A stretch of DNA of 64,000 nt. Source: Maribacter thermophilus. GTDB taxonomy: Bacteria; Bacteroidota; Bacteroidia; Flavobacteriales; Flavobacteriaceae. The position numbers and the translations under genes were made by a program. Of this stretch, positions 1 to 64,000 are shown in pieces. Each line of letters opens with the position of its first letter. Position 1 is the stretch's first letter. The DNA is taken from positions 2,442,520 to 2,506,519 of the forward strand of contig NZ_LDAS01000001.1 of the NCBI RefSeq assembly GCF_001020565.1, given 5' to 3'. The notes beneath the pieces are model-generated. The model made no database searches. It was not told where the DNA came from and saw only the letters and a list, made by a program, of their open reading frames with translations.

Positions 1-1610
1 TCCACATTCTTTCCGTCGTAATTGCCCGGGGTCATTTTAGGTAGTTTTTTGATAATGCGCTCTACCTCGTTCTCCAACAACTCATGAGGCCCTCTTTTTC
101 TGATATTAATAATACTGCCGTCTGCCGAAATCGTAAACATCACACTTACCCTGCCCTGTATGCCTTTTTCCATGGCCTCTTTAGGATAGTTGAAATTTTT
201 ACTGATATGCCTTTGCATCATCATATTAAAACACGCCCTAGCGTTGCTGTTATCTTCACAACCGGGGAAGACAGGTACATTTTCTACATACGAAAAAGGC
301 ACCTCTTCCTTGTCTATCCAATAATTTTTCTTGCCAACCTCTGAAGCTACGCCATCCCCCAACCTAAAGGAAATAGGGATAGAATAAACCGTTTTCACGG
401 GCGCTCCATCGTTTATGCCCGGTTGCATCTGAGGCAATTTACCAATAATGCGCTCTGCCTCATCTTCCAACAAAAAATGTGGCCCTCTTTTTTTAATATC
501 GCCTACCGATCCATTCTCATCTATGGTAAACATAATATGTACCCTTCCTTGCAGTCCTAATTCTTGTGCATCCTCGGGATATTTGAAATTTTTAGAAATA
601 TGTTGGTGTAACATGGTGGAGAAACAGGCCTTTTTATCATCGGCATCCTCACAATTGGGAAAAACAGGTGCTTCGTCTATTTCGGCAAAAGATACCGCGT
701 TCATTACTGTTTTTAATGCCGTGGTCTCTTCTACACCCCCAAGACCTTCCTTTTCATTTTGTTCACATGAAGTATAAAATAACATACCCAATACCAACGG
801 CACAAGAAGTAAGTACTTTAACTGCCATACTTTTTTTGATTTTGATTTTTGTAACATGACTATTCGTTTTTTGATTAATGATTTTTTAAAAAAATGATTG
901 ACAAAGGAGATGTTTCCGGATTCGAATACTTGTGACAATAACAAATTATAATGCGCCTTACGTTCGGTTTTTGGCACATGGGCATCTGCAATAAACTCAT
1001 GCAACTCGGTTATTCTGTGTTGATATATGTAGACCAACGGATTAAACCAGCCTACAATGCGCATTAATTCGAAGAACAACAGATCTAACGAATGCCGTTG
1101 TCTTATATGCACCAACTCGTGGGAAACAATTACGTTATATTCCTTTTTTAATACCTCATCGCCCAAGAAAATAGACCTAAAAAAAGAGAAAGCTTCATTA
1201 CTATGGGGCAATACAACTTGGGTAAAATGTTTAAAATGCGTGACCTCTCCCTTTCTTCTTAATTGATATAGACGCCATAGTTTTAGTAAAAACCAGAGAG
1301 TAGCTATTACTATTCCCGTTAAAAAAAACACTTGTTGCCAAGAAACATGCAAGTCGCTATCCATAGTCGTACCTACGGCAACTGGAGATTGTTCTAAACC
1401 CCACAAGAAATCTGAGTAGCCTTGAAAGGTGGCAGGCAACTCTGTACTAAACGCCTCTATTTTCACCCATGGAAGCAACAACGACAATGTATAGGTAACT
1501 ATTAAATATGCCCTGTTCCATTGAAAGAATGTTTCCTTTTTTAGAAAGAAATCATAAATGACCAAGAACAAAAGTTGAAATGCCATGCATTCTAGAACAT
1601 ACTGTATCAT
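1..1610 (-). CDS. M56 family (BlaR1-like) membrane metalloprotease with tandem TonB-like C-terminal domains, partial
   Basis: Sensor-protease partner of the adjacent BlaI-type repressor. Translating the minus strand from the ATG at 1610 gives 536 codons without a stop, so the C-terminus lies beyond the left edge. Membrane segments occupy the N-terminal third. The zinc-protease signature HELVH follows (around 1090-1110), then a membrane-anchored region. After another membrane helix (VPLVLGMLFYTSC) come two copies of a TonB C-terminal-like domain, each starting with a VFP-C-E-D motif and containing a GRV--MFTI core (about 375-680 and about 1-300). The start overlaps the blaI stop by four bases (ATGA), so the two are translationally coupled. 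BlaR1/MecR1 relatives sense a signal and inactivate the repressor by proteolysis; in Bacteroidota they often carry TonB-like tails. The ligand is unknown and beta-lactam sensing is not implied. Confidence 0.88.
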   Translation of the reverse strand, partial: MIQYVLECMAFQLLFLVIYDFFLKKETFFQWNRAYLIVTYTLSLLLPWVKIEAFSTELPATFQGYSDFLWGLEQSPVAVGTTMDSDLHVSWQQVFFLTGIVIATLWFLLKLWRLYQLRRKGEVTHFKHFTQVVLPHSNEAFSFFRSIFLGDEVLKKEYNVIVSHELVHIRQRHSLDLLFFELMRIVGWFNPLVYIYQHRITELHEFIADAHVPKTERKAHYNLLLSQVFESGNISFVNHFFKKSLIKKRIVMLQKSKSKKVWQLKYLLLVPLVLGMLFYTSCEQNEKEGLGGVEETTALKTVMNAVSFAEIDEAPVFPNCEDADDKKACFSTMLHQHISKNFKYPEDAQELGLQGRVHIMFTIDENGSVGDIKKRGPHFLLEDEAERIIGKLPQMQPGINDGAPVKTVYSIPISFRLGDGVASEVGKKNYWIDKEEVPFSYVENVPVFPGCEDNSNARACFNMMMQRHISKNFNYPKEAMEKGIQGRVSVMFTISADGSIINIRKRGPHELLENEVERIIKKLPKMTPGNYDGKNV

Positions 1611-1969
1611 GATTCCTCTTTTTTAATGTCCTTTAAAATGGATTCCAATTCAGAAAGACTCATATCGTTCTTTTTCATAAAAAAAGAAACCATACTTTTA
1701 AACGAGCCTTGAAAATAACCGTCTACCAACTTGTTAATACTCTGATTGCTGTAGTCCGACTTTTTCACCAAAGGGTAATATAAATACCCTTTTCCCTCTT
1801 GTTCGTGATTCACAAAACCTTTGCTTTCCAATATCCTCACTATGGTAGAAACCGTATTATATGCAGGTTTCGGCTCTGGAAATTTTTCTATTATACCGGC
1901 AACATTAGATTTTTCTAACTGCCACAACACTTGCATTACCTCCTCTTCCGCTTTTGTTAATTGCTTCAT
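1607..1969 (-). CDS. BlaI/MecI/CopY family transcriptional repressor
   Basis: A 120-residue winged-helix repressor of the Penicillinase_R family, of usual length. The N-terminal helix-turn-helix is clear (LTKAEEEVMQVLWQLEKS, then a recognition region AYNTVSTIVRILESKGFV), followed by the wing (EGKGYLYYPLV) and a C-terminal dimerisation helix. BlaI proteins bind dyad operators as dimers and are cleaved when the partner M56 protease is activated. Three dyad operators sit directly upstream, so autoregulation is very likely. It forms a two-gene operon with the M56 gene by a 4-base overlap. The signal and any remote targets cannot be told from the sequence. Confidence 0.92.
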   Translation of the reverse strand: MKQLTKAEEEVMQVLWQLEKSNVAGIIEKFPEPKPAYNTVSTIVRILESKGFVNHEQEGKGYLYYPLVKKSDYSNQSINKLVDGYFQGSFKSMVSFFMKKNDMSLSELESILKDIKKEES

Positions 1970-1977
1970 TTCTTTTC

Positions 1978-2039
1978 AACTAATTCTTTAGTTCGAATCA
2001 AATATAACTAAAAAATTAGTTCAAACTAAAATTTTAGTT
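1978..2039 (-). promoter_or_regulatory. blaI promoter with three BlaI-type operators AACTAA-N4-TTAGTT
   Basis: Three 16-bp dyads with identical arms (AACTAA and TTAGTT) and a 4-bp centre: 1978-1993 (centre TTCT), 2006-2021 (centre AAAA) and 2024-2039 (centre AATT, a perfect palindrome). Centre-to-centre distances are 28 and 18 bp. A Bacteroidota -7 element TATATTTG on the minus strand lies at 2006-1999, between the first and second dyad, so a bound repressor would cover the promoter. The dyads are seen directly; assigning them to BlaI is inference from position and symmetry. Confidence 0.8.
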
Positions 2040-2047
2040 AAAAACTT

Positions 2048-2084
2048 TATAAAAAAACCTAAGCAACGGTTATTACTTAGGTTT
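2048..2084 (-). terminator. Rho-independent terminator of the TonB-dependent receptor gene
   Basis: The 9-bp arms AAACCTAAG (2055-2063) and CTTAGGTTT (2076-2084) form a hairpin. On the minus strand it is followed by a run of T (2057-2051), just after the receptor stop codon at 2107. Confidence 0.8.
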
Positions 2085-2106
2085 CAAGTAAATAAATAGT
2101 ATCTAC

Positions 2107-4332
2107 TTAAAAAGTTACGGATACCTTTCCTCTTAAATAGAAAGGGGTTCCGGGTGTAAAGTGAATTTCTTCAACAGGATCGGCTTCGTTAAAAAGGCGG
2201 CTTTCTGTAGCAAATTGGGTTTCGTTCCAATCGGTATCGAAGAGGTTTTCTACAATGATACCAAAAGTCCAATTTTTAAGACTATAATTAATATTGGCAT
2301 CTGTTACAAAATAGCCGTCCGCAACGATGGAGTTGTCTTCGTTCGCCGCACGATCATCCACATATCTATAATTAATTCCGCCAGAAATACCATTGGGAGC
2401 ATCGACCGTAAAACCGCCTGATGTCGTAAAATCGGGTGCCAACGGAATATAATCTTCCCCATCGGGCTCATCGGTACTTCTTGCATGGGTATAGTTACCA
2501 TCTACATAAAGGTACAGCCAGTCAGCAGCTTGGTACCTGGCCCCTACCTCTAATCCCAACCTTCTGGTTTTTCCACTTGGCTCCACAATACCGGCATCAC
2601 CGACATACACAAACTCTTGATCCATGAACAAACTCCACAAAGTAGCATTGAGCACCAACTTATCTGCAGGTTTAACAATGGTCCCTAAATCTATTCCATA
2701 TGCGGCCGGCAATACGTCTTCCCCATTGTTTGCGACCACCACCCTAGTGTCGTTGGAATGGAACCCCATACCCGCCTTTAGAAAAAACTGGGTGTTTAAA
2801 TTAGGGGTAAAGGTGGTATTGAATTTAGGGCTGAACGCTAGTTTATCTTGACTTTGATTATCGTAAAGCTCACTTAGCTTGTTCACATAATCGAACTTGA
2901 AATAATCTAATCGTACCGATGGATTAAACATAAAATCGCCCCATTTTAATTTGGCATCAAAAAAACCATAGGTATTTACCTCATCGATATCCCCATAAGA
3001 AATGCTGTTCAGTACCGTCTGCCTGTTCAAGGTATGTGACAATTCGTTATCATCACTATTATCGTATCTAAAACCGATTCCTCCCCTATAGGCCAAACCT
3101 TCACTTCCCCAGTTCTTCTTGTAATTTTCATAAATGGTTTCGGCACCTACGGTCATCCTACTTTCTTTTTGCTTTATCTGATCTCCATTTATGGGGTCGT
3201 CCAAAAAAAAAGTAAAGTTCGAATACAGTTCAAAATCATACTGAGAAACGTAGGCCTTTGAACGAATAGCCCCTCCATCCTGTAATGTTTTATGGTGATT
3301 TAACAAAATATTGGTTCTGGAGGTCTCTCCCCCATCGGTATCATCTATAGACCCAAATCTACTGATCAATCCCTGATCCACGGCACGCTGTGGTATTTGT
3401 CCGCTTGCATCCCACTTGCTTGTAAAGTGAGACGCAGTCAACAATAATTCTTGATGCCCGGGCAGCTTATACCTATACCTACCCATAATGTTTACTCGGT
3501 TAAAATTTTGTGGCGATTCTACCGGGCCATCCGTCAAATAAAGTTCAGAAGCAATATAGGCATCGCTATTACCTGTATCCATTACATTGAACATACCCAA
3601 AAACCTTTGGGTGTTGAACTGTCCGATCTCTACAGAGGCCATATTATTATCGATACTTTTTCGAAGGTGTAGATCTACATAACCGGCCGTGTTAAAATTC
3701 CCTTGTTCCGCATAAAAAGGGCCCTTACCAAAATTGATGTTCTCAATGGTCTCCGGTATTACAAAATGTAGATCCGCATAGCCTTGCCCATGCGCATGGG
3801 AAACCATATTTACCGGCAAACCATCGACACTAATTGAAATATCGGTACCATGATCAATATCGAAACCGCGCAAGAAAATTTGCTCCGCTTTTCCTCCGCC
3901 GGCATGCTGACCGATAATAAGGCCCGGCACCTTTCTTAAAATTTCTTGGGAAGACTTCACCGGACTCGCCTCAACGTCTATATCTACCAACTGGCTCAAT
4001 ACATCTACCTTTGATGTCAATACCACCTGATCCAAAGAAATGGAAGCACTTTCCATAACAATGGAAATAGGCTTCGCCATATCTTCTTTTTTTACCACCC
4101 ATAATTTGGTTGCATACCCTAAACTTGAGAAATAAATAGAATCGTTAACGCTGGTATTCAGCAATAAAAAATTACCCGAAACATCAGAATGGCTGTGCTG
4201 TCCGCTATTCTTATTAAAAACGCCAACATCTTGCAAAGCATTGCCTTCGCTATCGTTGATTACACCTTCTAAATTTTGGCCTTGTGCGGCTATTGACAAT
4301 AGTAAACTAAAAGCAAACAATGCCCTTTTCAT
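2107..4332 (-). CDS. TonB-dependent outer-membrane receptor with histidine-rich plug
   Basis: A 741-residue outer-membrane receptor that would import an unidentified substrate using TonB energy. Signal peptide (ALFAFSLLLSIAAQGQ), then a CarboxypepD_reg-like beta domain (about 19-95), a plug domain (about 105-225; SSQEILRKVPGLIIGQ) and a beta-barrel ending in the aromatic KVSVTF. The plug holds two histidine-rich stretches, GQHAGGGKAEQIFLRGFDID and VNMVSHAHGQGYADLHF. These might bind a metal or a metal complex, which is inference. No SusD partner is adjacent, so a polysaccharide role is not supported. It has its own terminator and is transcribed toward the blaI pair, but no blaI-type dyad lies in front of it. 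Confidence 0.9.
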   Translation of the reverse strand: MKRALFAFSLLLSIAAQGQNLEGVINDSEGNALQDVGVFNKNSGQHSHSDVSGNFLLLNTSVNDSIYFSSLGYATKLWVVKKEDMAKPISIVMESASISLDQVVLTSKVDVLSQLVDIDVEASPVKSSQEILRKVPGLIIGQHAGGGKAEQIFLRGFDIDHGTDISISVDGLPVNMVSHAHGQGYADLHFVIPETIENINFGKGPFYAEQGNFNTAGYVDLHLRKSIDNNMASVEIGQFNTQRFLGMFNVMDTGNSDAYIASELYLTDGPVESPQNFNRVNIMGRYRYKLPGHQELLLTASHFTSKWDASGQIPQRAVDQGLISRFGSIDDTDGGETSRTNILLNHHKTLQDGGAIRSKAYVSQYDFELYSNFTFFLDDPINGDQIKQKESRMTVGAETIYENYKKNWGSEGLAYRGGIGFRYDNSDDNELSHTLNRQTVLNSISYGDIDEVNTYGFFDAKLKWGDFMFNPSVRLDYFKFDYVNKLSELYDNQSQDKLAFSPKFNTTFTPNLNTQFFLKAGMGFHSNDTRVVVANNGEDVLPAAYGIDLGTIVKPADKLVLNATLWSLFMDQEFVYVGDAGIVEPSGKTRRLGLEVGARYQAADWLYLYVDGNYTHARSTDEPDGEDYIPLAPDFTTSGGFTVDAPNGISGGINYRYVDDRAANEDNSIVADGYFVTDANINYSLKNWTFGIIVENLFDTDWNETQFATESRLFNEADPVEEIHFTPGTPFYLRGKVSVTF

Positions 4333-4447
4333 AAATTGCTAAATTTTAATTGTTTATTTTTTTATGATTCGCAAAAATAAATAGAAACTGTACATTTTTT
4401 TCAACGATTGTAACAAATCCGATCTATTTTTGTCTAACATTTGTACT

Positions 4448-4963
4448 ATGGATATTGTATTATTACTTCTGGGTTTTATTTGTATGTTAATAGGGATATT
4501 GGGCAGTTTCTTACCGGTATTACCCGGCCCTCCGATCAGTTGGCTTGGTTTGCTTCTATTATATCTTACCAAAGCTATTCCGAACAACTGGTGGGTATTA
4601 GGTGTTACCTTTGCCATAGCATTGATCGTTTTTGCATTGGACTATGTAATACCCGCCATGGGCACTAAAAAGTTCGGCGGCACAAAAGCAGGGGTAATAG
4701 GCACGACCATTGGCTTACTTGTAGCCCTGGTTTTTCCGGTTCTAGGACCTTTTGGCATTATTGTATGGCCATTTGTAGGTGCCTTGGTCGGAGAGCTATT
4801 AAATAAAGCCGATAAAAAAACAGCCACAAAGGCTGCTTTTGGATCTTTTCTTGGATTTTTAACGGGAACTTTTTTAAAGTTTATGGTCGCTATTATCTAC
4901 TTAGGATTGTTTATAGCAACGGCATGGGAGTACAAATCGGCACTTTTTCCCTATTTTAATTAG
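4448..4963 (+). CDS. DUF456 domain-containing membrane protein
   Basis: About 171 residues with four to five hydrophobic segments and glycine-rich repeats of the DUF456 type (LLGFICMLIGILGSFLPVLP near the N-terminus, then GGTKAGVIGTTIGLLVALVF). Inner-membrane protein of unknown function. I chose the ATG at 4448; a TTG 18 bases upstream would add only MSNICT and coincides with a likely -7 element (TATTTTTG, 4425-4432). The 3' end overlaps the convergent nitroreductase gene by four bases. Confidence 0.85.
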   Translation: MDIVLLLLGFICMLIGILGSFLPVLPGPPISWLGLLLLYLTKAIPNNWWVLGVTFAIALIVFALDYVIPAMGTKKFGGTKAGVIGTTIGLLVALVFPVLGPFGIIVWPFVGALVGELLNKADKKTATKAAFGSFLGFLTGTFLKFMVAIIYLGLFIATAWEYKSALFPYFN

Positions 4964-5514
4964 TCCAACCAAACGGTTTTATCGGAAATAGGACCACGGG
5001 GCTGCTCGGGCCACTCTCCATCAAAATGCCCCATATAAAAGAAACCTAGGCATTTTTCACCTTCGGCCATCTCAAAGAATTCGCCCATATGTTTTATTAG
5101 ACCCGGAGAACTCCAATAAGCCCCAATGCCCATTTCGGTACAGCATAGCCACATATTCTGAACAGCCATAGCCACTGCCGAGATCTCTTCCCACTCCGGC
5201 ACACTTTCATTAGGGTCGCGCTGCATACAAATGGCTATAACCGCACCCGACTTCTTCGGATTCTCCATCAGTTTTTTAATTTTTACCTGTTTTGGGTTCG
5301 GGTCCAATTCTTGATACTTGGCAGAAAGAAATTCTCCCAAACGGTCTTTAGCCTCCCCTTGTACCACCTTAAACCGCCAAGGCTCTGTCTTCTTGTGGCT
5401 AGGCGCCCAATTGGCAGCCTCCAAAATCTTTTCTATATCCTGCTTATCTATAGGATCAGTGTTGTACTGTGCAGGAAAAATCGAACGCCTTTTTTGTATC
5501 AAATCAAAAATCAT
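4960..5514 (-). CDS. Nitroreductase family protein (YdjA-like)
   Basis: A 184-residue FMN-dependent NAD(P)H oxidoreductase of the small nitroreductase family. Seen are the N-terminal RRSIFPAQY, which in this family contacts FMN phosphate, AANWAPSHKKTEPWRF, and the central region IGAYWSSPG. Length fits YdjA-type enzymes. These reduce quinones or nitroaromatics; the physiological substrate here is unknown. It overlaps the convergent DUF456 gene tail by four bases and is followed upstream by a separate LysR gene. Confidence 0.9.
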   Translation of the reverse strand: MIFDLIQKRRSIFPAQYNTDPIDKQDIEKILEAANWAPSHKKTEPWRFKVVQGEAKDRLGEFLSAKYQELDPNPKQVKIKKLMENPKKSGAVIAICMQRDPNESVPEWEEISAVAMAVQNMWLCCTEMGIGAYWSSPGLIKHMGEFFEMAEGEKCLGFFYMGHFDGEWPEQPRGPISDKTVWLD

Positions 5515-5602
5515 ATCTCACTTTTTAATTAAGGTAAAAATAGCAGAAAGTCTTTTTAGAAAAATTTATCTAACATAATTTTAAGTCTTAAACCGTTCTG
5601 CC

Positions 5603-6487
5603 TTATTTCAACAAAAGATCTATACAGTTTTTTAATACCGGATTGCTATTTTCTTTTTTCCATATAACGGATAGCAAAGCTCTTTGACTCACATTCTTCA
5701 ACTCTATAAATTTAATCCCCATTTGAAAACCGTTTTGCAAAGCAGTAGGTACTATCGCTATACCTAGATTGTTCTCTACCAATTTAAAAATCGTCTGTGC
5801 GTGCACCGATTTATGGGATACCTTGGGTATAAAGCCCGCATCTGAACAAATACTCATTATGGTTTCATAATAGAAAGGACTGTCCTCTTGCCCGAACATG
5901 ATAAAATTATCGTTGGCAAACCGCTCCATTCCGTTATACTCCCGTGTCAACATAGGGTAACTTTCTGGTAGTACCAAAGAGAACGTATCCTTAAATACCG
6001 TTTGCATATGTAGTTCCGCAGGTACCCTGGACAATCTTACAAACCCCAAATCCAATTCATCTTTCAATACTGCTTCTACTTGTTCCAGATTAGAACGTTC
6101 CTCCAACGATGTCTTAATTTTCGGAAACTTATCCCTTAGCTTCACCAAAAGTTCAGGTATTACATTTTGCATCGCAGAACCCAAAAAGCCGATTCGCACC
6201 TCACCTGTATCCCCTTCCCCGATCAACTGCAATTGCCTACGGGTTTCCTTTAACTGTTTAAAAATATCTTCGGCCTGTTCTTTTAAATAATGTCCTGCAG
6301 GGGTAAGCGATACCTTTTTCTTGTTTCTCTCAAAAAGTTTCGCCTGTAAAATGGTTTCCATCTGTTTGATCTGCCGACTAAGGCCGGGTTGCGAGATAAA
6401 GAGTTTTTCCGCAGCTTTTCTAAAGTGCAACTCTTCTGCCACGGCCAAAAAATAAGTAAGATGCCTTAATTCAATTTGAGAACCCAT
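5603..6487 (-). CDS. LysR family transcriptional regulator, probable hut operon regulator
   Basis: A 294-residue LysR protein. The N-terminal winged helix-turn-helix is canonical (MGSQIELRHLTYFLAVAEEL then AAEKLFISQPGLSRQIKQME), followed by the linker and a substrate-binding-like effector domain. I chose the ATG at 6487, which puts the helix-turn-helix at the usual place; an upstream start would add 31 hydrophobic residues reading into the promoter. It is divergent from hutH with only 83 bases between, the classic arrangement for a LysR protein controlling its neighbour. Urocanate or histidine would be the expected effector, which is inference. Confidence 0.9.
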   Translation of the reverse strand: MGSQIELRHLTYFLAVAEELHFRKAAEKLFISQPGLSRQIKQMETILQAKLFERNKKKVSLTPAGHYLKEQAEDIFKQLKETRRQLQLIGEGDTGEVRIGFLGSAMQNVIPELLVKLRDKFPKIKTSLEERSNLEQVEAVLKDELDLGFVRLSRVPAELHMQTVFKDTFSLVLPESYPMLTREYNGMERFANDNFIMFGQEDSPFYYETIMSICSDAGFIPKVSHKSVHAQTIFKLVENNLGIAIVPTALQNGFQMGIKFIELKNVSQRALLSVIWKKENSNPVLKNCIDLLLK

Positions 6488-6514
6488 AGTTATTGATTGT
6501 TCACTAAAATAGTA

Positions 6515-6546
6515 TTGGTAATTATCAAACTTAACAAATATATTTA
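6515..6546 (+). promoter_or_regulatory. hutH promoter and candidate LysR operator
   Basis: Between lysR and hutH lies a near-perfect 14-bp dyad, TTGGTAATTATCAA (6515-6528, one mismatched pair). It is followed by a -7 element TATATTTA at 6539-6546. The dyad overlaps the place where a -33 element would sit. The dyad and the -7-like sequence are seen; the assignment to the LysR protein is inference. Confidence 0.5.
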
Positions 6547-6570
6547 TGTGGAAAAATAAAAAGTAACACA

Positions 6571-8145
6571 GTGGCACCAAAAACCTTTAAACTCGGCGAA
6601 GACTGGCTAACTGCAGGGATCGCATTGAACATCTGCAACGGAACCACCTCTATTGTATTATCGGAAGCAACTCGAAAAAAGATTGAAAAGAGCTGGAATA
6701 TTGTCCAGAAAATAGTCGAAAAAGGACATCCTGTATATGGAATAAATACAGGTTTCGGTCCCTTGTGCACCACTAAAATATCCAAGACAGAAACCGATAT
6801 ATTACAAACCAACATCTTAAAAAGCCATAGCGTTGGTGTTGGCAAGCCCATTGGAAGTGAAATTGCCAAGATAATGTTGGTATTAAAAGCCCATTCATTG
6901 GCAAAAGGTTATTCCGGCATATCCATAGATACATTGGAACGTATTATATGGCATATAGAAAATAATGCCATTCCGGTTGTTCCCTCTCAGGGTTCTGTAG
7001 GGGCATCGGGAGACCTGGCACCACTATCCCATTTATTTCTACCATTAATAGGTTTGGGCAAGGTACATTATGAAGGACATGAAATTTCCACATCTGATTT
7101 ATTCGATAAAACAGGACTAAAACCATTGGACCTAGGGCCTAAAGAAGGCCTGGCCCTTATAAACGGCACACAATTCATTGCGGCCCATGCCGTAAAAGTG
7201 GTAGATAGACTACATGCCGTTTTGTCCCAAGCAGATATTATTGGGGCCATGATGATAGAAGGTCTACAGGGTTCTGTAAAACCCTTCTATAAAGAACTGC
7301 ACGACCTACGTCCTTTTAAAGGAAACATTCATGTGGCCAGAAGGGTAAAACGTTTGCTCAAAGGTTCTGAAATTATGGAAGACCATGTAGATTGTGACCG
7401 TGTTCAAGACCCATACTCCCTTCGTTGTATACCTCAAGTACATGGGGCATCTAGAAATGCATGGCTTCATTTAAAAGAACTATTGGAAGTAGAATTAAAT
7501 TCGGTTACCGACAACCCCGTCATTATCAATGAAGACCTTACCATTAGCGGAGGTAACTTTCATGGGCAACCCTTAGCCATGGCACTGGATTACGCCTGTT
7601 TGGCCGCTTCGGAAATCGGAAACATCTCCGACCGTCGCATTTATTTGGCACTGGAGGGCAACAGTCCGGGTGTTCCTAAATTATTAATGAAAGACACTGG
7701 TATCAATTCTGGTTACATGATCCTACAATATACCTCTGCCGCCTTGGCGAGCGAAAACAAAGGATTGTGTTTTCCGTCCAGTGCAGATAGCATACCCACA
7801 TCTTTAGGGCAGGAAGATCATGTAAGTATGGGGTCTATCGGAGGTCGAAAGGCTTTACAAGTCATTGAAAACGTCGAAAAAATATTGGCCATAGAATTAC
7901 TGACGGCCGCACAGGCCTTTGAATACAGAAAACCTTTAAAGTCCGGTATCTTTTTAGAGGAAGTACACAAGGAGGTTAGAAAACAAGTGCCTTTTGCTGA
8001 CAAGGACCGCGTTTTTGCCCATGATATTGAAAAGGGAATTAAAATGATACAGGACAAGACCATTATATCCCTTATTGGAACAATAGAAAAAGAAAAAGGC
8101 ATCTCGCTAAAAACCAAGTATTCGGAAGAATTTGAAAACTATTAA
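6571..8145 (+). CDS. hutH: Histidine ammonia-lyase
   Basis: Deaminates L-histidine to urocanate, the first step of histidine catabolism. 524 residues, the usual size. The Ala-Ser-Gly triad that cyclises into the MIO prosthetic group is present at 145-147 in GSVGASGDLAPLSH. Other family marks are YGINTGFGPL, ALINGTQ and the downstream QDPYSLRC. The start is GTG at 6571; no in-frame ATG lies upstream before the promoter. First gene of a four-gene hut operon; hutI follows after 9 bases. Confidence 0.97.
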   Translation: MAPKTFKLGEDWLTAGIALNICNGTTSIVLSEATRKKIEKSWNIVQKIVEKGHPVYGINTGFGPLCTTKISKTETDILQTNILKSHSVGVGKPIGSEIAKIMLVLKAHSLAKGYSGISIDTLERIIWHIENNAIPVVPSQGSVGASGDLAPLSHLFLPLIGLGKVHYEGHEISTSDLFDKTGLKPLDLGPKEGLALINGTQFIAAHAVKVVDRLHAVLSQADIIGAMMIEGLQGSVKPFYKELHDLRPFKGNIHVARRVKRLLKGSEIMEDHVDCDRVQDPYSLRCIPQVHGASRNAWLHLKELLEVELNSVTDNPVIINEDLTISGGNFHGQPLAMALDYACLAASEIGNISDRRIYLALEGNSPGVPKLLMKDTGINSGYMILQYTSAALASENKGLCFPSSADSIPTSLGQEDHVSMGSIGGRKALQVIENVEKILAIELLTAAQAFEYRKPLKSGIFLEEVHKEVRKQVPFADKDRVFAHDIEKGIKMIQDKTIISLIGTIEKEKGISLKTKYSEEFENY

Positions 8146-8154
8146 AATAGCTTC

Positions 8155-9405
8155 ATGAACAAACAAAAACTAATAGGCCCATTTAAGCAACTGTTGACAA
8201 TGAACGTGTTGCCCTTAAAAGGCGCTCTATCGGATAGTCAATTACAGATCATAGAAAACGGGGGGCTACTGGTTTCCGAAGAAAAGATTGTAGCTACCGG
8301 CCTGTACGAATCTTTAAAAAAAGACCATCCCAAAGCAGAAATGTTCGAATTAAAGGGCGATCATGTCTGCCTTCCGGGTTTCATAGATGCCCATACACAT
8401 ATATGTTTTGGAGGTTCTAGAGCCAACGATTATGCCTTGCGAAATTCGGGTAAAAGTTATTTAGAGATTGCCAAAGCCGGAGGCGGTATCTGGGATACGG
8501 TGACCCAAACTAGATTGGCCTCCAAAGAGCAACTAACTATAAGCACTATAAAATTGGCCAATCGCCATCTTAAAAACGGAACTACCACTTTAGAGGTTAA
8601 AAGTGGTTATGGATTAACCGTTGCCGAAGAACTAAAAATGCTACAGGCCATACAAGATGCCAATGCATTACTTAAAACAGATTTGGTACCAACATGCCTT
8701 GCGGCCCATATGCTCCCCAAGGATTATGATGGTAACGAAGTTGCCTATTTAGAGGAAATAAGCACTTTGTTGTTCCCTAAGTTAAAAGAGCAACAATTAA
8801 CCAACAGAATAGATGCTTTTGTAGAAGAAAGCGCATTCTCCGTAGCACAGATAACCCCATATTTCTCAAAAGCAAAAGAAATGGGTTTTAACATTACCGT
8901 ACACGCCGATCAATTTACGACCGGGGGAAGCCAAGTGGCCGTAGATTTTAACGCGATCAGTGCCGATCATCTAGAGGCCAGTACCGAAAAGGAAATTGAG
9001 CTCTTGGCCAAGAGTAACACCATAGCTACGGCCTTGCCAGGGGCATCTATTGGCCTGGGCTGCAATTTTACCCCCGCCCGTAAACTTTTAGATGCCGGTG
9101 CCACCCTTGCCATTGCCAGTGACCACAACCCCGGTTCTGCACCAATGGGAGACCTGCTTACCCAAGCTACGATTCTTGGCACCTTTGAAAAATTGACCAA
9201 TGCCGAGGTATTGGCCGGTATAACCGTTCGTGCCGCCGCCGCCCTTAACCTTAACGACAGAGGAAAATTGACCGAAGGTCAGTTAGCTGACTTTAATTTA
9301 TTTCATACCGATAATTACCAAGAAATATTATACAACCAAGGCAACCTAAAACCTTGTATGGTATGGAAAAAAGGTGAATTGGTCTTTAATAAACACAAAG
9401 CTTGA
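8155..9405 (+). CDS. hutI: Imidazolonepropionase
   Basis: Hydrolyses 4-imidazolone-5-propionate to N-formimino-L-glutamate, third step of the pathway. 416 residues of the amidohydrolase superfamily. The metal-binding H-x-H is at 80-82 (GFIDAHTHICFGG). Further family marks are EVKSGYGL, HADQFT and the aspartate in ASDHNPGSAP. It lies between hutH and hutU, with two bases to the hutU start, so the operon order is H-I-U-G. Confidence 0.97.
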   Translation: MNKQKLIGPFKQLLTMNVLPLKGALSDSQLQIIENGGLLVSEEKIVATGLYESLKKDHPKAEMFELKGDHVCLPGFIDAHTHICFGGSRANDYALRNSGKSYLEIAKAGGGIWDTVTQTRLASKEQLTISTIKLANRHLKNGTTTLEVKSGYGLTVAEELKMLQAIQDANALLKTDLVPTCLAAHMLPKDYDGNEVAYLEEISTLLFPKLKEQQLTNRIDAFVEESAFSVAQITPYFSKAKEMGFNITVHADQFTTGGSQVAVDFNAISADHLEASTEKEIELLAKSNTIATALPGASIGLGCNFTPARKLLDAGATLAIASDHNPGSAPMGDLLTQATILGTFEKLTNAEVLAGITVRAAAALNLNDRGKLTEGQLADFNLFHTDNYQEILYNQGNLKPCMVWKKGELVFNKHKA

Positions 9406-9407
9406 TC

Positions 9408-11408
9408 ATGGATTTTAAATCTCAAATACTACAGGGAATTCCTTCTGAATTGCCCCCAAAAAAACATCGTTCGAACAAGGTCAGTCATGCCCCTGCAAGA
9501 AAGGATATACTTTCTGTTGAAGAAAAAAAACTGGCGATCAGAAACGCCCTGCGTTATTTTCCGGAAGAATGGCATGGGGAACTTTCCAAAGAATTTGCCC
9601 AAGAACTAAAAAATTATGGGCGCATTTATATGTATCGTTTTATGCCCGATTATGAAATGTACGCCAGGCCCATTTCAGAATACCCTTCGAAAACACCCCA
9701 TGCTGCGGCCATAATGCTCATGATACAGAACAATTTGAATCCTGCCGTTGCACAGCACCCCGAAGAGTTGATTACCTATGGCGGCAACGGAGCCGTGTTT
9801 CAGAACTGGGCTCAATACCTATTGACCATGCAGTATTTGGCGACAATAACAGATGAACAAACACTACATATCTACTCTGGGCATCCCATGGGACTTTTCC
9901 CTTCCTCTAAAAATGCACCAAGGGTCATCGTTACCAATGGTATGATGATCCCTAACTACTCGAGCCCCGATGATTGGGAAAAATACAATGCCCTTGGCGT
10001 AACGCAATACGGTCAAATGACAGCCGGGTCTTATATGTACATTGGACCTCAAGGCATTGTGCACGGCACTACCATTACCATTATGAATGCCTTTAGAAAA
10101 GTTTTAAAACCTACCGAAAGCACGAAAGGAAAGGTGTTTTTAACGGCCGGACTTGGTGGTATGAGCGGGGCCCAGCCCAAGGCCGGAAATATTGCCGAAT
10201 GCATTACGGTATGTGCCGAGGTAAACCCCGAAGCCGCCAAAAAAAGATATCGACAAGGTTGGGTAGATGAATTAATAGAGGATATAGATATTTTGGTGGA
10301 TAGAACCAAAAAGGCCATTGTAAAGAAAGAGACGGTGTCCCTTGCGTTTATAGGGAACGTCGTTATTGTCTGGGAGCGTTTTTACAAAGAAAAAATATTT
10401 GTGCATCTGGGATCGGACCAAACATCATTACATAACCCGTGGGCAGGAGGATATTACCCCGTAGACCTAAGCTTTGAAGAAGCCAATCAGCTTTTGAGTT
10501 CAGAACCTTCGCTATTTCAGGAGAAAGTAAGAGCATCTTTACGAAGACACGCTGCCGCCATTAACGAACACACCAAAAAAGGCACTTATTTTTTCGACTA
10601 CGGAAACGCCTTTTTGTTAGAAGCCTCCCGGGCAGGTGCCGATGTAATGGCAGAAAACAACATTGATTTTAAATACCCCTCTTATGTTCAAGATATTTTG
10701 GGACCCATGTGTTTCGATTATGGCTTTGGCCCTTTTCGTTGGGTGTGTACCTCTGGTGACCCAAAAGATTTAAAAATCACCGATGCCATCGCACTGAAAA
10801 TAATGGAACAGATAAAACTAAGTGCCCCAAAAGAGATCCAGCAACAGATGCAAGACAATATTAAATGGATAGCCGAAGCGGAAAAGAACCAGCTGGTCGT
10901 GGGATCCCAGGCCAGAATTTTATATACCGATGCAGAAGGAAGGGCAAAAATTGCCGAAGCTTTTAACCATGCCGTTGCATCAGGTGAAATTTCTGCACCC
11001 GTGGTTTTAGGTAGAGACCATCACGATGTTAGCGGAACAGATTCTCCGTACCGAGAGACCAGTAATATTTATGATGGCAGTAAATTTACGGCAGATATGG
11101 CCATCCACAACGTTATTGGCGATAGTTTTAGGGGGGCTACGTGGGTGTCTATACATAACGGTGGCGGCGTTGGATGGGGAGAAGTCATCAACGGAGGTTT
11201 CGGAATGGTTTTGGATGGATCCAAAGAAGCTTCCGAAAAATTAAAAAACATGCTTTTTTATGACGTAAACAACGGCATTTCACGTAGAAGCTGGGCACGG
11301 AACAAAGAAGCCATGTTTGCCATAAAAAGAGAAATGGAACGCACACCCAAACTCAAGGTAACTTTACCTAACTTAGTCGACGATCACCTATTACAAGATT
11401 TGTTTTAA
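9408..11408 (+). CDS. hutU: Urocanate hydratase
   Basis: Converts urocanate to imidazolonepropionate with a tightly bound NAD+. 666 residues, about 100 more than the E. coli-type enzyme; this longer form is, from memory, usual in Bacteroidota. Conserved segments include the nucleotide-binding GLGGMSGAQPKAG, YGGNGAVFQNWAQY and NGGGVGWGEVINGG near the end. The ATG at 9408 is preferred over a TTG six bases upstream that overlaps the hutI stop. Third gene of the hut operon. Confidence 0.96.
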   Translation: MDFKSQILQGIPSELPPKKHRSNKVSHAPARKDILSVEEKKLAIRNALRYFPEEWHGELSKEFAQELKNYGRIYMYRFMPDYEMYARPISEYPSKTPHAAAIMLMIQNNLNPAVAQHPEELITYGGNGAVFQNWAQYLLTMQYLATITDEQTLHIYSGHPMGLFPSSKNAPRVIVTNGMMIPNYSSPDDWEKYNALGVTQYGQMTAGSYMYIGPQGIVHGTTITIMNAFRKVLKPTESTKGKVFLTAGLGGMSGAQPKAGNIAECITVCAEVNPEAAKKRYRQGWVDELIEDIDILVDRTKKAIVKKETVSLAFIGNVVIVWERFYKEKIFVHLGSDQTSLHNPWAGGYYPVDLSFEEANQLLSSEPSLFQEKVRASLRRHAAAINEHTKKGTYFFDYGNAFLLEASRAGADVMAENNIDFKYPSYVQDILGPMCFDYGFGPFRWVCTSGDPKDLKITDAIALKIMEQIKLSAPKEIQQQMQDNIKWIAEAEKNQLVVGSQARILYTDAEGRAKIAEAFNHAVASGEISAPVVLGRDHHDVSGTDSPYRETSNIYDGSKFTADMAIHNVIGDSFRGATWVSIHNGGGVGWGEVINGGFGMVLDGSKEASEKLKNMLFYDVNNGISRRSWARNKEAMFAIKREMERTPKLKVTLPNLVDDHLLQDLF

Positions 11409-11419
11409 ACGAATAATTT

Positions 11420-12370
11420 ATGCCAAAATACAAACCTACTAAAGCTAATATATATACCGGAAGAACCTCCGACCAAGAATTGTATTTACATGAGAAGATC
11501 TTATGTACCGATATTTCCGAACTAAAAAGCAATACCAACAAGACCATAGCACTTTTGGGCTATGAATGTGATGAAGGCGTTAAATTGAACCAAGGTCGCA
11601 CAGGGGCCGTAAACGGACCCGATGCCATTAGAAAACAATTGGCAAAGCTGCCCAACCATCTTAACAAGAAAACATCTTTTTATGACGTAGGCAATGTAAG
11701 GCACGGCGATGGTGAACTTAAGGATACCCAAGCCTTACTTTCTAAAAAAGTAAGCGATCTATTAAAAGCTGGAGCTTTCCCCATTATCCTGGGAGGTGGT
11801 CATGATATGGCCTATGGCACGTATAACGGAATTAAAATAGCCAAGGACGATGCCACTATCGGCATTATAAATTTTGATGCCCATTTTGATTTACGATCCG
11901 ATAAAACCGGTTCCAATTCCGGCACTCCCTTTTTCCAAATAGCAAAAGATTGTCAGGCAAAAAACCTTCCCTTTCATTACCTATGTATGGGGATTAGACA
12001 AGATGCGAACGACGCTTCCCTATTTAAGACCGCCAAGGAACTAGATGTGATCTATATACAGCGCGATACTTTTAGAATAGAGTTCCACAATGAGATAAAT
12101 GCTTGGATAAATGCTTTCATTAAAAATGTGGATCTCGTTTATGTTACCATAGATCTAGATGGTTTTTCCTCTGCATACGCCCCAGGGGTAAGTGCCCCGT
12201 CACCTATGGGTTTTACCCCAGATGTGGTCTTGGAAAGTTTAAAGACCATTACGCTTTCGGGTAAGTTGGCAGCTGTGGATATTGCCGAAATGAATCCTAC
12301 TTACGACGTAGACCATCAAACGGCAAGGCTGGCCGCTTCGTTAATACATGGTATTATACATGCCCATTAG
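11420..12370 (+). CDS. hutG: Formimidoylglutamase (ureohydrolase family)
   Basis: Cleaves N-formimino-L-glutamate to glutamate and formamide, ending the pathway. 316 residues of the arginase/agmatinase fold. Binuclear manganese motifs are intact: GGGHD (125-129), NFDAHFD (151-157) and TIDLDGF followed by the APGVSAPSP loop. Last gene of the hut operon. A family member alone could be an agmatinase, but the operon decides the function. Confidence 0.95.
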   Translation: MPKYKPTKANIYTGRTSDQELYLHEKILCTDISELKSNTNKTIALLGYECDEGVKLNQGRTGAVNGPDAIRKQLAKLPNHLNKKTSFYDVGNVRHGDGELKDTQALLSKKVSDLLKAGAFPIILGGGHDMAYGTYNGIKIAKDDATIGIINFDAHFDLRSDKTGSNSGTPFFQIAKDCQAKNLPFHYLCMGIRQDANDASLFKTAKELDVIYIQRDTFRIEFHNEINAWINAFIKNVDLVYVTIDLDGFSSAYAPGVSAPSPMGFTPDVVLESLKTITLSGKLAAVDIAEMNPTYDVDHQTARLAASLIHGIIHAH

Positions 12371-12692
12371 AAAGGAACTGTCATAAACAAAAAAAGCCTC
12401 CCTTTAATGGAAAGCCTTTCATTGGTTACTACCGATTTATAAAATCGATAACCATAACTGCCTCAAATGTTGCTTGAGGCACAACACAACAAGACAAAGA
12501 TAACAAAGGTTTTCAACTTTTGGCAAATAGTTGCGAAATATACATACCTAAAATACCTTTTGAAAGATACCGGTTCAACCATACCCACATGGCACACCAA
12601 CACATATAGCACTGGAGATCAACAAACTTTATCAAATTTTAAAAAAAAATTAACCCCCTTTTTGCGGAATAAAGCCTAACTTATAATAAAAA
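12371..12692 (+). other. Gap after hutG with two hairpins
   Basis: No convincing gene. Two inverted repeats are seen: a compound hairpin at 12424-12453 (outer arms GGTTA/TAACC, inner arms CGATTT/AAATCG) and TGCCTCAA-N7-TTGAGGCA at 12459-12481. Neither is followed by a T run, so they are not typical intrinsic terminators, though they may shape the 3' end of the hut transcript. A 70-codon frame at 12467-12679 has no family features and begins inside the second hairpin. Confidence 0.45.
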
Positions 12693-12920
12693 ATGAAAGC
12701 CTCATCTCATGTTTGGGTACTAATGGCCACAATGGCCTTGGTCACCGTTACGATTATGTCAGTCATGGACTTTCCGTTCAACTGGATTTTTTATTGCACC
12801 GTACTAGGGCAGGCATTGGTTATATGGATGGTATACAAAGTACTTACCGAAAACTATAGCACCCATAAAATCTTCGATGATTTTTACGAAGATGCTCCCA
12901 TTGATGAAAGAGTTATTTAG
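12693..12920 (+). CDS. Small two-helix membrane protein, unknown function
   Basis: 75 residues with two hydrophobic helices (VWVLMATMALVTVTIMSV and WIFYCTVLGQALVIWMVYKV) and an acidic cytoplasm-type tail ending DDFYEDAPIDERVI. I do not recognise a named family. It is convergent with the universal stress protein gene and overlaps its end by eight bases. Position next to Fnr, Usp and the cbb3 cluster suggests a membrane or respiration role, which is inference only. Confidence 0.65.
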   Translation: MKASSHVWVLMATMALVTVTIMSVMDFPFNWIFYCTVLGQALVIWMVYKVLTENYSTHKIFDDFYEDAPIDERVI

Positions 12921-13815
12921 AAAGCGACATCTCATCATGGTTTTTGACCCTGGCGTTCGAGGTCATACCAAGCTCGGGTATAACGAACAGGGGTATTTGC
13001 GTATGAAACGCAACCCTTTTTACGATCGGCTCCCTGGTCAACTGTTCCATATAGCTATGCTGATAATTTAACATGGCCAATAAATGAATGCCCATTTCCC
13101 TTGAAAAAACCTCCAGTGTTTTTGAAACAGAATTTAATTCGGAAATTGTATGTATGTAGTGCTCAACATCACCCAAATATTTACGTAACATCTCTAGGTT
13201 AAACTGTTGCAGCTCTGTTAAATTTTTAATCTCATATTGCACATGTACCACTCTTATGGTAGCCTCAAAAAAATTGGCCAACTCTATCAGCGGCCTTAAC
13301 TCCGACTTTGTATAAAAACGCGTAAAATCCGTAGCAAAGGCTATTTCTGAAGGTCTTTTAAAATCGTGGTTGTACGGTATGGCCAATACCGGGCAGTCTT
13401 TTATTGTTTTTATGACCCCGACCGTATTGCTGCCCATAAACACATCCTCGATGCTACTGGCACCTTTGGTGCCCATAATTACCATTTCTATTTTATACAA
13501 GGCGACAGTCTCGACAATTTCATCCACCAACAAGCTAAAAGATGATATTGTTTTAAACTGGTGTTTTTTATTACCGTATTCGTTTCGAATTCTTTCCAAC
13601 ACCTTGGCAAGGCCCATTTTTGAGTATTCCTCGGCACTATTGCTCATACGCCCCTCTTCTAAAGATGTAGCCATAAACCTACTGCTAGATATGGCAGGCG
13701 TGTACGTATTCAACAAATAAAAAGTACACTCTTGGTTACGGAACATTGTTAAAGCATACTTCACAGCGTTCCATGCACATTCAGAAAAATCAGTAGGAAT
13801 CAATACATGCTTCAT
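12913..13815 (-). CDS. Universal stress protein (two UspA-like domains)
   Basis: 300 residues; two tandem Usp domains. The first begins MKHVLIPTDFSECAWNAVKYA and ends with the nucleotide-binding-type loop VIMGTKGASSIEDVFMGSNT. The second starts at about EIAFATDFTRF and is less complete: the G-2X-G-9X-G(S/T) loop is not obvious, so it may not bind ATP. The ATG at 13815 is used; an upstream TTG-type start would add eight residues and fall near the predicted transcription start. An FNR-type box lies upstream, so induction under low oxygen is likely. Confidence 0.88.
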   Translation of the reverse strand: MKHVLIPTDFSECAWNAVKYALTMFRNQECTFYLLNTYTPAISSSRFMATSLEEGRMSNSAEEYSKMGLAKVLERIRNEYGNKKHQFKTISSFSLLVDEIVETVALYKIEMVIMGTKGASSIEDVFMGSNTVGVIKTIKDCPVLAIPYNHDFKRPSEIAFATDFTRFYTKSELRPLIELANFFEATIRVVHVQYEIKNLTELQQFNLEMLRKYLGDVEHYIHTISELNSVSKTLEVFSREMGIHLLAMLNYQHSYMEQLTREPIVKRVAFHTQIPLFVIPELGMTSNARVKNHDEMSLSK

Positions 13816-13842
13816 AGATACCATATTACATATAAACATGGG

Positions 13843-13885
13843 TAAAAGTATCTCTTCAAAAAAAGTAAAACTATGACATCTATCA
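13843..13885 (-). promoter_or_regulatory. FNR-type box and -7 element of the universal stress protein gene
   Basis: Plus-strand TGACATCTATCA at 13874-13885 fits TGAY-N4-RTCA. On the minus strand the -7 element TACTTTTA begins at 13850, 29.5 bp from the box centre. The same distance recurs at three other promoters in this window. Confidence 0.72.
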
Positions 13886-13931
13886 GGTTTTCATAAGCAC
13901 CCGGTAACCCTAAACATACTGTACCTGTATA

Positions 13932-14621
13932 TCAAAACCCTTCGGCCAATTCCTTTAGCGCACGTTCATCTGCGATGCATATTTTTTTTCCTGAAGTCTT
14001 AAGAAATCCTTTCTTTTTAAATTCGGATATAATTCGGATACACGACTCAACAGCCGTACCTACAACATTGGAAATATCTTCACGAGAAAGAGTAAGGTTC
14101 AAAAAGCCATCTTCATCCTCACCATAGTTATTTTTCAGATAAAGAAAAGCCTCTGCAACACGTTGCTTAACACTTTTTTGGCTCATGTTTACCAAAACGT
14201 CGTCGGCTTCCTTTAAATCATGGGCCATATGGCGCAAAACCTCTAAAGTAAAATTAGGATTGGTACGTAGGGTAGAAACAATATGTTCTTTTGGTATGAA
14301 GCACACCTCCATATCGCTAACGGCTACTGCACTTAGGTTTACATTTTCTTCCGCAACTACGGATCGTTGCCCAATTACCTCTCCTTTACTGGCCAATTTT
14401 ACGATCTGATCCTTACCATTGGCACTTAATTTTGAAAGTTTGGATATACCGTTCCTTATACAGTAAACACCATCTAGTTTTTCACCCTCCTCGAAAATGG
14501 GTTCACCTTTTTTAATGCATTTGGTAACTTTTGAATCGGACACCTTCTTTAACTCCTCTTTACTCATTGCACGTAAAGAATTGAATTGGCGAATTATGCA
14601 ACTTTCACACCTGCTTTCCAT
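13932..14621 (-). CDS. Crp/Fnr family transcriptional regulator
   Basis: 229 residues: cyclic-nucleotide-like beta-roll (about 30-115), long dimer helix, and a C-terminal helix-turn-helix (LTLSREDISNVVGTAVESCI). The recognition helix keeps Glu192 and Arg196 in the E-x-x-x-R pattern that reads TGA/TCA half-sites, matching the boxes found nearby. Cysteines lie at 5, 8, 35, 54, 107, 194 and 215. The N-terminal CxxC resembles but does not equal the classic Fnr iron-sulfur pattern, so oxygen sensing is plausible but unproven. It is divergent from ccoI and shares the 14673-14684 box; a poor -7 (TACTTTCA, 14649-14642) at the same spacing suggests possible autoregulation. Confidence 0.9.
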   Translation of the reverse strand: MESRCESCIIRQFNSLRAMSKEELKKVSDSKVTKCIKKGEPIFEEGEKLDGVYCIRNGISKLSKLSANGKDQIVKLASKGEVIGQRSVVAEENVNLSAVAVSDMEVCFIPKEHIVSTLRTNPNFTLEVLRHMAHDLKEADDVLVNMSQKSVKQRVAEAFLYLKNNYGEDEDGFLNLTLSREDISNVVGTAVESCIRIISEFKKKGFLKTSGKKICIADERALKELAEGF

Positions 14622-14672
14622 TTGAAAAAAATTATAAGCGGTGAAAGTAATTATTTCGGGAAAATTAAAAAT

Positions 14673-14715
14673 TGATAAATATCATGTTTTTTAGTACTCT
14701 CAAACAGCATCTTTG
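14673..14715 (+). promoter_or_regulatory. FNR-type box and -7 element of ccoI
   Basis: TGATAAATATCA at 14673-14684 is a dyad with TGAT/ATCA half-sites. The -7-like CATCTTTG is at 14708-14715, 29.5 bp from the box centre. That would place the box near -41.5, the class II activator position. The same 12-mer recurs in front of ccoS. Confidence 0.8.
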
Positions 14716-14739
14716 CAAAAGGGTATTAGCAAATGGATT

Positions 14740-17136
14740 ATGGACAAACAAAATTGTTATCACTGTGGTGACGAGTGTGGTTCAAATGTAATCGAATATG
14801 ACGAAAAGTATTTTTGTTGTAATGGATGCAAAACGGTTTATGAAATTTTTTCAGAAAACGACCTCTCTTATTATTACGATCTTCAGTCTGGTGCGGGTAG
14901 CACTCCAACGGCCATAGAAGGCAAGTACGATTTTTTGGACAACGAAACCATCGTTGACCGGCTAACCGAATTCAATGATGGTAGTCTACAAATAGTAAAC
15001 CTGTATATTCCCCTTATACATTGCAGTTCTTGTATTTGGGTACTGGAAAACATGAACAAATTAAATCCGTTCATTACCCAATCTCAAGTAGATTTTCCCA
15101 AAAAGACCGTTCGAATCACCTATAATAGTAAAGGAATATCATTGAAGCAACTGGCCGTATTATTAACAAAAATAGGATACGAGCCATATATCTCTTTAGA
15201 TGATTTTGACAACAAGAAAAAAAGTACCGACAGAAGTCTTATCTATAAATTAGGGGTTGCCGGCTTTGCCTTTGGCAATGTCATGTTTTTATCGTTCCCT
15301 GAATATTTTGACCTTAGTACCAGCGAGGCATCTGGTGGAGAGTATTGGCTGAACCAATACGAAGATGTGTTCAGATGGTTGATGTTCGCATTTTCGTTGC
15401 CCGTGGTCTTTTATGCCGGAGCAGATTATTTTATATCCGCTTACAAAGGATTGCGCAGTAAAATATTGAACATAGATGTACCTATTTCCTTAGGTATTTT
15501 GGTATTGTTCTTACGAAGTACCCTTGAAATTATATTTGATTGGGGAAGTGGTTTTTTTGACTCGCTTACAGGCTTGGTTTTCTTTTTGCTGCTAGGCAAG
15601 TTCTTTCAACAAAAAACATATTCGTTTTTGTCTTTCGAACGGGATTACAAATCTTATTTCCCTATTGCGGTAACCAAGATTTTTGAAAACGGAAAAGAAG
15701 AAAGCACCCAAGTACATGAAATAAAACAAGGGGACAGGCTATTAATTAGAAACGAAGAATTGATTCCCGTAGACGGTATTTTATTAAAGGGAAAGGCAAA
15801 AATAGATTACAGTTTTGTCACTGGTGAATCAGTACCCGTGGAGAGGGAATTTGGAGATAAAGTATTTGCGGGAGGAAGGCAAATGAATGGCCCGATAGAA
15901 ATGGAGGCCTTAAAATCCGTTTCTCAAAGTTACCTCACCCAATTATGGAGCAACTCGGTATTCAAGACCGATAAATCTACAAGGTTTCAAACGCTTACGG
16001 ATAGTATTGGAAAAAGATTCACCATCGGTGTACTTTCCATCGCCTTTTTGGCCACCGCTTTCTGGCTTTATCATGATCCAAGCAAGGCCATGAACGTATT
16101 TACGGCGGTCTTGATCATAGCATGCCCATGTGCTATTGCCTTGGCATCCCCTTTTACCTTGGGCAACATGTTACGGATCTTTGGACAGAAAAAATTCTAT
16201 CTCAGAGATACGGCTACCATTGAACAATTAGCCCAAGTAGATACGGCCATATTCGACAAAACAGGAACTATTACCACCACCCGGAAAAGCACTGCCACAT
16301 ACGAGGGCATGCCTTTGACCCCAAAAGAGGAATCGCTTTTAAAAAATACGTTACGTGCCTCTAACCACCCGCTCAGCAGGGCTTTATACGACCTCTTGGA
16401 AGAGCAGAACATTGTGACCCTAGATGAGTACGAAGAACATTTGGGAAAAGGCGTGGAAGGCAGTAAAGGCAATGAACATATAAAGATAGGATCCTCTAAT
16501 TTTGTGGGAAACCACCAGGCCGGTGACAGTGCAAATACGGCTGTGCATATTGCAAGTAATGACCTTTACAAAGGAAAATATATATTCCATAACGAATATA
16601 GAGAAGGGGTTTCAGAGCTTTTTAAAAATATGTCCGAAACCTTTCAAATAGCCATTTTATCTGGTGACAATGAAGGAGAAAAAGCCAATCTGGAAAAATT
16701 GTTACCTAAACTAACCCCCCTCTTTTTCAATCAAAAACCGGAAGACAAATTAGAGTTCATAAAATCACTTCAAAAGCAGCATAAAAAAGTATTAATGGTA
16801 GGTGACGGCCTCAACGATGCAGGAGCCTTGGCACAGGCAGAGGTAGGCATCGCCGTCTCGGAGAACATCAATGTTTTCTCCCCCGCGTGCGATGGGATCA
16901 TGGATGCCTCCAAACTTAAACAACTGTACAACTACATTATGGCTTCTAAAAAGGCCATGAAGATTATAAAATTAAGCTTCATATTGTCACTGTTGTATAA
17001 TGTAATTGGACTCTACTTCGCCGTTACAGGACAACTAGAACCCGTAATCGCCGCCATACTAATGCCACTAAGCTCCATTAGCGTAGTAGGTTTCACAACA
17101 ATCATGACCAATCTTATTGGAAGAAAACTTAACTAA
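14740..17136 (+). CDS. ccoI: Copper-translocating P-type ATPase for cbb3 oxidase assembly
   Basis: Exports copper across the inner membrane for assembly of the cbb3 oxidase copper centre. 798 residues. An N-terminal cysteine-rich module (CYHCGDEC and CCNGC) precedes a metal-binding domain with CSSC. Then come membrane helices, the actuator TGES motif (TGESVPVE), the CPC motif in the membrane (ACPCAIALASP), the phosphorylation site DKTGT and the hinge GDGLNDAGAL. The ATG at 14740 is preferred over a TTG at 14713 that lies inside the -7 element. It stands alone between two FNR-type boxes. Confidence 0.95.
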   Translation: MDKQNCYHCGDECGSNVIEYDEKYFCCNGCKTVYEIFSENDLSYYYDLQSGAGSTPTAIEGKYDFLDNETIVDRLTEFNDGSLQIVNLYIPLIHCSSCIWVLENMNKLNPFITQSQVDFPKKTVRITYNSKGISLKQLAVLLTKIGYEPYISLDDFDNKKKSTDRSLIYKLGVAGFAFGNVMFLSFPEYFDLSTSEASGGEYWLNQYEDVFRWLMFAFSLPVVFYAGADYFISAYKGLRSKILNIDVPISLGILVLFLRSTLEIIFDWGSGFFDSLTGLVFFLLLGKFFQQKTYSFLSFERDYKSYFPIAVTKIFENGKEESTQVHEIKQGDRLLIRNEELIPVDGILLKGKAKIDYSFVTGESVPVEREFGDKVFAGGRQMNGPIEMEALKSVSQSYLTQLWSNSVFKTDKSTRFQTLTDSIGKRFTIGVLSIAFLATAFWLYHDPSKAMNVFTAVLIIACPCAIALASPFTLGNMLRIFGQKKFYLRDTATIEQLAQVDTAIFDKTGTITTTRKSTATYEGMPLTPKEESLLKNTLRASNHPLSRALYDLLEEQNIVTLDEYEEHLGKGVEGSKGNEHIKIGSSNFVGNHQAGDSANTAVHIASNDLYKGKYIFHNEYREGVSELFKNMSETFQIAILSGDNEGEKANLEKLLPKLTPLFFNQKPEDKLEFIKSLQKQHKKVLMVGDGLNDAGALAQAEVGIAVSENINVFSPACDGIMDASKLKQLYNYIMASKKAMKIIKLSFILSLLYNVIGLYFAVTGQLEPVIAAILMPLSSISVVGFTTIMTNLIGRKLN

Positions 17137-17230
17137 AGCATTAAAAAATTATGTTCAATATACTAAACAATCCCTTTTTACAAAATAGCAAAACCCACGA
17201 ATTTATAGGTGCGTTATTTTATCACAAACC

Positions 17231-17273
17231 TGATAAATATCATATTTAAAACTAATCGTCAACGGTAATTTTA
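17231..17273 (+). promoter_or_regulatory. FNR-type box and -7 element of the ccoS-NO-Q-P operon
   Basis: TGATAAATATCA at 17231-17242, identical to the ccoI box, with TAATTTTA at 17266-17273. The centre-to-element distance is again 29.5 bp. ccoS starts at 17293, about 14 bases after the expected transcription start. Confidence 0.82.
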
Positions 17274-17292
17274 CCCCATAATTCAAAAAGGT

Positions 17293-17496
17293 ATGAGTGT
17301 CATTTATATTCTATTGGCCATCAGTATAACTGTTGCCATCATTTTTTTTGTCGCCTTTATTATATCGGTAAAAAACGGACAATACGATGATTCCTATACT
17401 CCATCGGTAAGGATACTTTTTGAAGACGAACTTGTCAAGAAAAAAAAGAATTCAAAGAAAACCAAAATAGATACATCAATAGAAATCAATAACTAA
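17293..17496 (+). CDS. ccoS: cbb3 oxidase maturation protein CcoS
   Basis: 67 residues: one N-terminal membrane helix (VIYILLAISITVAIIFFVAF), then the short family motif around SVKNGQYDD and a basic tail. CcoS is needed for cofactor insertion into cbb3 oxidase. First gene after the FNR-type promoter, six bases before ccoNO. Confidence 0.9.
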   Translation: MSVIYILLAISITVAIIFFVAFIISVKNGQYDDSYTPSVRILFEDELVKKKKNSKKTKIDTSIEINN

Positions 17497-17502
17497 TCAA
17501 CT

Positions 17503-19701
17503 ATGGAAGTACAGCAGTTCTATTACGATAATAAAATCGTAAAAAAGTTTATCTACGCTACAATGTTCTGGGGTATAGTAGGCATGTCAGTTGGTCTTTT
17601 GCTCGCTTATATGTTTATGTTCCCTAACCTAACGGATGGTATATCCTGGTTAAGTTTTGGTCGTCTTAGGCCTTTACACACCAATGCGGTAATTTTTGCC
17701 TTTGTCGGTAATGCCATTTTCGCAGGGGTCTATTATTCTACCCAACGCCTTTTAAAGGCCAGAATGTTCAGCGACATTTTAAGCAACATTAATTTTTGGG
17801 GCTGGCAATTGGTTATTGTCGCCGCGGCAATTTCGCTCCCTTTAGGTTTTAGTACTTCTAAAGAATATGCGGAGTTAGAGTGGCCCATAGATATAGGCAT
17901 CGCCATTGTTTGGGTAGCCTTTGGCGCCAACCTTATCGGCACCATGATAAAAAGAAGACAACGACATTTATATGTTGCCATTTGGTTTTATTTGGCCACG
18001 TTCGTAACGGTTGCGGTACTTCATATATTCAATAGTTTGGCATTGCCCGTTACGGCCATGAAAAGTTATTCTGTATATGCCGGTGTACAAGATGCCTTGG
18101 TACAATGGTGGTACGGTCATAATGCGGTGGCTTTCTTCTTGACCACTCCGTTCTTGGGCCTTATGTACTATTTTGTGCCTAAAGCGGCCAACAGACCTGT
18201 ATACTCCTATAAACTTTCCATAGTTCACTTCTGGTCATTGATATTTATTTACATCTGGGCAGGTCCTCACCACTTATTATATTCGGCCCTACCTGATTGG
18301 GCACAGAATTTGGGTGTTGCCTTTTCTGTAATGTTGATAGCTCCTTCATGGGGAGGTATGATCAATGGATTATTGACTTTAAGGGGCGCTTGGGACAAAG
18401 TACGTACCGACCCAACCTTAAAATTTATGGTAGTGGCCATTACAGGTTATGGTATGGCAACGTTCGAAGGCCCTATGCTATCATTAAAAAACGTAAATGC
18501 CATTGCGCACTTTAGCGACTGGATCATTGCCCACGTTCACGTAGGCGCACTTGCATGGAACGGATTCTTGACCTTTGGTATGATCTATTGGTTGGTTCCA
18601 AAAATGTTCAAGACCAGGTTAGCTTCCGTTGGTTTGGCCAATTTCCACTTCTGGATAGGAACCTTAGGAATTATACTCTATACATTACCCATGTATGTTG
18701 CCGGGTTTACACAAGCCCTGATGTGGAAAGATTTTAACCCCGATGGAACATTGGTATACGGTAACTTCTTAGAAACCGTACACGAGATAATGCCCATGTA
18801 CTGGATGCGTGCCATAGGTGGTAGTTTATATATTATCGGTGCTCTTACAATGGTTTACAATGTTATTGTAACTATCAGGTCCGGACAGAAGGTAGAAGAC
18901 GAATTGGCCGAAGCGCCTGCACTTACCAGAGTATCAAAAAGCAGAACCTCTGGAGAAACTTTCCATACTTGGTTAGAGCGTAAACCTATACAATTGACCA
19001 TTTTGGCTACCGTTGCCATCCTAATTGGCGGTATGGTACAGATTATACCTACTCTTCTGGTAAAATCGAACATACCTACCATTACAAGTGTAACCCCTTA
19101 CACTCCCTTAGAATTGGAAGGTAGAGACCTGTATATACGAGAAGGCTGTGTTGGCTGCCACTCGCAAATGATAAGACCTTTTAGAAGTGAGGTAGAACGT
19201 TATGGCGAATATGCAAAAGCAGGTGAGTTTGTGTATGACCGTCCGTTCTTATGGGGAAGTAAAAGAACCGGGCCAGACTTGTTAAGGGTAGGTGGAAAAT
19301 ATACAGATAACTGGCATTTGAACCATATGTACGACCCACAAACCACTTCTTCCGGTTCTATAATGCCATCGTACTCATGGCTGGTCAGAAACAAGCATGA
19401 CCGTAGCGATATAAAGGCAAAAATGAGAGGTTTGGCCAAGTTGGGGGTTCCTTATACCGAAGAGGATATCGAGAATGCCGAAGCCAGTATGACGGAACAA
19501 GCCATAAAAATAGAGAAGAACCTGTACAGTGACCCAGATTTTGCATCTACCTATGAGGCCGACAAAAAATACGCGGCAGAAAACGGTGAAGATTTCGTAG
19601 AAATGCGAGATCGCGAAATCGTGGCCCTGATAGCCTATTTACAACGTCTCGGAACAGATATCAAAATAAAGGAAACAAACGTAACAACCTCTAAAAACTA
19701 A
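17503..19701 (+). CDS. ccoNO: Fused cbb3-type cytochrome oxidase subunits I and II (CcoN-CcoO)
   Basis: Catalytic core of the high-affinity terminal oxidase. 732 residues. Residues 1 to about 490 are CcoN: haem and copper ligands in RPLHTNAVIFAF, WWYGHNAVAFF, AGPHHLLYSALP and IIAHVHVGALAWNGF. From about 520 onward is CcoO: a membrane anchor, then one haem c site CVGCH and the methionine region IMPSYSWL. In proteobacteria N and O are separate; the fusion is a known Bacteroidota arrangement. ccoQ follows after six bases. Confidence 0.96.
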   Translation: MEVQQFYYDNKIVKKFIYATMFWGIVGMSVGLLLAYMFMFPNLTDGISWLSFGRLRPLHTNAVIFAFVGNAIFAGVYYSTQRLLKARMFSDILSNINFWGWQLVIVAAAISLPLGFSTSKEYAELEWPIDIGIAIVWVAFGANLIGTMIKRRQRHLYVAIWFYLATFVTVAVLHIFNSLALPVTAMKSYSVYAGVQDALVQWWYGHNAVAFFLTTPFLGLMYYFVPKAANRPVYSYKLSIVHFWSLIFIYIWAGPHHLLYSALPDWAQNLGVAFSVMLIAPSWGGMINGLLTLRGAWDKVRTDPTLKFMVVAITGYGMATFEGPMLSLKNVNAIAHFSDWIIAHVHVGALAWNGFLTFGMIYWLVPKMFKTRLASVGLANFHFWIGTLGIILYTLPMYVAGFTQALMWKDFNPDGTLVYGNFLETVHEIMPMYWMRAIGGSLYIIGALTMVYNVIVTIRSGQKVEDELAEAPALTRVSKSRTSGETFHTWLERKPIQLTILATVAILIGGMVQIIPTLLVKSNIPTITSVTPYTPLELEGRDLYIREGCVGCHSQMIRPFRSEVERYGEYAKAGEFVYDRPFLWGSKRTGPDLLRVGGKYTDNWHLNHMYDPQTTSSGSIMPSYSWLVRNKHDRSDIKAKMRGLAKLGVPYTEEDIENAEASMTEQAIKIEKNLYSDPDFASTYEADKKYAAENGEDFVEMRDREIVALIAYLQRLGTDIKIKETNVTTSKN

Positions 19702-19707
19702 GAAGCC

Positions 19708-19899
19708 ATGTTAAAATTCGTAAAAGGATATATGGAAAACATTGAAGGTGTAGCCACCTATCCAATGATATCACTATTAATTTTCTTCGTCTTCTTTGTC
19801 GTATTGTTCTGGTGGGTATTTACCGCATCAAAATCATACATCAAAGAGGTTAGCGAGATTCCTTTAGAAAACACTAACCAACAAAATAATGAATTATGA
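19708..19899 (+). CDS. ccoQ: cbb3 oxidase small subunit CcoQ
   Basis: 63 residues with a single membrane helix (TYPMISLLIFFVFFVVLFWW), then a short charged tail. Assigned by size, topology and place between ccoNO and ccoP. It overlaps the ccoP start by four bases (ATGA). Confidence 0.85.
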   Translation: MLKFVKGYMENIEGVATYPMISLLIFFVFFVVLFWWVFTASKSYIKEVSEIPLENTNQQNNEL

Positions 19900-20855
19900 A
19901 AAACTTAGGACCTTGGTGGATTAGACTGCCACTACTCTTTTTTATCTCTTTTGGCCTGATGGAGTATTTCATAGACTCCGGTGATCAGCCTGCATTTATA
20001 GCGTACCCAATGGCATTAATGTTTTTAGTTTTTATACTGCTATTACTTATAGGTATAGAACTGATCTTGGCGGCCATTGAAAATGTCATGTTCCAAACAT
20101 TGTCAGAAGAGGCCAAAGAACGTTACCTAGCCTCCAAAAACAAAGGATTTGAATGGAGTTGGGGCAAAAAGATGTACAAAAAACTCCTTGGATCAAAACC
20201 TATAGAAGCCGAGGAAGAAATTATACTGGACCACAATTACGATGGTATTCGCGAGCTGGACAACAAGCTACCGCCATGGTGGGTATATATGTTCTATGCC
20301 ACTATTCTTTTCTGTATTATCTATTTGGTTCGTTTTCATGTGTTTAATGCATACGACCAAGAATTGGAGTACGAGCAAGAGGTTGCCCAAGCTCAAATAG
20401 AAATAGAAGCCTATAAAAAAACAGCCAAAGATTTGGTAGACGCCAACAGCGTTACCTTGCTAACGGAAGCCTCCGATATTTCTGCCGGTAAAACAATTTT
20501 CGAGTCCAATTGTGTAGCTTGTCACATGGCCGATGGTGGCGGTGGTATTGGTCCAAACCTAACAGATCAATATTGGATTCTTGGCGGGGGCATTAAAAAT
20601 GTTTTCAACACCATATCTGAAGGTGGTAGAGATGGTAAAGGTATGATTTCATGGAAATCTACCTTAAAACCTGCACAAATAGCCCAAGTAGCCAGCTATA
20701 TACTAACAGAGATTAATGGAAGTACACCGGCCAATCCAAAAGATCCGGAAGGTGACATTTGGGTGGATCCCGATGCTCCACAATCTGATGAAAAAATAGA
20801 ACAAGCCATAGATTCTACGGCTACGGTAGCAGAAGACGAAGTTGCTATTAATTAA
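19896..20855 (+). CDS. ccoP: cbb3 oxidase subunit III CcoP, single haem c domain
   Basis: 319 residues. Two N-terminal hydrophobic helices, a cytoplasmic stretch, a third helix in the FixP_N-like region (PPWWVYMFYATILF), then a periplasmic cytochrome c domain with one CVACH and the late methionine GMISWKSTL. Classic CcoP has two CxxCH sites; only one is seen here and there are no other cysteines. Electron entry to the oxidase is the expected role. The acidic C-terminal tail is long. Confidence 0.93.
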   Translation: MKNLGPWWIRLPLLFFISFGLMEYFIDSGDQPAFIAYPMALMFLVFILLLLIGIELILAAIENVMFQTLSEEAKERYLASKNKGFEWSWGKKMYKKLLGSKPIEAEEEIILDHNYDGIRELDNKLPPWWVYMFYATILFCIIYLVRFHVFNAYDQELEYEQEVAQAQIEIEAYKKTAKDLVDANSVTLLTEASDISAGKTIFESNCVACHMADGGGGIGPNLTDQYWILGGGIKNVFNTISEGGRDGKGMISWKSTLKPAQIAQVASYILTEINGSTPANPKDPEGDIWVDPDAPQSDEKIEQAIDSTATVAEDEVAIN

Positions 20856-20924
20856 GATAAACATTTAAAACATTAGTTAACTGATTGCCGAACAAATGGT
20901 CGACACCAGCAAAAAGAAAAAGTA

Positions 20925-22343
20925 ATGTCACAGGACCAAGAAAATTTTAGGGATTCCATAGGAACTATTAACGAGGAAGGCAAACGTGCATGGGTCTTTC
21001 CTAAAAAACCGAGTGGAAAATACTATAAGTATCGTAAATACGTAAGTTATCTGCTACTTACCTTTCTTTTTGCTGCCCCGTTTGTCAAAATTAATGGCAA
21101 CCAGTTCTTGATGTTCAATGTACTTGAACGCAGGTTCAATATCTTCGGATTTCCATTTTGGCCCCAAGATTTTCATTTGTTCGTTATATCAATGATTATC
21201 GGTGTTATTTTTATAGCACTCTTCACTGTTGCCTTCGGACGTATTTTTTGCGGGTGGATGTGTCCACAGACGATATTCATGGAAATGGTTTTCCGTAGGA
21301 TAGAGTACTGGATAGATGGCGATCGTGGAGCTCAGATAAAACTGGACAGACAACCTTGGAATGCCGAAAAAATAAGAAAAAGAGCCCTTAAATGGAGTAT
21401 CTTTTTTATCATTTCGTTTTTAATAGCAAATATCTTTTTGGCTTATCTTATCGGAAGCGATAGACTTATTCGTTACATCACCGATGGGCCCGGGGAACAT
21501 TTAAGCACCCTGATCTCTCTTCTAGTGTTCACCGCAGTCTTCTATTTTATCTTTGCCTGGTTTCGCGAACAAGTATGTATCATCGCCTGCCCTTACGGAA
21601 GAATGCAAGGGGTATTGTTAGACAATAAGTCTATTGTTGTTGCCTATGACCATAAACGTGGCGAGGGTGAAAAAGGAAGAAAAAAATGGCGTAAGAACGA
21701 AGACAGAAAAGAATTGGGCTATGGCGACTGTATTGATTGCAAACAGTGTGTAAACGTTTGCCCAACAGGTATCGACATTAGAAATGGAACTCAGTTGGAA
21801 TGTGTAAACTGTACCGCCTGCATTGATGAGTGCGATACCATTATGGAAAAAGTGAACCTTCCAAAAGGCCTGATCAGATATGCCAGTGAGGACGAGATCA
21901 CAAAAAAGGAAAAATTCAAATTTACACCACGTCTAAAAGGCTACACCGCCGTACTTGTTATTCTTATAGGTGTATTGGTTGGCATGTTGTTTTTACGAAA
22001 TGAACTTGAAGCCAACATATTAAGGTTGCCAGGCCAGTTGTACGAGCACAAAGAGAACAATATCATCAGTAATGTCTATACGTATAAACTCGTAAACAAA
22101 ACAACCAAAGACGTGCCGGACGTACACTTTAAACTACTATCTCACAAAGGCACCGTGAAGCTGGTAAGGAATGAAAATTTCGTAGTTCCGGCCCAAGATT
22201 TGGCAGAAGGTACTTTGTTTATAGAGATAAACAATGCAGCAGTTAAAAGCGATAAGGAAAAACTGAAGGTCGGCATATATAGTGGAGATGAACTAATTGA
22301 AACCACTACATGCTCTTTTATGGCTCCAAGAAGCTACAAATAG
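20925..22343 (+). CDS. ccoG: cbb3 oxidase accessory protein CcoG (4Fe-4S membrane ferredoxin)
   Basis: 472 residues. Several membrane helices, the conserved FCGWMCPQT and IIACPYGRMQG segments, and two adjacent 4Fe-4S motifs (CIDCKQCVNVCP and CVNCTACIDECD), ending in an immunoglobulin-like periplasmic domain. CcoG relatives act as cupric reductases in cbb3 biogenesis. It begins 69 bases after ccoP and leads ccoH and the TauE-like gene. Confidence 0.94.
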   Translation: MSQDQENFRDSIGTINEEGKRAWVFPKKPSGKYYKYRKYVSYLLLTFLFAAPFVKINGNQFLMFNVLERRFNIFGFPFWPQDFHLFVISMIIGVIFIALFTVAFGRIFCGWMCPQTIFMEMVFRRIEYWIDGDRGAQIKLDRQPWNAEKIRKRALKWSIFFIISFLIANIFLAYLIGSDRLIRYITDGPGEHLSTLISLLVFTAVFYFIFAWFREQVCIIACPYGRMQGVLLDNKSIVVAYDHKRGEGEKGRKKWRKNEDRKELGYGDCIDCKQCVNVCPTGIDIRNGTQLECVNCTACIDECDTIMEKVNLPKGLIRYASEDEITKKEKFKFTPRLKGYTAVLVILIGVLVGMLFLRNELEANILRLPGQLYEHKENNIISNVYTYKLVNKTTKDVPDVHFKLLSHKGTVKLVRNENFVVPAQDLAEGTLFIEINNAAVKSDKEKLKVGIYSGDELIETTTCSFMAPRSYK

Positions 22344-22358
22344 TAAAAATATCATATT

Positions 22359-22805
22359 ATGAAAATAAATTGGGGAACAGCAATTGTATTGGCCTTTATA
22401 GGATTTATAGGGTTTATTCTTTTCTTTATCGTAAGAATGAGTACCGATAATCGTGCAAACCACGATTTGGTCACAGAAGATTACTACAAGGCAGAACTAG
22501 AGTACCAAAAAGAAATAGATGCCCAAAACAATTCTACCAAGGATGTTGCCCAATTACAGGTAAAAAAACAATCGGACGGGCTACGAATCGAATTCCCAGA
22601 AAACCTGTCCCCCGAAAAAATAAAAGGAACAGTGTCCCTATACAGACCATCTAATAAGCAGTTGGATTTTAACTTACCTATAAGTTTGTCCGATAACCAT
22701 TTGCTCATACCTGACAAACGTTTGTTGGATGGTCGCTGGGACATTAAAATTGCTTGGACCTACCAAGACAAAGATTATTTACACAAAGAAAACATTACCT
22801 ATTAG
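22359..22805 (+). CDS. ccoH: FixH/CcoH family cbb3 assembly protein
   Basis: 148 residues: an N-terminal membrane helix (TAIVLAFIGFIGFILFFIV), the family segment DLVTEDYYKAELEYQKEID and a periplasmic beta-rich domain ending in KIAWTYQDKDYLHKENI. FixH helps assemble cbb3 oxidase with CcoI. It sits 15 bases after ccoG and three before the next gene. Confidence 0.9.
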   Translation: MKINWGTAIVLAFIGFIGFILFFIVRMSTDNRANHDLVTEDYYKAELEYQKEIDAQNNSTKDVAQLQVKKQSDGLRIEFPENLSPEKIKGTVSLYRPSNKQLDFNLPISLSDNHLLIPDKRLLDGRWDIKIAWTYQDKDYLHKENITY

Positions 22806-22808
22806 ATT

Positions 22809-23513
22809 ATGGTTCTTTCTGCCCTCATATTAGGTTTTATGGGTAGCCTTCACTGCATTGGCATGTGTGGCCCCATTGCCTTTATGCTCCCGGTAGACAG
22901 AAAGAACAACTTTAAGAAATTTGGACAGATAACCCTTTATCATATAGGAAGGTTATTGGCATATGGCCTTATAGGCCTTGTCTTTGGTTTATTGGGCAAA
23001 GGCCTGTATGTTTTTGGCATGCAGCAAAAATTGTCCATTGCCATTGGGGCCATTATGATTCTCTTGGTACTGATTCCCGCAAAGACCCTCAACAAGTATC
23101 ATATTTCCAAACCGGTATATAAACTCATTTCTAAAGTAAAGACCAGACTTGGCAAAGAATTCAAAAAAAAATCGGCGGACACCTTTTTAACCATTGGCTT
23201 TTTAAATGGTTTTCTACCATGTGGCCTGGTATATATGGCTCTATTTGGAGCCATTGCCATGGGCAACGTAGCCCAAGGCAGTCTCTACATGGTTTTATTT
23301 GGATTGGGAACCATCCCCTTAATGACCTCAGCCGTATATTTTAGTGGTCTGTTAAAGGCAAACATAAAACAACGCATACAACGTTTAATACCTGTTTTCG
23401 TGTTCCTTATGGGATTTTTGTTTATTTTAAGGGGCCTTGGCCTTGGAATACCCTATGTATCGCCCAGGCCGGTAACAGAAGTCATTTCTTCCGAAATAGA
23501 ATGCCACCCATGA
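22809..23513 (+). CDS. TauE/SafE-like (UreH/DsbD-type) membrane protein of the cbb3 cluster
   Basis: 234 residues, about six membrane helices. The N-terminal GSLHCIGMCGPIAFMLP and the later NGFLPCGLVYMAL are the paired cysteine-containing repeats of the UreH-like/DsbD_2 transmembrane group. Such genes often follow ccoH and are suspected to move copper or electrons for oxidase assembly. Database names such as sulfite exporter are probably misleading. It is translationally close to ccoH (three bases). Confidence 0.85.
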   Translation: MVLSALILGFMGSLHCIGMCGPIAFMLPVDRKNNFKKFGQITLYHIGRLLAYGLIGLVFGLLGKGLYVFGMQQKLSIAIGAIMILLVLIPAKTLNKYHISKPVYKLISKVKTRLGKEFKKKSADTFLTIGFLNGFLPCGLVYMALFGAIAMGNVAQGSLYMVLFGLGTIPLMTSAVYFSGLLKANIKQRIQRLIPVFVFLMGFLFILRGLGLGIPYVSPRPVTEVISSEIECHP

Positions 23514-23520
23514 AACTACC

Positions 23521-24018
23521 ATGAAAAAACTACCCAATGATATTGTTCTTAGACCAAGGTTTCAACTAGAAATCTTGGAGAAGAAAACAGTATTATTGAA
23601 AAGGTTTTTAACTTCTACCAAAGAACCTTTTATCATTAATTGCCTTGATAATCACGTATTCATCAAATACAAAAAGGAAAAAACGCACTTTTGGTCTCCA
23701 CAATTACATCTAGAAATTGACGAAACGGGCACCAACAGCGTAAAAATCTATGGTTTTTTTGGTCCAAACCCCACACTGTGGACACTATTCATGTTCTTAC
23801 ATTTAATAGTAGCCACCCTGTTCATTATTTTTGGCATATGGGCCTATGTAAACAACTCCTTGAACAAACCATATGGGCTGCAGATCGCATTCATGGTTTT
23901 ATTGGTAATCGTTTGGATTTCGCTATATATTTTTGGCAGGATAGGCAAAAAAAAAGGAAAACCACAAATAAGTGAATTATATGGTTTTATGATGGAAATA
24001 CTATCTCCAGAAAAATAG
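23521..24018 (+). CDS. Unknown membrane protein in the cbb3 cluster
   Basis: 165 residues. A beta-rich soluble N-terminal half (about 1-80, basic), then two hydrophobic helices (TLWTLFMFLHLIVATLFIIF and GLQIAFMVLLVIVWISLYIF) and a basic tail. I do not recognise a family. It starts seven bases after the TauE-like gene and precedes the truncated haemoglobin by 28 bases, so it belongs to the low-oxygen transcription unit and may have an assembly or regulatory role. No cysteine pair or haem motif is present. Confidence 0.75.
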   Translation: MKKLPNDIVLRPRFQLEILEKKTVLLKRFLTSTKEPFIINCLDNHVFIKYKKEKTHFWSPQLHLEIDETGTNSVKIYGFFGPNPTLWTLFMFLHLIVATLFIIFGIWAYVNNSLNKPYGLQIAFMVLLVIVWISLYIFGRIGKKKGKPQISELYGFMMEILSPEK

Positions 24019-24046
24019 ACCCTAGAACAATTTATTTGCTATAACC

Positions 24047-24442
24047 ATGGAAAACAGACAAACCATAGAAAACAGGGAAGATGTATCTTTATTGGTACGC
24101 TCATTTTATGCCAAAATCAGGCAAGATGTTACCCTAGGCCCCATCTTTAATAAGATAGTAACAGACTGGGAAACCCACCTAGAACTTTTGACCGATTTTT
24201 GGGAAACCCAATTGTTCTTAAAAAGAAAGTATACCGGTGACCCTATAAAAGCCCATCAAAAAACAGATGACATCATGAACAACACCATTACCATGGAGCA
24301 TTTTGGTATTTGGCTCAACCACTGGTTTGCAACTATTGACGAGCTTTTTACCGGAGATACCGCTTGGATAGCGAAAAATAGGGCCCGAAAAATGAATACC
24401 ATGCTGTACATGAAAATATATGAACACAGGTCATCTAAGTAA
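24047..24442 (+). CDS. Group III truncated haemoglobin
   Basis: 131 residues. The 2-on-2 globin pattern is visible: LLVRSFYAKIRQDVTLGPIF, the WETHLELLTDFWETQLF helix and a proximal-histidine region around MEHFGIWLNHWFATIDELF. Group III truncated globins bind oxygen or nitric oxide under low oxygen. Placement at the end of the cbb3 gene run agrees with this; whether it transports or detoxifies cannot be told. Confidence 0.9.
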   Translation: MENRQTIENREDVSLLVRSFYAKIRQDVTLGPIFNKIVTDWETHLELLTDFWETQLFLKRKYTGDPIKAHQKTDDIMNNTITMEHFGIWLNHWFATIDELFTGDTAWIAKNRARKMNTMLYMKIYEHRSSK

Positions 24443-24496
24443 AATTTCCTATTTTTAATAGCTTAGAAAATATACCAAAACCAACTTAATTTCTTC

Positions 24497-25888
24497 ATGA
24501 ACAAAAAAAACGCAAGAAGGTCGTTTCTAAAAAAAGCGACCTTGACCTCAGCTGCCTTAACTTCATCTCCTTTTATATGGGCTTCGGGCTTTGAGGAGAA
24601 GTTACTTCTATCTAGAGCGTACACAACAATCAATTTTAGTGCAAACGACCACATTAACTTAGCGCTTATAGGTACCGGTATACAAGGTATTTACGACACC
24701 CAATCCGCCCTAAAGGTCGATGGCGTAAAATTAGTGGCCGCTTGTGACCTATACACCGGACGCCTTGATCGCGCAAAAGAACTATGGGGCGCCTCTATTT
24801 TCACTACGCGCGATTACCGAAAAATACTGGAGAGAAAAGACGTTGACGCCGTAATTATTGCCACCCCCGACCATTGGCACCAAAAGATTGCCATAGATGC
24901 CCTAAAAGCGGGAAAACACGTGTACTGTGAAAAACCAATGGTTCAAAAATACGAAGAGGGCCAAGCCATTATAAAAGCACAAAAAGAAAGTGGAAAAATT
25001 TGCCAGATAGGCAGTCAGGGAATGTCGTCCCTTGGCAATGAAAAGGCAAAGCAGCTTTATGAGGAAGGTGCGATCGGAGACATTGTTATGTTAGACATGT
25101 ATAACGATAGGTACTCCGCCGAAGGCGCTTGGCAATATCCCATACCACCCGATGCCGACCCAAAAACAGTCGACTTTGACACCTTTTTGGGCAAAGCCCC
25201 CAAAGTACCCTTTGAGCCGAAACGTTTTTTTAGATGGAGAAATTATCAAGACTATGGTACCGGTGTTGCAGGGGATCTTTTTGTACACGCCTTCTCTACC
25301 CTAAACCATGTAATCAGTTCTCACGGTCCAAATAGGGCCCTAGCTACTGGCGGATTGCGCTATTGGAAAGATGGCCGTGACGTACCCGATGTTTCCATTA
25401 CCCTTTACGACTACCCTAAAACAGAGACCCACGCCGCATTTAACGCCGCATTCCGTATTAATTTTATTGCCGGAAGTGGCGGTGGAGGAGGTTTTAAACT
25501 CATAGGAACGGAAGGGGAAATGGAAGTGGGGCAAAACTCGGTAACACTTACCAGATCCAAATTAAGTATGATACCTCAAGGATATTCCATGGTTTCGTTT
25601 ACAGAAGCCATGCAAGAAAAAATAAGGGCCGGTTATGCTGAAAAGAACCTAGAGACCAGAGCATCTTCCTTAAACACCGGAAAAACCACTTGGGAAGCTC
25701 CTAGAGATTATAAAGGCGGACATTACGATCATTTCAACAACTTTTTTACGGCCATTAGGGAGAACGGAAACGTGGTGCAAGACCCCACTTTTGGACTAAG
25801 GGCCGCGGGCGCTGCACTTTTGGCCAATGAAAGCTATTTTAAAAAGCAACCCGTTGACTGGGACCCGACCAAAATGAAATTGGTATAA
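24497..25888 (+). CDS. Tat-exported Gfo/Idh/MocA family oxidoreductase
   Basis: 463 residues. The N-terminus has a twin-arginine signal (NARRSFLKKATLTSAALTSS), then a Rossmann fold (NLALIGTGIQGIYDT), the family motif CEKPMVQ, and the C-terminal alpha/beta domain with GGGGGFKLIGTEG. NAD(P)-dependent sugar or cyclitol dehydrogenase by family, probably periplasmic because of the Tat signal. The substrate is unknown. No polysaccharide utilisation genes are adjacent, so its link to the respiration block is not clear. Confidence 0.9.
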   Translation: MNKKNARRSFLKKATLTSAALTSSPFIWASGFEEKLLLSRAYTTINFSANDHINLALIGTGIQGIYDTQSALKVDGVKLVAACDLYTGRLDRAKELWGASIFTTRDYRKILERKDVDAVIIATPDHWHQKIAIDALKAGKHVYCEKPMVQKYEEGQAIIKAQKESGKICQIGSQGMSSLGNEKAKQLYEEGAIGDIVMLDMYNDRYSAEGAWQYPIPPDADPKTVDFDTFLGKAPKVPFEPKRFFRWRNYQDYGTGVAGDLFVHAFSTLNHVISSHGPNRALATGGLRYWKDGRDVPDVSITLYDYPKTETHAAFNAAFRINFIAGSGGGGGFKLIGTEGEMEVGQNSVTLTRSKLSMIPQGYSMVSFTEAMQEKIRAGYAEKNLETRASSLNTGKTTWEAPRDYKGGHYDHFNNFFTAIRENGNVVQDPTFGLRAAGAALLANESYFKKQPVDWDPTKMKLV

Positions 25889-25892
25889 ACAC

Positions 25893-25920
25893 AAAAAGAG
25901 GGTGTAAAACACCCTCTTTT
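25893..25920. terminator. Bidirectional terminator between the oxidoreductase and usp genes
   Basis: Perfect arms AAAGAGGGTGT and ACACCCTCTTT around a short AA loop, flanked by A and T runs. It serves the two converging genes ending at 25888 and 25958. Confidence 0.88.
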
Positions 25921-25957
25921 AACCAACTAAAAAAATCTGGAAATTTACTACTCCAAA

Positions 25958-26779
25958 CTAAATTTTAAACGTAACCACCGGCATAGAAGCATGATTCGCT
26001 ATATCTTCCCCTATACTTCCCATAAAGAAATGTGAAAGGCCTTTTCGGCCGTGCGTAGGAACACCGATCATATCGGCACCTGTTTCCATCCCAAAATTTA
26101 AAACGCCCCTCTCTACATTATAATCGTTGTAAATGGCAATGAGCAGATCAAAGCCTACCAACTCACTAAAAGACTTTATTTTTTCCTGAATCTCGGCGGT
26201 ACTTAAAAAATCATCCCCGGGAGTATTCACATACACCAATTTAAGTTCTGCAGAAAAAGTATCGGCTATGGACTTTGCTCTTTGAAATGCATGTATATTT
26301 TCATTTTTCAGATCACAGGCAAAAACAATCTCTTTCGGACTAAAATCAGAAATTCTAGATTTGATCACCAACACAGGAATATCTGAATTGCGCACTACTT
26401 TTTCGGTATTGGACCCTACAAACATCTCCTTTAACCCGTCGGCACCTTCACTGCCCATTACGATCAAATCGGCATCTTTCTCTTTGGCCACATTTGCTAT
26501 TTCGGCAAAAACCTTATAATGTTTAATAATGGGAACCACCTTTACATCCTTCAAATAAGGCTTATCCAAAAACTCCTTTAAATGCTTCTCCGCAAGTTTG
26601 ATCAGAAAAACGGTCTGTTCTGGGTGAAAACCTTCTGTAGAGGTCAACATAGCTCTATTCAACTCTAACATATGCAATACATACAGGGTAGCGCTTTTCT
26701 CTTTGGCTATAGAGGCCGCAACCTCTAATGCATAGGCAGATGTGTTAGAAAAATCTATAGGAACAATAATGTTTTTCAT
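25958..26779 (-). CDS. Universal stress protein (two UspA-like domains)
   Basis: 273 residues with two Usp domains. The first opens MKNIIVPIDFSNTSAYALEV and closes with VMGSEGADGLKEMFVGSNTE; the second starts EIVFACDLKNENIHAF and closes with GVPTHGRKGLSHFFMGSIGE, which carries the ATP-loop pattern. The ATG at 26779 is used; a TTG nine bases upstream is less likely. It lies 25 bases behind hemN on the same strand, so it is probably co-transcribed from the FNR-type hemN promoter. It is a second Usp in the window and differs from the one at 12.9 kb. Confidence 0.9.
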   Translation of the reverse strand: MKNIIVPIDFSNTSAYALEVAASIAKEKSATLYVLHMLELNRAMLTSTEGFHPEQTVFLIKLAEKHLKEFLDKPYLKDVKVVPIIKHYKVFAEIANVAKEKDADLIVMGSEGADGLKEMFVGSNTEKVVRNSDIPVLVIKSRISDFSPKEIVFACDLKNENIHAFQRAKSIADTFSAELKLVYVNTPGDDFLSTAEIQEKIKSFSELVGFDLLIAIYNDYNVERGVLNFGMETGADMIGVPTHGRKGLSHFFMGSIGEDIANHASMPVVTFKI

Positions 26780-26804
26780 AGTAAACAAGATTTAGGTTAA
26801 ACAA

Positions 26805-28166
26805 TTAAATAGTCATTGAAAACAATCGGGTCTCGGGTGTTTTCTCATGCAATTTTAAGTCAAATGCCATGCATATATTTCGAACGAACGGCCTTCCTTT
26901 TTCGGTAATCCTTAATTGATACGTATTCATTTCCAGCAAACCATCCTCCTTCATCTCCTTGAGTCTTTCCATTACGGCCGGCAATGCCTCAAACTGCATG
27001 GCATCATTAAACCAAGAAGTCTCCATTTGGCACATTAAATTAAGAATATGTTTTCTGACAACGGTATCTTCTTCGCTTAGAATATGCCCCCTGAAAATTG
27101 GAATAATGTTGTTATCTACCAAATGCTGGTACTCTTCCAAACTCTTTACGTTCTGGGCAAAACCATACCAACTATCACTTATACTGGAAGCCCCCAAACC
27201 AACCATCAGCTGAGTTTTTGAGGCTGTATAACCCATAAAATTTCGATGCAGTTTACCTTCCGCCATCGATTCATATAGGCTATCTGACTTTAAGGCAAAA
27301 TGATCCATTCCTATTTCCTCATACCCTACTTTACCTAGCTCTATTTTGCCTGTTTCGTATTGCAACCGTTTCTCTTCTGCAGAGGGCAGATCCTCATCTT
27401 TGTACCCCCTTTGCCCATTGCCCTTTAACCAAGGTACGTGTGCGTAACTATAAAAAGCCAGGCGATCAGGTTCCAAAGACTTTGTTTTTGAAATCGTTTC
27501 CAGTACATGCGCCAAGGTTTGATGCGGCAACCCGAAAATAATATCATGCCCTATAGAGGTATATCCTATCTCCCTGGCCCATTGCGTAACGTTCTTTACA
27601 TTTTCAAACGGCTGGATCCTGTTGATAGCTCTTTGCACTGTTTCATTATAGTCCTGCACCCCAAAACTCACTCTTCTGAATCCTACATCGTACAAAGCCT
27701 GTAAATGCTCTTTTGTTGTATTGTTAGGATGGCCTTCGAAGCTAAATTCATAATTCTCTGCCCTATCTGCTTTTCTAAAAATACCGTTAATCAGCATTTT
27801 TAGATTTTCGGGACTAAAGAAGGTGGGGGTTCCCCCTCCCAAATGCAACTCTTTTACAACGGGCCTTTCATCAAAAAGGTCCAAGTACAAAGACCATTCT
27901 TTTAAAACAGATTCAATATACGGTACCTCTACATCGTGTCTTTTGGTAATGCGTTTGTGGCAGCCGCAAAAAGTGCACATGTTTTCACAAAATGGAAGGT
28001 GTATATAAAGACTTATACCCTCTCTTTCATTTGATTCGGAAAAGCTTTTCTCTACGGTTACCTGCCACTTTTTACCTGAAAAAGAAGCGGTATCCCAAAA
28101 AGGGACGGTAGGGTAACTGGTATATCTGGGACCCGGAATGTTATATTTGTCTATTAGACTGCACAT
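26805..28166 (-). CDS. hemN: Oxygen-independent coproporphyrinogen III oxidase
   Basis: Radical SAM enzyme of haem synthesis that works without oxygen, making protoporphyrinogen IX from coproporphyrinogen III. 453 residues. The cluster motif with the extra cysteine is present in HLPFCENMCTFCGCHK, with GGGTPTFFSPENL and the GFDIIFGLPHQT-type segment (IGHDIIFGLPHQT). The N-terminal YNIPGPRYTSYPT is typical of HemN rather than HemW. The ATG at 28166 is used because an upstream TTG falls at the predicted transcription start. An FNR-type promoter precedes it. Confidence 0.94.
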   Translation of the reverse strand: MCSLIDKYNIPGPRYTSYPTVPFWDTASFSGKKWQVTVEKSFSESNEREGISLYIHLPFCENMCTFCGCHKRITKRHDVEVPYIESVLKEWSLYLDLFDERPVVKELHLGGGTPTFFSPENLKMLINGIFRKADRAENYEFSFEGHPNNTTKEHLQALYDVGFRRVSFGVQDYNETVQRAINRIQPFENVKNVTQWAREIGYTSIGHDIIFGLPHQTLAHVLETISKTKSLEPDRLAFYSYAHVPWLKGNGQRGYKDEDLPSAEEKRLQYETGKIELGKVGYEEIGMDHFALKSDSLYESMAEGKLHRNFMGYTASKTQLMVGLGASSISDSWYGFAQNVKSLEEYQHLVDNNIIPIFRGHILSEEDTVVRKHILNLMCQMETSWFNDAMQFEALPAVMERLKEMKEDGLLEMNTYQLRITEKGRPFVRNICMAFDLKLHEKTPETRLFSMTI

Positions 28167-28185
28167 AGTATAGTTTAAATGCAAA

Positions 28186-28228
28186 CAAACCTAACACCAA
28201 CCGATCGCAAAAAATATGATAATTGTCA
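28186..28228 (-). promoter_or_regulatory. FNR-type box and -7 element of hemN
   Basis: Plus-strand TGATAATTGTCA at 28217-28228 matches TGAY-N4-RTCA. On the minus strand TAGGTTTG begins at 28193, a full match to TAnnTTTG and 29.5 bp from the box centre. This equals the spacing at ccoI, ccoS and the first usp gene. Confidence 0.82.
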
Positions 28229-28243
28229 GTTTCGAACGATCTC

Positions 28244-28258
28244 TTGCTACAGTAGCAA
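28244..28258. promoter_or_regulatory. Perfect 15-bp palindrome between hemN and the nucleotidyltransferase
   Basis: TTGCTAC-A-GTAGCAA. It lies upstream of the hemN FNR box and about 93 bp before the -7-like TATTTTTG (28351-28358) of the rightward gene. It has the size of a dimeric regulator site. The regulator is unknown. Confidence 0.4.
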
Positions 28259-28376
28259 AGTGCAATCCACAGAATATCATTTAATTGTTAAGTTTGGCGA
28301 ATATGCCTACCTAACACCCTTTTAAGTACAACTCTTTTATAGACAATCCTTATTTTTGATCCATAAAATAAAAACA

Positions 28377-29252
28377 ATGACATTATTATTAATGGCTGCC
28401 GGCAGTGGCAGCAGATATGGAAAACTTAAACAATTTGACGATTTAGGCCCCAAAGGCGAGTTTCTTATGGAATTTGCCATATATGATGCCATTCAAAACA
28501 ACTTTGACCAAATTGTTGTCATCACAAAAAAAGAGAACGTGTCTTTTTTAGAAGAGCACCTAAAAGAGCGTTTGCCAAAAAACATAACATTAAATGTTCT
28601 TGCACAAGAACTTACCGATCTTCCAGAAGGCACTGCCTTTGAGGGAGAACGTAAGAAACCATGGGGAACCGCCCACGCCGTATGGACCGCAAGAAATGTC
28701 ATCAACGGACCTTTTGTAGTTATCAATGCCGATGATTACTATGGGCAATCTGTTTACAAAAAAGCGGCCGATTTTATACAATCCAACAACGAAGCCTATG
28801 CATTAATGGGCTACACTTTAAAAGATACACTATCTGAACACGGTTCTGTTTCTAGAGGAATATGCAAGGTAGACCAAGACGATTTGGTTTCCGTTAACGA
28901 AAGATTGAAGCTTGTACAAAAAGGCGATAAGATTGTAGACGAGGATACAGGGCTGGAGTTTACCGGTGAAGAACAGGCAAGTATGAATTTTTGGGTATGC
29001 AGACCAAGTATCTTTGATAAGATAACCAACGAATTAAAGGTATTCATAAAAGACCAGGACAAAATAGCCAATAGCGAGCTATATCTGCCTTTTATGATCC
29101 AAGAAATGTTACAGGCCAATGAAGTCAAGGTAAAATGTATTCCTTCTGGAGGGGAATGGTTCGGGGTCACCTATGCAAGCGACAAAGAAAAGGCCGTAGC
29201 AAGCCTAAAAAACAAAACCGAAGAAGGCTTCTACCCTACACCACTATGGTAG
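28377..29252 (+). CDS. Nucleotidyltransferase (sugar-nucleotide type)
   Basis: 291 residues. The N-terminus is the classic nucleotidyltransferase loop MAAGSGSRYGKLKQ, followed by GPKGEFLMEFAIYDA and the aspartate motif VVINADDYYG, with GGEWFGVTYASDKE near the end. It would transfer a nucleotide to a sugar phosphate; which one is not visible. The ATG at 28377 is chosen; the TTG at 28356 overlaps the likely -7 element TATTTTTG. It is a single-gene unit ended by two strong terminators. Confidence 0.85.
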   Translation: MTLLLMAAGSGSRYGKLKQFDDLGPKGEFLMEFAIYDAIQNNFDQIVVITKKENVSFLEEHLKERLPKNITLNVLAQELTDLPEGTAFEGERKKPWGTAHAVWTARNVINGPFVVINADDYYGQSVYKKAADFIQSNNEAYALMGYTLKDTLSEHGSVSRGICKVDQDDLVSVNERLKLVQKGDKIVDEDTGLEFTGEEQASMNFWVCRPSIFDKITNELKVFIKDQDKIANSELYLPFMIQEMLQANEVKVKCIPSGGEWFGVTYASDKEKAVASLKNKTEEGFYPTPLW

Positions 29253-29270
29253 AAAACCGTTACCATTTAT

Positions 29271-29306
29271 AAAGTAAGGCCTAAATTATAGGCCTTACTT
29301 TTTTTA
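29271..29306 (+). terminator. Terminator of the nucleotidyltransferase gene
   Basis: Arms AAGTAAGGCCT and AGGCCTTACTT around AAATTAT, followed by a T run. Confidence 0.9.
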
Positions 29307-29325
29307 TGCAAAACCTATTAAAACC

Positions 29326-29360
29326 AAAAAGAGTCCGATTTAAACAAATCGGACTCTTTT
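29326..29360. terminator. Second, tandem terminator
   Basis: Arms AAAGAGTCCGATTT and AAATCGGACTCTTT with a four-base AAAC loop, flanked by A on the left and T on the right, so it can act in both directions. It lies 20 bases after the first terminator. The following stretch to 29638 is AT-rich with no gene seen. Confidence 0.88.
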
Positions 29361-29638
29361 ACGAGAACACTATATGAAAATGAAAAATTATTTTTCTTTT
29401 TTATTACATGGTAAATGTACTTTCTAATCTACAGAGCGCGAACTTATTGTTGTAAGACAAGACTATAATGTGGTGAAACATACTCTTTTTGTTGTTGACC
29501 TATTGTAAGCCCCTGTTAAACCCTTGTCTTTTGTCCCCATTCGCAAAAACCTTAACGATCCGCTAACCAAAACATAAGTTAGCCGTAACCGCCCCGTTCT
29601 ATAAATTGACCACTTTTGCAATCAGAGGTTTTCCATAC

Positions 29639-29752
29639 ATGAAAATTAAACTGAAGGGCTTTTCGAAACAAACAACCGGTTTTACCGTAAGCCTACCTTT
29701 CTACCCAACTACGTTACGAACCGACCAAACAATAATTCTTCATCAAAAATGA
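29639..29752 (+). CDS. Possible 37-residue leader peptide
   Basis: A 37-codon frame starting MKIKLKGFSKQTTGF and ending with a TGA that overlaps the next ATG (ATGA at 29749-29752). This is the layout of translational coupling. There is a possible promoter just upstream (CACTTTTG, near 29610-29617). The peptide has no recognised features, and coincidence cannot be excluded. Confidence 0.25.
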   Translation: MKIKLKGFSKQTTGFTVSLPFYPTTLRTDQTIILHQK

Positions 29753-30609
29753 AAAAGCGTCCTGTAGATATTCTAGTTGTATCCGACGTGCATTTGGGCA
29801 CTTATGGATGTCACTCCAAAGAACTTTTAAAATACCTAAAGAGCATTGCTCCAAAACAAGTAATACTTAATGGCGATATTATAGATATATGGCAGTTTAA
29901 CAAGAGGTATTGGCCAAAATCACATATGAAGGTGATCAAATTGTTCATGGATTGGATCGCCAAAGGTGTAAAAGTCTATTATGTTACTGGCAACCATGAT
30001 GAAATGATGAGAAAATTTACCGGTTTTCAAATGGGGTCACTACATATTGTAAACAAAGTAGTGCTTCCTTTAAACGGTAAAAAAGCATGGTTTTTTCATG
30101 GAGATGTCTTTGATGTTACCATGCAACATTCTAAATGGGTAGCCAAATTGGGCGCCAAGGGGTACGACCTTTTAATCTTATTGAACAGGGCCATTAACTT
30201 TATCAGCAAAAAACTTGGCAAAGGCCCTATTTCCATGTCAAAAAAAATAAAGAACGGCGTAAAATCAGCTGTCAAGTTCATTAACAATTTTGAACGTACC
30301 GCTGCCGACATCGCCATAGAAAACCAATACGACTATGTGGTTTGCGGCCACATTCACCAACCTGAAATAAGGCAAATTAAAACGGACAAAGGGCAGGTTA
30401 CCTATCTTAACTCCGGGGATTGGATAGAAAACCTAACCGCTTTGGAGTACAATAATGGGGAGTGGCAACTATACAGCTACTACGAGGATTTTAATACCGT
30501 AAACCAATTAGAGGACTCCCATGATGAGCTTCCTGTTTTAGAAAAAGAAGAATTGTTTCAAAGCCTCATGGACGAATTTCAGACCAGTGGCCTTTTAAAA
30601 GTCAAATAA
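29749..30609 (+). CDS. Metallophosphoesterase, LpxH-like
   Basis: 286 residues of the calcineurin-like phosphoesterase fold. Metal-site motifs in order: VVSDVHLG (D-x-H), NGDIIDIW (GD), GNHDEMM (GNHD), FFHGDVFD and CGHIHQPE (GHxH). The overall pattern resembles UDP-2,3-diacylglucosamine hydrolases (LpxH/LpxG-type), although these paralogues are common in Bacteroidota and the true substrate is uncertain. First gene of a tight three-gene unit with a glycosyltransferase and a GH1 enzyme. Confidence 0.88.
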   Translation: MKKRPVDILVVSDVHLGTYGCHSKELLKYLKSIAPKQVILNGDIIDIWQFNKRYWPKSHMKVIKLFMDWIAKGVKVYYVTGNHDEMMRKFTGFQMGSLHIVNKVVLPLNGKKAWFFHGDVFDVTMQHSKWVAKLGAKGYDLLILLNRAINFISKKLGKGPISMSKKIKNGVKSAVKFINNFERTAADIAIENQYDYVVCGHIHQPEIRQIKTDKGQVTYLNSGDWIENLTALEYNNGEWQLYSYYEDFNTVNQLEDSHDELPVLEKEELFQSLMDEFQTSGLLKVK

Positions 30610-30623
30610 CCTTAACCCACACC

Positions 30624-31625
30624 ATGAAAGTACTGTATGCAATTCAGGGTACGGGAAACGGCCATTTAAGTAGGGCAAGGGACGTTATACCCGCGTTACT
30701 AAAAGAGGGCGTTACCTTAGATCTCCTCATAAGTGGTACCCAGGCAGATATTCAGATACCATACCCCGTAAAATATAGATTCAAGGGGCTTAGTTTCATA
30801 TTCGGAAAAAAGGGTGGTGTAGATATGTGGAAAACCTACATAAAATCGAACACCTTAAGGCTGCAAAAAGAAATTAAAAGCGTACCGGTCCAAGATTACG
30901 ACCTGGTCATAAACGATTTTGAACCTATAACCGCATGGGCCTGTAAATTACAGAACAAACCATGCTTTAGCTTTAGCCACCAAGCGGCCGTTTTATCGAA
31001 AAAAGCGCCAAAACCAAAAAAAACCGATGCATTCGGCAGGTGGATTTTACAAAAATATGCTCCCTGCAGCCATCAATTCGGACTACATTTTAAACCCTAC
31101 GAACCAGGTATATTCACCCCTATCATTAGAAACGACATACGCAATATCGCCACATCTTTAGGCGACCATATTACCGTATACCTACCTTCTTATAGCGATG
31201 GAAAAATAATTCATTTTTTATCGCAATTGCCCCACGTGAAATGGGATGTATTCTCAAAACACAATACCAAAGAGGTAGTTACCAAAAATCTGAGCATACG
31301 CCCCATTACCAACGAAGCTTTTGTTCAAAGTATGGCGAGCAGTAAAGGTGTTTTCTGTGGGGCCGGTTTTGAAACACCTGCAGAAGCATTGTTCATGAGA
31401 AAAAAATTAATGGTAATACCCATGAAAGGCCAGTACGAACAGCAGTGCAATGCGGCCGCCCTAAAAGCCATGAACGTGCCCGTCATAAAATCACTAAAGG
31501 AAAAACACTTGGAAAAAATAAGCCATTGGATAGATTCGGATAAAATTGTCGCAGTAGATTATCCGGATATTACTTCTATAATAGTACAAAGTCTATTGAG
31601 CAAAAGTATCGCACTGCAATCCTGA
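30624..31625 (+). CDS. Glycosyltransferase (MurG/GT28-like GT-B fold)
   Basis: 333 residues. The N-terminal QGTGNGHLSRARDVIPALL is the glycine-rich acceptor-side loop of MurG/GT28-type enzymes, and the C-terminal GAGFETPAEALFMRKKLMVIPM is the nucleotide-sugar binding segment. Retention of both supports an active transferase. No signal peptide, so it is probably cytoplasmic and membrane-associated. It follows the phosphoesterase by 14 bases. Donor and acceptor are unknown; a lipid or envelope acceptor is inferred from the neighbours. Confidence 0.85.
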   Translation: MKVLYAIQGTGNGHLSRARDVIPALLKEGVTLDLLISGTQADIQIPYPVKYRFKGLSFIFGKKGGVDMWKTYIKSNTLRLQKEIKSVPVQDYDLVINDFEPITAWACKLQNKPCFSFSHQAAVLSKKAPKPKKTDAFGRWILQKYAPCSHQFGLHFKPYEPGIFTPIIRNDIRNIATSLGDHITVYLPSYSDGKIIHFLSQLPHVKWDVFSKHNTKEVVTKNLSIRPITNEAFVQSMASSKGVFCGAGFETPAEALFMRKKLMVIPMKGQYEQQCNAAALKAMNVPVIKSLKEKHLEKISHWIDSDKIVAVDYPDITSIIVQSLLSKSIALQS

Positions 31626-31647
31626 AACAACCTATATTTTCCTTGAA

Positions 31648-32994
31648 ATGAAAAAAGAAATTCATTCTAAAGAGTTTGGAGAAAATTTTGTTTGGGGTGT
31701 TTCTACAGCCGCCTTTCAGACAGAAGGTGCTTATAACAAAGATGGAAAAGGACTTTCTATTTGGGACGTATTTTCTTTAACAAAAGGAAACATACGCAAA
31801 AACCAGACCGCCAAAGTATCTTGCGATTTCTACCACAGATACAAAGAGGACATTCTTTTAATGAAATCCATGAACATCAAAAACTTTAGGTTTTCTATTT
31901 CATGGAGCCGAATACTCCCTGACGGAACGGGAAAAATAAACCAAAAAGGCATTGATTTCTACAACAAGGTCATCGACTTTTGTCTAGCATGCAATATTGA
32001 ACCTTGGATCACCCTTTACCACTGGGATCTACCCCATGCCCTAGAACTAAAAGGAGGATGGACCAATAGGGAAGTACTTAAATGGTTCAGTGAGTTCGTT
32101 ACCCTGAGCGCTACTTGTTTTGGCGATCGGGTAAAACGTTGGATGGTTTTGAACGAACCTATGGTATTTACCGGAGGAGGCTATTTTTTAGGAGTGCATG
32201 CCCCTGGAAAAAAGAGATTAAAAAATTTTCTTCCGGCACTTCACCATGCACAATTGGCCCAGGCTACCGGTGGCCGAATATTAAGAAAGCTACTTCCAGA
32301 TAGTGAAATAGGCACAACCTATTCATGTTCCTATATCGTGCCCAAAAACCACAAACCAAGAAATATAAAGGCAGCACAAAAGGCGGACGCACTGCTGAAC
32401 CGACTGTTTATAGAACCCGTCTTGGGTCTAGGGTACCCCAAAAAAGACTTACCAATGCTAAAGCGGTTGGATAAATACATTTTACCGGGCGATATGGAGA
32501 ACAGTAAGTTTCAATTTGATTTTATCGGCATTCAAAACTATACCCGAGAGGTAGTACAACACAGTTATTTTGTGCCCTATCTTCAGGTGAAAATTGTAAA
32601 AGCGCCCAAAAGAAATGTAACTACCACTTTAATGGATTGGGAAGTATACCCACCCAGTATTTACGAAATGATCGGCAAGTACAACAACTACGAAAACATA
32701 CCAAAGTTGATCGTTACAGAAAACGGTGCCGCTTTTAAAGACAAGTTTAAATCAGGAAAAGTAAAGGATAAAAAAAGAAAAAAATACCTGATTACCCATA
32801 TAGAACAAATTCTTAAGGCAAAAAAAGAGGGCAAGAACATTCATGGTTACTTTGTTTGGACCTTTACCGACAATTTTGAGTGGGCAGAAGGTTACCAACC
32901 CAGTTTTGGCCTGGTACATGTAGATTTTGAAACACAAAAACGCACGGTCAAACACTCGGGCAAGTGGTATAAAAAATTCTTGGCCAAGACCTAA
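31648..32994 (+). CDS. Glycoside hydrolase family 1 (beta-glucosidase-like)
   Basis: 448 residues, usual for GH1. The N-terminal FVWGVSTAAFQTEGA signature is present. The acid/base glutamate is Glu170 in VLNEP and the nucleophile is Glu358 in VTENGA. Both catalytic residues are intact. No signal peptide is seen, so it is cytoplasmic. It could cleave beta-glycosides, or act by transglycosylation on a glycolipid made by the neighbouring transferase, which is only a suggestion. 22 bases after the glycosyltransferase. Confidence 0.92.
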   Translation: MKKEIHSKEFGENFVWGVSTAAFQTEGAYNKDGKGLSIWDVFSLTKGNIRKNQTAKVSCDFYHRYKEDILLMKSMNIKNFRFSISWSRILPDGTGKINQKGIDFYNKVIDFCLACNIEPWITLYHWDLPHALELKGGWTNREVLKWFSEFVTLSATCFGDRVKRWMVLNEPMVFTGGGYFLGVHAPGKKRLKNFLPALHHAQLAQATGGRILRKLLPDSEIGTTYSCSYIVPKNHKPRNIKAAQKADALLNRLFIEPVLGLGYPKKDLPMLKRLDKYILPGDMENSKFQFDFIGIQNYTREVVQHSYFVPYLQVKIVKAPKRNVTTTLMDWEVYPPSIYEMIGKYNNYENIPKLIVTENGAAFKDKFKSGKVKDKKRKKYLITHIEQILKAKKEGKNIHGYFVWTFTDNFEWAEGYQPSFGLVHVDFETQKRTVKHSGKWYKKFLAKT

Positions 32995-33018
32995 GCTTTA
33001 TGCGATGATCTTGGGGCA

Positions 33019-33046
33019 CAAAAAAAGCCGATGCTCCCATCGGCTT
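33019..33046 (-). terminator. Terminator of the acyl-CoA dehydrogenase gene
   Basis: Arms AAGCCGATG (33025-33033) and CATCGGCTT (33038-33046) with a CTCC loop; on the minus strand it is followed by seven T. Confidence 0.85.
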
Positions 33047-33137
33047 ATGCTAACTAACTCAAACTAAACATGCATAACAAAATGCGCTCTGCAAAGGTAC
33101 TATGTCTTTTTTCGGACAATGTTAAGTATAAGTTATT

Positions 33138-34316
33138 TTATTTAAAAGCTTGGTATCCGGTTATATCCGCGCCAGTAATCAGTAAGTGAATATCGTGGGT
33201 ACCTTCATAGGTAATAACACTTTCCAAATTCATCATATGGCGCATAATACTGTATTCTCCCGTAATGCCCATTCCCCCTAAAACCTGTCTGGCCTCCCGA
33301 GCTATGTTAATCGCCATTTCCACATTATTTCTTTTGGCCATCGAAATTTGTGCCGTCGTGGCTTTGCCTTCGTTCTTAAGTTGCCCCAATCTAAATGCAA
33401 GCAACTGGGCCTTGGTTATTTCCGTGATCATCTCGGCCAATTTCTTTTGTTGCAATTGGGTGGCGGCGATCGGTTTACCGAACTGAATACGTTCTTTGGC
33501 ATAGCGCAATGCCGTATCGTAACAATCCATGGCGGCCCCAATGGCACCCCATGAAATACCGTACCTAGCAGAATCTAAACATCCTAAAGGTGCTCCCAAT
33601 CCACTTTTTTTAGGCAAAAGATTTTCTTTGGGCACTTTTACATTATCAAAAATAAGTTCTCCGGTGGCCGATGCCCTTAGCGACCATTTGTTATGCGTTT
33701 CGGGAGTGGTAAATCCTTCCATACCGCGCTCTACGATCAAACCGTGTATTCTACCTTCTTCGTTCTTGGCCCACACAACGGCTATATCTGCAAAAGGGGC
33801 GTTAGAAATCCATAATTTGGCTCCGTTCAAAAGGTAATGGTCTCCCATATCCCTGTACTTTGTTTCCATACCGCTCGGATTGGACCCATGATTCGGCTCT
33901 GTTAAACCAAAACATCCCATTAGCTCCCCTGTTGCCAATTTAGGAAGGTATTTTTTTCGCTGTTCTTCGGTACCATAGGTATAAATCGGATACATCACCA
34001 AAGAAGACTGTACCGAAGCTGTAGAACGCACACCACTGTCTCCCCTTTCTATCTCTTGCATAATGAGTCCGTAGCTTATCTGATCCAAGCCAGCACCTCC
34101 ATATTCTTCGGGAATATAGGGGCCAAAAGCTCCTATTTCTGCCAACCCCCCTATTATTTGTTTTGGAAATTCCGCGTTTTGGGCATAGGTTTCAATGATA
34201 GGAGAAATATCTCTCTTTACCCATTGCCTTGCGGCATCCCTTACCAGCAAATGTTCTTCTGAAAATAAATCGTCTAAATGATAATAATCGGGCGCTTCAA
34301 ATAAATCGGGCTTCAT
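33138..34316 (-). CDS. Acyl-CoA dehydrogenase, glutaryl-CoA dehydrogenase-like
   Basis: 392 residues of the flavin acyl-CoA dehydrogenase fold. Family segments: GCFGLTEPNHGSNPSGMET, LNGAKLWISNAPFADIAVVW, the arginine helix RIQFGKPIAATQLQQKKLAE and the C-terminal YEGTHDIHLLITG with the catalytic glutamate. The sequence style, especially LTEPNHGSNP and the late glutamate, fits glutaryl-CoA dehydrogenase of lysine and tryptophan breakdown. Substrate choice cannot be proven here. It is a monocistronic gene with its own terminator. Confidence 0.88.
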   Translation of the reverse strand: MKPDLFEAPDYYHLDDLFSEEHLLVRDAARQWVKRDISPIIETYAQNAEFPKQIIGGLAEIGAFGPYIPEEYGGAGLDQISYGLIMQEIERGDSGVRSTASVQSSLVMYPIYTYGTEEQRKKYLPKLATGELMGCFGLTEPNHGSNPSGMETKYRDMGDHYLLNGAKLWISNAPFADIAVVWAKNEEGRIHGLIVERGMEGFTTPETHNKWSLRASATGELIFDNVKVPKENLLPKKSGLGAPLGCLDSARYGISWGAIGAAMDCYDTALRYAKERIQFGKPIAATQLQQKKLAEMITEITKAQLLAFRLGQLKNEGKATTAQISMAKRNNVEMAINIAREARQVLGGMGITGEYSIMRHMMNLESVITYEGTHDIHLLITGADITGYQAFK

Positions 34317-34372
34317 AGCAATATATATTTAATGTATCCAAAGTAAAAATATAACATTATACAGATAAAAAG

Positions 34373-35083
34373 TTACATTTTTAAATAAAAATCCTTTGTC
34401 AAATGTACATATTCGGCAGTATATACATGTCTGGCTTTTTCTATGGTCAATTCATCGTACAACAACTCCGCCGATTCCCTGGAAAATTCCAATAAGCTTC
34501 TTTTTATAGGTGCCTCTTCATTTCCCCTCACCCTTGTAATCCTATTTGCGTACAAGCCCAAATCGGAGGCCATATTTACAAATTGCGCTTCCTCTTTATA
34601 GGGAACGATCGTTGCAAAACGACCTTCGTCCGACAATAATTTAGCCACTCCCTCCAATAATTCATCAAAGGGCAATGAGCTATTTTGCCTTGCCAAATCA
34701 CGCGACACATCACCACTGGCCACATTTTCAACATAAAAAGGAGGATTACTCACTATTAGCTCATAACGATCATCTATCTCGTCTACAAACTCATCCAAAC
34801 CGGCATGATAGCAATAAAGACGGTCTCCCCATGGTGAAGCCTCAAAATTCTCTACGCTCTGCTCATAGGCGTCCCCATCTACCTCAATAGCATCTATAAT
34901 CTCGGCATTACTGCGTTGCGCCAGCATTAAAGCTATAACACCGGTACCGGAACCAATATCTAGAATAGTGACAGGCTCATTGTTTACAGGCGCCCAAGCC
35001 CCCAAGAGAACACCATCGGTGCCTATTTTCATGGCACAACGGTCTTGTGCTACGTTAAACTGTTTAAAAACAAAAGGTTTCAT
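34373..35083 (-). CDS. trmN6: tRNA1(Val) (adenine-N6)-methyltransferase
   Basis: 236 residues of the class I methyltransferase fold. SAM-binding motif ILDIGSGTGVIALMLAQRS, the catalytic NPPF in LIVSNPPFY, and the typical start FKQFNVAQDRCAMKIGTDGV. The family methylates A37 of tRNA-Val. The ATG at 35083 puts this start at the family position; an upstream start would add eight residues. Confidence 0.9.
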   Translation of the reverse strand: MKPFVFKQFNVAQDRCAMKIGTDGVLLGAWAPVNNEPVTILDIGSGTGVIALMLAQRSNAEIIDAIEVDGDAYEQSVENFEASPWGDRLYCYHAGLDEFVDEIDDRYELIVSNPPFYVENVASGDVSRDLARQNSSLPFDELLEGVAKLLSDEGRFATIVPYKEEAQFVNMASDLGLYANRITRVRGNEEAPIKRSLLEFSRESAELLYDELTIEKARHVYTAEYVHLTKDFYLKM

Positions 35084-35192
35084 TATTTCTATTTCATGAT
35101 TTAGCAAGGCCGCAGCCCTTATAGACGTACAAGAAAGATAGGAAGTAATTCTATGGAAAAACTTAAATTACCAAAATTGTGACGCTCTAATT

Positions 35193-35723
35193 TTAGAGGT
35201 CCAAGTATAGGGCCACCAAACCTTCGGGCGTAGTAACCTCTATGGTACTGTTTTGGCGATCTACCTTTTTAATGATTTCATCATTAATAGGTATCAAAAG
35301 TTGTTTGTCCTCTTTTTGAACCTCGAACAATGCCTGTGCCGTGCTATCGTTCACACTTTGAATAGTACCTATATTACCATGAACATCGTCCATGACGGCA
35401 AAACCGATCACCTCGTGGTAGTAAAATTTGTTACCCGTAAGCTTGGGCAACATGGTCAACGGCAAATACAAGTCTGAACGCATGATCCTATCCGCATCGG
35501 CCTCTGACTTCACCTCTTCAAAATCTATGCGGAGCAGGTTCGATTTATGAAGGCGGCATTTATCAATAAAAAATGGAACCAGATTGTTTCCCAAAGAAAC
35601 AAATACTGATTCCATATTTTCGTATATCTCGGGGTCGTCCGTATCTAGTTTGACAAGAACTTCTCCCTTAAAACTATATTTTGAAACGATTTTGCCTAGG
35701 TAGAAACAATCTTCCTTTCGCAT
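35193..35723 (-). CDS. rimM: 16S rRNA processing protein RimM
   Basis: 176 residues. The N-terminal FYLGKIVSKYSFKGEVLVKL and the C-terminal PRC-barrel region (YYHEVIGFAVMDD to LLIPINDEIIKKVD) define RimM, which binds the 30S head and bS19 during maturation. It lies nine bases after rpsP on the same strand, the conserved ribosomal gene order; trmD is not next to it here. Confidence 0.95.
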   Translation of the reverse strand: MRKEDCFYLGKIVSKYSFKGEVLVKLDTDDPEIYENMESVFVSLGNNLVPFFIDKCRLHKSNLLRIDFEEVKSEADADRIMRSDLYLPLTMLPKLTGNKFYYHEVIGFAVMDDVHGNIGTIQSVNDSTAQALFEVQKEDKQLLIPINDEIIKKVDRQNSTIEVTTPEGLVALYLDL

Positions 35724-35731
35724 CGTTACAA

Positions 35732-36319
35732 TTATTCCCCTTCTTTAGGAGCTTCTTCTTCCTTTGCTTCTGCAGCAGGTGCTTCTTCTGCAGGTGCTTC
35801 AGCGGCAGCTTCGGCAACAGCTTCTACTTCTGCTTCGGCACTCTCACCTTCTGGAGTTTCTGGAAGTTCGGCAGCAGCGGCTTCGGCAGCTCTCTTTTCG
35901 TTTATTACTTTTTCAGCGGCCAATGCTTGTGCTTTCGCTTCTTCCTTGGCTTTGTTCAATCCGCCTTTTTTGGCATCGATAGCAGCTTCTTTTTCAGCAA
36001 CCCAAGCATTGAATTTTTCTTCCGCTTGCTCTTCTGTCAAAGCTCCTTTGGCAACACCGCCCAATAAGTGATGTTTTAATAAAACTCCTCTGTAAGATAG
36101 TATTGCTCTGGCAGTATCTGTTGGTTGTGCACCGTTCTGTAACCACTTCACGGAACTGTCAACATCTAGCTCAATAGTAGCTGGGTTGGTATTAGGATTG
36201 TAGATTCCTAATTTTTCCAAAAATTTACCATCTCTCTTTGCTCTTGCATCTGCGGCAACGACCCAGTAAAATGGTTTTCCTTTTTTACCGTGTCTCTGTA
36301 ATCTAATTTTAACTGGCAT
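35732..36319 (-). CDS. rpsP: 30S ribosomal protein bS16 with acidic Ala/Glu-rich tail
   Basis: 195 residues. The first 85 or so are the ribosomal bS16 core (MPVKIRLQRHGKKGKPFYWV to ILSYRGVLLKHHL). The remaining 110 are a low-complexity Ala/Glu/Lys-rich extension ending EEEAPKEGE. Such tails occur in Bacteroidota bS16. Operon with rimM. A structured leader precedes it, so autogenous control is possible. Confidence 0.95.
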   Translation of the reverse strand: MPVKIRLQRHGKKGKPFYWVVAADARAKRDGKFLEKLGIYNPNTNPATIELDVDSSVKWLQNGAQPTDTARAILSYRGVLLKHHLLGGVAKGALTEEQAEEKFNAWVAEKEAAIDAKKGGLNKAKEEAKAQALAAEKVINEKRAAEAAAAELPETPEGESAEAEVEAVAEAAAEAPAEEAPAAEAKEEEAPKEGE

Positions 36320-36335
36320 ATCACATTAATTATGT

Positions 36336-36446
36336 AGGGTGCCCGACCCTCGGTTATTAATTCTAGTTTTTTAACTCTTTCGCCGTCAGAGAGCTGGGCC
36401 CAGCTGAAAGCGGGTGCAAATATAATTGAATTTCACGAATACACAA
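36336..36446 (-). promoter_or_regulatory. rpsP promoter and candidate ribosomal-protein leader
   Basis: On the minus strand the -33 TTG (36446-36444) and -7 TATATTTG (36424-36417) have 19 bp between them. Transcription would begin near 36410. The resulting leader of about 90 nt contains a self-complementary AGCTGGGCCCAGCT (36392-36405), enclosed by CTTTC/GAAAG arms, and a second hairpin AGGGT-CGGGC-ACCCT (36350-36336) 17 bases before the ATG. The CACCCG at its 5' end can pair with CGGG in the second loop. This looks like a bS16 autoregulatory leader; fold and function are inference. Confidence 0.55.
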
Positions 36447-36450
36447 TATC

Positions 36451-36869
36451 TTTTTTACAGTTTATAAGAAACCTTGAGCATTGCTATTCTAGGCAATATG
36501 AACGTTCGCCGATCACTGATCAAGAAATCGGAGAAAGAACTTTGCTGTTTAAACCGAGTATTGAAAACATTCATAACAATCAGCAACAAAACTTTATTAT
36601 CTTTTAAAAATTGTAATAGAACACAATAACCTCTTCTCTTTTCTCAATAATACCTTTATATAATCTGTTTAATCTATGCCCATAAAAAAAATCAAATTTA
36701 ATCAGATCCATAAAAGCTATCCCTAAAAATAAAAACCGTTAATAACTCGTAGCAAATCGGTTTTACCAACCCATAGGTTTTCTGTAATTTTATCTGTTCC
36801 TTACAAAACTAGTTCCCGAATTATATATTTTCCATTTTTTTCGGAAAACAGCATAAAAACACACGTAGT
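36451..36869. other. AT-rich gap between rpsP and dnaE
   Basis: About 420 bases with no convincing gene on either strand and no clear repeat. It must hold the dnaE promoter; I could not pick one with confidence. Confidence 0.5.
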
Positions 36870-39800
36870 ATGTACCTCATTTTTGATACTGAAACCACCG
36901 GATTACCAAAACGTTGGGACGCCCCCATTACCGACACGGACAACTGGCCCCGCTGTATACAGATAGCATGGCAGTTGCACGACGACATGGGTAGACTTAT
37001 AGAGCACCAAGACTACTTGGTAAAGCCCGAAGGGTTCAATATTCCCTACGATGCGGAAAAGATCCATGGTATATCTACCGAGCTGGCCGAAAAGGATGGT
37101 ATTCCCTTGGCAGAGGTCTTGGAGAAGTTCAATGCCGCCATGGCCAAAACGAAGTTTATCGTGGGGCAAAATGTGGGTTTTGACGTGAACATCATGGGGG
37201 CTGAATTCCATAGAATGGGTGTTGAAAACCCTTTACAGGAACTCCCCGTTTTGGATACCTGTACGGAACATACGGCACAGTTATGTCAAATACCCGGTGG
37301 GCGTGGAGGTAAATTCAAGCTTCCTACCCTGACCGAGCTTCACGAGTTCTTGTTCGGCGAACCTTTCGCCGAGGCCCACAACGCTACGGCAGATGTTGAG
37401 GCCACTACCCGTTGTTTTTTAGAGCTGATAAGAAAAAGACAGTACACGGCCGAGCAACTGGATGTACAGCCCGATTACTTTGAGAATTTCTCGGAGGCCA
37501 ACCCGCAAGAGATAGAGCTCATCGGTCTTAAGCACATCAACTTAAAACAGGCCTCCAAAAAAATAGCGGACGCCCTATGGGAAAAGGATACCGGTGGCGT
37601 TTCGCAAGAAGAGATACAGGAAAACCTGGCCACCTTGGAGTCGGCCAGTTTTGCCCATCTGCACAATCATACCCAGTTTTCCATATTACAGTCCACCATA
37701 AGCATCCCCGACCTGATCAAGGCAACGGCGGAGGCCAGAATGCCCGCTGTGGCCATGACGGACCATGCCAATATGATGGGGGCCTTTCACTTTGTGAACG
37801 GGGTTATTAACCACAACAAGGGAGTGGCCGCCAAAAATGAGGAAAACAAAAAAAGGTACGAAGCCACGCAAAACGGAACCCTCCAAGAAGGAGAGGAACC
37901 CCTTCACGAACTACCTGAACCCATTCCCGAGATTACACCTATTATAGGTTGCGAATTTCACGTGTGCGAAGACCACTCCAACAAATCGCAAAAAGACAAT
38001 GGTTATCAGATCGTGATGCTTGCCAAAAACAAGCAAGGGTACCTTAACCTGGCCAAAATGTCTTCCATCGCCTTTGTGGAAGGGAAGTACTACGTGCCCC
38101 GTATCGACAAAAAAATTATTGAACAGTATAAGGAAGACATCATTGTACTTACCGGAAACCTGTACGGTGAGGTGCCCAGTAAAATACTGAACGTAGGAGA
38201 GAAACAGGCCGAGGAAGCCCTTATCTGGTGGAAAGAGATGTTTGGCGACGACCTGTATATAGAGATCATGCGCCACGGACAGGAAGACGAAAACCGCGTT
38301 AACCAAGTGTTGATCCAATTCGCCAAAAAATACAATATAAAACTGGTAGCCACCAACAACACCTATTATGTCAACAAAGAAAATGCCCATGCGCACGACA
38401 TCCTTTTGTGCGTAAAGGACGGCGAAAAGCAGTCGACCCCCATAGGCCGTGGTCGCGGTTACCGCTATGGCCTTCCGAACCAAGAGTACTACTTTAAGTC
38501 CTCTGACGAAATGAAGGAACTCTTTAAGGACATACCGGAGGCCATCATCAACATACAGGAAATTATCGACAAGGTAGAGACCTTTACCTTGGCCCGCGAC
38601 GTGCTCTTGCCCGCTTTTGACATCCCCGAAGAATTTCAGTTCGAGGAAGACAAATTGGACGGGGGCAAGCGTGGAGAAAACAAATACTTGCGCCATATTA
38701 CCTATGAGGGCGCAAAAAAGAGATACGGCGAAATTACGCCCGAAATAGACGAGCGACTCGATTTTGAGCTTAAGGTGATCGAAAAAACGGGATATCCGGG
38801 TTATTTCTTGATCGTGGAAGATTTTATCAGGGCAGCCAGAAACATGGGGGTTTCCGTGGGACCCGGCCGTGGATCCGCAGCAGGATCTGCCGTGGCCTAC
38901 TGTTTGGGGATCACCAATTTGGACCCTATTAAGTACGACCTCCTTTTTGAGCGTTTCCTAAATCCGGATCGTGTGAGTATGCCCGATATCGATATCGATT
39001 TTGATGATGAGGGGCGTAGCCGTGTAATGGACTATGTGATCGAGAAATACGGGGCCAACCAAGTAGCACAGATCATTACCTATGGTACCATGGCCGCCAA
39101 ATCATCTATCCGCGATACGGCCCGTGTACTGGACCTGCCACTGAGCGATGCCGACCGTATGGCGAAGCTCATCCCCAACATGTCCAAACTAAAAAAGATC
39201 ATCGGGGTAGACGAAAAGGTACTTCGTAGTAAGTTCAACAGCGAGGAACTCGAAAAAATAAACGAACTCCTGAACATTTCCGAGGGCGATGGCCTGGAAT
39301 CGGAAACCCTGAACCAAGCTTACGTTTTAGAGGGGTCTGTTCGTAATACGGGTATCCATGCCTGTGGGGTGATCATTACCCCGGACGATATCACCAAGTT
39401 CGTTCCCGTGGCATTGGCCAAGGATTCCGACATGTACTGTACCCAGTTCGACAACTCGGTGGTAGAAAGTGCGGGACTGTTAAAAATGGATTTCTTGGGA
39501 TTAAAGACCCTGACCCTGATCAAGGATACCGTAAAGATCGTGAAAGCGAAACACGGTATAGAGCTGGATCCCGAAAATTTTCCGCTGGACGACGAAAAAA
39601 CATACGAGCTTTTCCAACGGGGTGAGACGATTGGGGTGTTCCAATACGAATCGCCCGGTATGCAAAAGCACATGCGTGCGTTAAAGCCCACGGTCTTTGC
39701 GGATTTGATTGCCATGAACGCCCTGTACCGTCCGGGACCGATGGAATACATACCCAGTTTTATCGCACGTAAACACGGTACCGAAGAAATTGTGTACGAC

Positions 39801-41306
39801 CTCGAGGCCTGCGAAGAATACCTTGCCGAAACCTACGGCATTACGGTATACCAAGAGCAGGTGATGCTCCTTTCGCAAAAACTGGCCGATTTCACCAAGG
39901 GTGAAGCCGACGTCTTGCGTAAGGCCATGGGTAAAAAGCAAAAGCACGTACTGGACAAAATGAAGCCCAAGTTCATTGAACAGGCATCCGCAAAAGGACA
40001 TCCTGTAGATAAGCTGGAGAAAATATGGAAAGACTGGGAAGCATTTGCCGCCTACGCCTTTAACAAGTCGCACTCTACCTGTTACGCGTGGATCGCCTAC
40101 CAAACGGCCTATTGTAAGGCCCACTACCCTGCCGAATACATGGCTGCCGTGCTGTCGAACAACATGAACGACATAAAACAGGTCACCTTCTTTATGGAAG
40201 AATGTAAGCGAATGGGGCTCGATGTTTTAGGTCCGGATGTAAACGAATCGTACTACAAGTTTGCGGTAAACGATGCCGGTGCCGTACGTTTCGGAATGGG
40301 AGCTATTAAAGGTGTCGGAAAAGGTGCTGTTGATACTATTGTAGAGGAAAGAAAAGAAAACGGCCCCTTTAAATCTGTCTTTGACATGGCCAAGCGCATC
40401 GATTTGCGGGCCGCCAACAAAAAGGCTTTTGAAAACTTGGCGCTTGCCGGTGGATTCGATTCTTTGGGAGACACCCATAGGGCCCAATATTTTCATAATG
40501 AAGGAGATGGAATCACCTTTTTGGAAAAAGTAATCAAATACGGTGCTAAATTTCAAGAGAACGAAAATTCCGCTCAGGTAAGCCTCTTTGGTGAAGCCAG
40601 TGAAGTCACCATCCCCGAACCTATCGTTCCGCCCTGTGAAGAATGGGGAACCATGGAAAAGCTGCGTAGAGAAAAAGAAGTGGTGGGCATCTATATTTCC
40701 GGACACCCCTTAGATGATTTTAAAACTGAGATCAATGCCTTCTGCAATGCCAATCTTTCTTGCTGCAGCGATTTACCAAGTTACGTAAACCGAGAACTAA
40801 CTTTCGCCGGGGTCATTACCGATGTGCAACACAGAATATCAAAAAACGGAAAGGGATGGGCCGCTTTCACCATGGAAGATTATACAGACTCCTTTGAGTT
40901 TAGGATCTTTGGTGAAGAATACCTCAAATTCAGGCATTTTTTAATGCCAAACTCTTTTGTGTACGTAAAACTATATGTTCGAGAAGGGTGGACAAACAAA
41001 GACACGGGCAAAAAAGGAGACCCCCGTATGCAGTTCAACAGTTTTATGTTACTACAGGATGTGATGGAAACCTATGCCAAAAAACTAACCATAAACTTAA
41101 ACATCGACGAATTAAAAGAAGAGGACGTGCTGCAATTAAAGGACACCTTGGTCACCCACAAGGGCGATCACCAGCTTAACTTTGTCGTGTATGAAATGCA
41201 AGAACAGATAAAAGTTCGACTATCTAGCAGAAAACAAAAAGTCCAAATTTCAAGCGAACTGCTAAAAAAATTGGAAAAAGAACAAATTCATTATAAATTG
41301 AACTAG
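36870..41306 (+). CDS. dnaE: DNA polymerase III alpha subunit with N-terminal proofreading exonuclease domain
   Basis: Replicative polymerase, 1478 residues. Residues 1 to about 190 form a DnaQ-type 3'-5' exonuclease: Asp6 and Glu8 in IFDTETTG and the late AHNATADVEAT with His170 and Asp175. From about 261 is the PHP domain (FAHLHNHTQFS, MTDHANMMGAF). The polymerase core follows, with the catalytic aspartates in PDIDIDFDDEG (about 704-714), then helix-hairpin-helix and OB-fold regions. Ordinary DnaE lacks the exonuclease; the fusion is, from memory, shared among Flavobacteriia. Codons from about 36900 to 40250 are much richer in G+C than the last kilobase, a sharp step inside one gene. Confidence 0.96.
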   Translation: MYLIFDTETTGLPKRWDAPITDTDNWPRCIQIAWQLHDDMGRLIEHQDYLVKPEGFNIPYDAEKIHGISTELAEKDGIPLAEVLEKFNAAMAKTKFIVGQNVGFDVNIMGAEFHRMGVENPLQELPVLDTCTEHTAQLCQIPGGRGGKFKLPTLTELHEFLFGEPFAEAHNATADVEATTRCFLELIRKRQYTAEQLDVQPDYFENFSEANPQEIELIGLKHINLKQASKKIADALWEKDTGGVSQEEIQENLATLESASFAHLHNHTQFSILQSTISIPDLIKATAEARMPAVAMTDHANMMGAFHFVNGVINHNKGVAAKNEENKKRYEATQNGTLQEGEEPLHELPEPIPEITPIIGCEFHVCEDHSNKSQKDNGYQIVMLAKNKQGYLNLAKMSSIAFVEGKYYVPRIDKKIIEQYKEDIIVLTGNLYGEVPSKILNVGEKQAEEALIWWKEMFGDDLYIEIMRHGQEDENRVNQVLIQFAKKYNIKLVATNNTYYVNKENAHAHDILLCVKDGEKQSTPIGRGRGYRYGLPNQEYYFKSSDEMKELFKDIPEAIINIQEIIDKVETFTLARDVLLPAFDIPEEFQFEEDKLDGGKRGENKYLRHITYEGAKKRYGEITPEIDERLDFELKVIEKTGYPGYFLIVEDFIRAARNMGVSVGPGRGSAAGSAVAYCLGITNLDPIKYDLLFERFLNPDRVSMPDIDIDFDDEGRSRVMDYVIEKYGANQVAQIITYGTMAAKSSIRDTARVLDLPLSDADRMAKLIPNMSKLKKIIGVDEKVLRSKFNSEELEKINELLNISEGDGLESETLNQAYVLEGSVRNTGIHACGVIITPDDITKFVPVALAKDSDMYCTQFDNSVVESAGLLKMDFLGLKTLTLIKDTVKIVKAKHGIELDPENFPLDDEKTYELFQRGETIGVFQYESPGMQKHMRALKPTVFADLIAMNALYRPGPMEYIPSFIARKHGTEEIVYDLEACEEYLAETYGITVYQEQVMLLSQKLADFTKGEADVLRKAMGKKQKHVLDKMKPKFIEQASAKGHPVDKLEKIWKDWEAFAAYAFNKSHSTCYAWIAYQTAYCKAHYPAEYMAAVLSNNMNDIKQVTFFMEECKRMGLDVLGPDVNESYYKFAVNDAGAVRFGMGAIKGVGKGAVDTIVEERKENGPFKSVFDMAKRIDLRAANKKAFENLALAGGFDSLGDTHRAQYFHNEGDGITFLEKVIKYGAKFQENENSAQVSLFGEASEVTIPEPIVPPCEEWGTMEKLRREKEVVGIYISGHPLDDFKTEINAFCNANLSCCSDLPSYVNRELTFAGVITDVQHRISKNGKGWAAFTMEDYTDSFEFRIFGEEYLKFRHFLMPNSFVYVKLYVREGWTNKDTGKKGDPRMQFNSFMLLQDVMETYAKKLTINLNIDELKEEDVLQLKDTLVTHKGDHQLNFVVYEMQEQIKVRLSSRKQKVQISSELLKKLEKEQIHYKLN

Positions 41307-41338
41307 AAAACACTACGGCCGCCAATGAATCACAGAAA

Positions 41339-42571
41339 TTGAAAAGAAAATCGATCTATGTACTATCCGCGTTACTGATAGCGGCTTTTGTGACCTTAAA
41401 ACTGTACCGCCATTTTTCGGGACCAGAGGAAAATTATCTAGACCCCAAAGTAATCGCCTATCATTTCAATGGCAATGGTTTTGTAGGTTCCACCACCTGT
41501 ATGGAATGTCATCAAGAAGTATATGAATCACACATTCTCACCCCACATTTCAACACCTCTGCCTATGCTACGTTAGATAAGGTAAAGGCAAGTTTTGAAG
41601 AAGGCAAAAACACCTTATCGCTTTTGGATGCCAATTTTCTAATGACCACCAAGAACGGCACCCCTTTTCAACATGCGAAATTAAAATATGGCGACCACAG
41701 GGAGTTTGATTGGAGTATGGATATCATCATAGGCTCGGGGTCTAAAGGGCAATCATACCTGAGCCAGCAACCAGAAGGACTGTACCAATTACAAGCATCG
41801 TACTACGTGCCTTCCAACTCTTGGATAAATAGCCCCAACTACACCAATAGGTTAAACCCTTTACGTGCGGTTAACGACCAGTGCCTCAAATGCCATGTCA
41901 CCTTTGCCAAAAATTTGGGCCCCACAGACGTATCCAACAAGTACGACATCACAAAAATGGTCATGGGCATAGACTGCGAAAGGTGTCATGGGCCAGGCCA
42001 ACAGCATGTTGTAAACAAAAGAAACCACCCACAATCTCGCGATACCTCTATGGTACAAATGGCTTCCCTATCCAGGCAGCAAAGGTTAGACCTCTGTGCA
42101 TCTTGCCATTCGGGCCTTAGAAACAACCAGATCAAGAACCCTTTTAAGTTCTTGCCCGGAGACACCCTTTCAAATTTCTCGAAAAATTACCATTCGCTCC
42201 GGCCTAACAGCAAGCTAGATGTCCATGGAAACCAATACGGCCTACTTACCAGTAGCAAATGCTTTACCGAGTCTACCTCAATGGATTGCATAACCTGCCA
42301 TGACCCACATAAAAACCAACGCGGCGACCACTCCTATTTTAACGCCAAATGCATGCAATGCCATAGCAAAGCCACTGTAGAATGCAGCATACCGGAAAAT
42401 AATATGGGGCAAAAAAACAATAATTGCATACAATGCCACATGCCCGTGATACCCTCACAGGCTATGCAGGTACAGCTAAATAAAGAAGAAAACACGGTGC
42501 CCGTTGGCGTACGAACACACTATATAGCCATTTATGACAAAGGGAGCGAACCCCCAAAAAATAAGGAATAG
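41339..42571 (+). CDS. Heptahaem cytochrome c
   Basis: 410 residues. An N-terminal membrane anchor or signal (YVLSALLIAAFVTLKL) then seven CxxCH haem c sites: CMECH (54-58), CLKCH, CERCH, CASCH, CITCH, CMQCH and CIQCH. Periplasmic multihaem electron carrier or oxidoreductase of the doubled-CxxCH group. No partner catalytic gene is adjacent, so its electron donor and acceptor are unknown. The start is TTG at 41339; no in-frame ATG precedes the first haem, and the nearby ATG at 41325 is in another frame. Confidence 0.85.
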   Translation: MKRKSIYVLSALLIAAFVTLKLYRHFSGPEENYLDPKVIAYHFNGNGFVGSTTCMECHQEVYESHILTPHFNTSAYATLDKVKASFEEGKNTLSLLDANFLMTTKNGTPFQHAKLKYGDHREFDWSMDIIIGSGSKGQSYLSQQPEGLYQLQASYYVPSNSWINSPNYTNRLNPLRAVNDQCLKCHVTFAKNLGPTDVSNKYDITKMVMGIDCERCHGPGQQHVVNKRNHPQSRDTSMVQMASLSRQQRLDLCASCHSGLRNNQIKNPFKFLPGDTLSNFSKNYHSLRPNSKLDVHGNQYGLLTSSKCFTESTSMDCITCHDPHKNQRGDHSYFNAKCMQCHSKATVECSIPENNMGQKNNNCIQCHMPVIPSQAMQVQLNKEENTVPVGVRTHYIAIYDKGSEPPKNKE

Positions 42572-42668
42572 AATAAAACAATCGGGCAATAACGAAAACG
42601 AATACTTACCCTGTAAGGAAACTGTATAATATTTGACTAAATTTGCATAATCTTTAAAAGCAATAATC

Positions 42669-42986
42669 ATGGCATTAGAAATAACAGATGCTACTTTTGA
42701 TGAAGTAGTTTTAAAAAGTGATAAACCTGTAGTAGTAGATTTTTGGGCCGCTTGGTGCGGACCTTGTAGAATGGTGGGTCCGATCATTGACGAAGTCAGT
42801 AACGAATATGAGGGCAAAGCCGTTGTAGGTAAAGTGGATGTAGATGCCAATCAAGAGTTTGCCGCTAAATACGGAGTAAGAAACATACCTACCGTATTGG
42901 TATTTAAAGATGGTGAAATAGCCAGCAGACAAGTAGGTGTTTCTCCCAAGAAAGTTTACACAGACGCTATAGATGCACTTCTATAA
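42669..42986 (+). CDS. trxA: Thioredoxin
   Basis: 105 residues, standard size. Active-site WCGPC in WAAWCGPCRM, the cis-proline region NIPTVLVFKDG and the usual end. Cytoplasmic disulfide reductase. A -7 element TAAATTTG lies at 42638-42645 and a terminator follows, so it is its own transcription unit. Confidence 0.97.
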   Translation: MALEITDATFDEVVLKSDKPVVVDFWAAWCGPCRMVGPIIDEVSNEYEGKAVVGKVDVDANQEFAAKYGVRNIPTVLVFKDGEIASRQVGVSPKKVYTDAIDALL

Positions 42987-43010
42987 GGTTAAAATTTAAT
43001 ATTTTATTAG

Positions 43011-43037
43011 AAAGGTCTGGCAGAAGTCAGACCTTTT
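43011..43037 (+). terminator. Terminator of trxA
   Basis: Arms AAAGGTCTG and CAGACCTTT with a GCAGAAGT loop and a T run. Confidence 0.9.
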
Positions 43038-43056
43038 TTATTTTATCTTTATTGCT

Positions 43057-43986
43057 GTGAACCTACAATCAGAATTAAATAAGGCAGCTCTCTTTCCCAA
43101 TCTGGAACTTTTGGCCAACCAGGTGGTAGAAGGTTTTATCAGCGGTATTCACAAGAGTCCGTTTCATGGATTTTCTGCGGAATTTGCCGAACATAAGATT
43201 TACAACAATGGAGAGAGTACCAAGCATATAGACTGGAAGCTTTTTGCCAAGACCGATAAGCTATACACCAAAAGGTACGAAGAAGAGACCAATTTAAGGT
43301 GCCATATGATCTTGGACAACTCTGCCTCTATGTATTACCCCAAGGTAAAACAGCTAGAAATTGGTAACCTCAACAAAATAGGTTTCGGCATCTTGGCCAT
43401 TGCCGCCTTAATGAACGTACTCAAAAAACAGCGCGATGCCGTTGGCCTAAGCGTATACTCGGACCATTATAATTTCTATGCGCCCGAAAAAGGCAGTGAA
43501 CGCCATTTTCAAATGCTCTTGGCACAACTTAGTAAAATAGGAACCTCAAAAGAAGCCGCTAAAGAAACCAAGACCTATACCTATCTACACCAGATAGCGG
43601 AAAAAATAAAAAGAAGAAGCCTTATCTTTTTGTTTACGGACATGTTTCAAACAGAAAAGGAGGATACCGAACTATTTGAAGCCCTTAGACATTTAAAATA
43701 TAACAAGCACGAGGTAGTGCTGTTCCACTTAATGGATAAGGAACACGAGCTACATTTTAATTTTGACAATACCCCAAAACGCTTTTTAGATGTTGAAACA
43801 GGCGAACATTTAGATTTATACGCCGACAACATTAAAGAAGCCTATGAGCAGCGTATTACCCAATATTTCAATGATATAAAGCTAAAATGCGCCCAATACC
43901 GAATAAAATATATTGATATTGATGTAAAAAGCGACTTTTCTACCGTATTGAATACTTTTCTGGTGGAACGGAACAATTTTCTATAA
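43057..43986 (+). CDS. DUF58 domain-containing protein
   Basis: 309 residues. The family segment HKSPFHGFSAEFAEH, YNNGESTKHIDWKLFAKTDK and the VWA-like MILDNSASM metal-site region are all present. In Bacteroidota such proteins usually sit beside a MoxR ATPase and VWA/BatA genes and are thought to take part in chaperone-like protein complexes. No MoxR gene is adjacent here. The start is GTG at 43057. Confidence 0.88.
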   Translation: MNLQSELNKAALFPNLELLANQVVEGFISGIHKSPFHGFSAEFAEHKIYNNGESTKHIDWKLFAKTDKLYTKRYEEETNLRCHMILDNSASMYYPKVKQLEIGNLNKIGFGILAIAALMNVLKKQRDAVGLSVYSDHYNFYAPEKGSERHFQMLLAQLSKIGTSKEAAKETKTYTYLHQIAEKIKRRSLIFLFTDMFQTEKEDTELFEALRHLKYNKHEVVLFHLMDKEHELHFNFDNTPKRFLDVETGEHLDLYADNIKEAYEQRITQYFNDIKLKCAQYRIKYIDIDVKSDFSTVLNTFLVERNNFL

Positions 43987-44011
43987 TTGAAAAAAAAATT
44001 AAAAGAAAATG

Positions 44012-44042
44012 TTTGCGCAATTGAATAAGCGATGTATATTTG
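44012..44042 (+). promoter_or_regulatory. tRNA-Asp promoter
   Basis: TTTG at 44012-44015, 19 bp, TATATTTG at 44035-44042: a textbook Bacteroidota housekeeping promoter, 18 bases before the tRNA. Confidence 0.85.
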
Positions 44043-44059
44043 CACTCGCTAAACGCCAC

Positions 44060-44133
44060 GGTCTGGTAGTTCAGTTGGTTAGAATACCTGCCTGTCACGC
44101 AGGGGGTCGCGGGTTCGAGTCCCGTCCAGACCG
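44060..44133 (+). tRNA. tRNA-Asp(GTC)
   Basis: A 74-nt cloverleaf. Acceptor arms GGTCTGG and CCAGACC pair perfectly; the anticodon loop CTGTCAC carries GTC with a CCTGC/GCAGG stem; the T arm is GCGGG-TTCGAGT-CCCGT (with a G-T pair). Discriminator is G; CCA is not encoded. Confidence 0.97.
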
Positions 44134-44134
44134 C

Positions 44135-44167
44135 AAGAAGCCTTCGAGAAATCGGAGGCTTTTTTAG
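44135..44167 (+). terminator. Terminator of tRNA-Asp
   Basis: Hairpin arms AAGCCTTCGA and TCGGAGGCTT with one G-T type mismatch, then TTTTT. Confidence 0.75.
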
Positions 44168-44170
44168 TTT

Positions 44171-44269
44171 ATGGAAAATTTCTACGTATATATCATTTAT
44201 TCCGCCTCACACGATGTCTTTTACAAAGGGCACTCCGCAGACTATAAACGGCGACTGCAAGAGATATAA
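44171..44269 (+). pseudogene. Truncated GIY-YIG nuclease remnant
   Basis: A 32-codon frame reading MENFYVYIIYSASHDVFYKG then HSADYKRRLQEI and a stop. This is the N-terminal half of a GIY-YIG domain (the YVYII and FYKG segments, and the K-RL helix with its arginines). A functional single-domain protein would be about 85-100 residues. No continuation is recognisable after the stop. It lies directly downstream of a tRNA gene. Confidence 0.7.
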
Positions 44270-44371
44270 TAATCCTACCCATATAAAATTGAGACTACCA
44301 CCTACCTGTTTTTTAAACCTTTTTCTTTTTCAAAAGTCTTACTAACACGTGTAACCCAAACTATTATAACT

Positions 44372-44584
44372 ATGAGGCATTTTGTTATTTTAATTTCGGC
44401 ATTCTTTTTATTCAACCTGTCATCGTGTGCAACACACGTAGCAACAGAACCTGCTCAGGTCACCATTGTTAAAAAAGCTCCTAGAAATCATAAAGTTGTC
44501 ATTGTTAAAGGCAAACGTTATTATTTCTGGAACGGCAATCACTACAGAAAAACCAGAAGAGGGTACATTTTGGTTCATGTTTAA
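44372..44584 (+). CDS. Small lipoprotein, unknown function
   Basis: 70 residues. Lipoprotein signal with lipobox LSSC (Cys19), then a short basic domain rich in Tyr and Arg: VVIVKGKRYYFWNGNHYRK. No acidic residues follow the cysteine, unlike the lipoproteins further right, so it is probably held in the periplasm. I do not recognise a named family with certainty. Confidence 0.7.
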   Translation: MRHFVILISAFFLFNLSSCATHVATEPAQVTIVKKAPRNHKVVIVKGKRYYFWNGNHYRKTRRGYILVHV

Positions 44585-44680
44585 AAACTATCTGCCAAAG
44601 CAGAAATTTGAACAGAATTCCCCAGATACCCGTTATTATATAGAAAACGGGAGCTAGAACCAAAGACCAAAAGGGGTGCT

Positions 44681-46210
44681 CTATGCATTGGGTATTTGAA
44701 CAACGACCCTTGTGCCCAGAGCATCGCCAATGGTCTCATCTATAATATCCTCTATACGATAGCTATAGTGTTTTTGAAATTTTTTGGAAAAAAGATCCAG
44801 CCTGTCCCTGGTCAATGTAAGTCCCAATGATTCTTTCTTTAACGGGTTTGTCAGGTTTCTATCTTCAGAAACACGCCTACCTACCCCATTGTCGGCGATA
44901 CTTATTTCTATGGTATTGGGTAATTTGGAATATCCGACAGACAGATTCAAAAGTTTTTCGCCTTTCTTGGTCGATAGGCCATGCCAAATGGCATTCTCTA
45001 TAAAAGGCTGTAAAATAAGGGCCGGAATCATAATATTCTCTAGCTCTATACCTTCATCCGAAGCTATTTTAAACTGAATATCGTTCTTAAAGCGATCGTT
45101 CTCTATGGCTATATACATTTCCAGAATATCCAGTTCCTCTTTTAAGGAAATTTCCTCTGCTCGCGAACTCTCCAGTATACACCGGATCAGTTTAGAAAAC
45201 TTGGACAGGTAAAAAATGGCCTTTTCTTGATCGTTGTCTATAAAATAAGACTTGATGGAATTTAATGCATTAAAGATAAAATGGGGACTCATTTGGCTCC
45301 GCAGGGCATTAAGCCGTAATTGAGCAAACTTGTTCTCGAATTTCATGGTCAGTTTTTCGGTACGTTCGCGTTGCGCCTCGGCAGAAAGATCCTCGATCTC
45401 GGTTTTGGTCTGTAAGAGTTCTTCGGACAGCGTTCTATTAATACTCTCCTTCATAGTCTGGTTCTCTTCCAATTGTTGAATGTACTTTTTCTGTACCAAT
45501 GCCTTTTCCCTATATACCATTTTTTGCTCTAGCCCAATGGCCAAGGCAAAAAGCAAACTCTCTATTAATATGCCTATGTAATAGATATACAATGTTTCTC
45601 TATTGGCGGTCATGGCACGCATAGACATTACCGAGATGGCAAAATAGGAAATGACCAAAACCGACATACCGGAAAGAATATACCCTTTAATGGCCATATT
45701 GCCTTTCGCCACCATATAAAAAGCCGCAAAAAAGACGATATAACTTAAAATCAAAAACACATAGGCATGAAAATAATCTATAAGGTACGAAGAGTAATCG
45801 TTCATGTACACACCCCATAAGACTAAAAAAATGATAGAGGAAACGAGGTATGCAACATCGATTACCTTGATTGACTTCGGAAAGGTCTTCCGCAATTGCA
45901 TGATCTCTATAATAAAATAGCTAAAAAAAAGCGAGCCGAACAATTGCGACGGATAATGAATGGCCCGATCGTACACCCTCCCCAAAGAGGTATCGAAAAA
46001 ATCAGAAAAAAACACACCGTCTATATATTTTAACAGACTGGCCGCATTTACAAGAGCATAAAGGCTGTACAGCAAATAATACCTCTTTTTGTGCTGAAAA
46101 AATTGAATGAAAAAGAAAACAAAGAGATAGAACAGCACTACTACCGTTAAAAAACCAAATCCGTTCTGGTTGCTATTCTCAAAAAAAGACCTAATGGTAG
46201 CTGCCTTCAT
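44681..46210 (-). CDS. LytS-type sensor histidine kinase
   Basis: 509 residues. About seven membrane helices from 20 to 225, of the 7TM type but with no extracellular sensory domain, then a coiled coil (230-290) and the His_kinase domain with His310 in MSPHFIFNALNSIK. The ATP-binding part has PFIENAIWHG and ISIADNGVGR. It phosphorylates the response regulator encoded four bases upstream. The stimulus, likely membrane-borne, is unknown. Confidence 0.92.
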   Translation of the reverse strand: MKAATIRSFFENSNQNGFGFLTVVVLFYLFVFFFIQFFQHKKRYYLLYSLYALVNAASLLKYIDGVFFSDFFDTSLGRVYDRAIHYPSQLFGSLFFSYFIIEIMQLRKTFPKSIKVIDVAYLVSSIIFLVLWGVYMNDYSSYLIDYFHAYVFLILSYIVFFAAFYMVAKGNMAIKGYILSGMSVLVISYFAISVMSMRAMTANRETLYIYYIGILIESLLFALAIGLEQKMVYREKALVQKKYIQQLEENQTMKESINRTLSEELLQTKTEIEDLSAEAQRERTEKLTMKFENKFAQLRLNALRSQMSPHFIFNALNSIKSYFIDNDQEKAIFYLSKFSKLIRCILESSRAEEISLKEELDILEMYIAIENDRFKNDIQFKIASDEGIELENIMIPALILQPFIENAIWHGLSTKKGEKLLNLSVGYSKLPNTIEISIADNGVGRRVSEDRNLTNPLKKESLGLTLTRDRLDLFSKKFQKHYSYRIEDIIDETIGDALGTRVVVQIPNA

Positions 46211-46214
46211 CCGC

Positions 46215-46952
46215 TCAATATGACATTTTGATCAAGAACTCTTCTTTTTTATTTCTCGACACCGGAATCTTTTTATTATTGCAAAGCACTACATACCCTT
46301 CTGTTCGCAAATATTCGACCACTTTAATCGTGTGTACGATATAGGAATTATGAATGCGAAAAAAATAATCTTTCGGTAAGATCAACCCTAGATCTTTCAA
46401 CTTTTTTGATGTATAGAGCTCTTTGTTCGATTCAAGAAATACCTTTGAGTAATTACCATCAGATTCGCAATAAACGATATCCTCTACCCTAATAAAAAGT
46501 ACTTTTCCGTTTACGGGAATCTGAATCATCTTAGGGGAACCGGCTCTTGAAAGTGCCGCCAATGTCTGAAGAAATTGGTCTTGAAGATGCTCTGGGGTCC
46601 TAAGATTTTTTAGTTTTTGCACCACCGTACCGATCTCATCCGAATCTATAGGTTTTAAAAGATAGTCCAGCGCACTTTCCTTAATGGCCTGTATGGCATA
46701 TTGGCTATAAGCGGTGGTAATGATCACGGCAAAGTCGCGGAACTGTAATTGCCGCAGCAACGAAAAGCCGTTCATCTCGGGCATTTCTATATCTAAAAAA
46801 ACACAATCGGGTTTCAAATAATTTATACCCGAAAGAGCATCGTTTGCAGAGGTAAACGTATCTATAACCTTAATATCGTCCGAAAATTTCTGAAGTTCCC
46901 AAGCTAAATTTTTGATAGCGGCAGGCTCGTCATCGACTATTATTGTTCTCAT
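46215..46952 (-). CDS. LytTR family response regulator
   Basis: 245 residues. Receiver domain with acidic pair in VDDEP, phospho-acceptor Asp54 in VFLDIEMPEMNG, and the lysine in DYLLKPID. From about 140 is the LytTR DNA-binding domain (VEDIVYCESDGNYSKVFL, RIHNSYIVH). Partner of the LytS-type kinase in a two-gene operon. Its targets are unknown; nearby exported-protein genes are candidates by position only. Confidence 0.93.
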   Translation of the reverse strand: MRTIIVDDEPAAIKNLAWELQKFSDDIKVIDTFTSANDALSGINYLKPDCVFLDIEMPEMNGFSLLRQLQFRDFAVIITTAYSQYAIQAIKESALDYLLKPIDSDEIGTVVQKLKNLRTPEHLQDQFLQTLAALSRAGSPKMIQIPVNGKVLFIRVEDIVYCESDGNYSKVFLESNKELYTSKKLKDLGLILPKDYFFRIHNSYIVHTIKVVEYLRTEGYVVLCNNKKIPVSRNKKEEFLIKMSY

Positions 46953-47294
46953 GCCCTGTGTCCTGTTTTATTCTTCAAGTTATTGCCTTCTGTAGCTATA
47001 TCGGCTATACAACATGATAGATTGTAGGTATGGCTGTACAGATGGTACTATAACTGTATGGAAGGCTTTTACGGTAAAAAAAACAGAATCAACCCACATA
47101 TACATTAATCTCCGCAGTCAGCACAATATTTTTCGCTGCGCATCACCATTAAGAAATACAGGACAAAGGGACGATCCTATTTTTAATACCCGAGAAAAAT
47201 AATCGAACTGCAAACACCATTCATATGCTATAGACCAAACTAACATTTTACCTAACAATGTTCATTTATAAACCCATAAATACAATTTTTGGCT
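46953..47294. other. Divergent promoter region, two-component operon and GAF-AraC gene
   Basis: 342 bases without a gene. Around 46990-47060 there are loosely repeated segments (TAGCTATATCGGCTATACAA, GGTATGGCTGTACAGATGG) that could be regulator sites, but no clean repeat or dyad. No clear -7 element could be fixed. Confidence 0.35.
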
Positions 47295-48176
47295 ATGCAA
47301 GATCTAAACACATTAAGCACCCTAGAGGAAATTAGGGCGGTTAGTTTTTTTTCTACTTCGTTAAGCACCAAAGAATCCATTGACGAGATACTTTGGGACA
47401 TCACCAAAAACGTAATCCATCGTTTAGGGTTCGTCGACTGTGTCATATACACCTACAACCATACTACATTAGAACTGAGCCAACATGCGGCCTACGGCAG
47501 CAAAAACCCGACCGATGAGCGCATTTATAATCAAATAAGACTGGACCTAGGAGAGGGCATCGTGGGTAGTGTCGCCATCACAAAATGTGCGGAAATCATT
47601 AACGACACTTCCAAAGATCCTAGGTACATTGTGGATGACGAGCCCCGCCTCTCAGAAATATGTATACCTATTGTTATCAACGGCAATCTTTTTGGCATTA
47701 TCGACTCCGAGCACCCCGAAGCGGGCTTTTTTACCGAGAAACACCTGTGTTTGTTGAACATTATTGCATCGCTTTGCGCCCAACGGATCAAAGAACTTCA
47801 TACAAAGTCGAAAACACAGTTCAGCACGGCCCATAAATATTTTAAGAAACTGGAAGAGCTGATGCGCTTTAAAAAACTATATAGAAATCCTTGCCTTAGC
47901 CTGTCATCGGTCGCAGAAGTTTTGGGCATTTCTGCCTGTTACCTGTCTAGTATGATCAACCGTCTTTTAAACAAAAGCTTTATCGATTTTATCAATGAAT
48001 ATAGGGTAGCGGACGTGAAACAAAATCTCACTTCCAATGCATTTGCCCATTATACCATAGTTTCATTGGGCTTAGAAGCAGGCTTTAATTCTAAATCGGC
48101 CTTCTACTCCGCTTTTAAAAAACATACGGGGCTAACTCCGGTACAGTACAAGAACAGTTTGTACATGATGTCTTAA
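47295..48176 (+). CDS. GAF domain-containing AraC family transcriptional regulator
   Basis: 293 residues. The N-terminal GAF domain (about 20-165; GEGIVGSVAITKCAEIIND and IPIVINGNLFGIIDSEH) is followed by an AraC helix-turn-helix pair (LSSVAEVLGISACYLSSMI and LGLEAGFNSKSAFYSAFKK, ending HTGLTPVQYKN). GAF-AraC fusions sense a small ligand or partner protein. I use the ATG at 47295. It is placed immediately before a run of exported-protein genes and may control them, which is inference. Confidence 0.9.
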   Translation: MQDLNTLSTLEEIRAVSFFSTSLSTKESIDEILWDITKNVIHRLGFVDCVIYTYNHTTLELSQHAAYGSKNPTDERIYNQIRLDLGEGIVGSVAITKCAEIINDTSKDPRYIVDDEPRLSEICIPIVINGNLFGIIDSEHPEAGFFTEKHLCLLNIIASLCAQRIKELHTKSKTQFSTAHKYFKKLEELMRFKKLYRNPCLSLSSVAEVLGISACYLSSMINRLLNKSFIDFINEYRVADVKQNLTSNAFAHYTIVSLGLEAGFNSKSAFYSAFKKHTGLTPVQYKNSLYMMS

Positions 48177-48303
48177 TTACCATAAAACCACACAAGGCTA
48201 CTCGCCCTGTTCTTTGTCCTAATTCTTTAAAATCAAAACATCTAGGACTTCGACACTTTACCAATCTGTTAGGTTTGTTCCAATAATTTACAAATAAACA
48301 ATT

Positions 48304-48921
48304 ATGAAAACTTTTAAATTCACAAAACAATTACTTAGCCTACTGTTCATATCGAGCATGCTCATTGCTTGTTCTAAAGAAGACGGTGAAGACGGTGCCA
48401 TAGGGCCCCAAGGACCACAAGGGGAACAAGGAATTCCCGGTGAAGACGGGGCAGACGGGGCAGACGGAGAACAAGGGGAAAAAGGAGATACAGGTACCGC
48501 CAATGTTATTTATTCCGGATGGATAACCAGTGGTTTCGAAGCGAATATACTTGACGATTCGGCAACTTTTGATATTGAAGCCCCTTCGTTGACACAAGAG
48601 ATCATAGACGAGGGAGCTGTTCTGGTATATGGCCGAACAACCGGTATTGATTCAGATGTACTACCCCTGCCAATATACATTCCTACCACCCATGAAAGTT
48701 ATTACCACCGTCTTGAAGGGGTGGGACAAATACAGATACGAGTTGTTACGGATGACTCAAGTTTAATTGGAAGCACCCTATTTTCCGATTACAGGTACAT
48801 TCTAATTCCTGGTGGTGTTGAAGCTAGTAATGGAATCGGAGGTATTACAGGAAAATCCTCAACGGACTATTCAAATATGAGCTACGAAGAAATAGTGGCA
48901 CAGTTTAATATTCCCGAATAA
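48304..48921 (+). CDS. Collagen-like lipoprotein
   Basis: 205 residues. Lipobox cysteine at 23 (SSMLIACSKED), then about 12 G-X-Y triplets from residue 28 to 63 (GAIGPQGPQGEQGIPGEDG and onward) with many acidic residues, and a C-terminal beta-rich globular domain. Bacterial collagen-like lipoproteins with this form are probably trimeric stalked surface proteins. Acidic residues right after the cysteine suggest surface export. First of six exported-protein genes. Confidence 0.82.
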   Translation: MKTFKFTKQLLSLLFISSMLIACSKEDGEDGAIGPQGPQGEQGIPGEDGADGADGEQGEKGDTGTANVIYSGWITSGFEANILDDSATFDIEAPSLTQEIIDEGAVLVYGRTTGIDSDVLPLPIYIPTTHESYYHRLEGVGQIQIRVVTDDSSLIGSTLFSDYRYILIPGGVEASNGIGGITGKSSTDYSNMSYEEIVAQFNIPE

Positions 48922-49101
48922 GAAAACAGCAAAGCTCACGGCTGCTTATTAAAATGCACCGATACACCGAAAAAGGATACCCATATAACACGTGCTCTAA
49001 AAAGGCACAGCAATATGGTAACCTACAAATAGCACATTCCGTGTCTTTAAAAATCCTTTTTACCTAAAAAAACAAAACGGATCACATATAAAACATTCCA
49101 T

Positions 49102-50157
49102 ATGAAGACAATAAAGAATAGTGTAGTACTGGCCTTTTTCGGTGTATTACTTTTTGCTTTGGCTTCTTGCCAAAAAGAATATTTTGATATCTTGGAAAAC
49201 ACTGGGTCTACCGATTTAAAAATGGGCTTTACCACAGAGGCAAAGACCTTAAAAGCATACAAGTACGACCCATCCCCCATTTTACTACCTAGATACAACC
49301 ATAGCTCGCTGGTCTTTGATGACAAAATGTGGATATTGGGCGGAAATATCAAAGATGCTTCCAATATAAGCGATGATGTCCTCTTTAGCACCAATGGAGC
49401 GCAATGGAACAACCTGAACGAAAAAGCAAACTTTCCGCAACGCACCCTTTTTGGAGCTACCGTCTTTCAAAATAAAATGTGGATTGCAGGCGGATTGGTC
49501 AAAGGGTCGGAGTTTAGCAACAGTATAAAAAACGATGTTTGGTCATCTGAAGATGGTATTGAATGGAACTTGGTTACGCCAAAGGCGCAATTCGCCAAAA
49601 GAGCGGACCATACTCTTACCGCATTCAATGGCTCTTTATGGCTGATCGGAGGATTGGGCCATAATGCAAAAACGGATACGTTTGAAACATACTCCGATAT
49701 TTGGAGGAGTTCCGATGGACTTAATTGGACACTAGTAACAGCCAATGCGCCTTTTGGAAAGCGAAAGTGGCATGCCACCATCGTCTATGACAATAGAATA
49801 TGGCTCCTAGCAGGTGGAGACAACAGCTATAACAGTGATGTATGGTACAGCCATAACGGTTATCAATGGATACTGGCAACAGATGAAGCCCCCTTTTCCA
49901 CAAGGGGATTGCACGGACTGACCACAGATGGTGAGCAGATGTGGCTCACCGCAGGACACCTAGCAGAATACGGTGATGAAAATTACTTTGGACTTCAAAA
50001 TGATATTTGGCGAAGCACCAACGGTATAGATTGGTTCGAGGTAAAAACTTCGCAAGAATTCCCCAAACGTTCCCAACATTCATCGGTATTCTTTGAAAAT
50101 AAACTATGGGTGATCAATGGCTCTCAACATAACGATGTTTGGTCTTTTGAATACTAA
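49102..50157 (+). CDS. Kelch-repeat lipoprotein
   Basis: 351 residues. Signal with LASC lipobox (Cys23), then about six kelch-type beta-propeller repeats, each with a [MKI]W-[IL]-GG strand (MWILGGN, MWIAGGL, LWLIGGL, IWLLAGG, MWLTAGH, LWVINGS) and an alternating DVW-S-DG-W hairpin. It probably forms a single propeller on the outer face of the membrane. Ligand unknown. Confidence 0.85.
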   Translation: MKTIKNSVVLAFFGVLLFALASCQKEYFDILENTGSTDLKMGFTTEAKTLKAYKYDPSPILLPRYNHSSLVFDDKMWILGGNIKDASNISDDVLFSTNGAQWNNLNEKANFPQRTLFGATVFQNKMWIAGGLVKGSEFSNSIKNDVWSSEDGIEWNLVTPKAQFAKRADHTLTAFNGSLWLIGGLGHNAKTDTFETYSDIWRSSDGLNWTLVTANAPFGKRKWHATIVYDNRIWLLAGGDNSYNSDVWYSHNGYQWILATDEAPFSTRGLHGLTTDGEQMWLTAGHLAEYGDENYFGLQNDIWRSTNGIDWFEVKTSQEFPKRSQHSSVFFENKLWVINGSQHNDVWSFEY

Positions 50158-50244
50158 ACAATACCGCAAGTAACAATCACCAAAAACATTAAACCAGATC
50201 TTAAATCCCCGTACCAAAACTGGTTACGGAAAAAATAAAAAAAC

Positions 50245-50877
50245 ATGAAAACATCAACGATAACAGCACTCCTTTTATGTACCTGCCTATTCGTCTGCTC
50301 GTCTTTATTTGCACAACAATTGGCCAATACGATCAAGGTAACCGCTAGGATAATTTATATAGACCCCGATCCTACATACAAAGCAACCATTTCTTTAAGC
50401 AATCCCTCAAGTTATGATTATGACTACGTGAGTCTTGCCGAATTAAAGGAGCGTTTTAAAAAAAGAGTGGAGGAAAGTGGTCTTTCATGGAGCAGTATAA
50501 AGGAACACCCCTTCACTTTTGGCTATGAAACCATGAGGTATAACAAAGAGGGAGCCCTGTACCTATACGAAACAAAATCTGTAGAAGAGATGAAACAGTT
50601 CCTTAACATTAAACTGCCTATTCTTCAAGTTTTAGATATGAGTTCGGCCATCGTAATCGATGATAAAGAAGTGGAAATAATTACTCAAATGGCGCTGGAC
50701 AAATCTTTTAAACAAGCTACGTTACTGGCAAAAAATGCAAAAAAGAAATTGGGAGGCATTATAGCATTAAAAGAGAATGGCGCCCTTTTTAATAAACCTT
50801 ATGAGGTGAGTCTATACTACGACAGACCACCGGGCGAATTTTATTATGACATGGAAGTCACCTATGAAATCCAGTAA
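50245..50877 (+). CDS. Exported SIMPL (DUF541)-like protein
   Basis: 210 residues. A cleavable signal peptide (ending SSLFAQ) and then a domain with the two-part alpha/beta pattern of SIMPL proteins, including the late QATLLAKNAKKKLGGII segment. Recognition is by general pattern, not by diagnostic residues, so the family call is moderate. No lipobox. The next gene starts ten bases after the stop. Confidence 0.6.
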   Translation: MKTSTITALLLCTCLFVCSSLFAQQLANTIKVTARIIYIDPDPTYKATISLSNPSSYDYDYVSLAELKERFKKRVEESGLSWSSIKEHPFTFGYETMRYNKEGALYLYETKSVEEMKQFLNIKLPILQVLDMSSAIVIDDKEVEIITQMALDKSFKQATLLAKNAKKKLGGIIALKENGALFNKPYEVSLYYDRPPGEFYYDMEVTYEIQ

Positions 50878-50887
50878 AGGAAATCAT

Positions 50888-51685
50888 ATGAAAAAGAAGT
50901 CAAAACATATCATTACCATACTACTGGCAGCTATATTGCTAGCGGCCTGCTCTAAGGACAAAGACAGTCCGGAGCCTATGGTAGCGGACACAACCCCACT
51001 ACCCGAGGTTATTTCATTAGTCTATAGTGATGGTCGCACAGTAGTCTATACAATGGATTACAATGATTCGCTTCAATTAACAACAATGGACATGTCATAT
51101 AAAACGGATGATGGGGAAAATATTTTGGAAACGGAAATACGCTATAACGAAACAGGCTTGATTACAACAATAGATGTAGCGGATGTAAGCAACGATTTAA
51201 ATTTTGCAACCACTTTTGATTACGATCCAAATAATGATATCTCCGATATAGTATTCATGATAAATGGAGATGTACAACCCACCATGTACGAATTTGACCC
51301 CGACAACCATATTTATAAACTTGATGGGGATTTAGGTAACTTTCCAATGGGTTGGGGGTTTGACCCCAACAACAATCTAACGGAAATGGTTATCAGTGAC
51401 AATTATTTCCAATTGACCTCTTCAGGAAACGAAAAAGGCGTTTTCCATAATCTAGACCCACAACCGGCATTGACGATATGGCATGGATTGCTTTTCTATT
51501 TGGCCCCCTATGAGCTTTATTTTTTCCACCAAAAAGACCTGGACCGTTTTGAGGCCATCGACTTCTATTACGATTATAGGGAGAAGGTACGTGATGGCGA
51601 CGGAAACCTGATCGCTTTCAAAATGATTCCCGACGACCCTCTGGCTGGCACCATCAGCTATACCATTAGCTACAAGGAATATTGA
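50888..51685 (+). CDS. Lipoprotein, unknown function
   Basis: 265 residues from the ATG at 50888; an upstream start would read inside the SIMPL gene. Lipobox LAAC (Cys20) followed by SKDKDSPEP. The body has repeated Y/D/N-rich beta strands such as TTFDYDPNNDISDIVFMING and GFDPNNNLTEMVI that recall YD/RHS-type beta folds. No catalytic motif. Probably co-transcribed with the SIMPL-like gene. Confidence 0.7.
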   Translation: MKKKSKHIITILLAAILLAACSKDKDSPEPMVADTTPLPEVISLVYSDGRTVVYTMDYNDSLQLTTMDMSYKTDDGENILETEIRYNETGLITTIDVADVSNDLNFATTFDYDPNNDISDIVFMINGDVQPTMYEFDPDNHIYKLDGDLGNFPMGWGFDPNNNLTEMVISDNYFQLTSSGNEKGVFHNLDPQPALTIWHGLLFYLAPYELYFFHQKDLDRFEAIDFYYDYREKVRDGDGNLIAFKMIPDDPLAGTISYTISYKEY

Positions 51686-51734
51686 GCAAACACCCCTTTT
51701 AAAGAGTAAATACAAACGTTATTACATAACTCAA

Positions 51735-52424
51735 ATGAAAACGATAAAAACCCACCACATACCAAAGGCCTATTTTGTTTTTTTTATCCTTATAGCTTCG
51801 CTACAATCTTGTAACAAAGATGATGCCCCCGTTGTTGAAGCGCCCGTACTTAGTGTTACACCAAATCTCACTGCCAGTTATTTCCAACAAGGCGAAAGCC
51901 CTTTACCAGAAGTACAATGGAATGGTGATCGGGGCAAGTTTGGATTGGAAAATACAATCCAAGGACTTTCAATTGATTCAGAAACCGGACAATTATTGTG
52001 GGACACTTCATTGCCCATTGGTGTACATACCGTAATATTATTTGCATATAACGAGGCTGGTAAAGATTTGGCATCGCTCACCATCAACAACCCATTTCAA
52101 GGAACTTTCAAGGGCACTTATTCACCAAGTGTTTCTATTATCAATGTACTTAATAGAACTATGGAAATAAATTTTAATATTGATGGTACCTTAAGCGGCT
52201 ATACCCAATCAGAATTGGACGATGGCACCCTATTGGGACCTAATTATTTTAGTGGCAATTATGTGCTTTTGGAAACTAAAATGGAGGGCACGTTCGAATA
52301 CGAGGATGGTGAATCTACCACCCCTTTTGACGCGGACCTAGACCAACAAGGAAAACTCACAGGACAATATTCTGCCGAATTCCTAACCGTTACATTTGAA
52401 CTTAATGTTCTCATACAACAATAG
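51735..52424 (+). CDS. Lipoprotein with putative immunoglobulin-like domain
   Basis: 229 residues. Signal and lipobox LQSC (Cys26) followed by NKDDAP. An Ig-like first half (about 35-120; LSIDSETGQLLWDTSLPIGV resembles cadherin/putative-Ig repeats) and a beta-barrel-like C-terminal half. The second half resembles small lipocalin-like lipoproteins of Bacteroidota, but I cannot fix the family. Confidence 0.65.
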   Translation: MKTIKTHHIPKAYFVFFILIASLQSCNKDDAPVVEAPVLSVTPNLTASYFQQGESPLPEVQWNGDRGKFGLENTIQGLSIDSETGQLLWDTSLPIGVHTVILFAYNEAGKDLASLTINNPFQGTFKGTYSPSVSIINVLNRTMEINFNIDGTLSGYTQSELDDGTLLGPNYFSGNYVLLETKMEGTFEYEDGESTTPFDADLDQQGKLTGQYSAEFLTVTFELNVLIQQ

Positions 52425-52619
52425 ATTATGCCACGGCATCAACCATTGTTCACCAAGACTAAATTTTGACACCTTACATACCGGAAATAAAGCTCTAAAG
52501 AAAACCGCCCAAGCAAGTCCAGATTCTTTGAAACCCAAACTTTCAGGACACTAAAACGATTCCCCACTTCTATTTTTATAACACCCCGAACAAATACCTG
52601 CGGGTAAAAAATATCGACT

Positions 52620-54242
52620 ATGAAAAAGACACTTTTTTTATCCGCTTTAACCCTTATTGGCATTCTCGTTATTGGGTGTAACAATGATGATGACAATAGA
52701 ACTACAGAACCAAAAAATGAAAAGCCCGGGAATTTCACGGTGCAAGTCACTCAAATTACCGCTAATAGTGCAGTACTGACCTGGAATGCAGCCGTAGACC
52801 CAGACAAGGACAAAGTAACCTATACCGTATTTCTGGGAGACAACGAAATGCAGGTAAATCTGGAGACCACCGAATTTCTTTTGGAAAACCTAACCGCCCA
52901 AACCGATTATAACGGTACGGTAACAGCTTCCGACGGTAATGGGAATACCTCTACGAGCACATTTGATTTTACAACGGAAGAAGATGAAGAAGAGATTACC
53001 GATGGCGTCTCCATAGCCTGGGAAAAATCCTTCGGGGGTTCTAAAATTGACATCGCCAATTCCCTACAACTAACGGTCGATGGCGGGTATATCATAGCAG
53101 GCACTTCCGACTCCGATGATGGCGATGTAGGCGGCAACAATGACGCTGAAGGATATCTAGGAGGTGATTTTTGGATCATTAAATTGAACCATTCAGGAGA
53201 TTTAATGTGGGAAAACAACCTAGGGGGCTCGAGTGACGAGGCCGGAAATGACATACAACAAACCGCAGATGGCGGATATATCGTAGTAGGAATGACCGAT
53301 TCCAATGATCAGGATATTAGTGGAGACACCTCTTCTGCCGATGTTTGGATCGTTAAACTTGATGGATCTGGAAATTTGGTTTGGGAAACCAATTACGGTG
53401 GCGGATCCGGTGACGAAGCCAATGCCGTTGAGCAAACTGTAGATGGCGGATACATCGTTGCCGGTTTCACAGGCTCTTCAGATGGTGATGTAGAAGATAA
53501 TAATGGGGGATTGGATTATTGGATACTTAAGCTGGACGCTAACGGAACCTTGGTGTGGGAAACAACCCTCGGAGGCAGCGGGTTCGACATTGCAAAATCG
53601 ATAGAGCAAACATCGGACGGAGGCTATATTGCTGCAGGATATTCAGAATCTCCCGATGGTGATGTGGGAGGTAATTATGGCGAGAGGGACTATTGGGCGG
53701 TAAAGTTAGATGCCACAGGAAATTTAGCATGGGAAACCCATCTTGGAGGTTCATTGGATGACTACGCCTATGACATTCACCAAACCTCGGACTTAGGGTA
53801 TATTGTGGCTGGGTATTCAGAATCTTCAGATTTTGATGTAAGTGACAATTACGGGAATAGGGATTATTGGGTCGTTAAACTGAATACGACCGGAGCGATT
53901 ACTTGGGAAGTCAACCTTGGCAGTTCATCGGTAGACGGTGCGCGTTCTATTCAACAAACAACAGACGGAGGGTATATTGTTGCAGGAAATGCGGGAGAAA
54001 CCGATTTTGATGTAAGCGGTTCTGTTAACGGAGGGTTTCTCGATTATTGGGTCGTTAAATTGACTCCAGAGGGGGTACTGTCTTGGGAAATAAGTATGGG
54101 AGGTCCGGAAAACGATTATGCGACCACTATTCAGCAAACGAATGACGGATACATCGTATCGGGTTATGTTTCAGGTCCTGGTGGGGATATTAGTGGATCG
54201 GGTAAAGGCCAGTGGGATTACTGGGTCGTAAAACTGGAGTGA
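52620..54242 (+). CDS. Lipoprotein with fibronectin-III domain and seven-blade propeller
   Basis: 540 residues. Lipobox VIGC (Cys20) and NNDDDN, then an FN3-like domain (about 38-118), then an acidic linker. Seven repeats of about 50-63 residues follow from 132 to the end, each with W-E-x-x-x-GG, a Q-T-x-DGGYI-x-AG core, and D-Y-W-x-VKL. Seven units would make one complete propeller. No T9SS C-terminal sorting signal is seen, so surface export would be by the lipoprotein route. Confidence 0.85.
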   Translation: MKKTLFLSALTLIGILVIGCNNDDDNRTTEPKNEKPGNFTVQVTQITANSAVLTWNAAVDPDKDKVTYTVFLGDNEMQVNLETTEFLLENLTAQTDYNGTVTASDGNGNTSTSTFDFTTEEDEEEITDGVSIAWEKSFGGSKIDIANSLQLTVDGGYIIAGTSDSDDGDVGGNNDAEGYLGGDFWIIKLNHSGDLMWENNLGGSSDEAGNDIQQTADGGYIVVGMTDSNDQDISGDTSSADVWIVKLDGSGNLVWETNYGGGSGDEANAVEQTVDGGYIVAGFTGSSDGDVEDNNGGLDYWILKLDANGTLVWETTLGGSGFDIAKSIEQTSDGGYIAAGYSESPDGDVGGNYGERDYWAVKLDATGNLAWETHLGGSLDDYAYDIHQTSDLGYIVAGYSESSDFDVSDNYGNRDYWVVKLNTTGAITWEVNLGSSSVDGARSIQQTTDGGYIVAGNAGETDFDVSGSVNGGFLDYWVVKLTPEGVLSWEISMGGPENDYATTIQQTNDGYIVSGYVSGPGGDISGSGKGQWDYWVVKLE

Positions 54243-54321
54243 TCCATGTATCGAAAACAGTAGAAACCTTACGCGAACAACAATTCTACGAATGTTTTTA
54301 AAATGACTCAAATATAAAACA

Positions 54322-54345
54322 AAAGGCCTCATACATGAGGCCTTT
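54322..54345. terminator. Bidirectional hairpin ending the lipoprotein run
   Basis: Perfect 11-bp arms AAAGGCCTCAT and ATGAGGCCTTT with an AC loop, preceded by AAA and followed by TTTG, between converging genes. Confidence 0.85.
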
Positions 54346-54373
54346 GTGTAATGTATCGGGTTTTCTTATATGG

Positions 54374-54580
54374 TTATAACGAACAACCCTTTCCTTCTTT
54401 TTTGATTCCCAATTTCATGAGTATAACCTCTAACAGGCACCATTTCGTAAAGGCCGATTGTATCATGTTCACCCCTATAAAAACGGTAAACCATAGCCAG
54501 TTGATGTTTACGTATACGGCCAATACCACACTCAACAAGATGAATGTACCTACGATTACTCTAAAATATGTGTTTAGCAT
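54374..54580 (-). CDS. DUF2892 inner-membrane protein
   Basis: 68 residues with two hydrophobic helices (YFRVIVGTFILLSVVLAVYV and NWLWFTVFIGVNMIQSAFT), the family cysteine region TKWCLLEVILMKLGI and a short basic C-terminus. DUF2892 (YgaP C-terminal-type) proteins often sit with rhodanese and sulfide genes. Last gene of the RND operon; the spacing of 19 bases to the PII-like gene supports co-transcription. Confidence 0.85.
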   Translation of the reverse strand: MLNTYFRVIVGTFILLSVVLAVYVNINWLWFTVFIGVNMIQSAFTKWCLLEVILMKLGIKKEGKGCSL

Positions 54581-54599
54581 TTGATTCTTTTTTTTATGA

Positions 54600-54905
54600 T
54601 TAAATCGATTTTTCTATAGGCACCACCACCGCCTTTATGGGGTTGTTGGTTTCCAGTTCTTCGTTAAATTTCTTGATCAGTTCGAACAGGGCATCGATCT
54701 TGTCCTCCTCGGTAAAGGAGAAGAACATGCTCGACTCCACGCCCCCTTTTTCACTGGGGAACCAGCTTGCGGTACGCAACATGGAGGCCCCATTTTTATA
54801 CCCATCGATATCGGAGCCGCTATAGTTCTTGATATCAGCCTTTTTAAAGAGCCGTAGGATCTCCTTTTCGTATTCCTCTACGACGGTTACTATCAGTAGT
54901 TTCAT
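54600..54905 (-). CDS. PII-like small protein linked to the RND pump
   Basis: 101 residues of PII/CutA-like ferredoxin-fold pattern: MKLLIVTVVEEYEKEILRLF, a loop containing SGSDIDGYKNG, and a C-terminal VVVPIEKSI strand. Genes of this kind commonly follow RND pump genes in Bacteroidota and probably modulate the pump or sense a ligand. No uridylylation tyrosine motif is recognisable. Eleven bases after the pump gene. Confidence 0.75.
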   Translation of the reverse strand: MKLLIVTVVEEYEKEILRLFKKADIKNYSGSDIDGYKNGASMLRTASWFPSEKGGVESSMFFSFTEEDKIDALFELIKKFNEELETNNPIKAVVVPIEKSI

Positions 54906-54916
54906 TTTTTTCTTTT

Positions 54917-57900
54917 TTAGTCTTCGATCTTACTTACTGTTTCTTCACTTCCCTTTTCGGGATAGTTCTTGCGCTCTATCATAAAGTACACCAAGGGCAC
55001 CACCAACAAGGTGAGTACGGTGGATACGATGGTACCGCCCATCAAGGAGATGGCCAGCCCCTGAAAAATGGGGTCGAACAAGATCACGAAGGCACCGATC
55101 ACCACCGTTCCGGCGGTCAACAAAATGGGGGTGGTACGTACGGCACCGGCCTCAATGGCCGCTTGCTTTAAGGGAATGCCCTCCGCCAAACGCAGGTTGA
55201 TAAAGTCGATAAGCAATACCGAGTTCCGTACCATAATACCCGCCAAGGCGATCATACCTATAAAGGAGGTAGCGGTAAAGAATGCACCCATGATCCAGTG
55301 CCCCAATACAATACCGATCAACGACAGCGGTATGGCCACCATCATGACCACGGGGGCCTTAAAGTTCTGGAACCATCCTACGATCAAAATGTAGATCAAG
55401 ATAATGGCGCCCATAAAGGCGATTCCCAAATCGCGGAACACCTCCAAGGTAATTTGCCATTCGCCGTCCCACTTCACGGTGTAGTCGTCCTCAAATTCGG
55501 GCTGGTTCAAATAGGTCTCGCTAATCGAGTATCCCTGTGGTAAGGGAATTTCCTTCAGCTTTTCCTCCATCCCCAGAATCGCGTAGGCAGGACTCTCCAA
55601 TTCCCCGGCCATGTCGGCCATCACGTACACCACGCGTTTCTGGTTCTTACGGTAGATGCTCTTATCACTGGTCGTTTTCTCAATATCCACCAAATCGGCA
55701 ATAGGCACCATGTTCCCGTGTTTGGAGGCAATCTTTAATTGCGCGATATCGGTAATGGTCGATTTTTCCTTTTCGTCCAAGGCCAAGACCACGCCAACCT
55801 GATCGCTGGCATCCTCGTCGTACAAATTCGTAATGGCCCTGTTCGACAATGCCATGTTCATGGTATAGGCGATCTGTTGCGGTGCCACGCCGTAGAGCAT
55901 CGCTTTTTCCTTATCGATATTAAATCGGTATTCGGTCTGGTCCGCTTCTACCATCCAATCCACATCCACCACATCCTGTGTATTTTTCAAGATATCCTGT
56001 ACGTTGTTGGCGATCCGCATCTGCTCCTCGTAATCGGGTCCGTAGACCTCGGCCACGATCGTAGAAAGCACTGGAGGTCCGGGTGGTACTTCCACCAATT
56101 TTACGTTCGCATTGTACTTGGCCGCTATCTTTTGAATATCGGGGCGGAGCAGTTTGGCAATATCGTGACTCTGTGCCGAACGTTCGCCCTTGTCGATCAG
56201 GTTCACCTGAATATCGGCCATATTGCTACCTCCGCGAAGGTCGTAATGGCGAACCAGGCCGTTAAAGGTTATCGGTGCCGAGGTACCTATATAATTCTGG
56301 TAGCTCACCACTTCGGGGCGGGTGGCCAGGTACTGCCCGATCTCACGTGCCACCACTCCCGTACGCTCCAGGGTGGTACCCTCGGGCATGTCGATCACTA
56401 CCTGAAATTCGTTCTTGTTATCAAAGGGTAACATTTTTACGGCTACCGATTTGGTAAAGAACAAGACCATGGATCCCATGAGCAATAAGAAGGTCAAGCC
56501 CAAGAACAACCAACGTTTTGCCTTGCTCTCGATCAAGGGGCGTTCAAATTTTTGGTACACCCTGTATATGACCGTATCCTCCAAGGGCTTCTCCTTTTTC
56601 TCTTCCACGCCTTTTTTCTTGTCCTTTTCACGTAAGAACACATAGCCCAAGTAGGGGGTAATGGTCAAGGCCACGAACAACGATAGAATCATGGCAATGG
56701 AAGCCCCAATGGGCATCGGTGCCATATAAGGCCCCATTAATCCCGACACGAAGGCCATGGGCAATACGGAGGCTATTACGGTAAAGGTTGCCAAAATGGT
56801 GGGGTTCCCCACTTCGTTAATGGCGTATAGTGCCGCCTGTTTAAAGGGCAGGCGCTTCATCTTAAAATGCCGGTGCATGTTCTCGGCGATGATGATGGAA
56901 TCGTCCACCACGATACCCGTAACAAAGACCAGGGCAAAAAGGGTGATCCGGTTCAGGGTATAGTCCAGCATGTAATAGCTCAACAGCGTCAGGGCAAAGG
57001 TTATCGGAACCGATAAAAACACGACCAGACCACCGCGCCAGCCCATGGCGAGCATTACCACAATGGTAACGGCAATGATAGAACCTATAAGGTGCAACAA
57101 CAGTTCCGACACCTTATGGGAAGCCGTTTCCCCGTAGTTTCTGGTAATTTCCACATGTACGTCATCGGGAATCAAGGTAGTGCGTAAATGGTCTACCTTA
57201 TCGATTACGATATCGGCGATCTTCATCGCATCGGCACCCTTCCTTTTCGCCACCGAAATCGTTACCGCGGGGTATTCCGACCTATAGTCGGACACTTTTT
57301 CGCTCCCCTGTCCAAAACCGAGGGACACGTAACTCTGTGGCACCTCTGGCCCGTCAATAATGCTGGCAATCTGTTTTAGGTAAATGGGGCGGTTCTGTTG
57401 CACGCCCACCACCAAGTTTTCCACATCGTCCACCGATGCCAAAAAATTACCGGTATTCACCAAAAACTCGGTATCGTTCTTATCAAAACTACCGGAGCTC
57501 AACTGGGCGTTGTTCGCCTTGATCATTTCAGAGACCGTTAAAAAATCCAATCCACTGGCCGCCAGTTTATCCTTGTCCAAAACCACCCGCAACTGTCGGT
57601 CTTGGTTTCCGATCTTATGGGTAATGGCCACATCGTTCACCTTCTTGATCTCGCTCTCCAGTTCCTGCGCCATTTGGCACAACTGGTAGCCGTCGTAATT
57701 TTCGCTCCACAGGGTAAGCCCCAACATGGGCACATCGTCAATGGCACGCGTTTTTACCAAGGGGAAGGTTACGCCCTGGGGCATAATATCCATATGCTTG
57801 TTGATCTCGTTGTAGAGTTTTACGAACGAGCGCTCAATATCCTCGCCCACGTAAAACTGTACGATCACCATACCCTGTTCTTTCATCGAGGTCGAATACA

Positions 57901-58195
57901 CGTACTCCACCCCTTTGATGTTCGATATCAGTTTCTCCAAGGGTTTGATCACCCGCGACTCCACCTCGGTGGGACTCGCACCTGGGTAGCCCACAAAAAT
58001 ATCGGCCATCGGCACGTCTATCTGGGGCTCTTCCTCCCTCGGGATCAAAAACGAGCTGTACACCCCAATGACCATAAATACGATCATCAGCAGCACCGTC
58101 AACTTGCTCCCTATAAACATTTTGGCAATCTTGCCAGCTAAACCTTCCTTCATTCTTTCTAGTATTTTGTTTGGGCGTTCGGGCGGGCTTTTCAC
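54917..58195 (-). CDS. RND efflux transporter permease
   Basis: Inner-membrane proton-driven pump, about 1092 residues with the usual 12 helices and two large periplasmic loops. The proton-relay aspartates are in GIVVDDSIIIAENMHRH. The typical N-terminal segment VFMVIGVYSSFLIPREEEPQ and PFDNKNEFQVVIDMPEGTTL are present. The pattern is closer to HAE1-type multidrug pumps than to CzcA/CusA metal pumps. The start may be GTG at 58195, which has GAGGAG upstream, or ATG at 58153. Middle gene of the efflux operon. Confidence 0.93.
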   Translation of the reverse strand: MKSPPERPNKILERMKEGLAGKIAKMFIGSKLTVLLMIVFMVIGVYSSFLIPREEEPQIDVPMADIFVGYPGASPTEVESRVIKPLEKLISNIKGVEYVYSTSMKEQGMVIVQFYVGEDIERSFVKLYNEINKHMDIMPQGVTFPLVKTRAIDDVPMLGLTLWSENYDGYQLCQMAQELESEIKKVNDVAITHKIGNQDRQLRVVLDKDKLAASGLDFLTVSEMIKANNAQLSSGSFDKNDTEFLVNTGNFLASVDDVENLVVGVQQNRPIYLKQIASIIDGPEVPQSYVSLGFGQGSEKVSDYRSEYPAVTISVAKRKGADAMKIADIVIDKVDHLRTTLIPDDVHVEITRNYGETASHKVSELLLHLIGSIIAVTIVVMLAMGWRGGLVVFLSVPITFALTLLSYYMLDYTLNRITLFALVFVTGIVVDDSIIIAENMHRHFKMKRLPFKQAALYAINEVGNPTILATFTVIASVLPMAFVSGLMGPYMAPMPIGASIAMILSLFVALTITPYLGYVFLREKDKKKGVEEKKEKPLEDTVIYRVYQKFERPLIESKAKRWLFLGLTFLLLMGSMVLFFTKSVAVKMLPFDNKNEFQVVIDMPEGTTLERTGVVAREIGQYLATRPEVVSYQNYIGTSAPITFNGLVRHYDLRGGSNMADIQVNLIDKGERSAQSHDIAKLLRPDIQKIAAKYNANVKLVEVPPGPPVLSTIVAEVYGPDYEEQMRIANNVQDILKNTQDVVDVDWMVEADQTEYRFNIDKEKAMLYGVAPQQIAYTMNMALSNRAITNLYDEDASDQVGVVLALDEKEKSTITDIAQLKIASKHGNMVPIADLVDIEKTTSDKSIYRKNQKRVVYVMADMAGELESPAYAILGMEEKLKEIPLPQGYSISETYLNQPEFEDDYTVKWDGEWQITLEVFRDLGIAFMGAIILIYILIVGWFQNFKAPVVMMVAIPLSLIGIVLGHWIMGAFFTATSFIGMIALAGIMVRNSVLLIDFINLRLAEGIPLKQAAIEAGAVRTTPILLTAGTVVIGAFVILFDPIFQGLAISLMGGTIVSTVLTLLVVPLVYFMIERKNYPEKGSEETVSKIED

Positions 58196-58275
58196 TGCTA
58201 CTCCTCGTGTTCTTTGATCTTAAATGCAATCAAAAACACTGTGGGGTATCCGTTGCAATCCCTAACGCAACTTGT

Positions 58276-59358
58276 TTATTGGTTCGCTATTTTTACTCCG
58301 TTGAACAATTTCCCCTCGGCAGAGACGATATATTGCTCATCTGCCGAAAGTCCCGACAATACCTCTACCTTATCACCGATGGTTCTCCCCAAACGCAACC
58401 AGCGCAATAGGGCCGTATTGTTTTGGCTTACCGTATAAACCCCGGTCAGCTGCCCATTGTGCACAACGGCCTCTACCGGTATCATTACCGCGGCACTTTG
58501 GGGCTGTGGCGCAACGGGAAACTGCACCGTGGCATACATACCTGACAATATGGGGGCATCGGTCTTGTTCAAGACCACTTTCGCCAAGTACTGTCCTCCC
58601 GTATTTTTAGAAGAAGTACTTACCTCCGTAACGGTACCCTTTACTTGCCTGTCCAAGGCCTTTATCTGCACGCTTACCTCTGTATTTGGCTTGATCTGCA
58701 TGATCTCCGATTCGGGCACCATGGCCAGTACTTGGTATTGTCCCGGCGATTCCACTTCCAATAGGGGCATGCCCGGGTTGGCCATATCACCGGCACTTAT
58801 AAATTTATTGGTCACCACCCCGTTAAAGGGAGCGCGCATATTGGCGTAGCCCATTTGGGCGTTTACCTCGTTCTTCATTTGCTTGGCACTTTCCAATCGT
58901 GCCTTGGCCATGTTGTAATTGGCCGTAATATCGTCCAGCTCTTTTTGCGAGGCACTGTTTTCATTAAACAGGGCCGTAAACCGGTTGTAGTCTTTCTCGG
59001 CATTGGCAAAGGCGGCCTCCGCTTCTGCGATACCTGCATTTACCTGCCCCAGTTTTGCCGATACATCGGCGTTATTCACGCTGAGCAACAACTGCCCCTT
59101 GCGGACCTTATCGCCCACATTTACATAGATCTTGTCCACATACCCCATCATACGGGTACTAATATTGGCACTCTTGGCCGCCTCTACCTTTCCGCTGGCC
59201 GTTAAGAATCCATTGTCATTGTCCTCCGAAACGGTTTGCACCACCACCTTCACGGCCGGTGAATTGTCGGCCATCGGTTTTTTATCTTCACTACCACAAC
59301 TGGCCAATAACAAGGTTGCCCCAAGGGTCGCCGCGAGTATGTATTTTCTGTTTTTCAT
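58276..59358 (-). CDS. RND periplasmic adaptor lipoprotein (MFP/HlyD family)
   Basis: 360 residues. Lipobox LASC (Cys21). Lipoyl half-motifs (GYVDKIYVNVGDKVRKGQLL, then NMRAPFNGVVTNKFISAGDM) bracket an alpha-helical hairpin; the membrane-proximal domain follows. It bridges the pump and the TolC-type channel. Located 80 bases before the pump gene. Confidence 0.92.
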   Translation of the reverse strand: MKNRKYILAATLGATLLLASCGSEDKKPMADNSPAVKVVVQTVSEDNDNGFLTASGKVEAAKSANISTRMMGYVDKIYVNVGDKVRKGQLLLSVNNADVSAKLGQVNAGIAEAEAAFANAEKDYNRFTALFNENSASQKELDDITANYNMAKARLESAKQMKNEVNAQMGYANMRAPFNGVVTNKFISAGDMANPGMPLLEVESPGQYQVLAMVPESEIMQIKPNTEVSVQIKALDRQVKGTVTEVSTSSKNTGGQYLAKVVLNKTDAPILSGMYATVQFPVAPQPQSAAVMIPVEAVVHNGQLTGVYTVSQNNTALLRWLRLGRTIGDKVEVLSGLSADEQYIVSAEGKLFNGVKIANQ

Positions 59359-59445
59359 GTGTAACGTTTTTTATTTGTCCCTTCCGTTCGTACGAAAAGC
59401 TGATTGTTATGTTTAATTGAACCTTTTTTCTGTTGCCTTAACCCT

Positions 59446-60756
59446 TTATTCTTTCGTTAAAAATTGAACATAGGCCAGGGCGTAGTTGTACTGAAAAATT
59501 GTGGCGTAATATTCCAGTTGTTTTTGTGAAAACTGTGTCTCGGCCATCAACAGGTCGGTCGTTTTCTCCAAACCTTGTTCAAACCTGTTGGTGCGTATGC
59601 GCAACGACTCCTCCGATTGCTCCAAGGCCAATTTGGTAAGTTCCAGTTTGTTCTTCGCATCTTGCAAGCCCCGCTTCGCTTTGTTCAGCTCCAGCTCGCT
59701 TTCCGATTTGTATTGTTCCAGTTCCAGTTTCGACTTGTTGTATTCCGCCTTGCTCTTTTGCGATTTTCCAAAACGCTTGCTACCCTCAAAAAGGTTCCAT
59801 TTAAGTTCCGCACCAAAGAGGTATCCGTTGGCATCGCCCTGAAAAACCTCATCGTCGTGAAGTTCGTAGGTACCAAAGGCATTCAACCTAGGCAAAAAAG
59901 CCATTTGGTCCGCTTTGTGCATTTGCCGGTAGGCTTCGGTAGCGGCGTTCATCGCCCTAATATCCTTTCTGTTTTCCGATAGGTCCGTTTGCTGTATGGC
60001 TTCCTGAAAAACAACCAGGGAATCGGTAGGTTGCAACACCCCATCGGTATCGTCGTTCATCAATACCGACAAGTAATTACTGGCGTTCAACACATTACTT
60101 TTGGCATATTGCAATTGGTTCTCTATCTCGGTAACCCGTACCTGCACCGCCAACACGTCCGATTTTTGCAGGTAGCCCTGTGCAAAGCTGTTATCGGCAA
60201 TACGTTTGTTCTCCTGGGCGGTTTCCAGGGCCTTCTCCAACACCTCTACCGTTTTATAGGCGAGCTGCAATTGCATGTAGGCTTTCTCTACCTCCAAGAC
60301 CAGGTACTCTTGCATCCGTTCGGACTGTAGCTCGGTGGCCGTCCATTTGGCCTTGGCCGCCTTACGCTGAAAAATACCGTCAAAATTCAATAAGGGTTGT
60401 TGCACCTCTACACGGGTGGCATAATCCTCGATCTGACGGGGATCGTTCAACAGGTCGGGGTTAAAATCGGCCGCCGTTAAAATTTCTTGGTTCAATTTAG
60501 AACCAAAGGCCATTAGGGGGTTGGTCGTGGCGATACCCGTATGTGAAACACTAATATTGGGCAATAGCACCGCATTCGTCTGGTTATAATCGCCTTTTGC
60601 CGCCAACACCTCTTGTTGGGCAATTTTTAGCGTATTGTTGTTTTCTGTCACTTTAGACAACACTTCTTCTTTACTGATCGGTTTCACCACTTGGGCGAAT
60701 CCCGCATAAAAGATGAAAAACAATAGACCTATTAACTTATACTTCATCGCATTCAT
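59446..60756 (-). CDS. TolC family outer-membrane efflux channel
   Basis: 436 residues. A signal peptide (LIGLLFFIFYAGFAQ), then two repeats of long amphipathic helices typical of outer-membrane efflux proteins (AKAKWTATELQSERMQEYLV in the first, SELELNKAKRGLQDAKNKLE in the second). Either ATG at 60756 or at 60747 may start it. First gene of the efflux operon; a terminator upstream separates it from the flavoprotein operon. Confidence 0.92.
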   Translation of the reverse strand: MNAMKYKLIGLLFFIFYAGFAQVVKPISKEEVLSKVTENNNTLKIAQQEVLAAKGDYNQTNAVLLPNISVSHTGIATTNPLMAFGSKLNQEILTAADFNPDLLNDPRQIEDYATRVEVQQPLLNFDGIFQRKAAKAKWTATELQSERMQEYLVLEVEKAYMQLQLAYKTVEVLEKALETAQENKRIADNSFAQGYLQKSDVLAVQVRVTEIENQLQYAKSNVLNASNYLSVLMNDDTDGVLQPTDSLVVFQEAIQQTDLSENRKDIRAMNAATEAYRQMHKADQMAFLPRLNAFGTYELHDDEVFQGDANGYLFGAELKWNLFEGSKRFGKSQKSKAEYNKSKLELEQYKSESELELNKAKRGLQDAKNKLELTKLALEQSEESLRIRTNRFEQGLEKTTDLLMAETQFSQKQLEYYATIFQYNYALAYVQFLTKE

Positions 60757-60823
60757 TTATTTGCCACAAAGTTAGATTCATAAAACGGCCTACACAGTAA
60801 CCAATGTTACAGAGAAACAAAGC

Positions 60824-60858
60824 ACAAAAAAGGCACTTCCCATCACAGAAGTGCCTTT
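60824..60858 (-). terminator. Terminator of the flavoprotein operon
   Basis: Arms AAAGGCACTTC (60829-60839) and GAAGTGCCTTT (60848-60858); on the minus strand it is followed by T residues. It lies between the DUF6132 gene end and the TolC gene start. Confidence 0.85.
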
Positions 60859-60893
60859 CACAAACCAACTATTAAAATGGAACTACAAAGCGT

Positions 60894-61088
60894 TTATTTT
60901 TTCTTTTGTTTCACGAACGTATGAAACAGCAATCCACCTACGACCCCACCGTACAATGTACTGTTAAGAGGTTTGGATGTAATGGGGCAGGTACCGCTCA
61001 AACAACCTATTTCAGCATAGTATAGATAGCCTACCGCCCCACCGAGCAGCACACCGATCACTATGATCACTATTGTTTTTACCGTCAT
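60894..61088 (-). CDS. DUF6132 small membrane protein
   Basis: 64 residues. Two hydrophobic helices with the invariant segment IGCLSGTCPITSKPLNSTLY between them. The CxxxxC-PITS pattern matches DUF6132, which is often found near thiol and sulfide genes. Function unknown. Its ATG overlaps the stop of the 47-residue gene upstream. Confidence 0.85.
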   Translation of the reverse strand: MTVKTIVIIVIGVLLGGAVGYLYYAEIGCLSGTCPITSKPLNSTLYGGVVGGLLFHTFVKQKKK

Positions 61089-61228
61089 TGTCCGTTTACG
61101 TTTCTGGTGCCCCCATGGCCACCGGCCACGATTACCAAAATTTTAATGCTCAACCAAATGAACTTAAAAAATTGTATGATGGGGTTCTGCATAAAAAACC
61201 GCTTTGTTTTTGATATTCTACGTGTCAT
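61085..61228 (-). CDS. Small membrane protein, 47 residues
   Basis: Starts MTRRISKTKRFF, then a hydrophobic helix FFKFIWLSIKILVIVAGGHG and a short tail ending GGTRNVNGQ. The stop TGA overlaps the DUF6132 ATG. The tight coupling and basic-hydrophobic-glycine layout support a real gene, although I do not recognise its family. It sits in the same operon as the flavoprotein. Confidence 0.6.
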   Translation of the reverse strand: MTRRISKTKRFFMQNPIIQFFKFIWLSIKILVIVAGGHGGTRNVNGQ

Positions 61229-61277
61229 TTCTTTAGATTTTTGGGTTTATCCTTTCGCTCCTATACTGTAGTCCTAA

Positions 61278-62732
61278 TTATTCCGGTATCAACCACCAGA
61301 AGGGTTTCATCTTCGCTTTGTAAATAAAGGCGTAGTGCAGGGCCAGTTTTAACCAGTGGCCTGCCAAACCAATAGAACCAAAGGTCTTGCCCAATTTTCG
61401 GCCTTGGGTATCGGGATACTTGTTGTAGTCGGGCACAATGGGAAAGGTGGTAATGCTCACCCCGCTGCCTTGGGTCATACCATAACCGGCAGAGGCAATA
61501 CAGGCAGCGCCCATATTCCCCATAGAGCCTTTGTGGTGCAGGTCTTTTTTGCCATTGATCATATCTATGATATTATCGGCCACCAATTTGGCGGTAATAC
61601 CCGAGGGCATTCCCGTACGTGGCGGTGTCGGTGATATGGGCGTTCCGTTTTTGCTGGTCCGGGGTTTAGAAATCGCATGTGGGGGTGCAAAGGCAATACC
61701 CGGCGCAAATATATTCTCGTACGTAGGGTTCTGATAGGTTTCTGGCCAATCTTGCACGCTCCATTCCTCATAGGGTTTGGGGGTGTAATCGGCATCTACG
61801 ATCATAAAGCCCTTAAACAGTTTTTTGGTAATATCGTTATTGTCCTTGTCATACGCCTTAAAGCCATGCCCAGAGAAAGCGGGAATCAACATGGCAAAAT
61901 CGTAGGTCTTGGTATGGAACTCGCCATCAAGGGTCTCGTAATGTGCCACGCCGTCCTCTATCTTGTTCACCCCGGCACCTAAAATCCATTTAATGCCGCG
62001 GTCTTCGAACACCATCTCTACCATCTCGCTAGATTTCATGATGTTGTTGCCGTAGCTCATGAGCATACCATCCATACCAAAATCGCCCAATTGGTGTTCG
62101 TTGGCGATCCACGTAACCTCGGCCATATCGCGTACCCCATGTCTGCGAAGCTCTTTCTCTACATTTAAGATATATTCGAAGGCGGCACCTTGGCAGGTAG
62201 ATTTTGCGTGGCCCGTGCCTATTAATATTTTGGCTTTTTTGCCCTGTTTCATTTCTTGGATCAAGGTGTTAAGGGCGTGCCATGCATGCTCGGCATGGGT
62301 ATAGGTACAGACCGAATAGGCTTTGTTGGTGCCGGGGTTCAACCCCTCGGTCATATCAAAGGCCAGTTTGGGTCCGGTGGCATTTATAAGGTAGTCGTAG
62401 GTCACCTTTTCGGTTTGGCCCTTATGCTCGCCCACCACATACTCCACGTTTACGTAGGGTTTTGGGGTTTCGGCATCGCCCTCGGGGTGAAAGGTAGTCA
62501 CCTTGGCCTGTTTATAACCAATGCCCTTCTTTTTATAGAGCGGGGGCAAGGGAAACAAGATCTGTTCAGATTTCATTCTTCCGATCCCCACCCAAATATT
62601 AGATGGAATCCATTGGTAGTTGCTATTGGGGGAAACCACCAAGACCTCATGTTTTTTCGGTAATTTTCTTCGTAAATGTGCAGCCGCTACGTGACCAGCG
62701 ATCCCTGCACCGAGTATAACTATTTTTGTCAT
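61278..62732 (-). CDS. Sulfide:quinone oxidoreductase-like FAD/NAD(P) flavoprotein
   Basis: 484 residues. The N-terminal FAD loop is VILGAGIAGHVAAAHLRR; YDYLINATGP and the FAD-binding region near NIFAPGIAFA follow. Cysteines lie in the central part (SVCTYTH, KSTCQGAAFEY) and late (AACIASAGYG), at positions compatible with an SQR-type redox pair. It would oxidise sulfide or a persulfide and pass electrons to quinone. No rhodanese or persulfide dioxygenase is adjacent. First gene of an operon with two small membrane proteins. Confidence 0.82.
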   Translation of the reverse strand: MTKIVILGAGIAGHVAAAHLRRKLPKKHEVLVVSPNSNYQWIPSNIWVGIGRMKSEQILFPLPPLYKKKGIGYKQAKVTTFHPEGDAETPKPYVNVEYVVGEHKGQTEKVTYDYLINATGPKLAFDMTEGLNPGTNKAYSVCTYTHAEHAWHALNTLIQEMKQGKKAKILIGTGHAKSTCQGAAFEYILNVEKELRRHGVRDMAEVTWIANEHQLGDFGMDGMLMSYGNNIMKSSEMVEMVFEDRGIKWILGAGVNKIEDGVAHYETLDGEFHTKTYDFAMLIPAFSGHGFKAYDKDNNDITKKLFKGFMIVDADYTPKPYEEWSVQDWPETYQNPTYENIFAPGIAFAPPHAISKPRTSKNGTPISPTPPRTGMPSGITAKLVADNIIDMINGKKDLHHKGSMGNMGAACIASAGYGMTQGSGVSITTFPIVPDYNKYPDTQGRKLGKTFGSIGLAGHWLKLALHYAFIYKAKMKPFWWLIPE

Positions 62733-63073
62733 TTTGATTGGAGTTTGTTTGTGACAACAGCACCTCTACAACAGTGTTTGCCATTTAGAGACACCTGTTC
62801 TAATACTGTAAAATTCATTATTCTAGCCCACCCGTACAGCAACTTTTGTTACATAAGGCAGGGGCTTATACATGGCAACCTACACAAGACCTAAAAACAG
62901 GTACTTAACATAAATTCTTTTATCTGTATTACGCTTTTCTGTAAGAAAATAATGGCAGGGATTTTTATCTTGGGGGAGTATTTGGGTAGCCTAAACTATT
63001 GTTTTACAACCGACTAAAGAGATATAGGCATTTATATACCTATAGATAATTATCATTAAAAATGATAGAAATT
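62733..63073. other. Divergent promoter region between the flavoprotein and DUF4236 genes
   Basis: 341 bases with no gene. It holds a direct ACAACAG repeat (62754 and 62767 region), a TATAGG-N10-CCTATA dyad (63023-63044), and TATCATT-AAA-AATGATA (63051-63067), a perfect hairpin just before the DUF4236 ATG. The TGAT/ATCA arms are inverted relative to an FNR box, so it is not one. Confidence 0.5.
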
Positions 63074-64000
63074 ATGGGATTAAAATTTAGACGAAGACAA
63101 AAAATATTTCCTGGGTTCTATGTGAACTTTAGCGCCAAAGGAATAAGCACAACAATGGGAATTAAAGGGTTTAACGTTAACATAAATAAAGATGGCGCAT
63201 ATTTAAACACAGGAATACCTGGAACAGGAATTTATGACAGAAAAAAAATATCCGATTGGAACTCAAACAAATCAACTCCTGAAAAATCCTTTAATGAATC
63301 CTTCAAAAATGAAAATTATTTTCTACCCGAAAACTTAAGAGGTGAAATTAAAAGCAAAAATGCTTCAGAAGTTACTACGCAAGGTTTAGTAGAGTTAAAA
63401 GAAACATTGGTTGCTGCAAACAAAGAAATGGCTGCAATTAAAAAAGAAATTTCACAACTTGAAAAAAAAGTTCAAAATTCAAATATTTTAAGAATATTCT
63501 CAAAAGTATTTTTAATTGGGTTTTTAATAAAATGGTTCGACAACGACTATTCAGAGAAAAAGGAATACCTAGCTAATTTAAAAAAGCAAGTTGCAGAATG
63601 CCATATCGATATAGAAATTCACATGGATAGAGTTCTCGACGAAAAGTATCTAAAACTAAAACTTGCATTTGATAATTTATTAAAGTCATCAATCATTTGG
63701 GATATGACTAGCGCGGTCCCAAACGAGGACAATAGGTCTTCAGCCAATAGAAGTATAGAACGTAAGCCAACAAAAATTAGCTACCAGAAAATACCTTTTC
63801 TAAATTCTGTTTACGAGGCAATGTGTTTTCAAAATCAAAATGGAAGTAATATTTATATTTATCCCGGTTTTGCCGCACTATTTGACAACAAGGATAATTT
63901 TGGACTCATTGAACTTGATGAATTGGATATAACTTATGGCCCAATGAACTTTCTAGAAACTGAGAAAATACCAAATGACAGTAAAATCGTTGGAGAAACT
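63074..64000 (+). CDS. DUF4236 domain-containing protein, partial
   Basis: 309 codons seen; the gene runs off the right edge. The N-terminus MGLKFRRRQKIFPGFYVNFS, then GISTTMGIKG and GIPGTGIYDRKK, is the DUF4236 domain (about 1-55). A coiled coil follows (about 105-150), then a hydrophobic helix near FLIGFLIKWF. I start at 63074; the ATG at 63062 lies within a hairpin. The coding sequence is AT-rich in contrast to the block on its left, which fits different histories. Function unknown. Confidence 0.8.
   Translation, partial: MGLKFRRRQKIFPGFYVNFSAKGISTTMGIKGFNVNINKDGAYLNTGIPGTGIYDRKKISDWNSNKSTPEKSFNESFKNENYFLPENLRGEIKSKNASEVTTQGLVELKETLVAANKEMAAIKKEISQLEKKVQNSNILRIFSKVFLIGFLIKWFDNDYSEKKEYLANLKKQVAECHIDIEIHMDRVLDEKYLKLKLAFDNLLKSSIIWDMTSAVPNEDNRSSANRSIERKPTKISYQKIPFLNSVYEAMCFQNQNGSNIYIYPGFAALFDNKDNFGLIELDELDITYGPMNFLETEKIPNDSKIVGET

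Follow-up and report, generated by a model that had tools for sequence, protein, structure and literature searches.

Several described systems resemble parts of the locus discussed here. Lcl of Legionella is a trimeric surface lollipop that binds glycosaminoglycans, as set out in PMC11162425. Protein A of the present locus likewise pairs a collagen-like stalk with a C-terminal head, but is N-terminally lipid-anchored as judged by sequence, bears a head that is not DUF1566, and has a dedicated candidate regulator and operator. In the lipoprotein export signal (LES) of Bacteroidota, K, N or S and acidic residues come after the Cys (PMC5080379); the lipoproteins encoded here share this pattern with LES surface lipoproteins, whereas no TonB-dependent transporter or SusD partner occurs among the ten proteins scanned. 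Where an A-bearing locus has an upstream two-component gene, this encodes a hybrid sensor in 16 of 19 cases, recalling the hybrid two-component systems of polysaccharide utilisation loci, although here a second, GAF-AraC regulator is present with an operator of its own. The SIMPL/DUF541 proteins (BP26, the Simpl-like protein of C. jejuni) resemble protein C in predicted fold, but C is encoded within a probable surface-lipoprotein regulon. Among the results listed by literature searches there was no paper on this locus.

The locus lies in a stretch of 64,000 nucleotides from Maribacter thermophilus (the window). The gene for a GAF-AraC (HTH_18) transcription regulator (47295-48176, + strand), a candidate operator binder, carries GAF_2 (1.6e-11; 45.0 bits) and HTH_18 (1.6e-15; 57.6 bits) domains that each exceed their Pfam cut-offs, and is followed on the same strand by genes for six proteins with export signals, namely five lipoproteins and one SIMPL-family protein. 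Divergent to the regulator and lipoprotein genes, on the - strand, are a 7TMR-DISM histidine kinase (44681-46210; 7TMR-DISM_7TM 9e-12, His_kinase 1.5e-21), which may provide a second sensory input, and its LytTR response regulator partner (46215-46952; Response_reg 1e-22, LytTR 4.9e-18). The initial annotation had recognized a set of six exported proteins with adjoining regulators, five of the proteins having a lipobox, and this set is real; its open reading frames were borne out on re-checking, with the starts of the GAF-AraC and protein D frames corrected to 47295 (not 47289) and 50888 (not 50846). Both of the sensing systems it proposed are present, although the kinase lies just outside the range it covered, and its collagen, kelch and fn3 labels were recovered by Pfam, whereas the Ig-like label given to 51735-52424 was an inference. 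A polysaccharide utilisation locus was considered, and neither SusC/SusD nor glycoside hydrolases or other enzymes were found in the set by Pfam (ten proteins, 44681-54905). A role in anti-phage defence was also rejected, as PADLOC matched only the response regulator among nine proteins, at about 20 bits and through the receiver domain alone.

Protein A (48304-48921, +; lipobox CSKEDGED) bears a G-X-Y stalk (Collagen 2.4e-6) that scores 27.6 bits against PF01391, for which the cut-off is 27.2, and a head domain (48493-48918, +) that is predicted to fold as a β-sandwich (AF2 pLDDT 86). The head has no convincing family in Pfam: the heads of 47 A proteins reached 13 families at E up to 1, DUF1566 being absent from these, and a PDB sequence search of the A head gave no match. 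Nor could the head be assigned to any of the folds listed by structure searches, where matches were weak: the best Foldseek E was 0.026, and VIA Z did not exceed 5.7, for chains of phage tail and Ig type.

The remaining products are more varied. Protein B (49102-50157, +; CQKEYFD) is a kelch-propeller lipoprotein (Kelch 7.4e-27); its identification as BamI (NF053688) was rejected at 44.2 bits against a required 370. Protein C (50245-50877, +), left unlabelled in the initial annotation, has an ordinary signal peptide without a lipobox and was assigned to SIMPL/DUF541 by family profile and Foldseek: PF04402 is reached at E up to 1 by 17 of 20 members of its family (best 3.9e-8), but not by C of the window, and the predicted fold of C finds 7c50 (E 4.4e-5) and 4hvz (5.9e-5) as top hits. 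Protein D (50888-51685, +; CSKDKDS) is a lipoprotein with neither a Pfam family nor an assigned fold, whose homologues are linked to GAF-AraC in other genera. Lipoprotein E (51735-52424, +; CNKDDAP) has no Pfam match in the window and is possibly Ig-like, as He_PIG was reached at E 0.15 by one of four family members scanned, a relative; a tandem paralogue of E is seen in G023 and G036. Protein F (52620-54242, +; CNNDDDN) combines FN3 (fn3 1.1e-9) with a repeat β-propeller, the delta_60 repeat (2.7e-7) being under its cut-off.

As initially annotated, a lipobox followed by acidic residues is present in five of the six proteins, and these lipoproteins are probably surface-anchored. At least two acidic residues within six after the Cys occur in 5/5 of the set compared to 18/37 lipoproteins predicted by script across 400 kb sampled from this genome (p 0.04, one-sided), and within five in 4/5 compared to 14/37 (p 0.10). 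With 18 of the 37 sampled lipoproteins passing the same rule, the acidic signal by itself stands only weakly above background and says little for grouping these genes.

The grouping is instead carried by DNA. A 33-bp inverted repeat with a consensus of about GTCCTGATTCTTTCAAACTGAAAGATTCCGGAC lies upstream of A (operator 1; 48216-48249, +; score 34.8 with a position weight matrix whose training excluded the window), and a matching 33-bp inverted repeat lies upstream of F (operator 2; 52517-52550, +; score 33.4). Positioned 20 bp beyond operator 1 is the -7 box of the A promoter, TAGGTTTG (48270-48277, +), following the Flavobacterium-type consensus as given in PMC9723704, and the same distance separates operator 2 from the -7-like box of the F promoter, TATTTTTA (52571-52578, +), which deviates from the full consensus. 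By matrix scan, the operator is present in 42 of 43 related GAF-AraC loci retrieved, these being the loci, among the best 80 of 308 relatives, whose regulator match extends to the end of the HTH; the site is absent from one (L090). For GAF-AraC loci outside the training set the count is 23/24, and TAnnTTT follows at 19-20 bp downstream in 54 of 64 distinct operator sites. The background is low: across 107 other loci (1.85 Mb) the top score was 12.6, the sole one above 12, and approximately 0.89 Mb of distinct sequence from the same genome scored 10.0 at most, apart from the two sites of the window. An earlier motif pattern was discarded as too loose, matching 12 of 26 aligned promoters yet 13 places on the plus strand of the window, and a scan for Sigma-70-type promoters was uninformative here (21 promoter-like sites, 21.7 expected).

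The operator also marks genes that lie apart from the regulator. In Zobellia (L038, L170), sites precede unlinked D and F genes and a further A gene, the D site being without TAnnTTT at 19-20 bp; the gene set is divided there between two contigs, its second half being on a contig of its own, with the operator retained on each. Conversely, the scan found no operator at 31 of 32 A loci lacking a nearby GAF-AraC, nor at 12 of 13 unlinked A loci in genomes that do encode GAF-AraC, so not every A gene belongs to the regulon. Five Kordia loci have the operator, with no A found within the locus.

Gene sets related to this one occur in other genera as well, with A as the near-constant product: 35 of 44 loci (window counted) encode it no more than three genes away from GAF-AraC, a count made with a profile from an in-frame alignment whose rows were first picked by a profile with three of seven seeds out of frame (L054, L055, L057). 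The loci are phylogenetically related, and such counts are therefore not independent events. Beyond GAF-AraC and A, gene content varies, the kelch, SIMPL, Ig-like and FN3-propeller members differing by lineage, in a table built with the A profile bearing the three out-of-frame seed rows. Independent variation of the genes, which the initial annotation would have held against a single assembly, is thus seen in part: the regulator and collagen-stalk genes are near-constant, the kelch, SIMPL, D, E and F genes come and go, and the divided Zobellia set keeps its operator. That members differ among relatives, together with an acidic signal common across the genome, would fit unrelated lipoprotein genes gathered near regulators by chance or recombination, but the gene sets recur and the operator is common to them and to unlinked copies, placing the grouping well beyond chance and making such a loose collection very improbable. 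The operator at A and F, its presence in nearly all GAF-AraC loci, the low background and the unlinked Zobellia copies together make these genes look like one regulon, and to this extent the initial interpretation is supported, in that the genes are grouped with each other and with neighbouring regulators by a common operator-promoter arrangement and by recurring sets.

Which protein reads the operator is most likely answered by GAF-AraC, the probable controller of the regulon. Direct repeats are the more usual targets of AraC proteins, so another dimeric protein might conceivably read this inverted one; to our knowledge, few operators have been defined for AraC-type regulators of environmental Bacteroidota. 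A two-component response regulator, of the hybrid sensor or LytTR type, could instead be the reader, with GAF-AraC as a co-target. Of the 35 A-bearing GAF-AraC loci, 19 have a two-component gene no more than two genes upstream (in the one hybrid sensor scanned, at L054, with Reg_prop, Y_Y_Y, HisKA, Response_reg and HTH_18 domains), and the extended gene set accompanies 19/19 of these loci compared to 5/16 of those without. Homologues of the kinase/LytTR pair at least 58% identical are linked to a collagen-type gene in 5/5 loci seen, divergent to GAF-AraC and A in the window, L061 and L063, and directly facing the collagen-type gene in G029 and G069, two loci that lack GAF-AraC. This link holds only for close homologues, since among 15 loci with weaker kinase homologues of about 35-39% identity (L204-L218, of which L214 stops short of the regulator) the pair faces a G-X-Y gene in only two, L206 and L210. 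The G-X-Y protein at L210 is 1090 aa; the remaining loci face other proteins, mostly exported. A general link between A and sensors outside GAF-AraC loci was also weak, with sensors at 12/28 A loci compared to 40/169 genes (p 0.04) or 5/21 lipoproteins (p 0.23). Against a response regulator as the reader, the repeat is retained at GAF-AraC loci without an upstream two-component gene, and is missing from five A loci (L165, L166, L172, L173, L177) at which a hybrid sensor or a LytTR pair is encoded without GAF-AraC, which leaves this alternative quite unlikely.

The function of the set admits another reading, in which SIMPL and propeller proteins tend the outer membrane as an envelope-stress or quality-control set, fitting the regulon but not a role in adhesion or recognition. 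C is a SIMPL protein, and B is weakly similar (44 bits) to BamI, a surface propeller of the Bacteroidota BAM as described in PMC12578637. However, B falls far short of the BamI cut-off, what stays near-constant in the set is no chaperone but the protein with the collagen stalk, and the distribution is patchy, unlike that of housekeeping genes, with GAF-AraC found in 4 of 36 genus genomes and at full length in 8 of 149 family genomes. A stress-response role is thus considered unlikely.

The favoured reading, at a probability of roughly 0.7, is that the window contains two or more promoters of a regulon encoding exported and probably surface-anchored binding proteins, in which GAF-AraC would bind the repeat and activate A-E and F. 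Its GAF domain would sense a signal, and a dimer would bind the 33-bp inverted repeat, which spans roughly -66 to -33 in the A and F promoters, an activator-type position, and would turn on F jointly with A-B-C-D-E, the latter presumably as one transcript. A two-component sensor may supply a second input, here the divergent 7TM kinase/LytTR pair, in place of which relatives more commonly have a hybrid sensor of the propeller type, its gene lying upstream of that for GAF-AraC. On the outer membrane, A would form a lipid-anchored, putatively trimeric collagen lollipop among a coat of B, D, E and F, lipoproteins of propeller and Ig/FN3 type that are likely exposed at the surface, with C as the one soluble SIMPL protein. 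Such a coat, whether or not its parts form a physical complex, may allow the cell, on induction, to recognise a surface, a polymer or a partner cell.

What was a vague surface protein cluster thereby becomes a testable regulon with one operator, one candidate regulator and two sites in the window, and the operator matrix predicts targets across other marine genera. The locus offers a first handle on the collagen-stalk lipoproteins of environmental Bacteroidota and points to a head domain outside Pfam families. More tentatively, and at less than even odds, it may represent a new class of inducible surface apparatus in marine Flavobacteriaceae, defined by a GAF-AraC switch and its 33-bp operator acting both in cis and in trans on a mix-and-match coat, in which lipid-anchored collagen lollipops, propeller and Ig/FN3 lipoproteins would cooperate with SIMPL as the soluble part, and in which lineages would swap the binding parts while keeping the switch and the stalk.

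The gene cluster occupies part of a 4.05 Mb genome and reads, from left to right, as a 7TM-DISM histidine kinase and a LytTR regulator on the minus strand, followed on the plus strand by a GAF-AraC regulator (47295-48176) and genes A (48304-48921), B, C, D, E and F. A encodes a collagen stalk and head, B a kelch protein, C a SIMPL protein with a signal peptide, D and E lipoproteins, and F FN3 domains with a repeat propeller. With corrected starts, successive intergenic gaps on the plus strand measure 127, 180, 87, 10, 49 and 195 bp. Past F, on the opposite strand, a small protein (54600-54905) gives a sub-threshold P-II match (E 0.01) and is retained in genome G023; the large gene beside it presumably encodes an RND-type transporter.

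A profile search of genome contigs with an eight-sequence GAF-AraC alignment provided the comparison loci; the best 80 of 308 relatives were taken, 43 of which (L061-L103) match as far as the end of the HTH. Genes in relatives were called with our own ORF caller. The closest GAF-AraC among the best 80 of 308 is that of Maribacter sp. MMG018 (94% identical), and the gene is patchy, occurring in 4 of 36 genomes of the genus and 12 of 149 of the family, four of the latter matching the GAF part only. Conservation of gene order, a check suggested in the initial annotation, is seen for A, which lies within three genes downstream of GAF-AraC in 35 of 44 loci (L061-L103 and the window); the remaining members vary. 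Of the nine other loci, L087 and L091 have A at a greater distance downstream and L098 stops at a contig edge; the rest are L090 and five from Kordia. At least one of B-E is found in 19/19 loci that have a two-component gene no more than two genes upstream and in 5/16 that lack it (Fisher 1e-5; the 35 A-bearing loci come from related genomes and are not independent). In Zobellia uliginosa (G036), AraC-A-C and D-E-E-F lie on separate contigs. Many loci place the GAF-AraC/A pair between what we take to be a rimK/astE-like pair and sdhCAB.

Alignment of the AraC-A gaps revealed a block that several genera share. Of 35 gaps, 25 contain TAnnTTTG, the -7 box of Flavobacterium (PMC9723704); in 500 mononucleotide shuffles the mean was 4.3 and the maximum 10. 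An inverted repeat of 33 bp accompanies the box in the 26 loci anchored on it, in the same register in 25 and one base off in L067, with a symmetry of 64% at the best register and 21-39% at four others tried. A matrix built from 19 of these 26 sites, the window left out, scores 34.8 before A (48216) and 33.4 before F (52517); the next best position in the window scores 4.7, and the next best in about 0.89 Mb of distinct sequence (22%) of the same genome 10.0. Because several scanned genomes duplicate retrieved loci (e.g. G023 = L061, G036 = L065), operator counts were restricted to the retrieved loci, the window and four extra loci (L038, L040, L058, L170). Above 16, these 47 loci and the window (0.93 Mb) hold 64 distinct sites, the 19 training sites counted in, with TAnnTTT 19-20 bp downstream in 54; L090 is the sole sequence of the 48 with zero sites. 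A background of 107 loci (1.85 Mb, part overlapping) gave a single match above 12, at 12.6. With the box placed at -12 to -5, the repeat would cover roughly -66 to -33, an activator-type position.

The repeat tracks GAF-AraC: 42 of the 43 retrieved loci carry it. The record titles of these 42 give 16 genus names, with Muricauda and Allomuricauda treated as two, and some of the 42 have no adjoining sensor genes. The repeat is absent from 31 of 32 A loci without a nearby GAF-AraC. From this co-occurrence, GAF-AraC is most likely the operator's binder. The five Kordia loci keep the operator and lack A; at L093, L094, L097 and L099 it instead precedes a gene of 654-658 aa, and at L058 one of comparable size (652-658 aa with the Kordia copies). 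The L097 protein, the sole copy scanned, bears BTRD1 repeats and a beta-lactamase domain. The exception among the 32, L170, is an unlinked Zobellia A gene in a genome encoding GAF-AraC on another contig; this gene and the unlinked Zobellia D-F unit (sites of 29.0 and 18.5) look like trans-targets. In GAF-AraC-encoding genomes, 12 of 13 unlinked A loci have no site, which counts against a wide regulon.

The window-type kinase/LytTR pair holds the identical position in Maribacter MMG018 (L061) and M. aquimaris (L063), its place being taken by a hybrid sensor in M. luteus (L062) and M. polysiphoniae (L064). Homologues in G029 (kinase 58%, regulator 67% identical), at a locus lacking GAF-AraC, face seven tandem A genes (L165, G029:C39, 7225-11550), the copy nearest the regulator being short (128 aa); a SIMPL-looking gene follows this array. 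The G069 pair (kinase 58%) faces a G-X-Y gene not recognised by the A head profile, and the G176 pair (kinase about 35%, regulator 48%) adjoins a hybrid sensor and a broken remnant of A; this remnant (L188, G176:C12, about 8.3-8.8 kb) sits between the sensor and the LytTR/kinase group. Weaker homologues face a G-X-Y gene at 2 of 15 further loci. At L059 and L060, a GAF domain sharing about 48% identity with the one in the window regulator is fused to a histidine-kinase-like part, and kinase/LytTR genes adjoin.

The same genome holds a second collagen/kelch/lipoprotein set (G000:C1, about 3817-3824 kb; L161, 12378-18976), accompanied by what we take to be an ECF-type sigma factor, encoded divergently, and an anti-sigma-like gene. 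Loci of this type, not all of them with kelch, occur in G005, G023, G030, G036, G069, G096, G108, G164 and G192, and some add what is presumably a large CHAT-like protein. The operator scan found no site at L161 or its counterparts in these nine genomes.

All five window lipoproteins have two acidic residues within six after the Cys, the rule as used in PMC12578637, as do 18 of 37 lipoproteins predicted by script from a 400 kb sample of this genome (p 0.04, one-sided; p 0.10 by a five-residue rule). Among family members of at least 40 bits (L061-L103 and the window) with a recognised lipobox, two or more of the five residues after the Cys are acidic in 40/44 for A, 16/25 for B, 8/9 for D, 11/16 for E and 8/8 for F; members that lack a recognised lipobox number 7/51, 2/27, 1/10, 2/18 and 0/8, respectively. 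In the C family, 2 of 21 members show a lipobox-like match, with no acidic residues there. C is modelled by AF2 at pLDDT 84.5, with SIMPL proteins topping the fold search, and the A head as a beta-sandwich at pLDDT 86, with no convincing Pfam family, PDB sequence relative or fold match. D and E gave no Pfam family above cut-off among the members scanned. From these domain types and a likeness to Lcl, as described in PMC11162425, we infer that the proteins would serve in adhesion or recognition.
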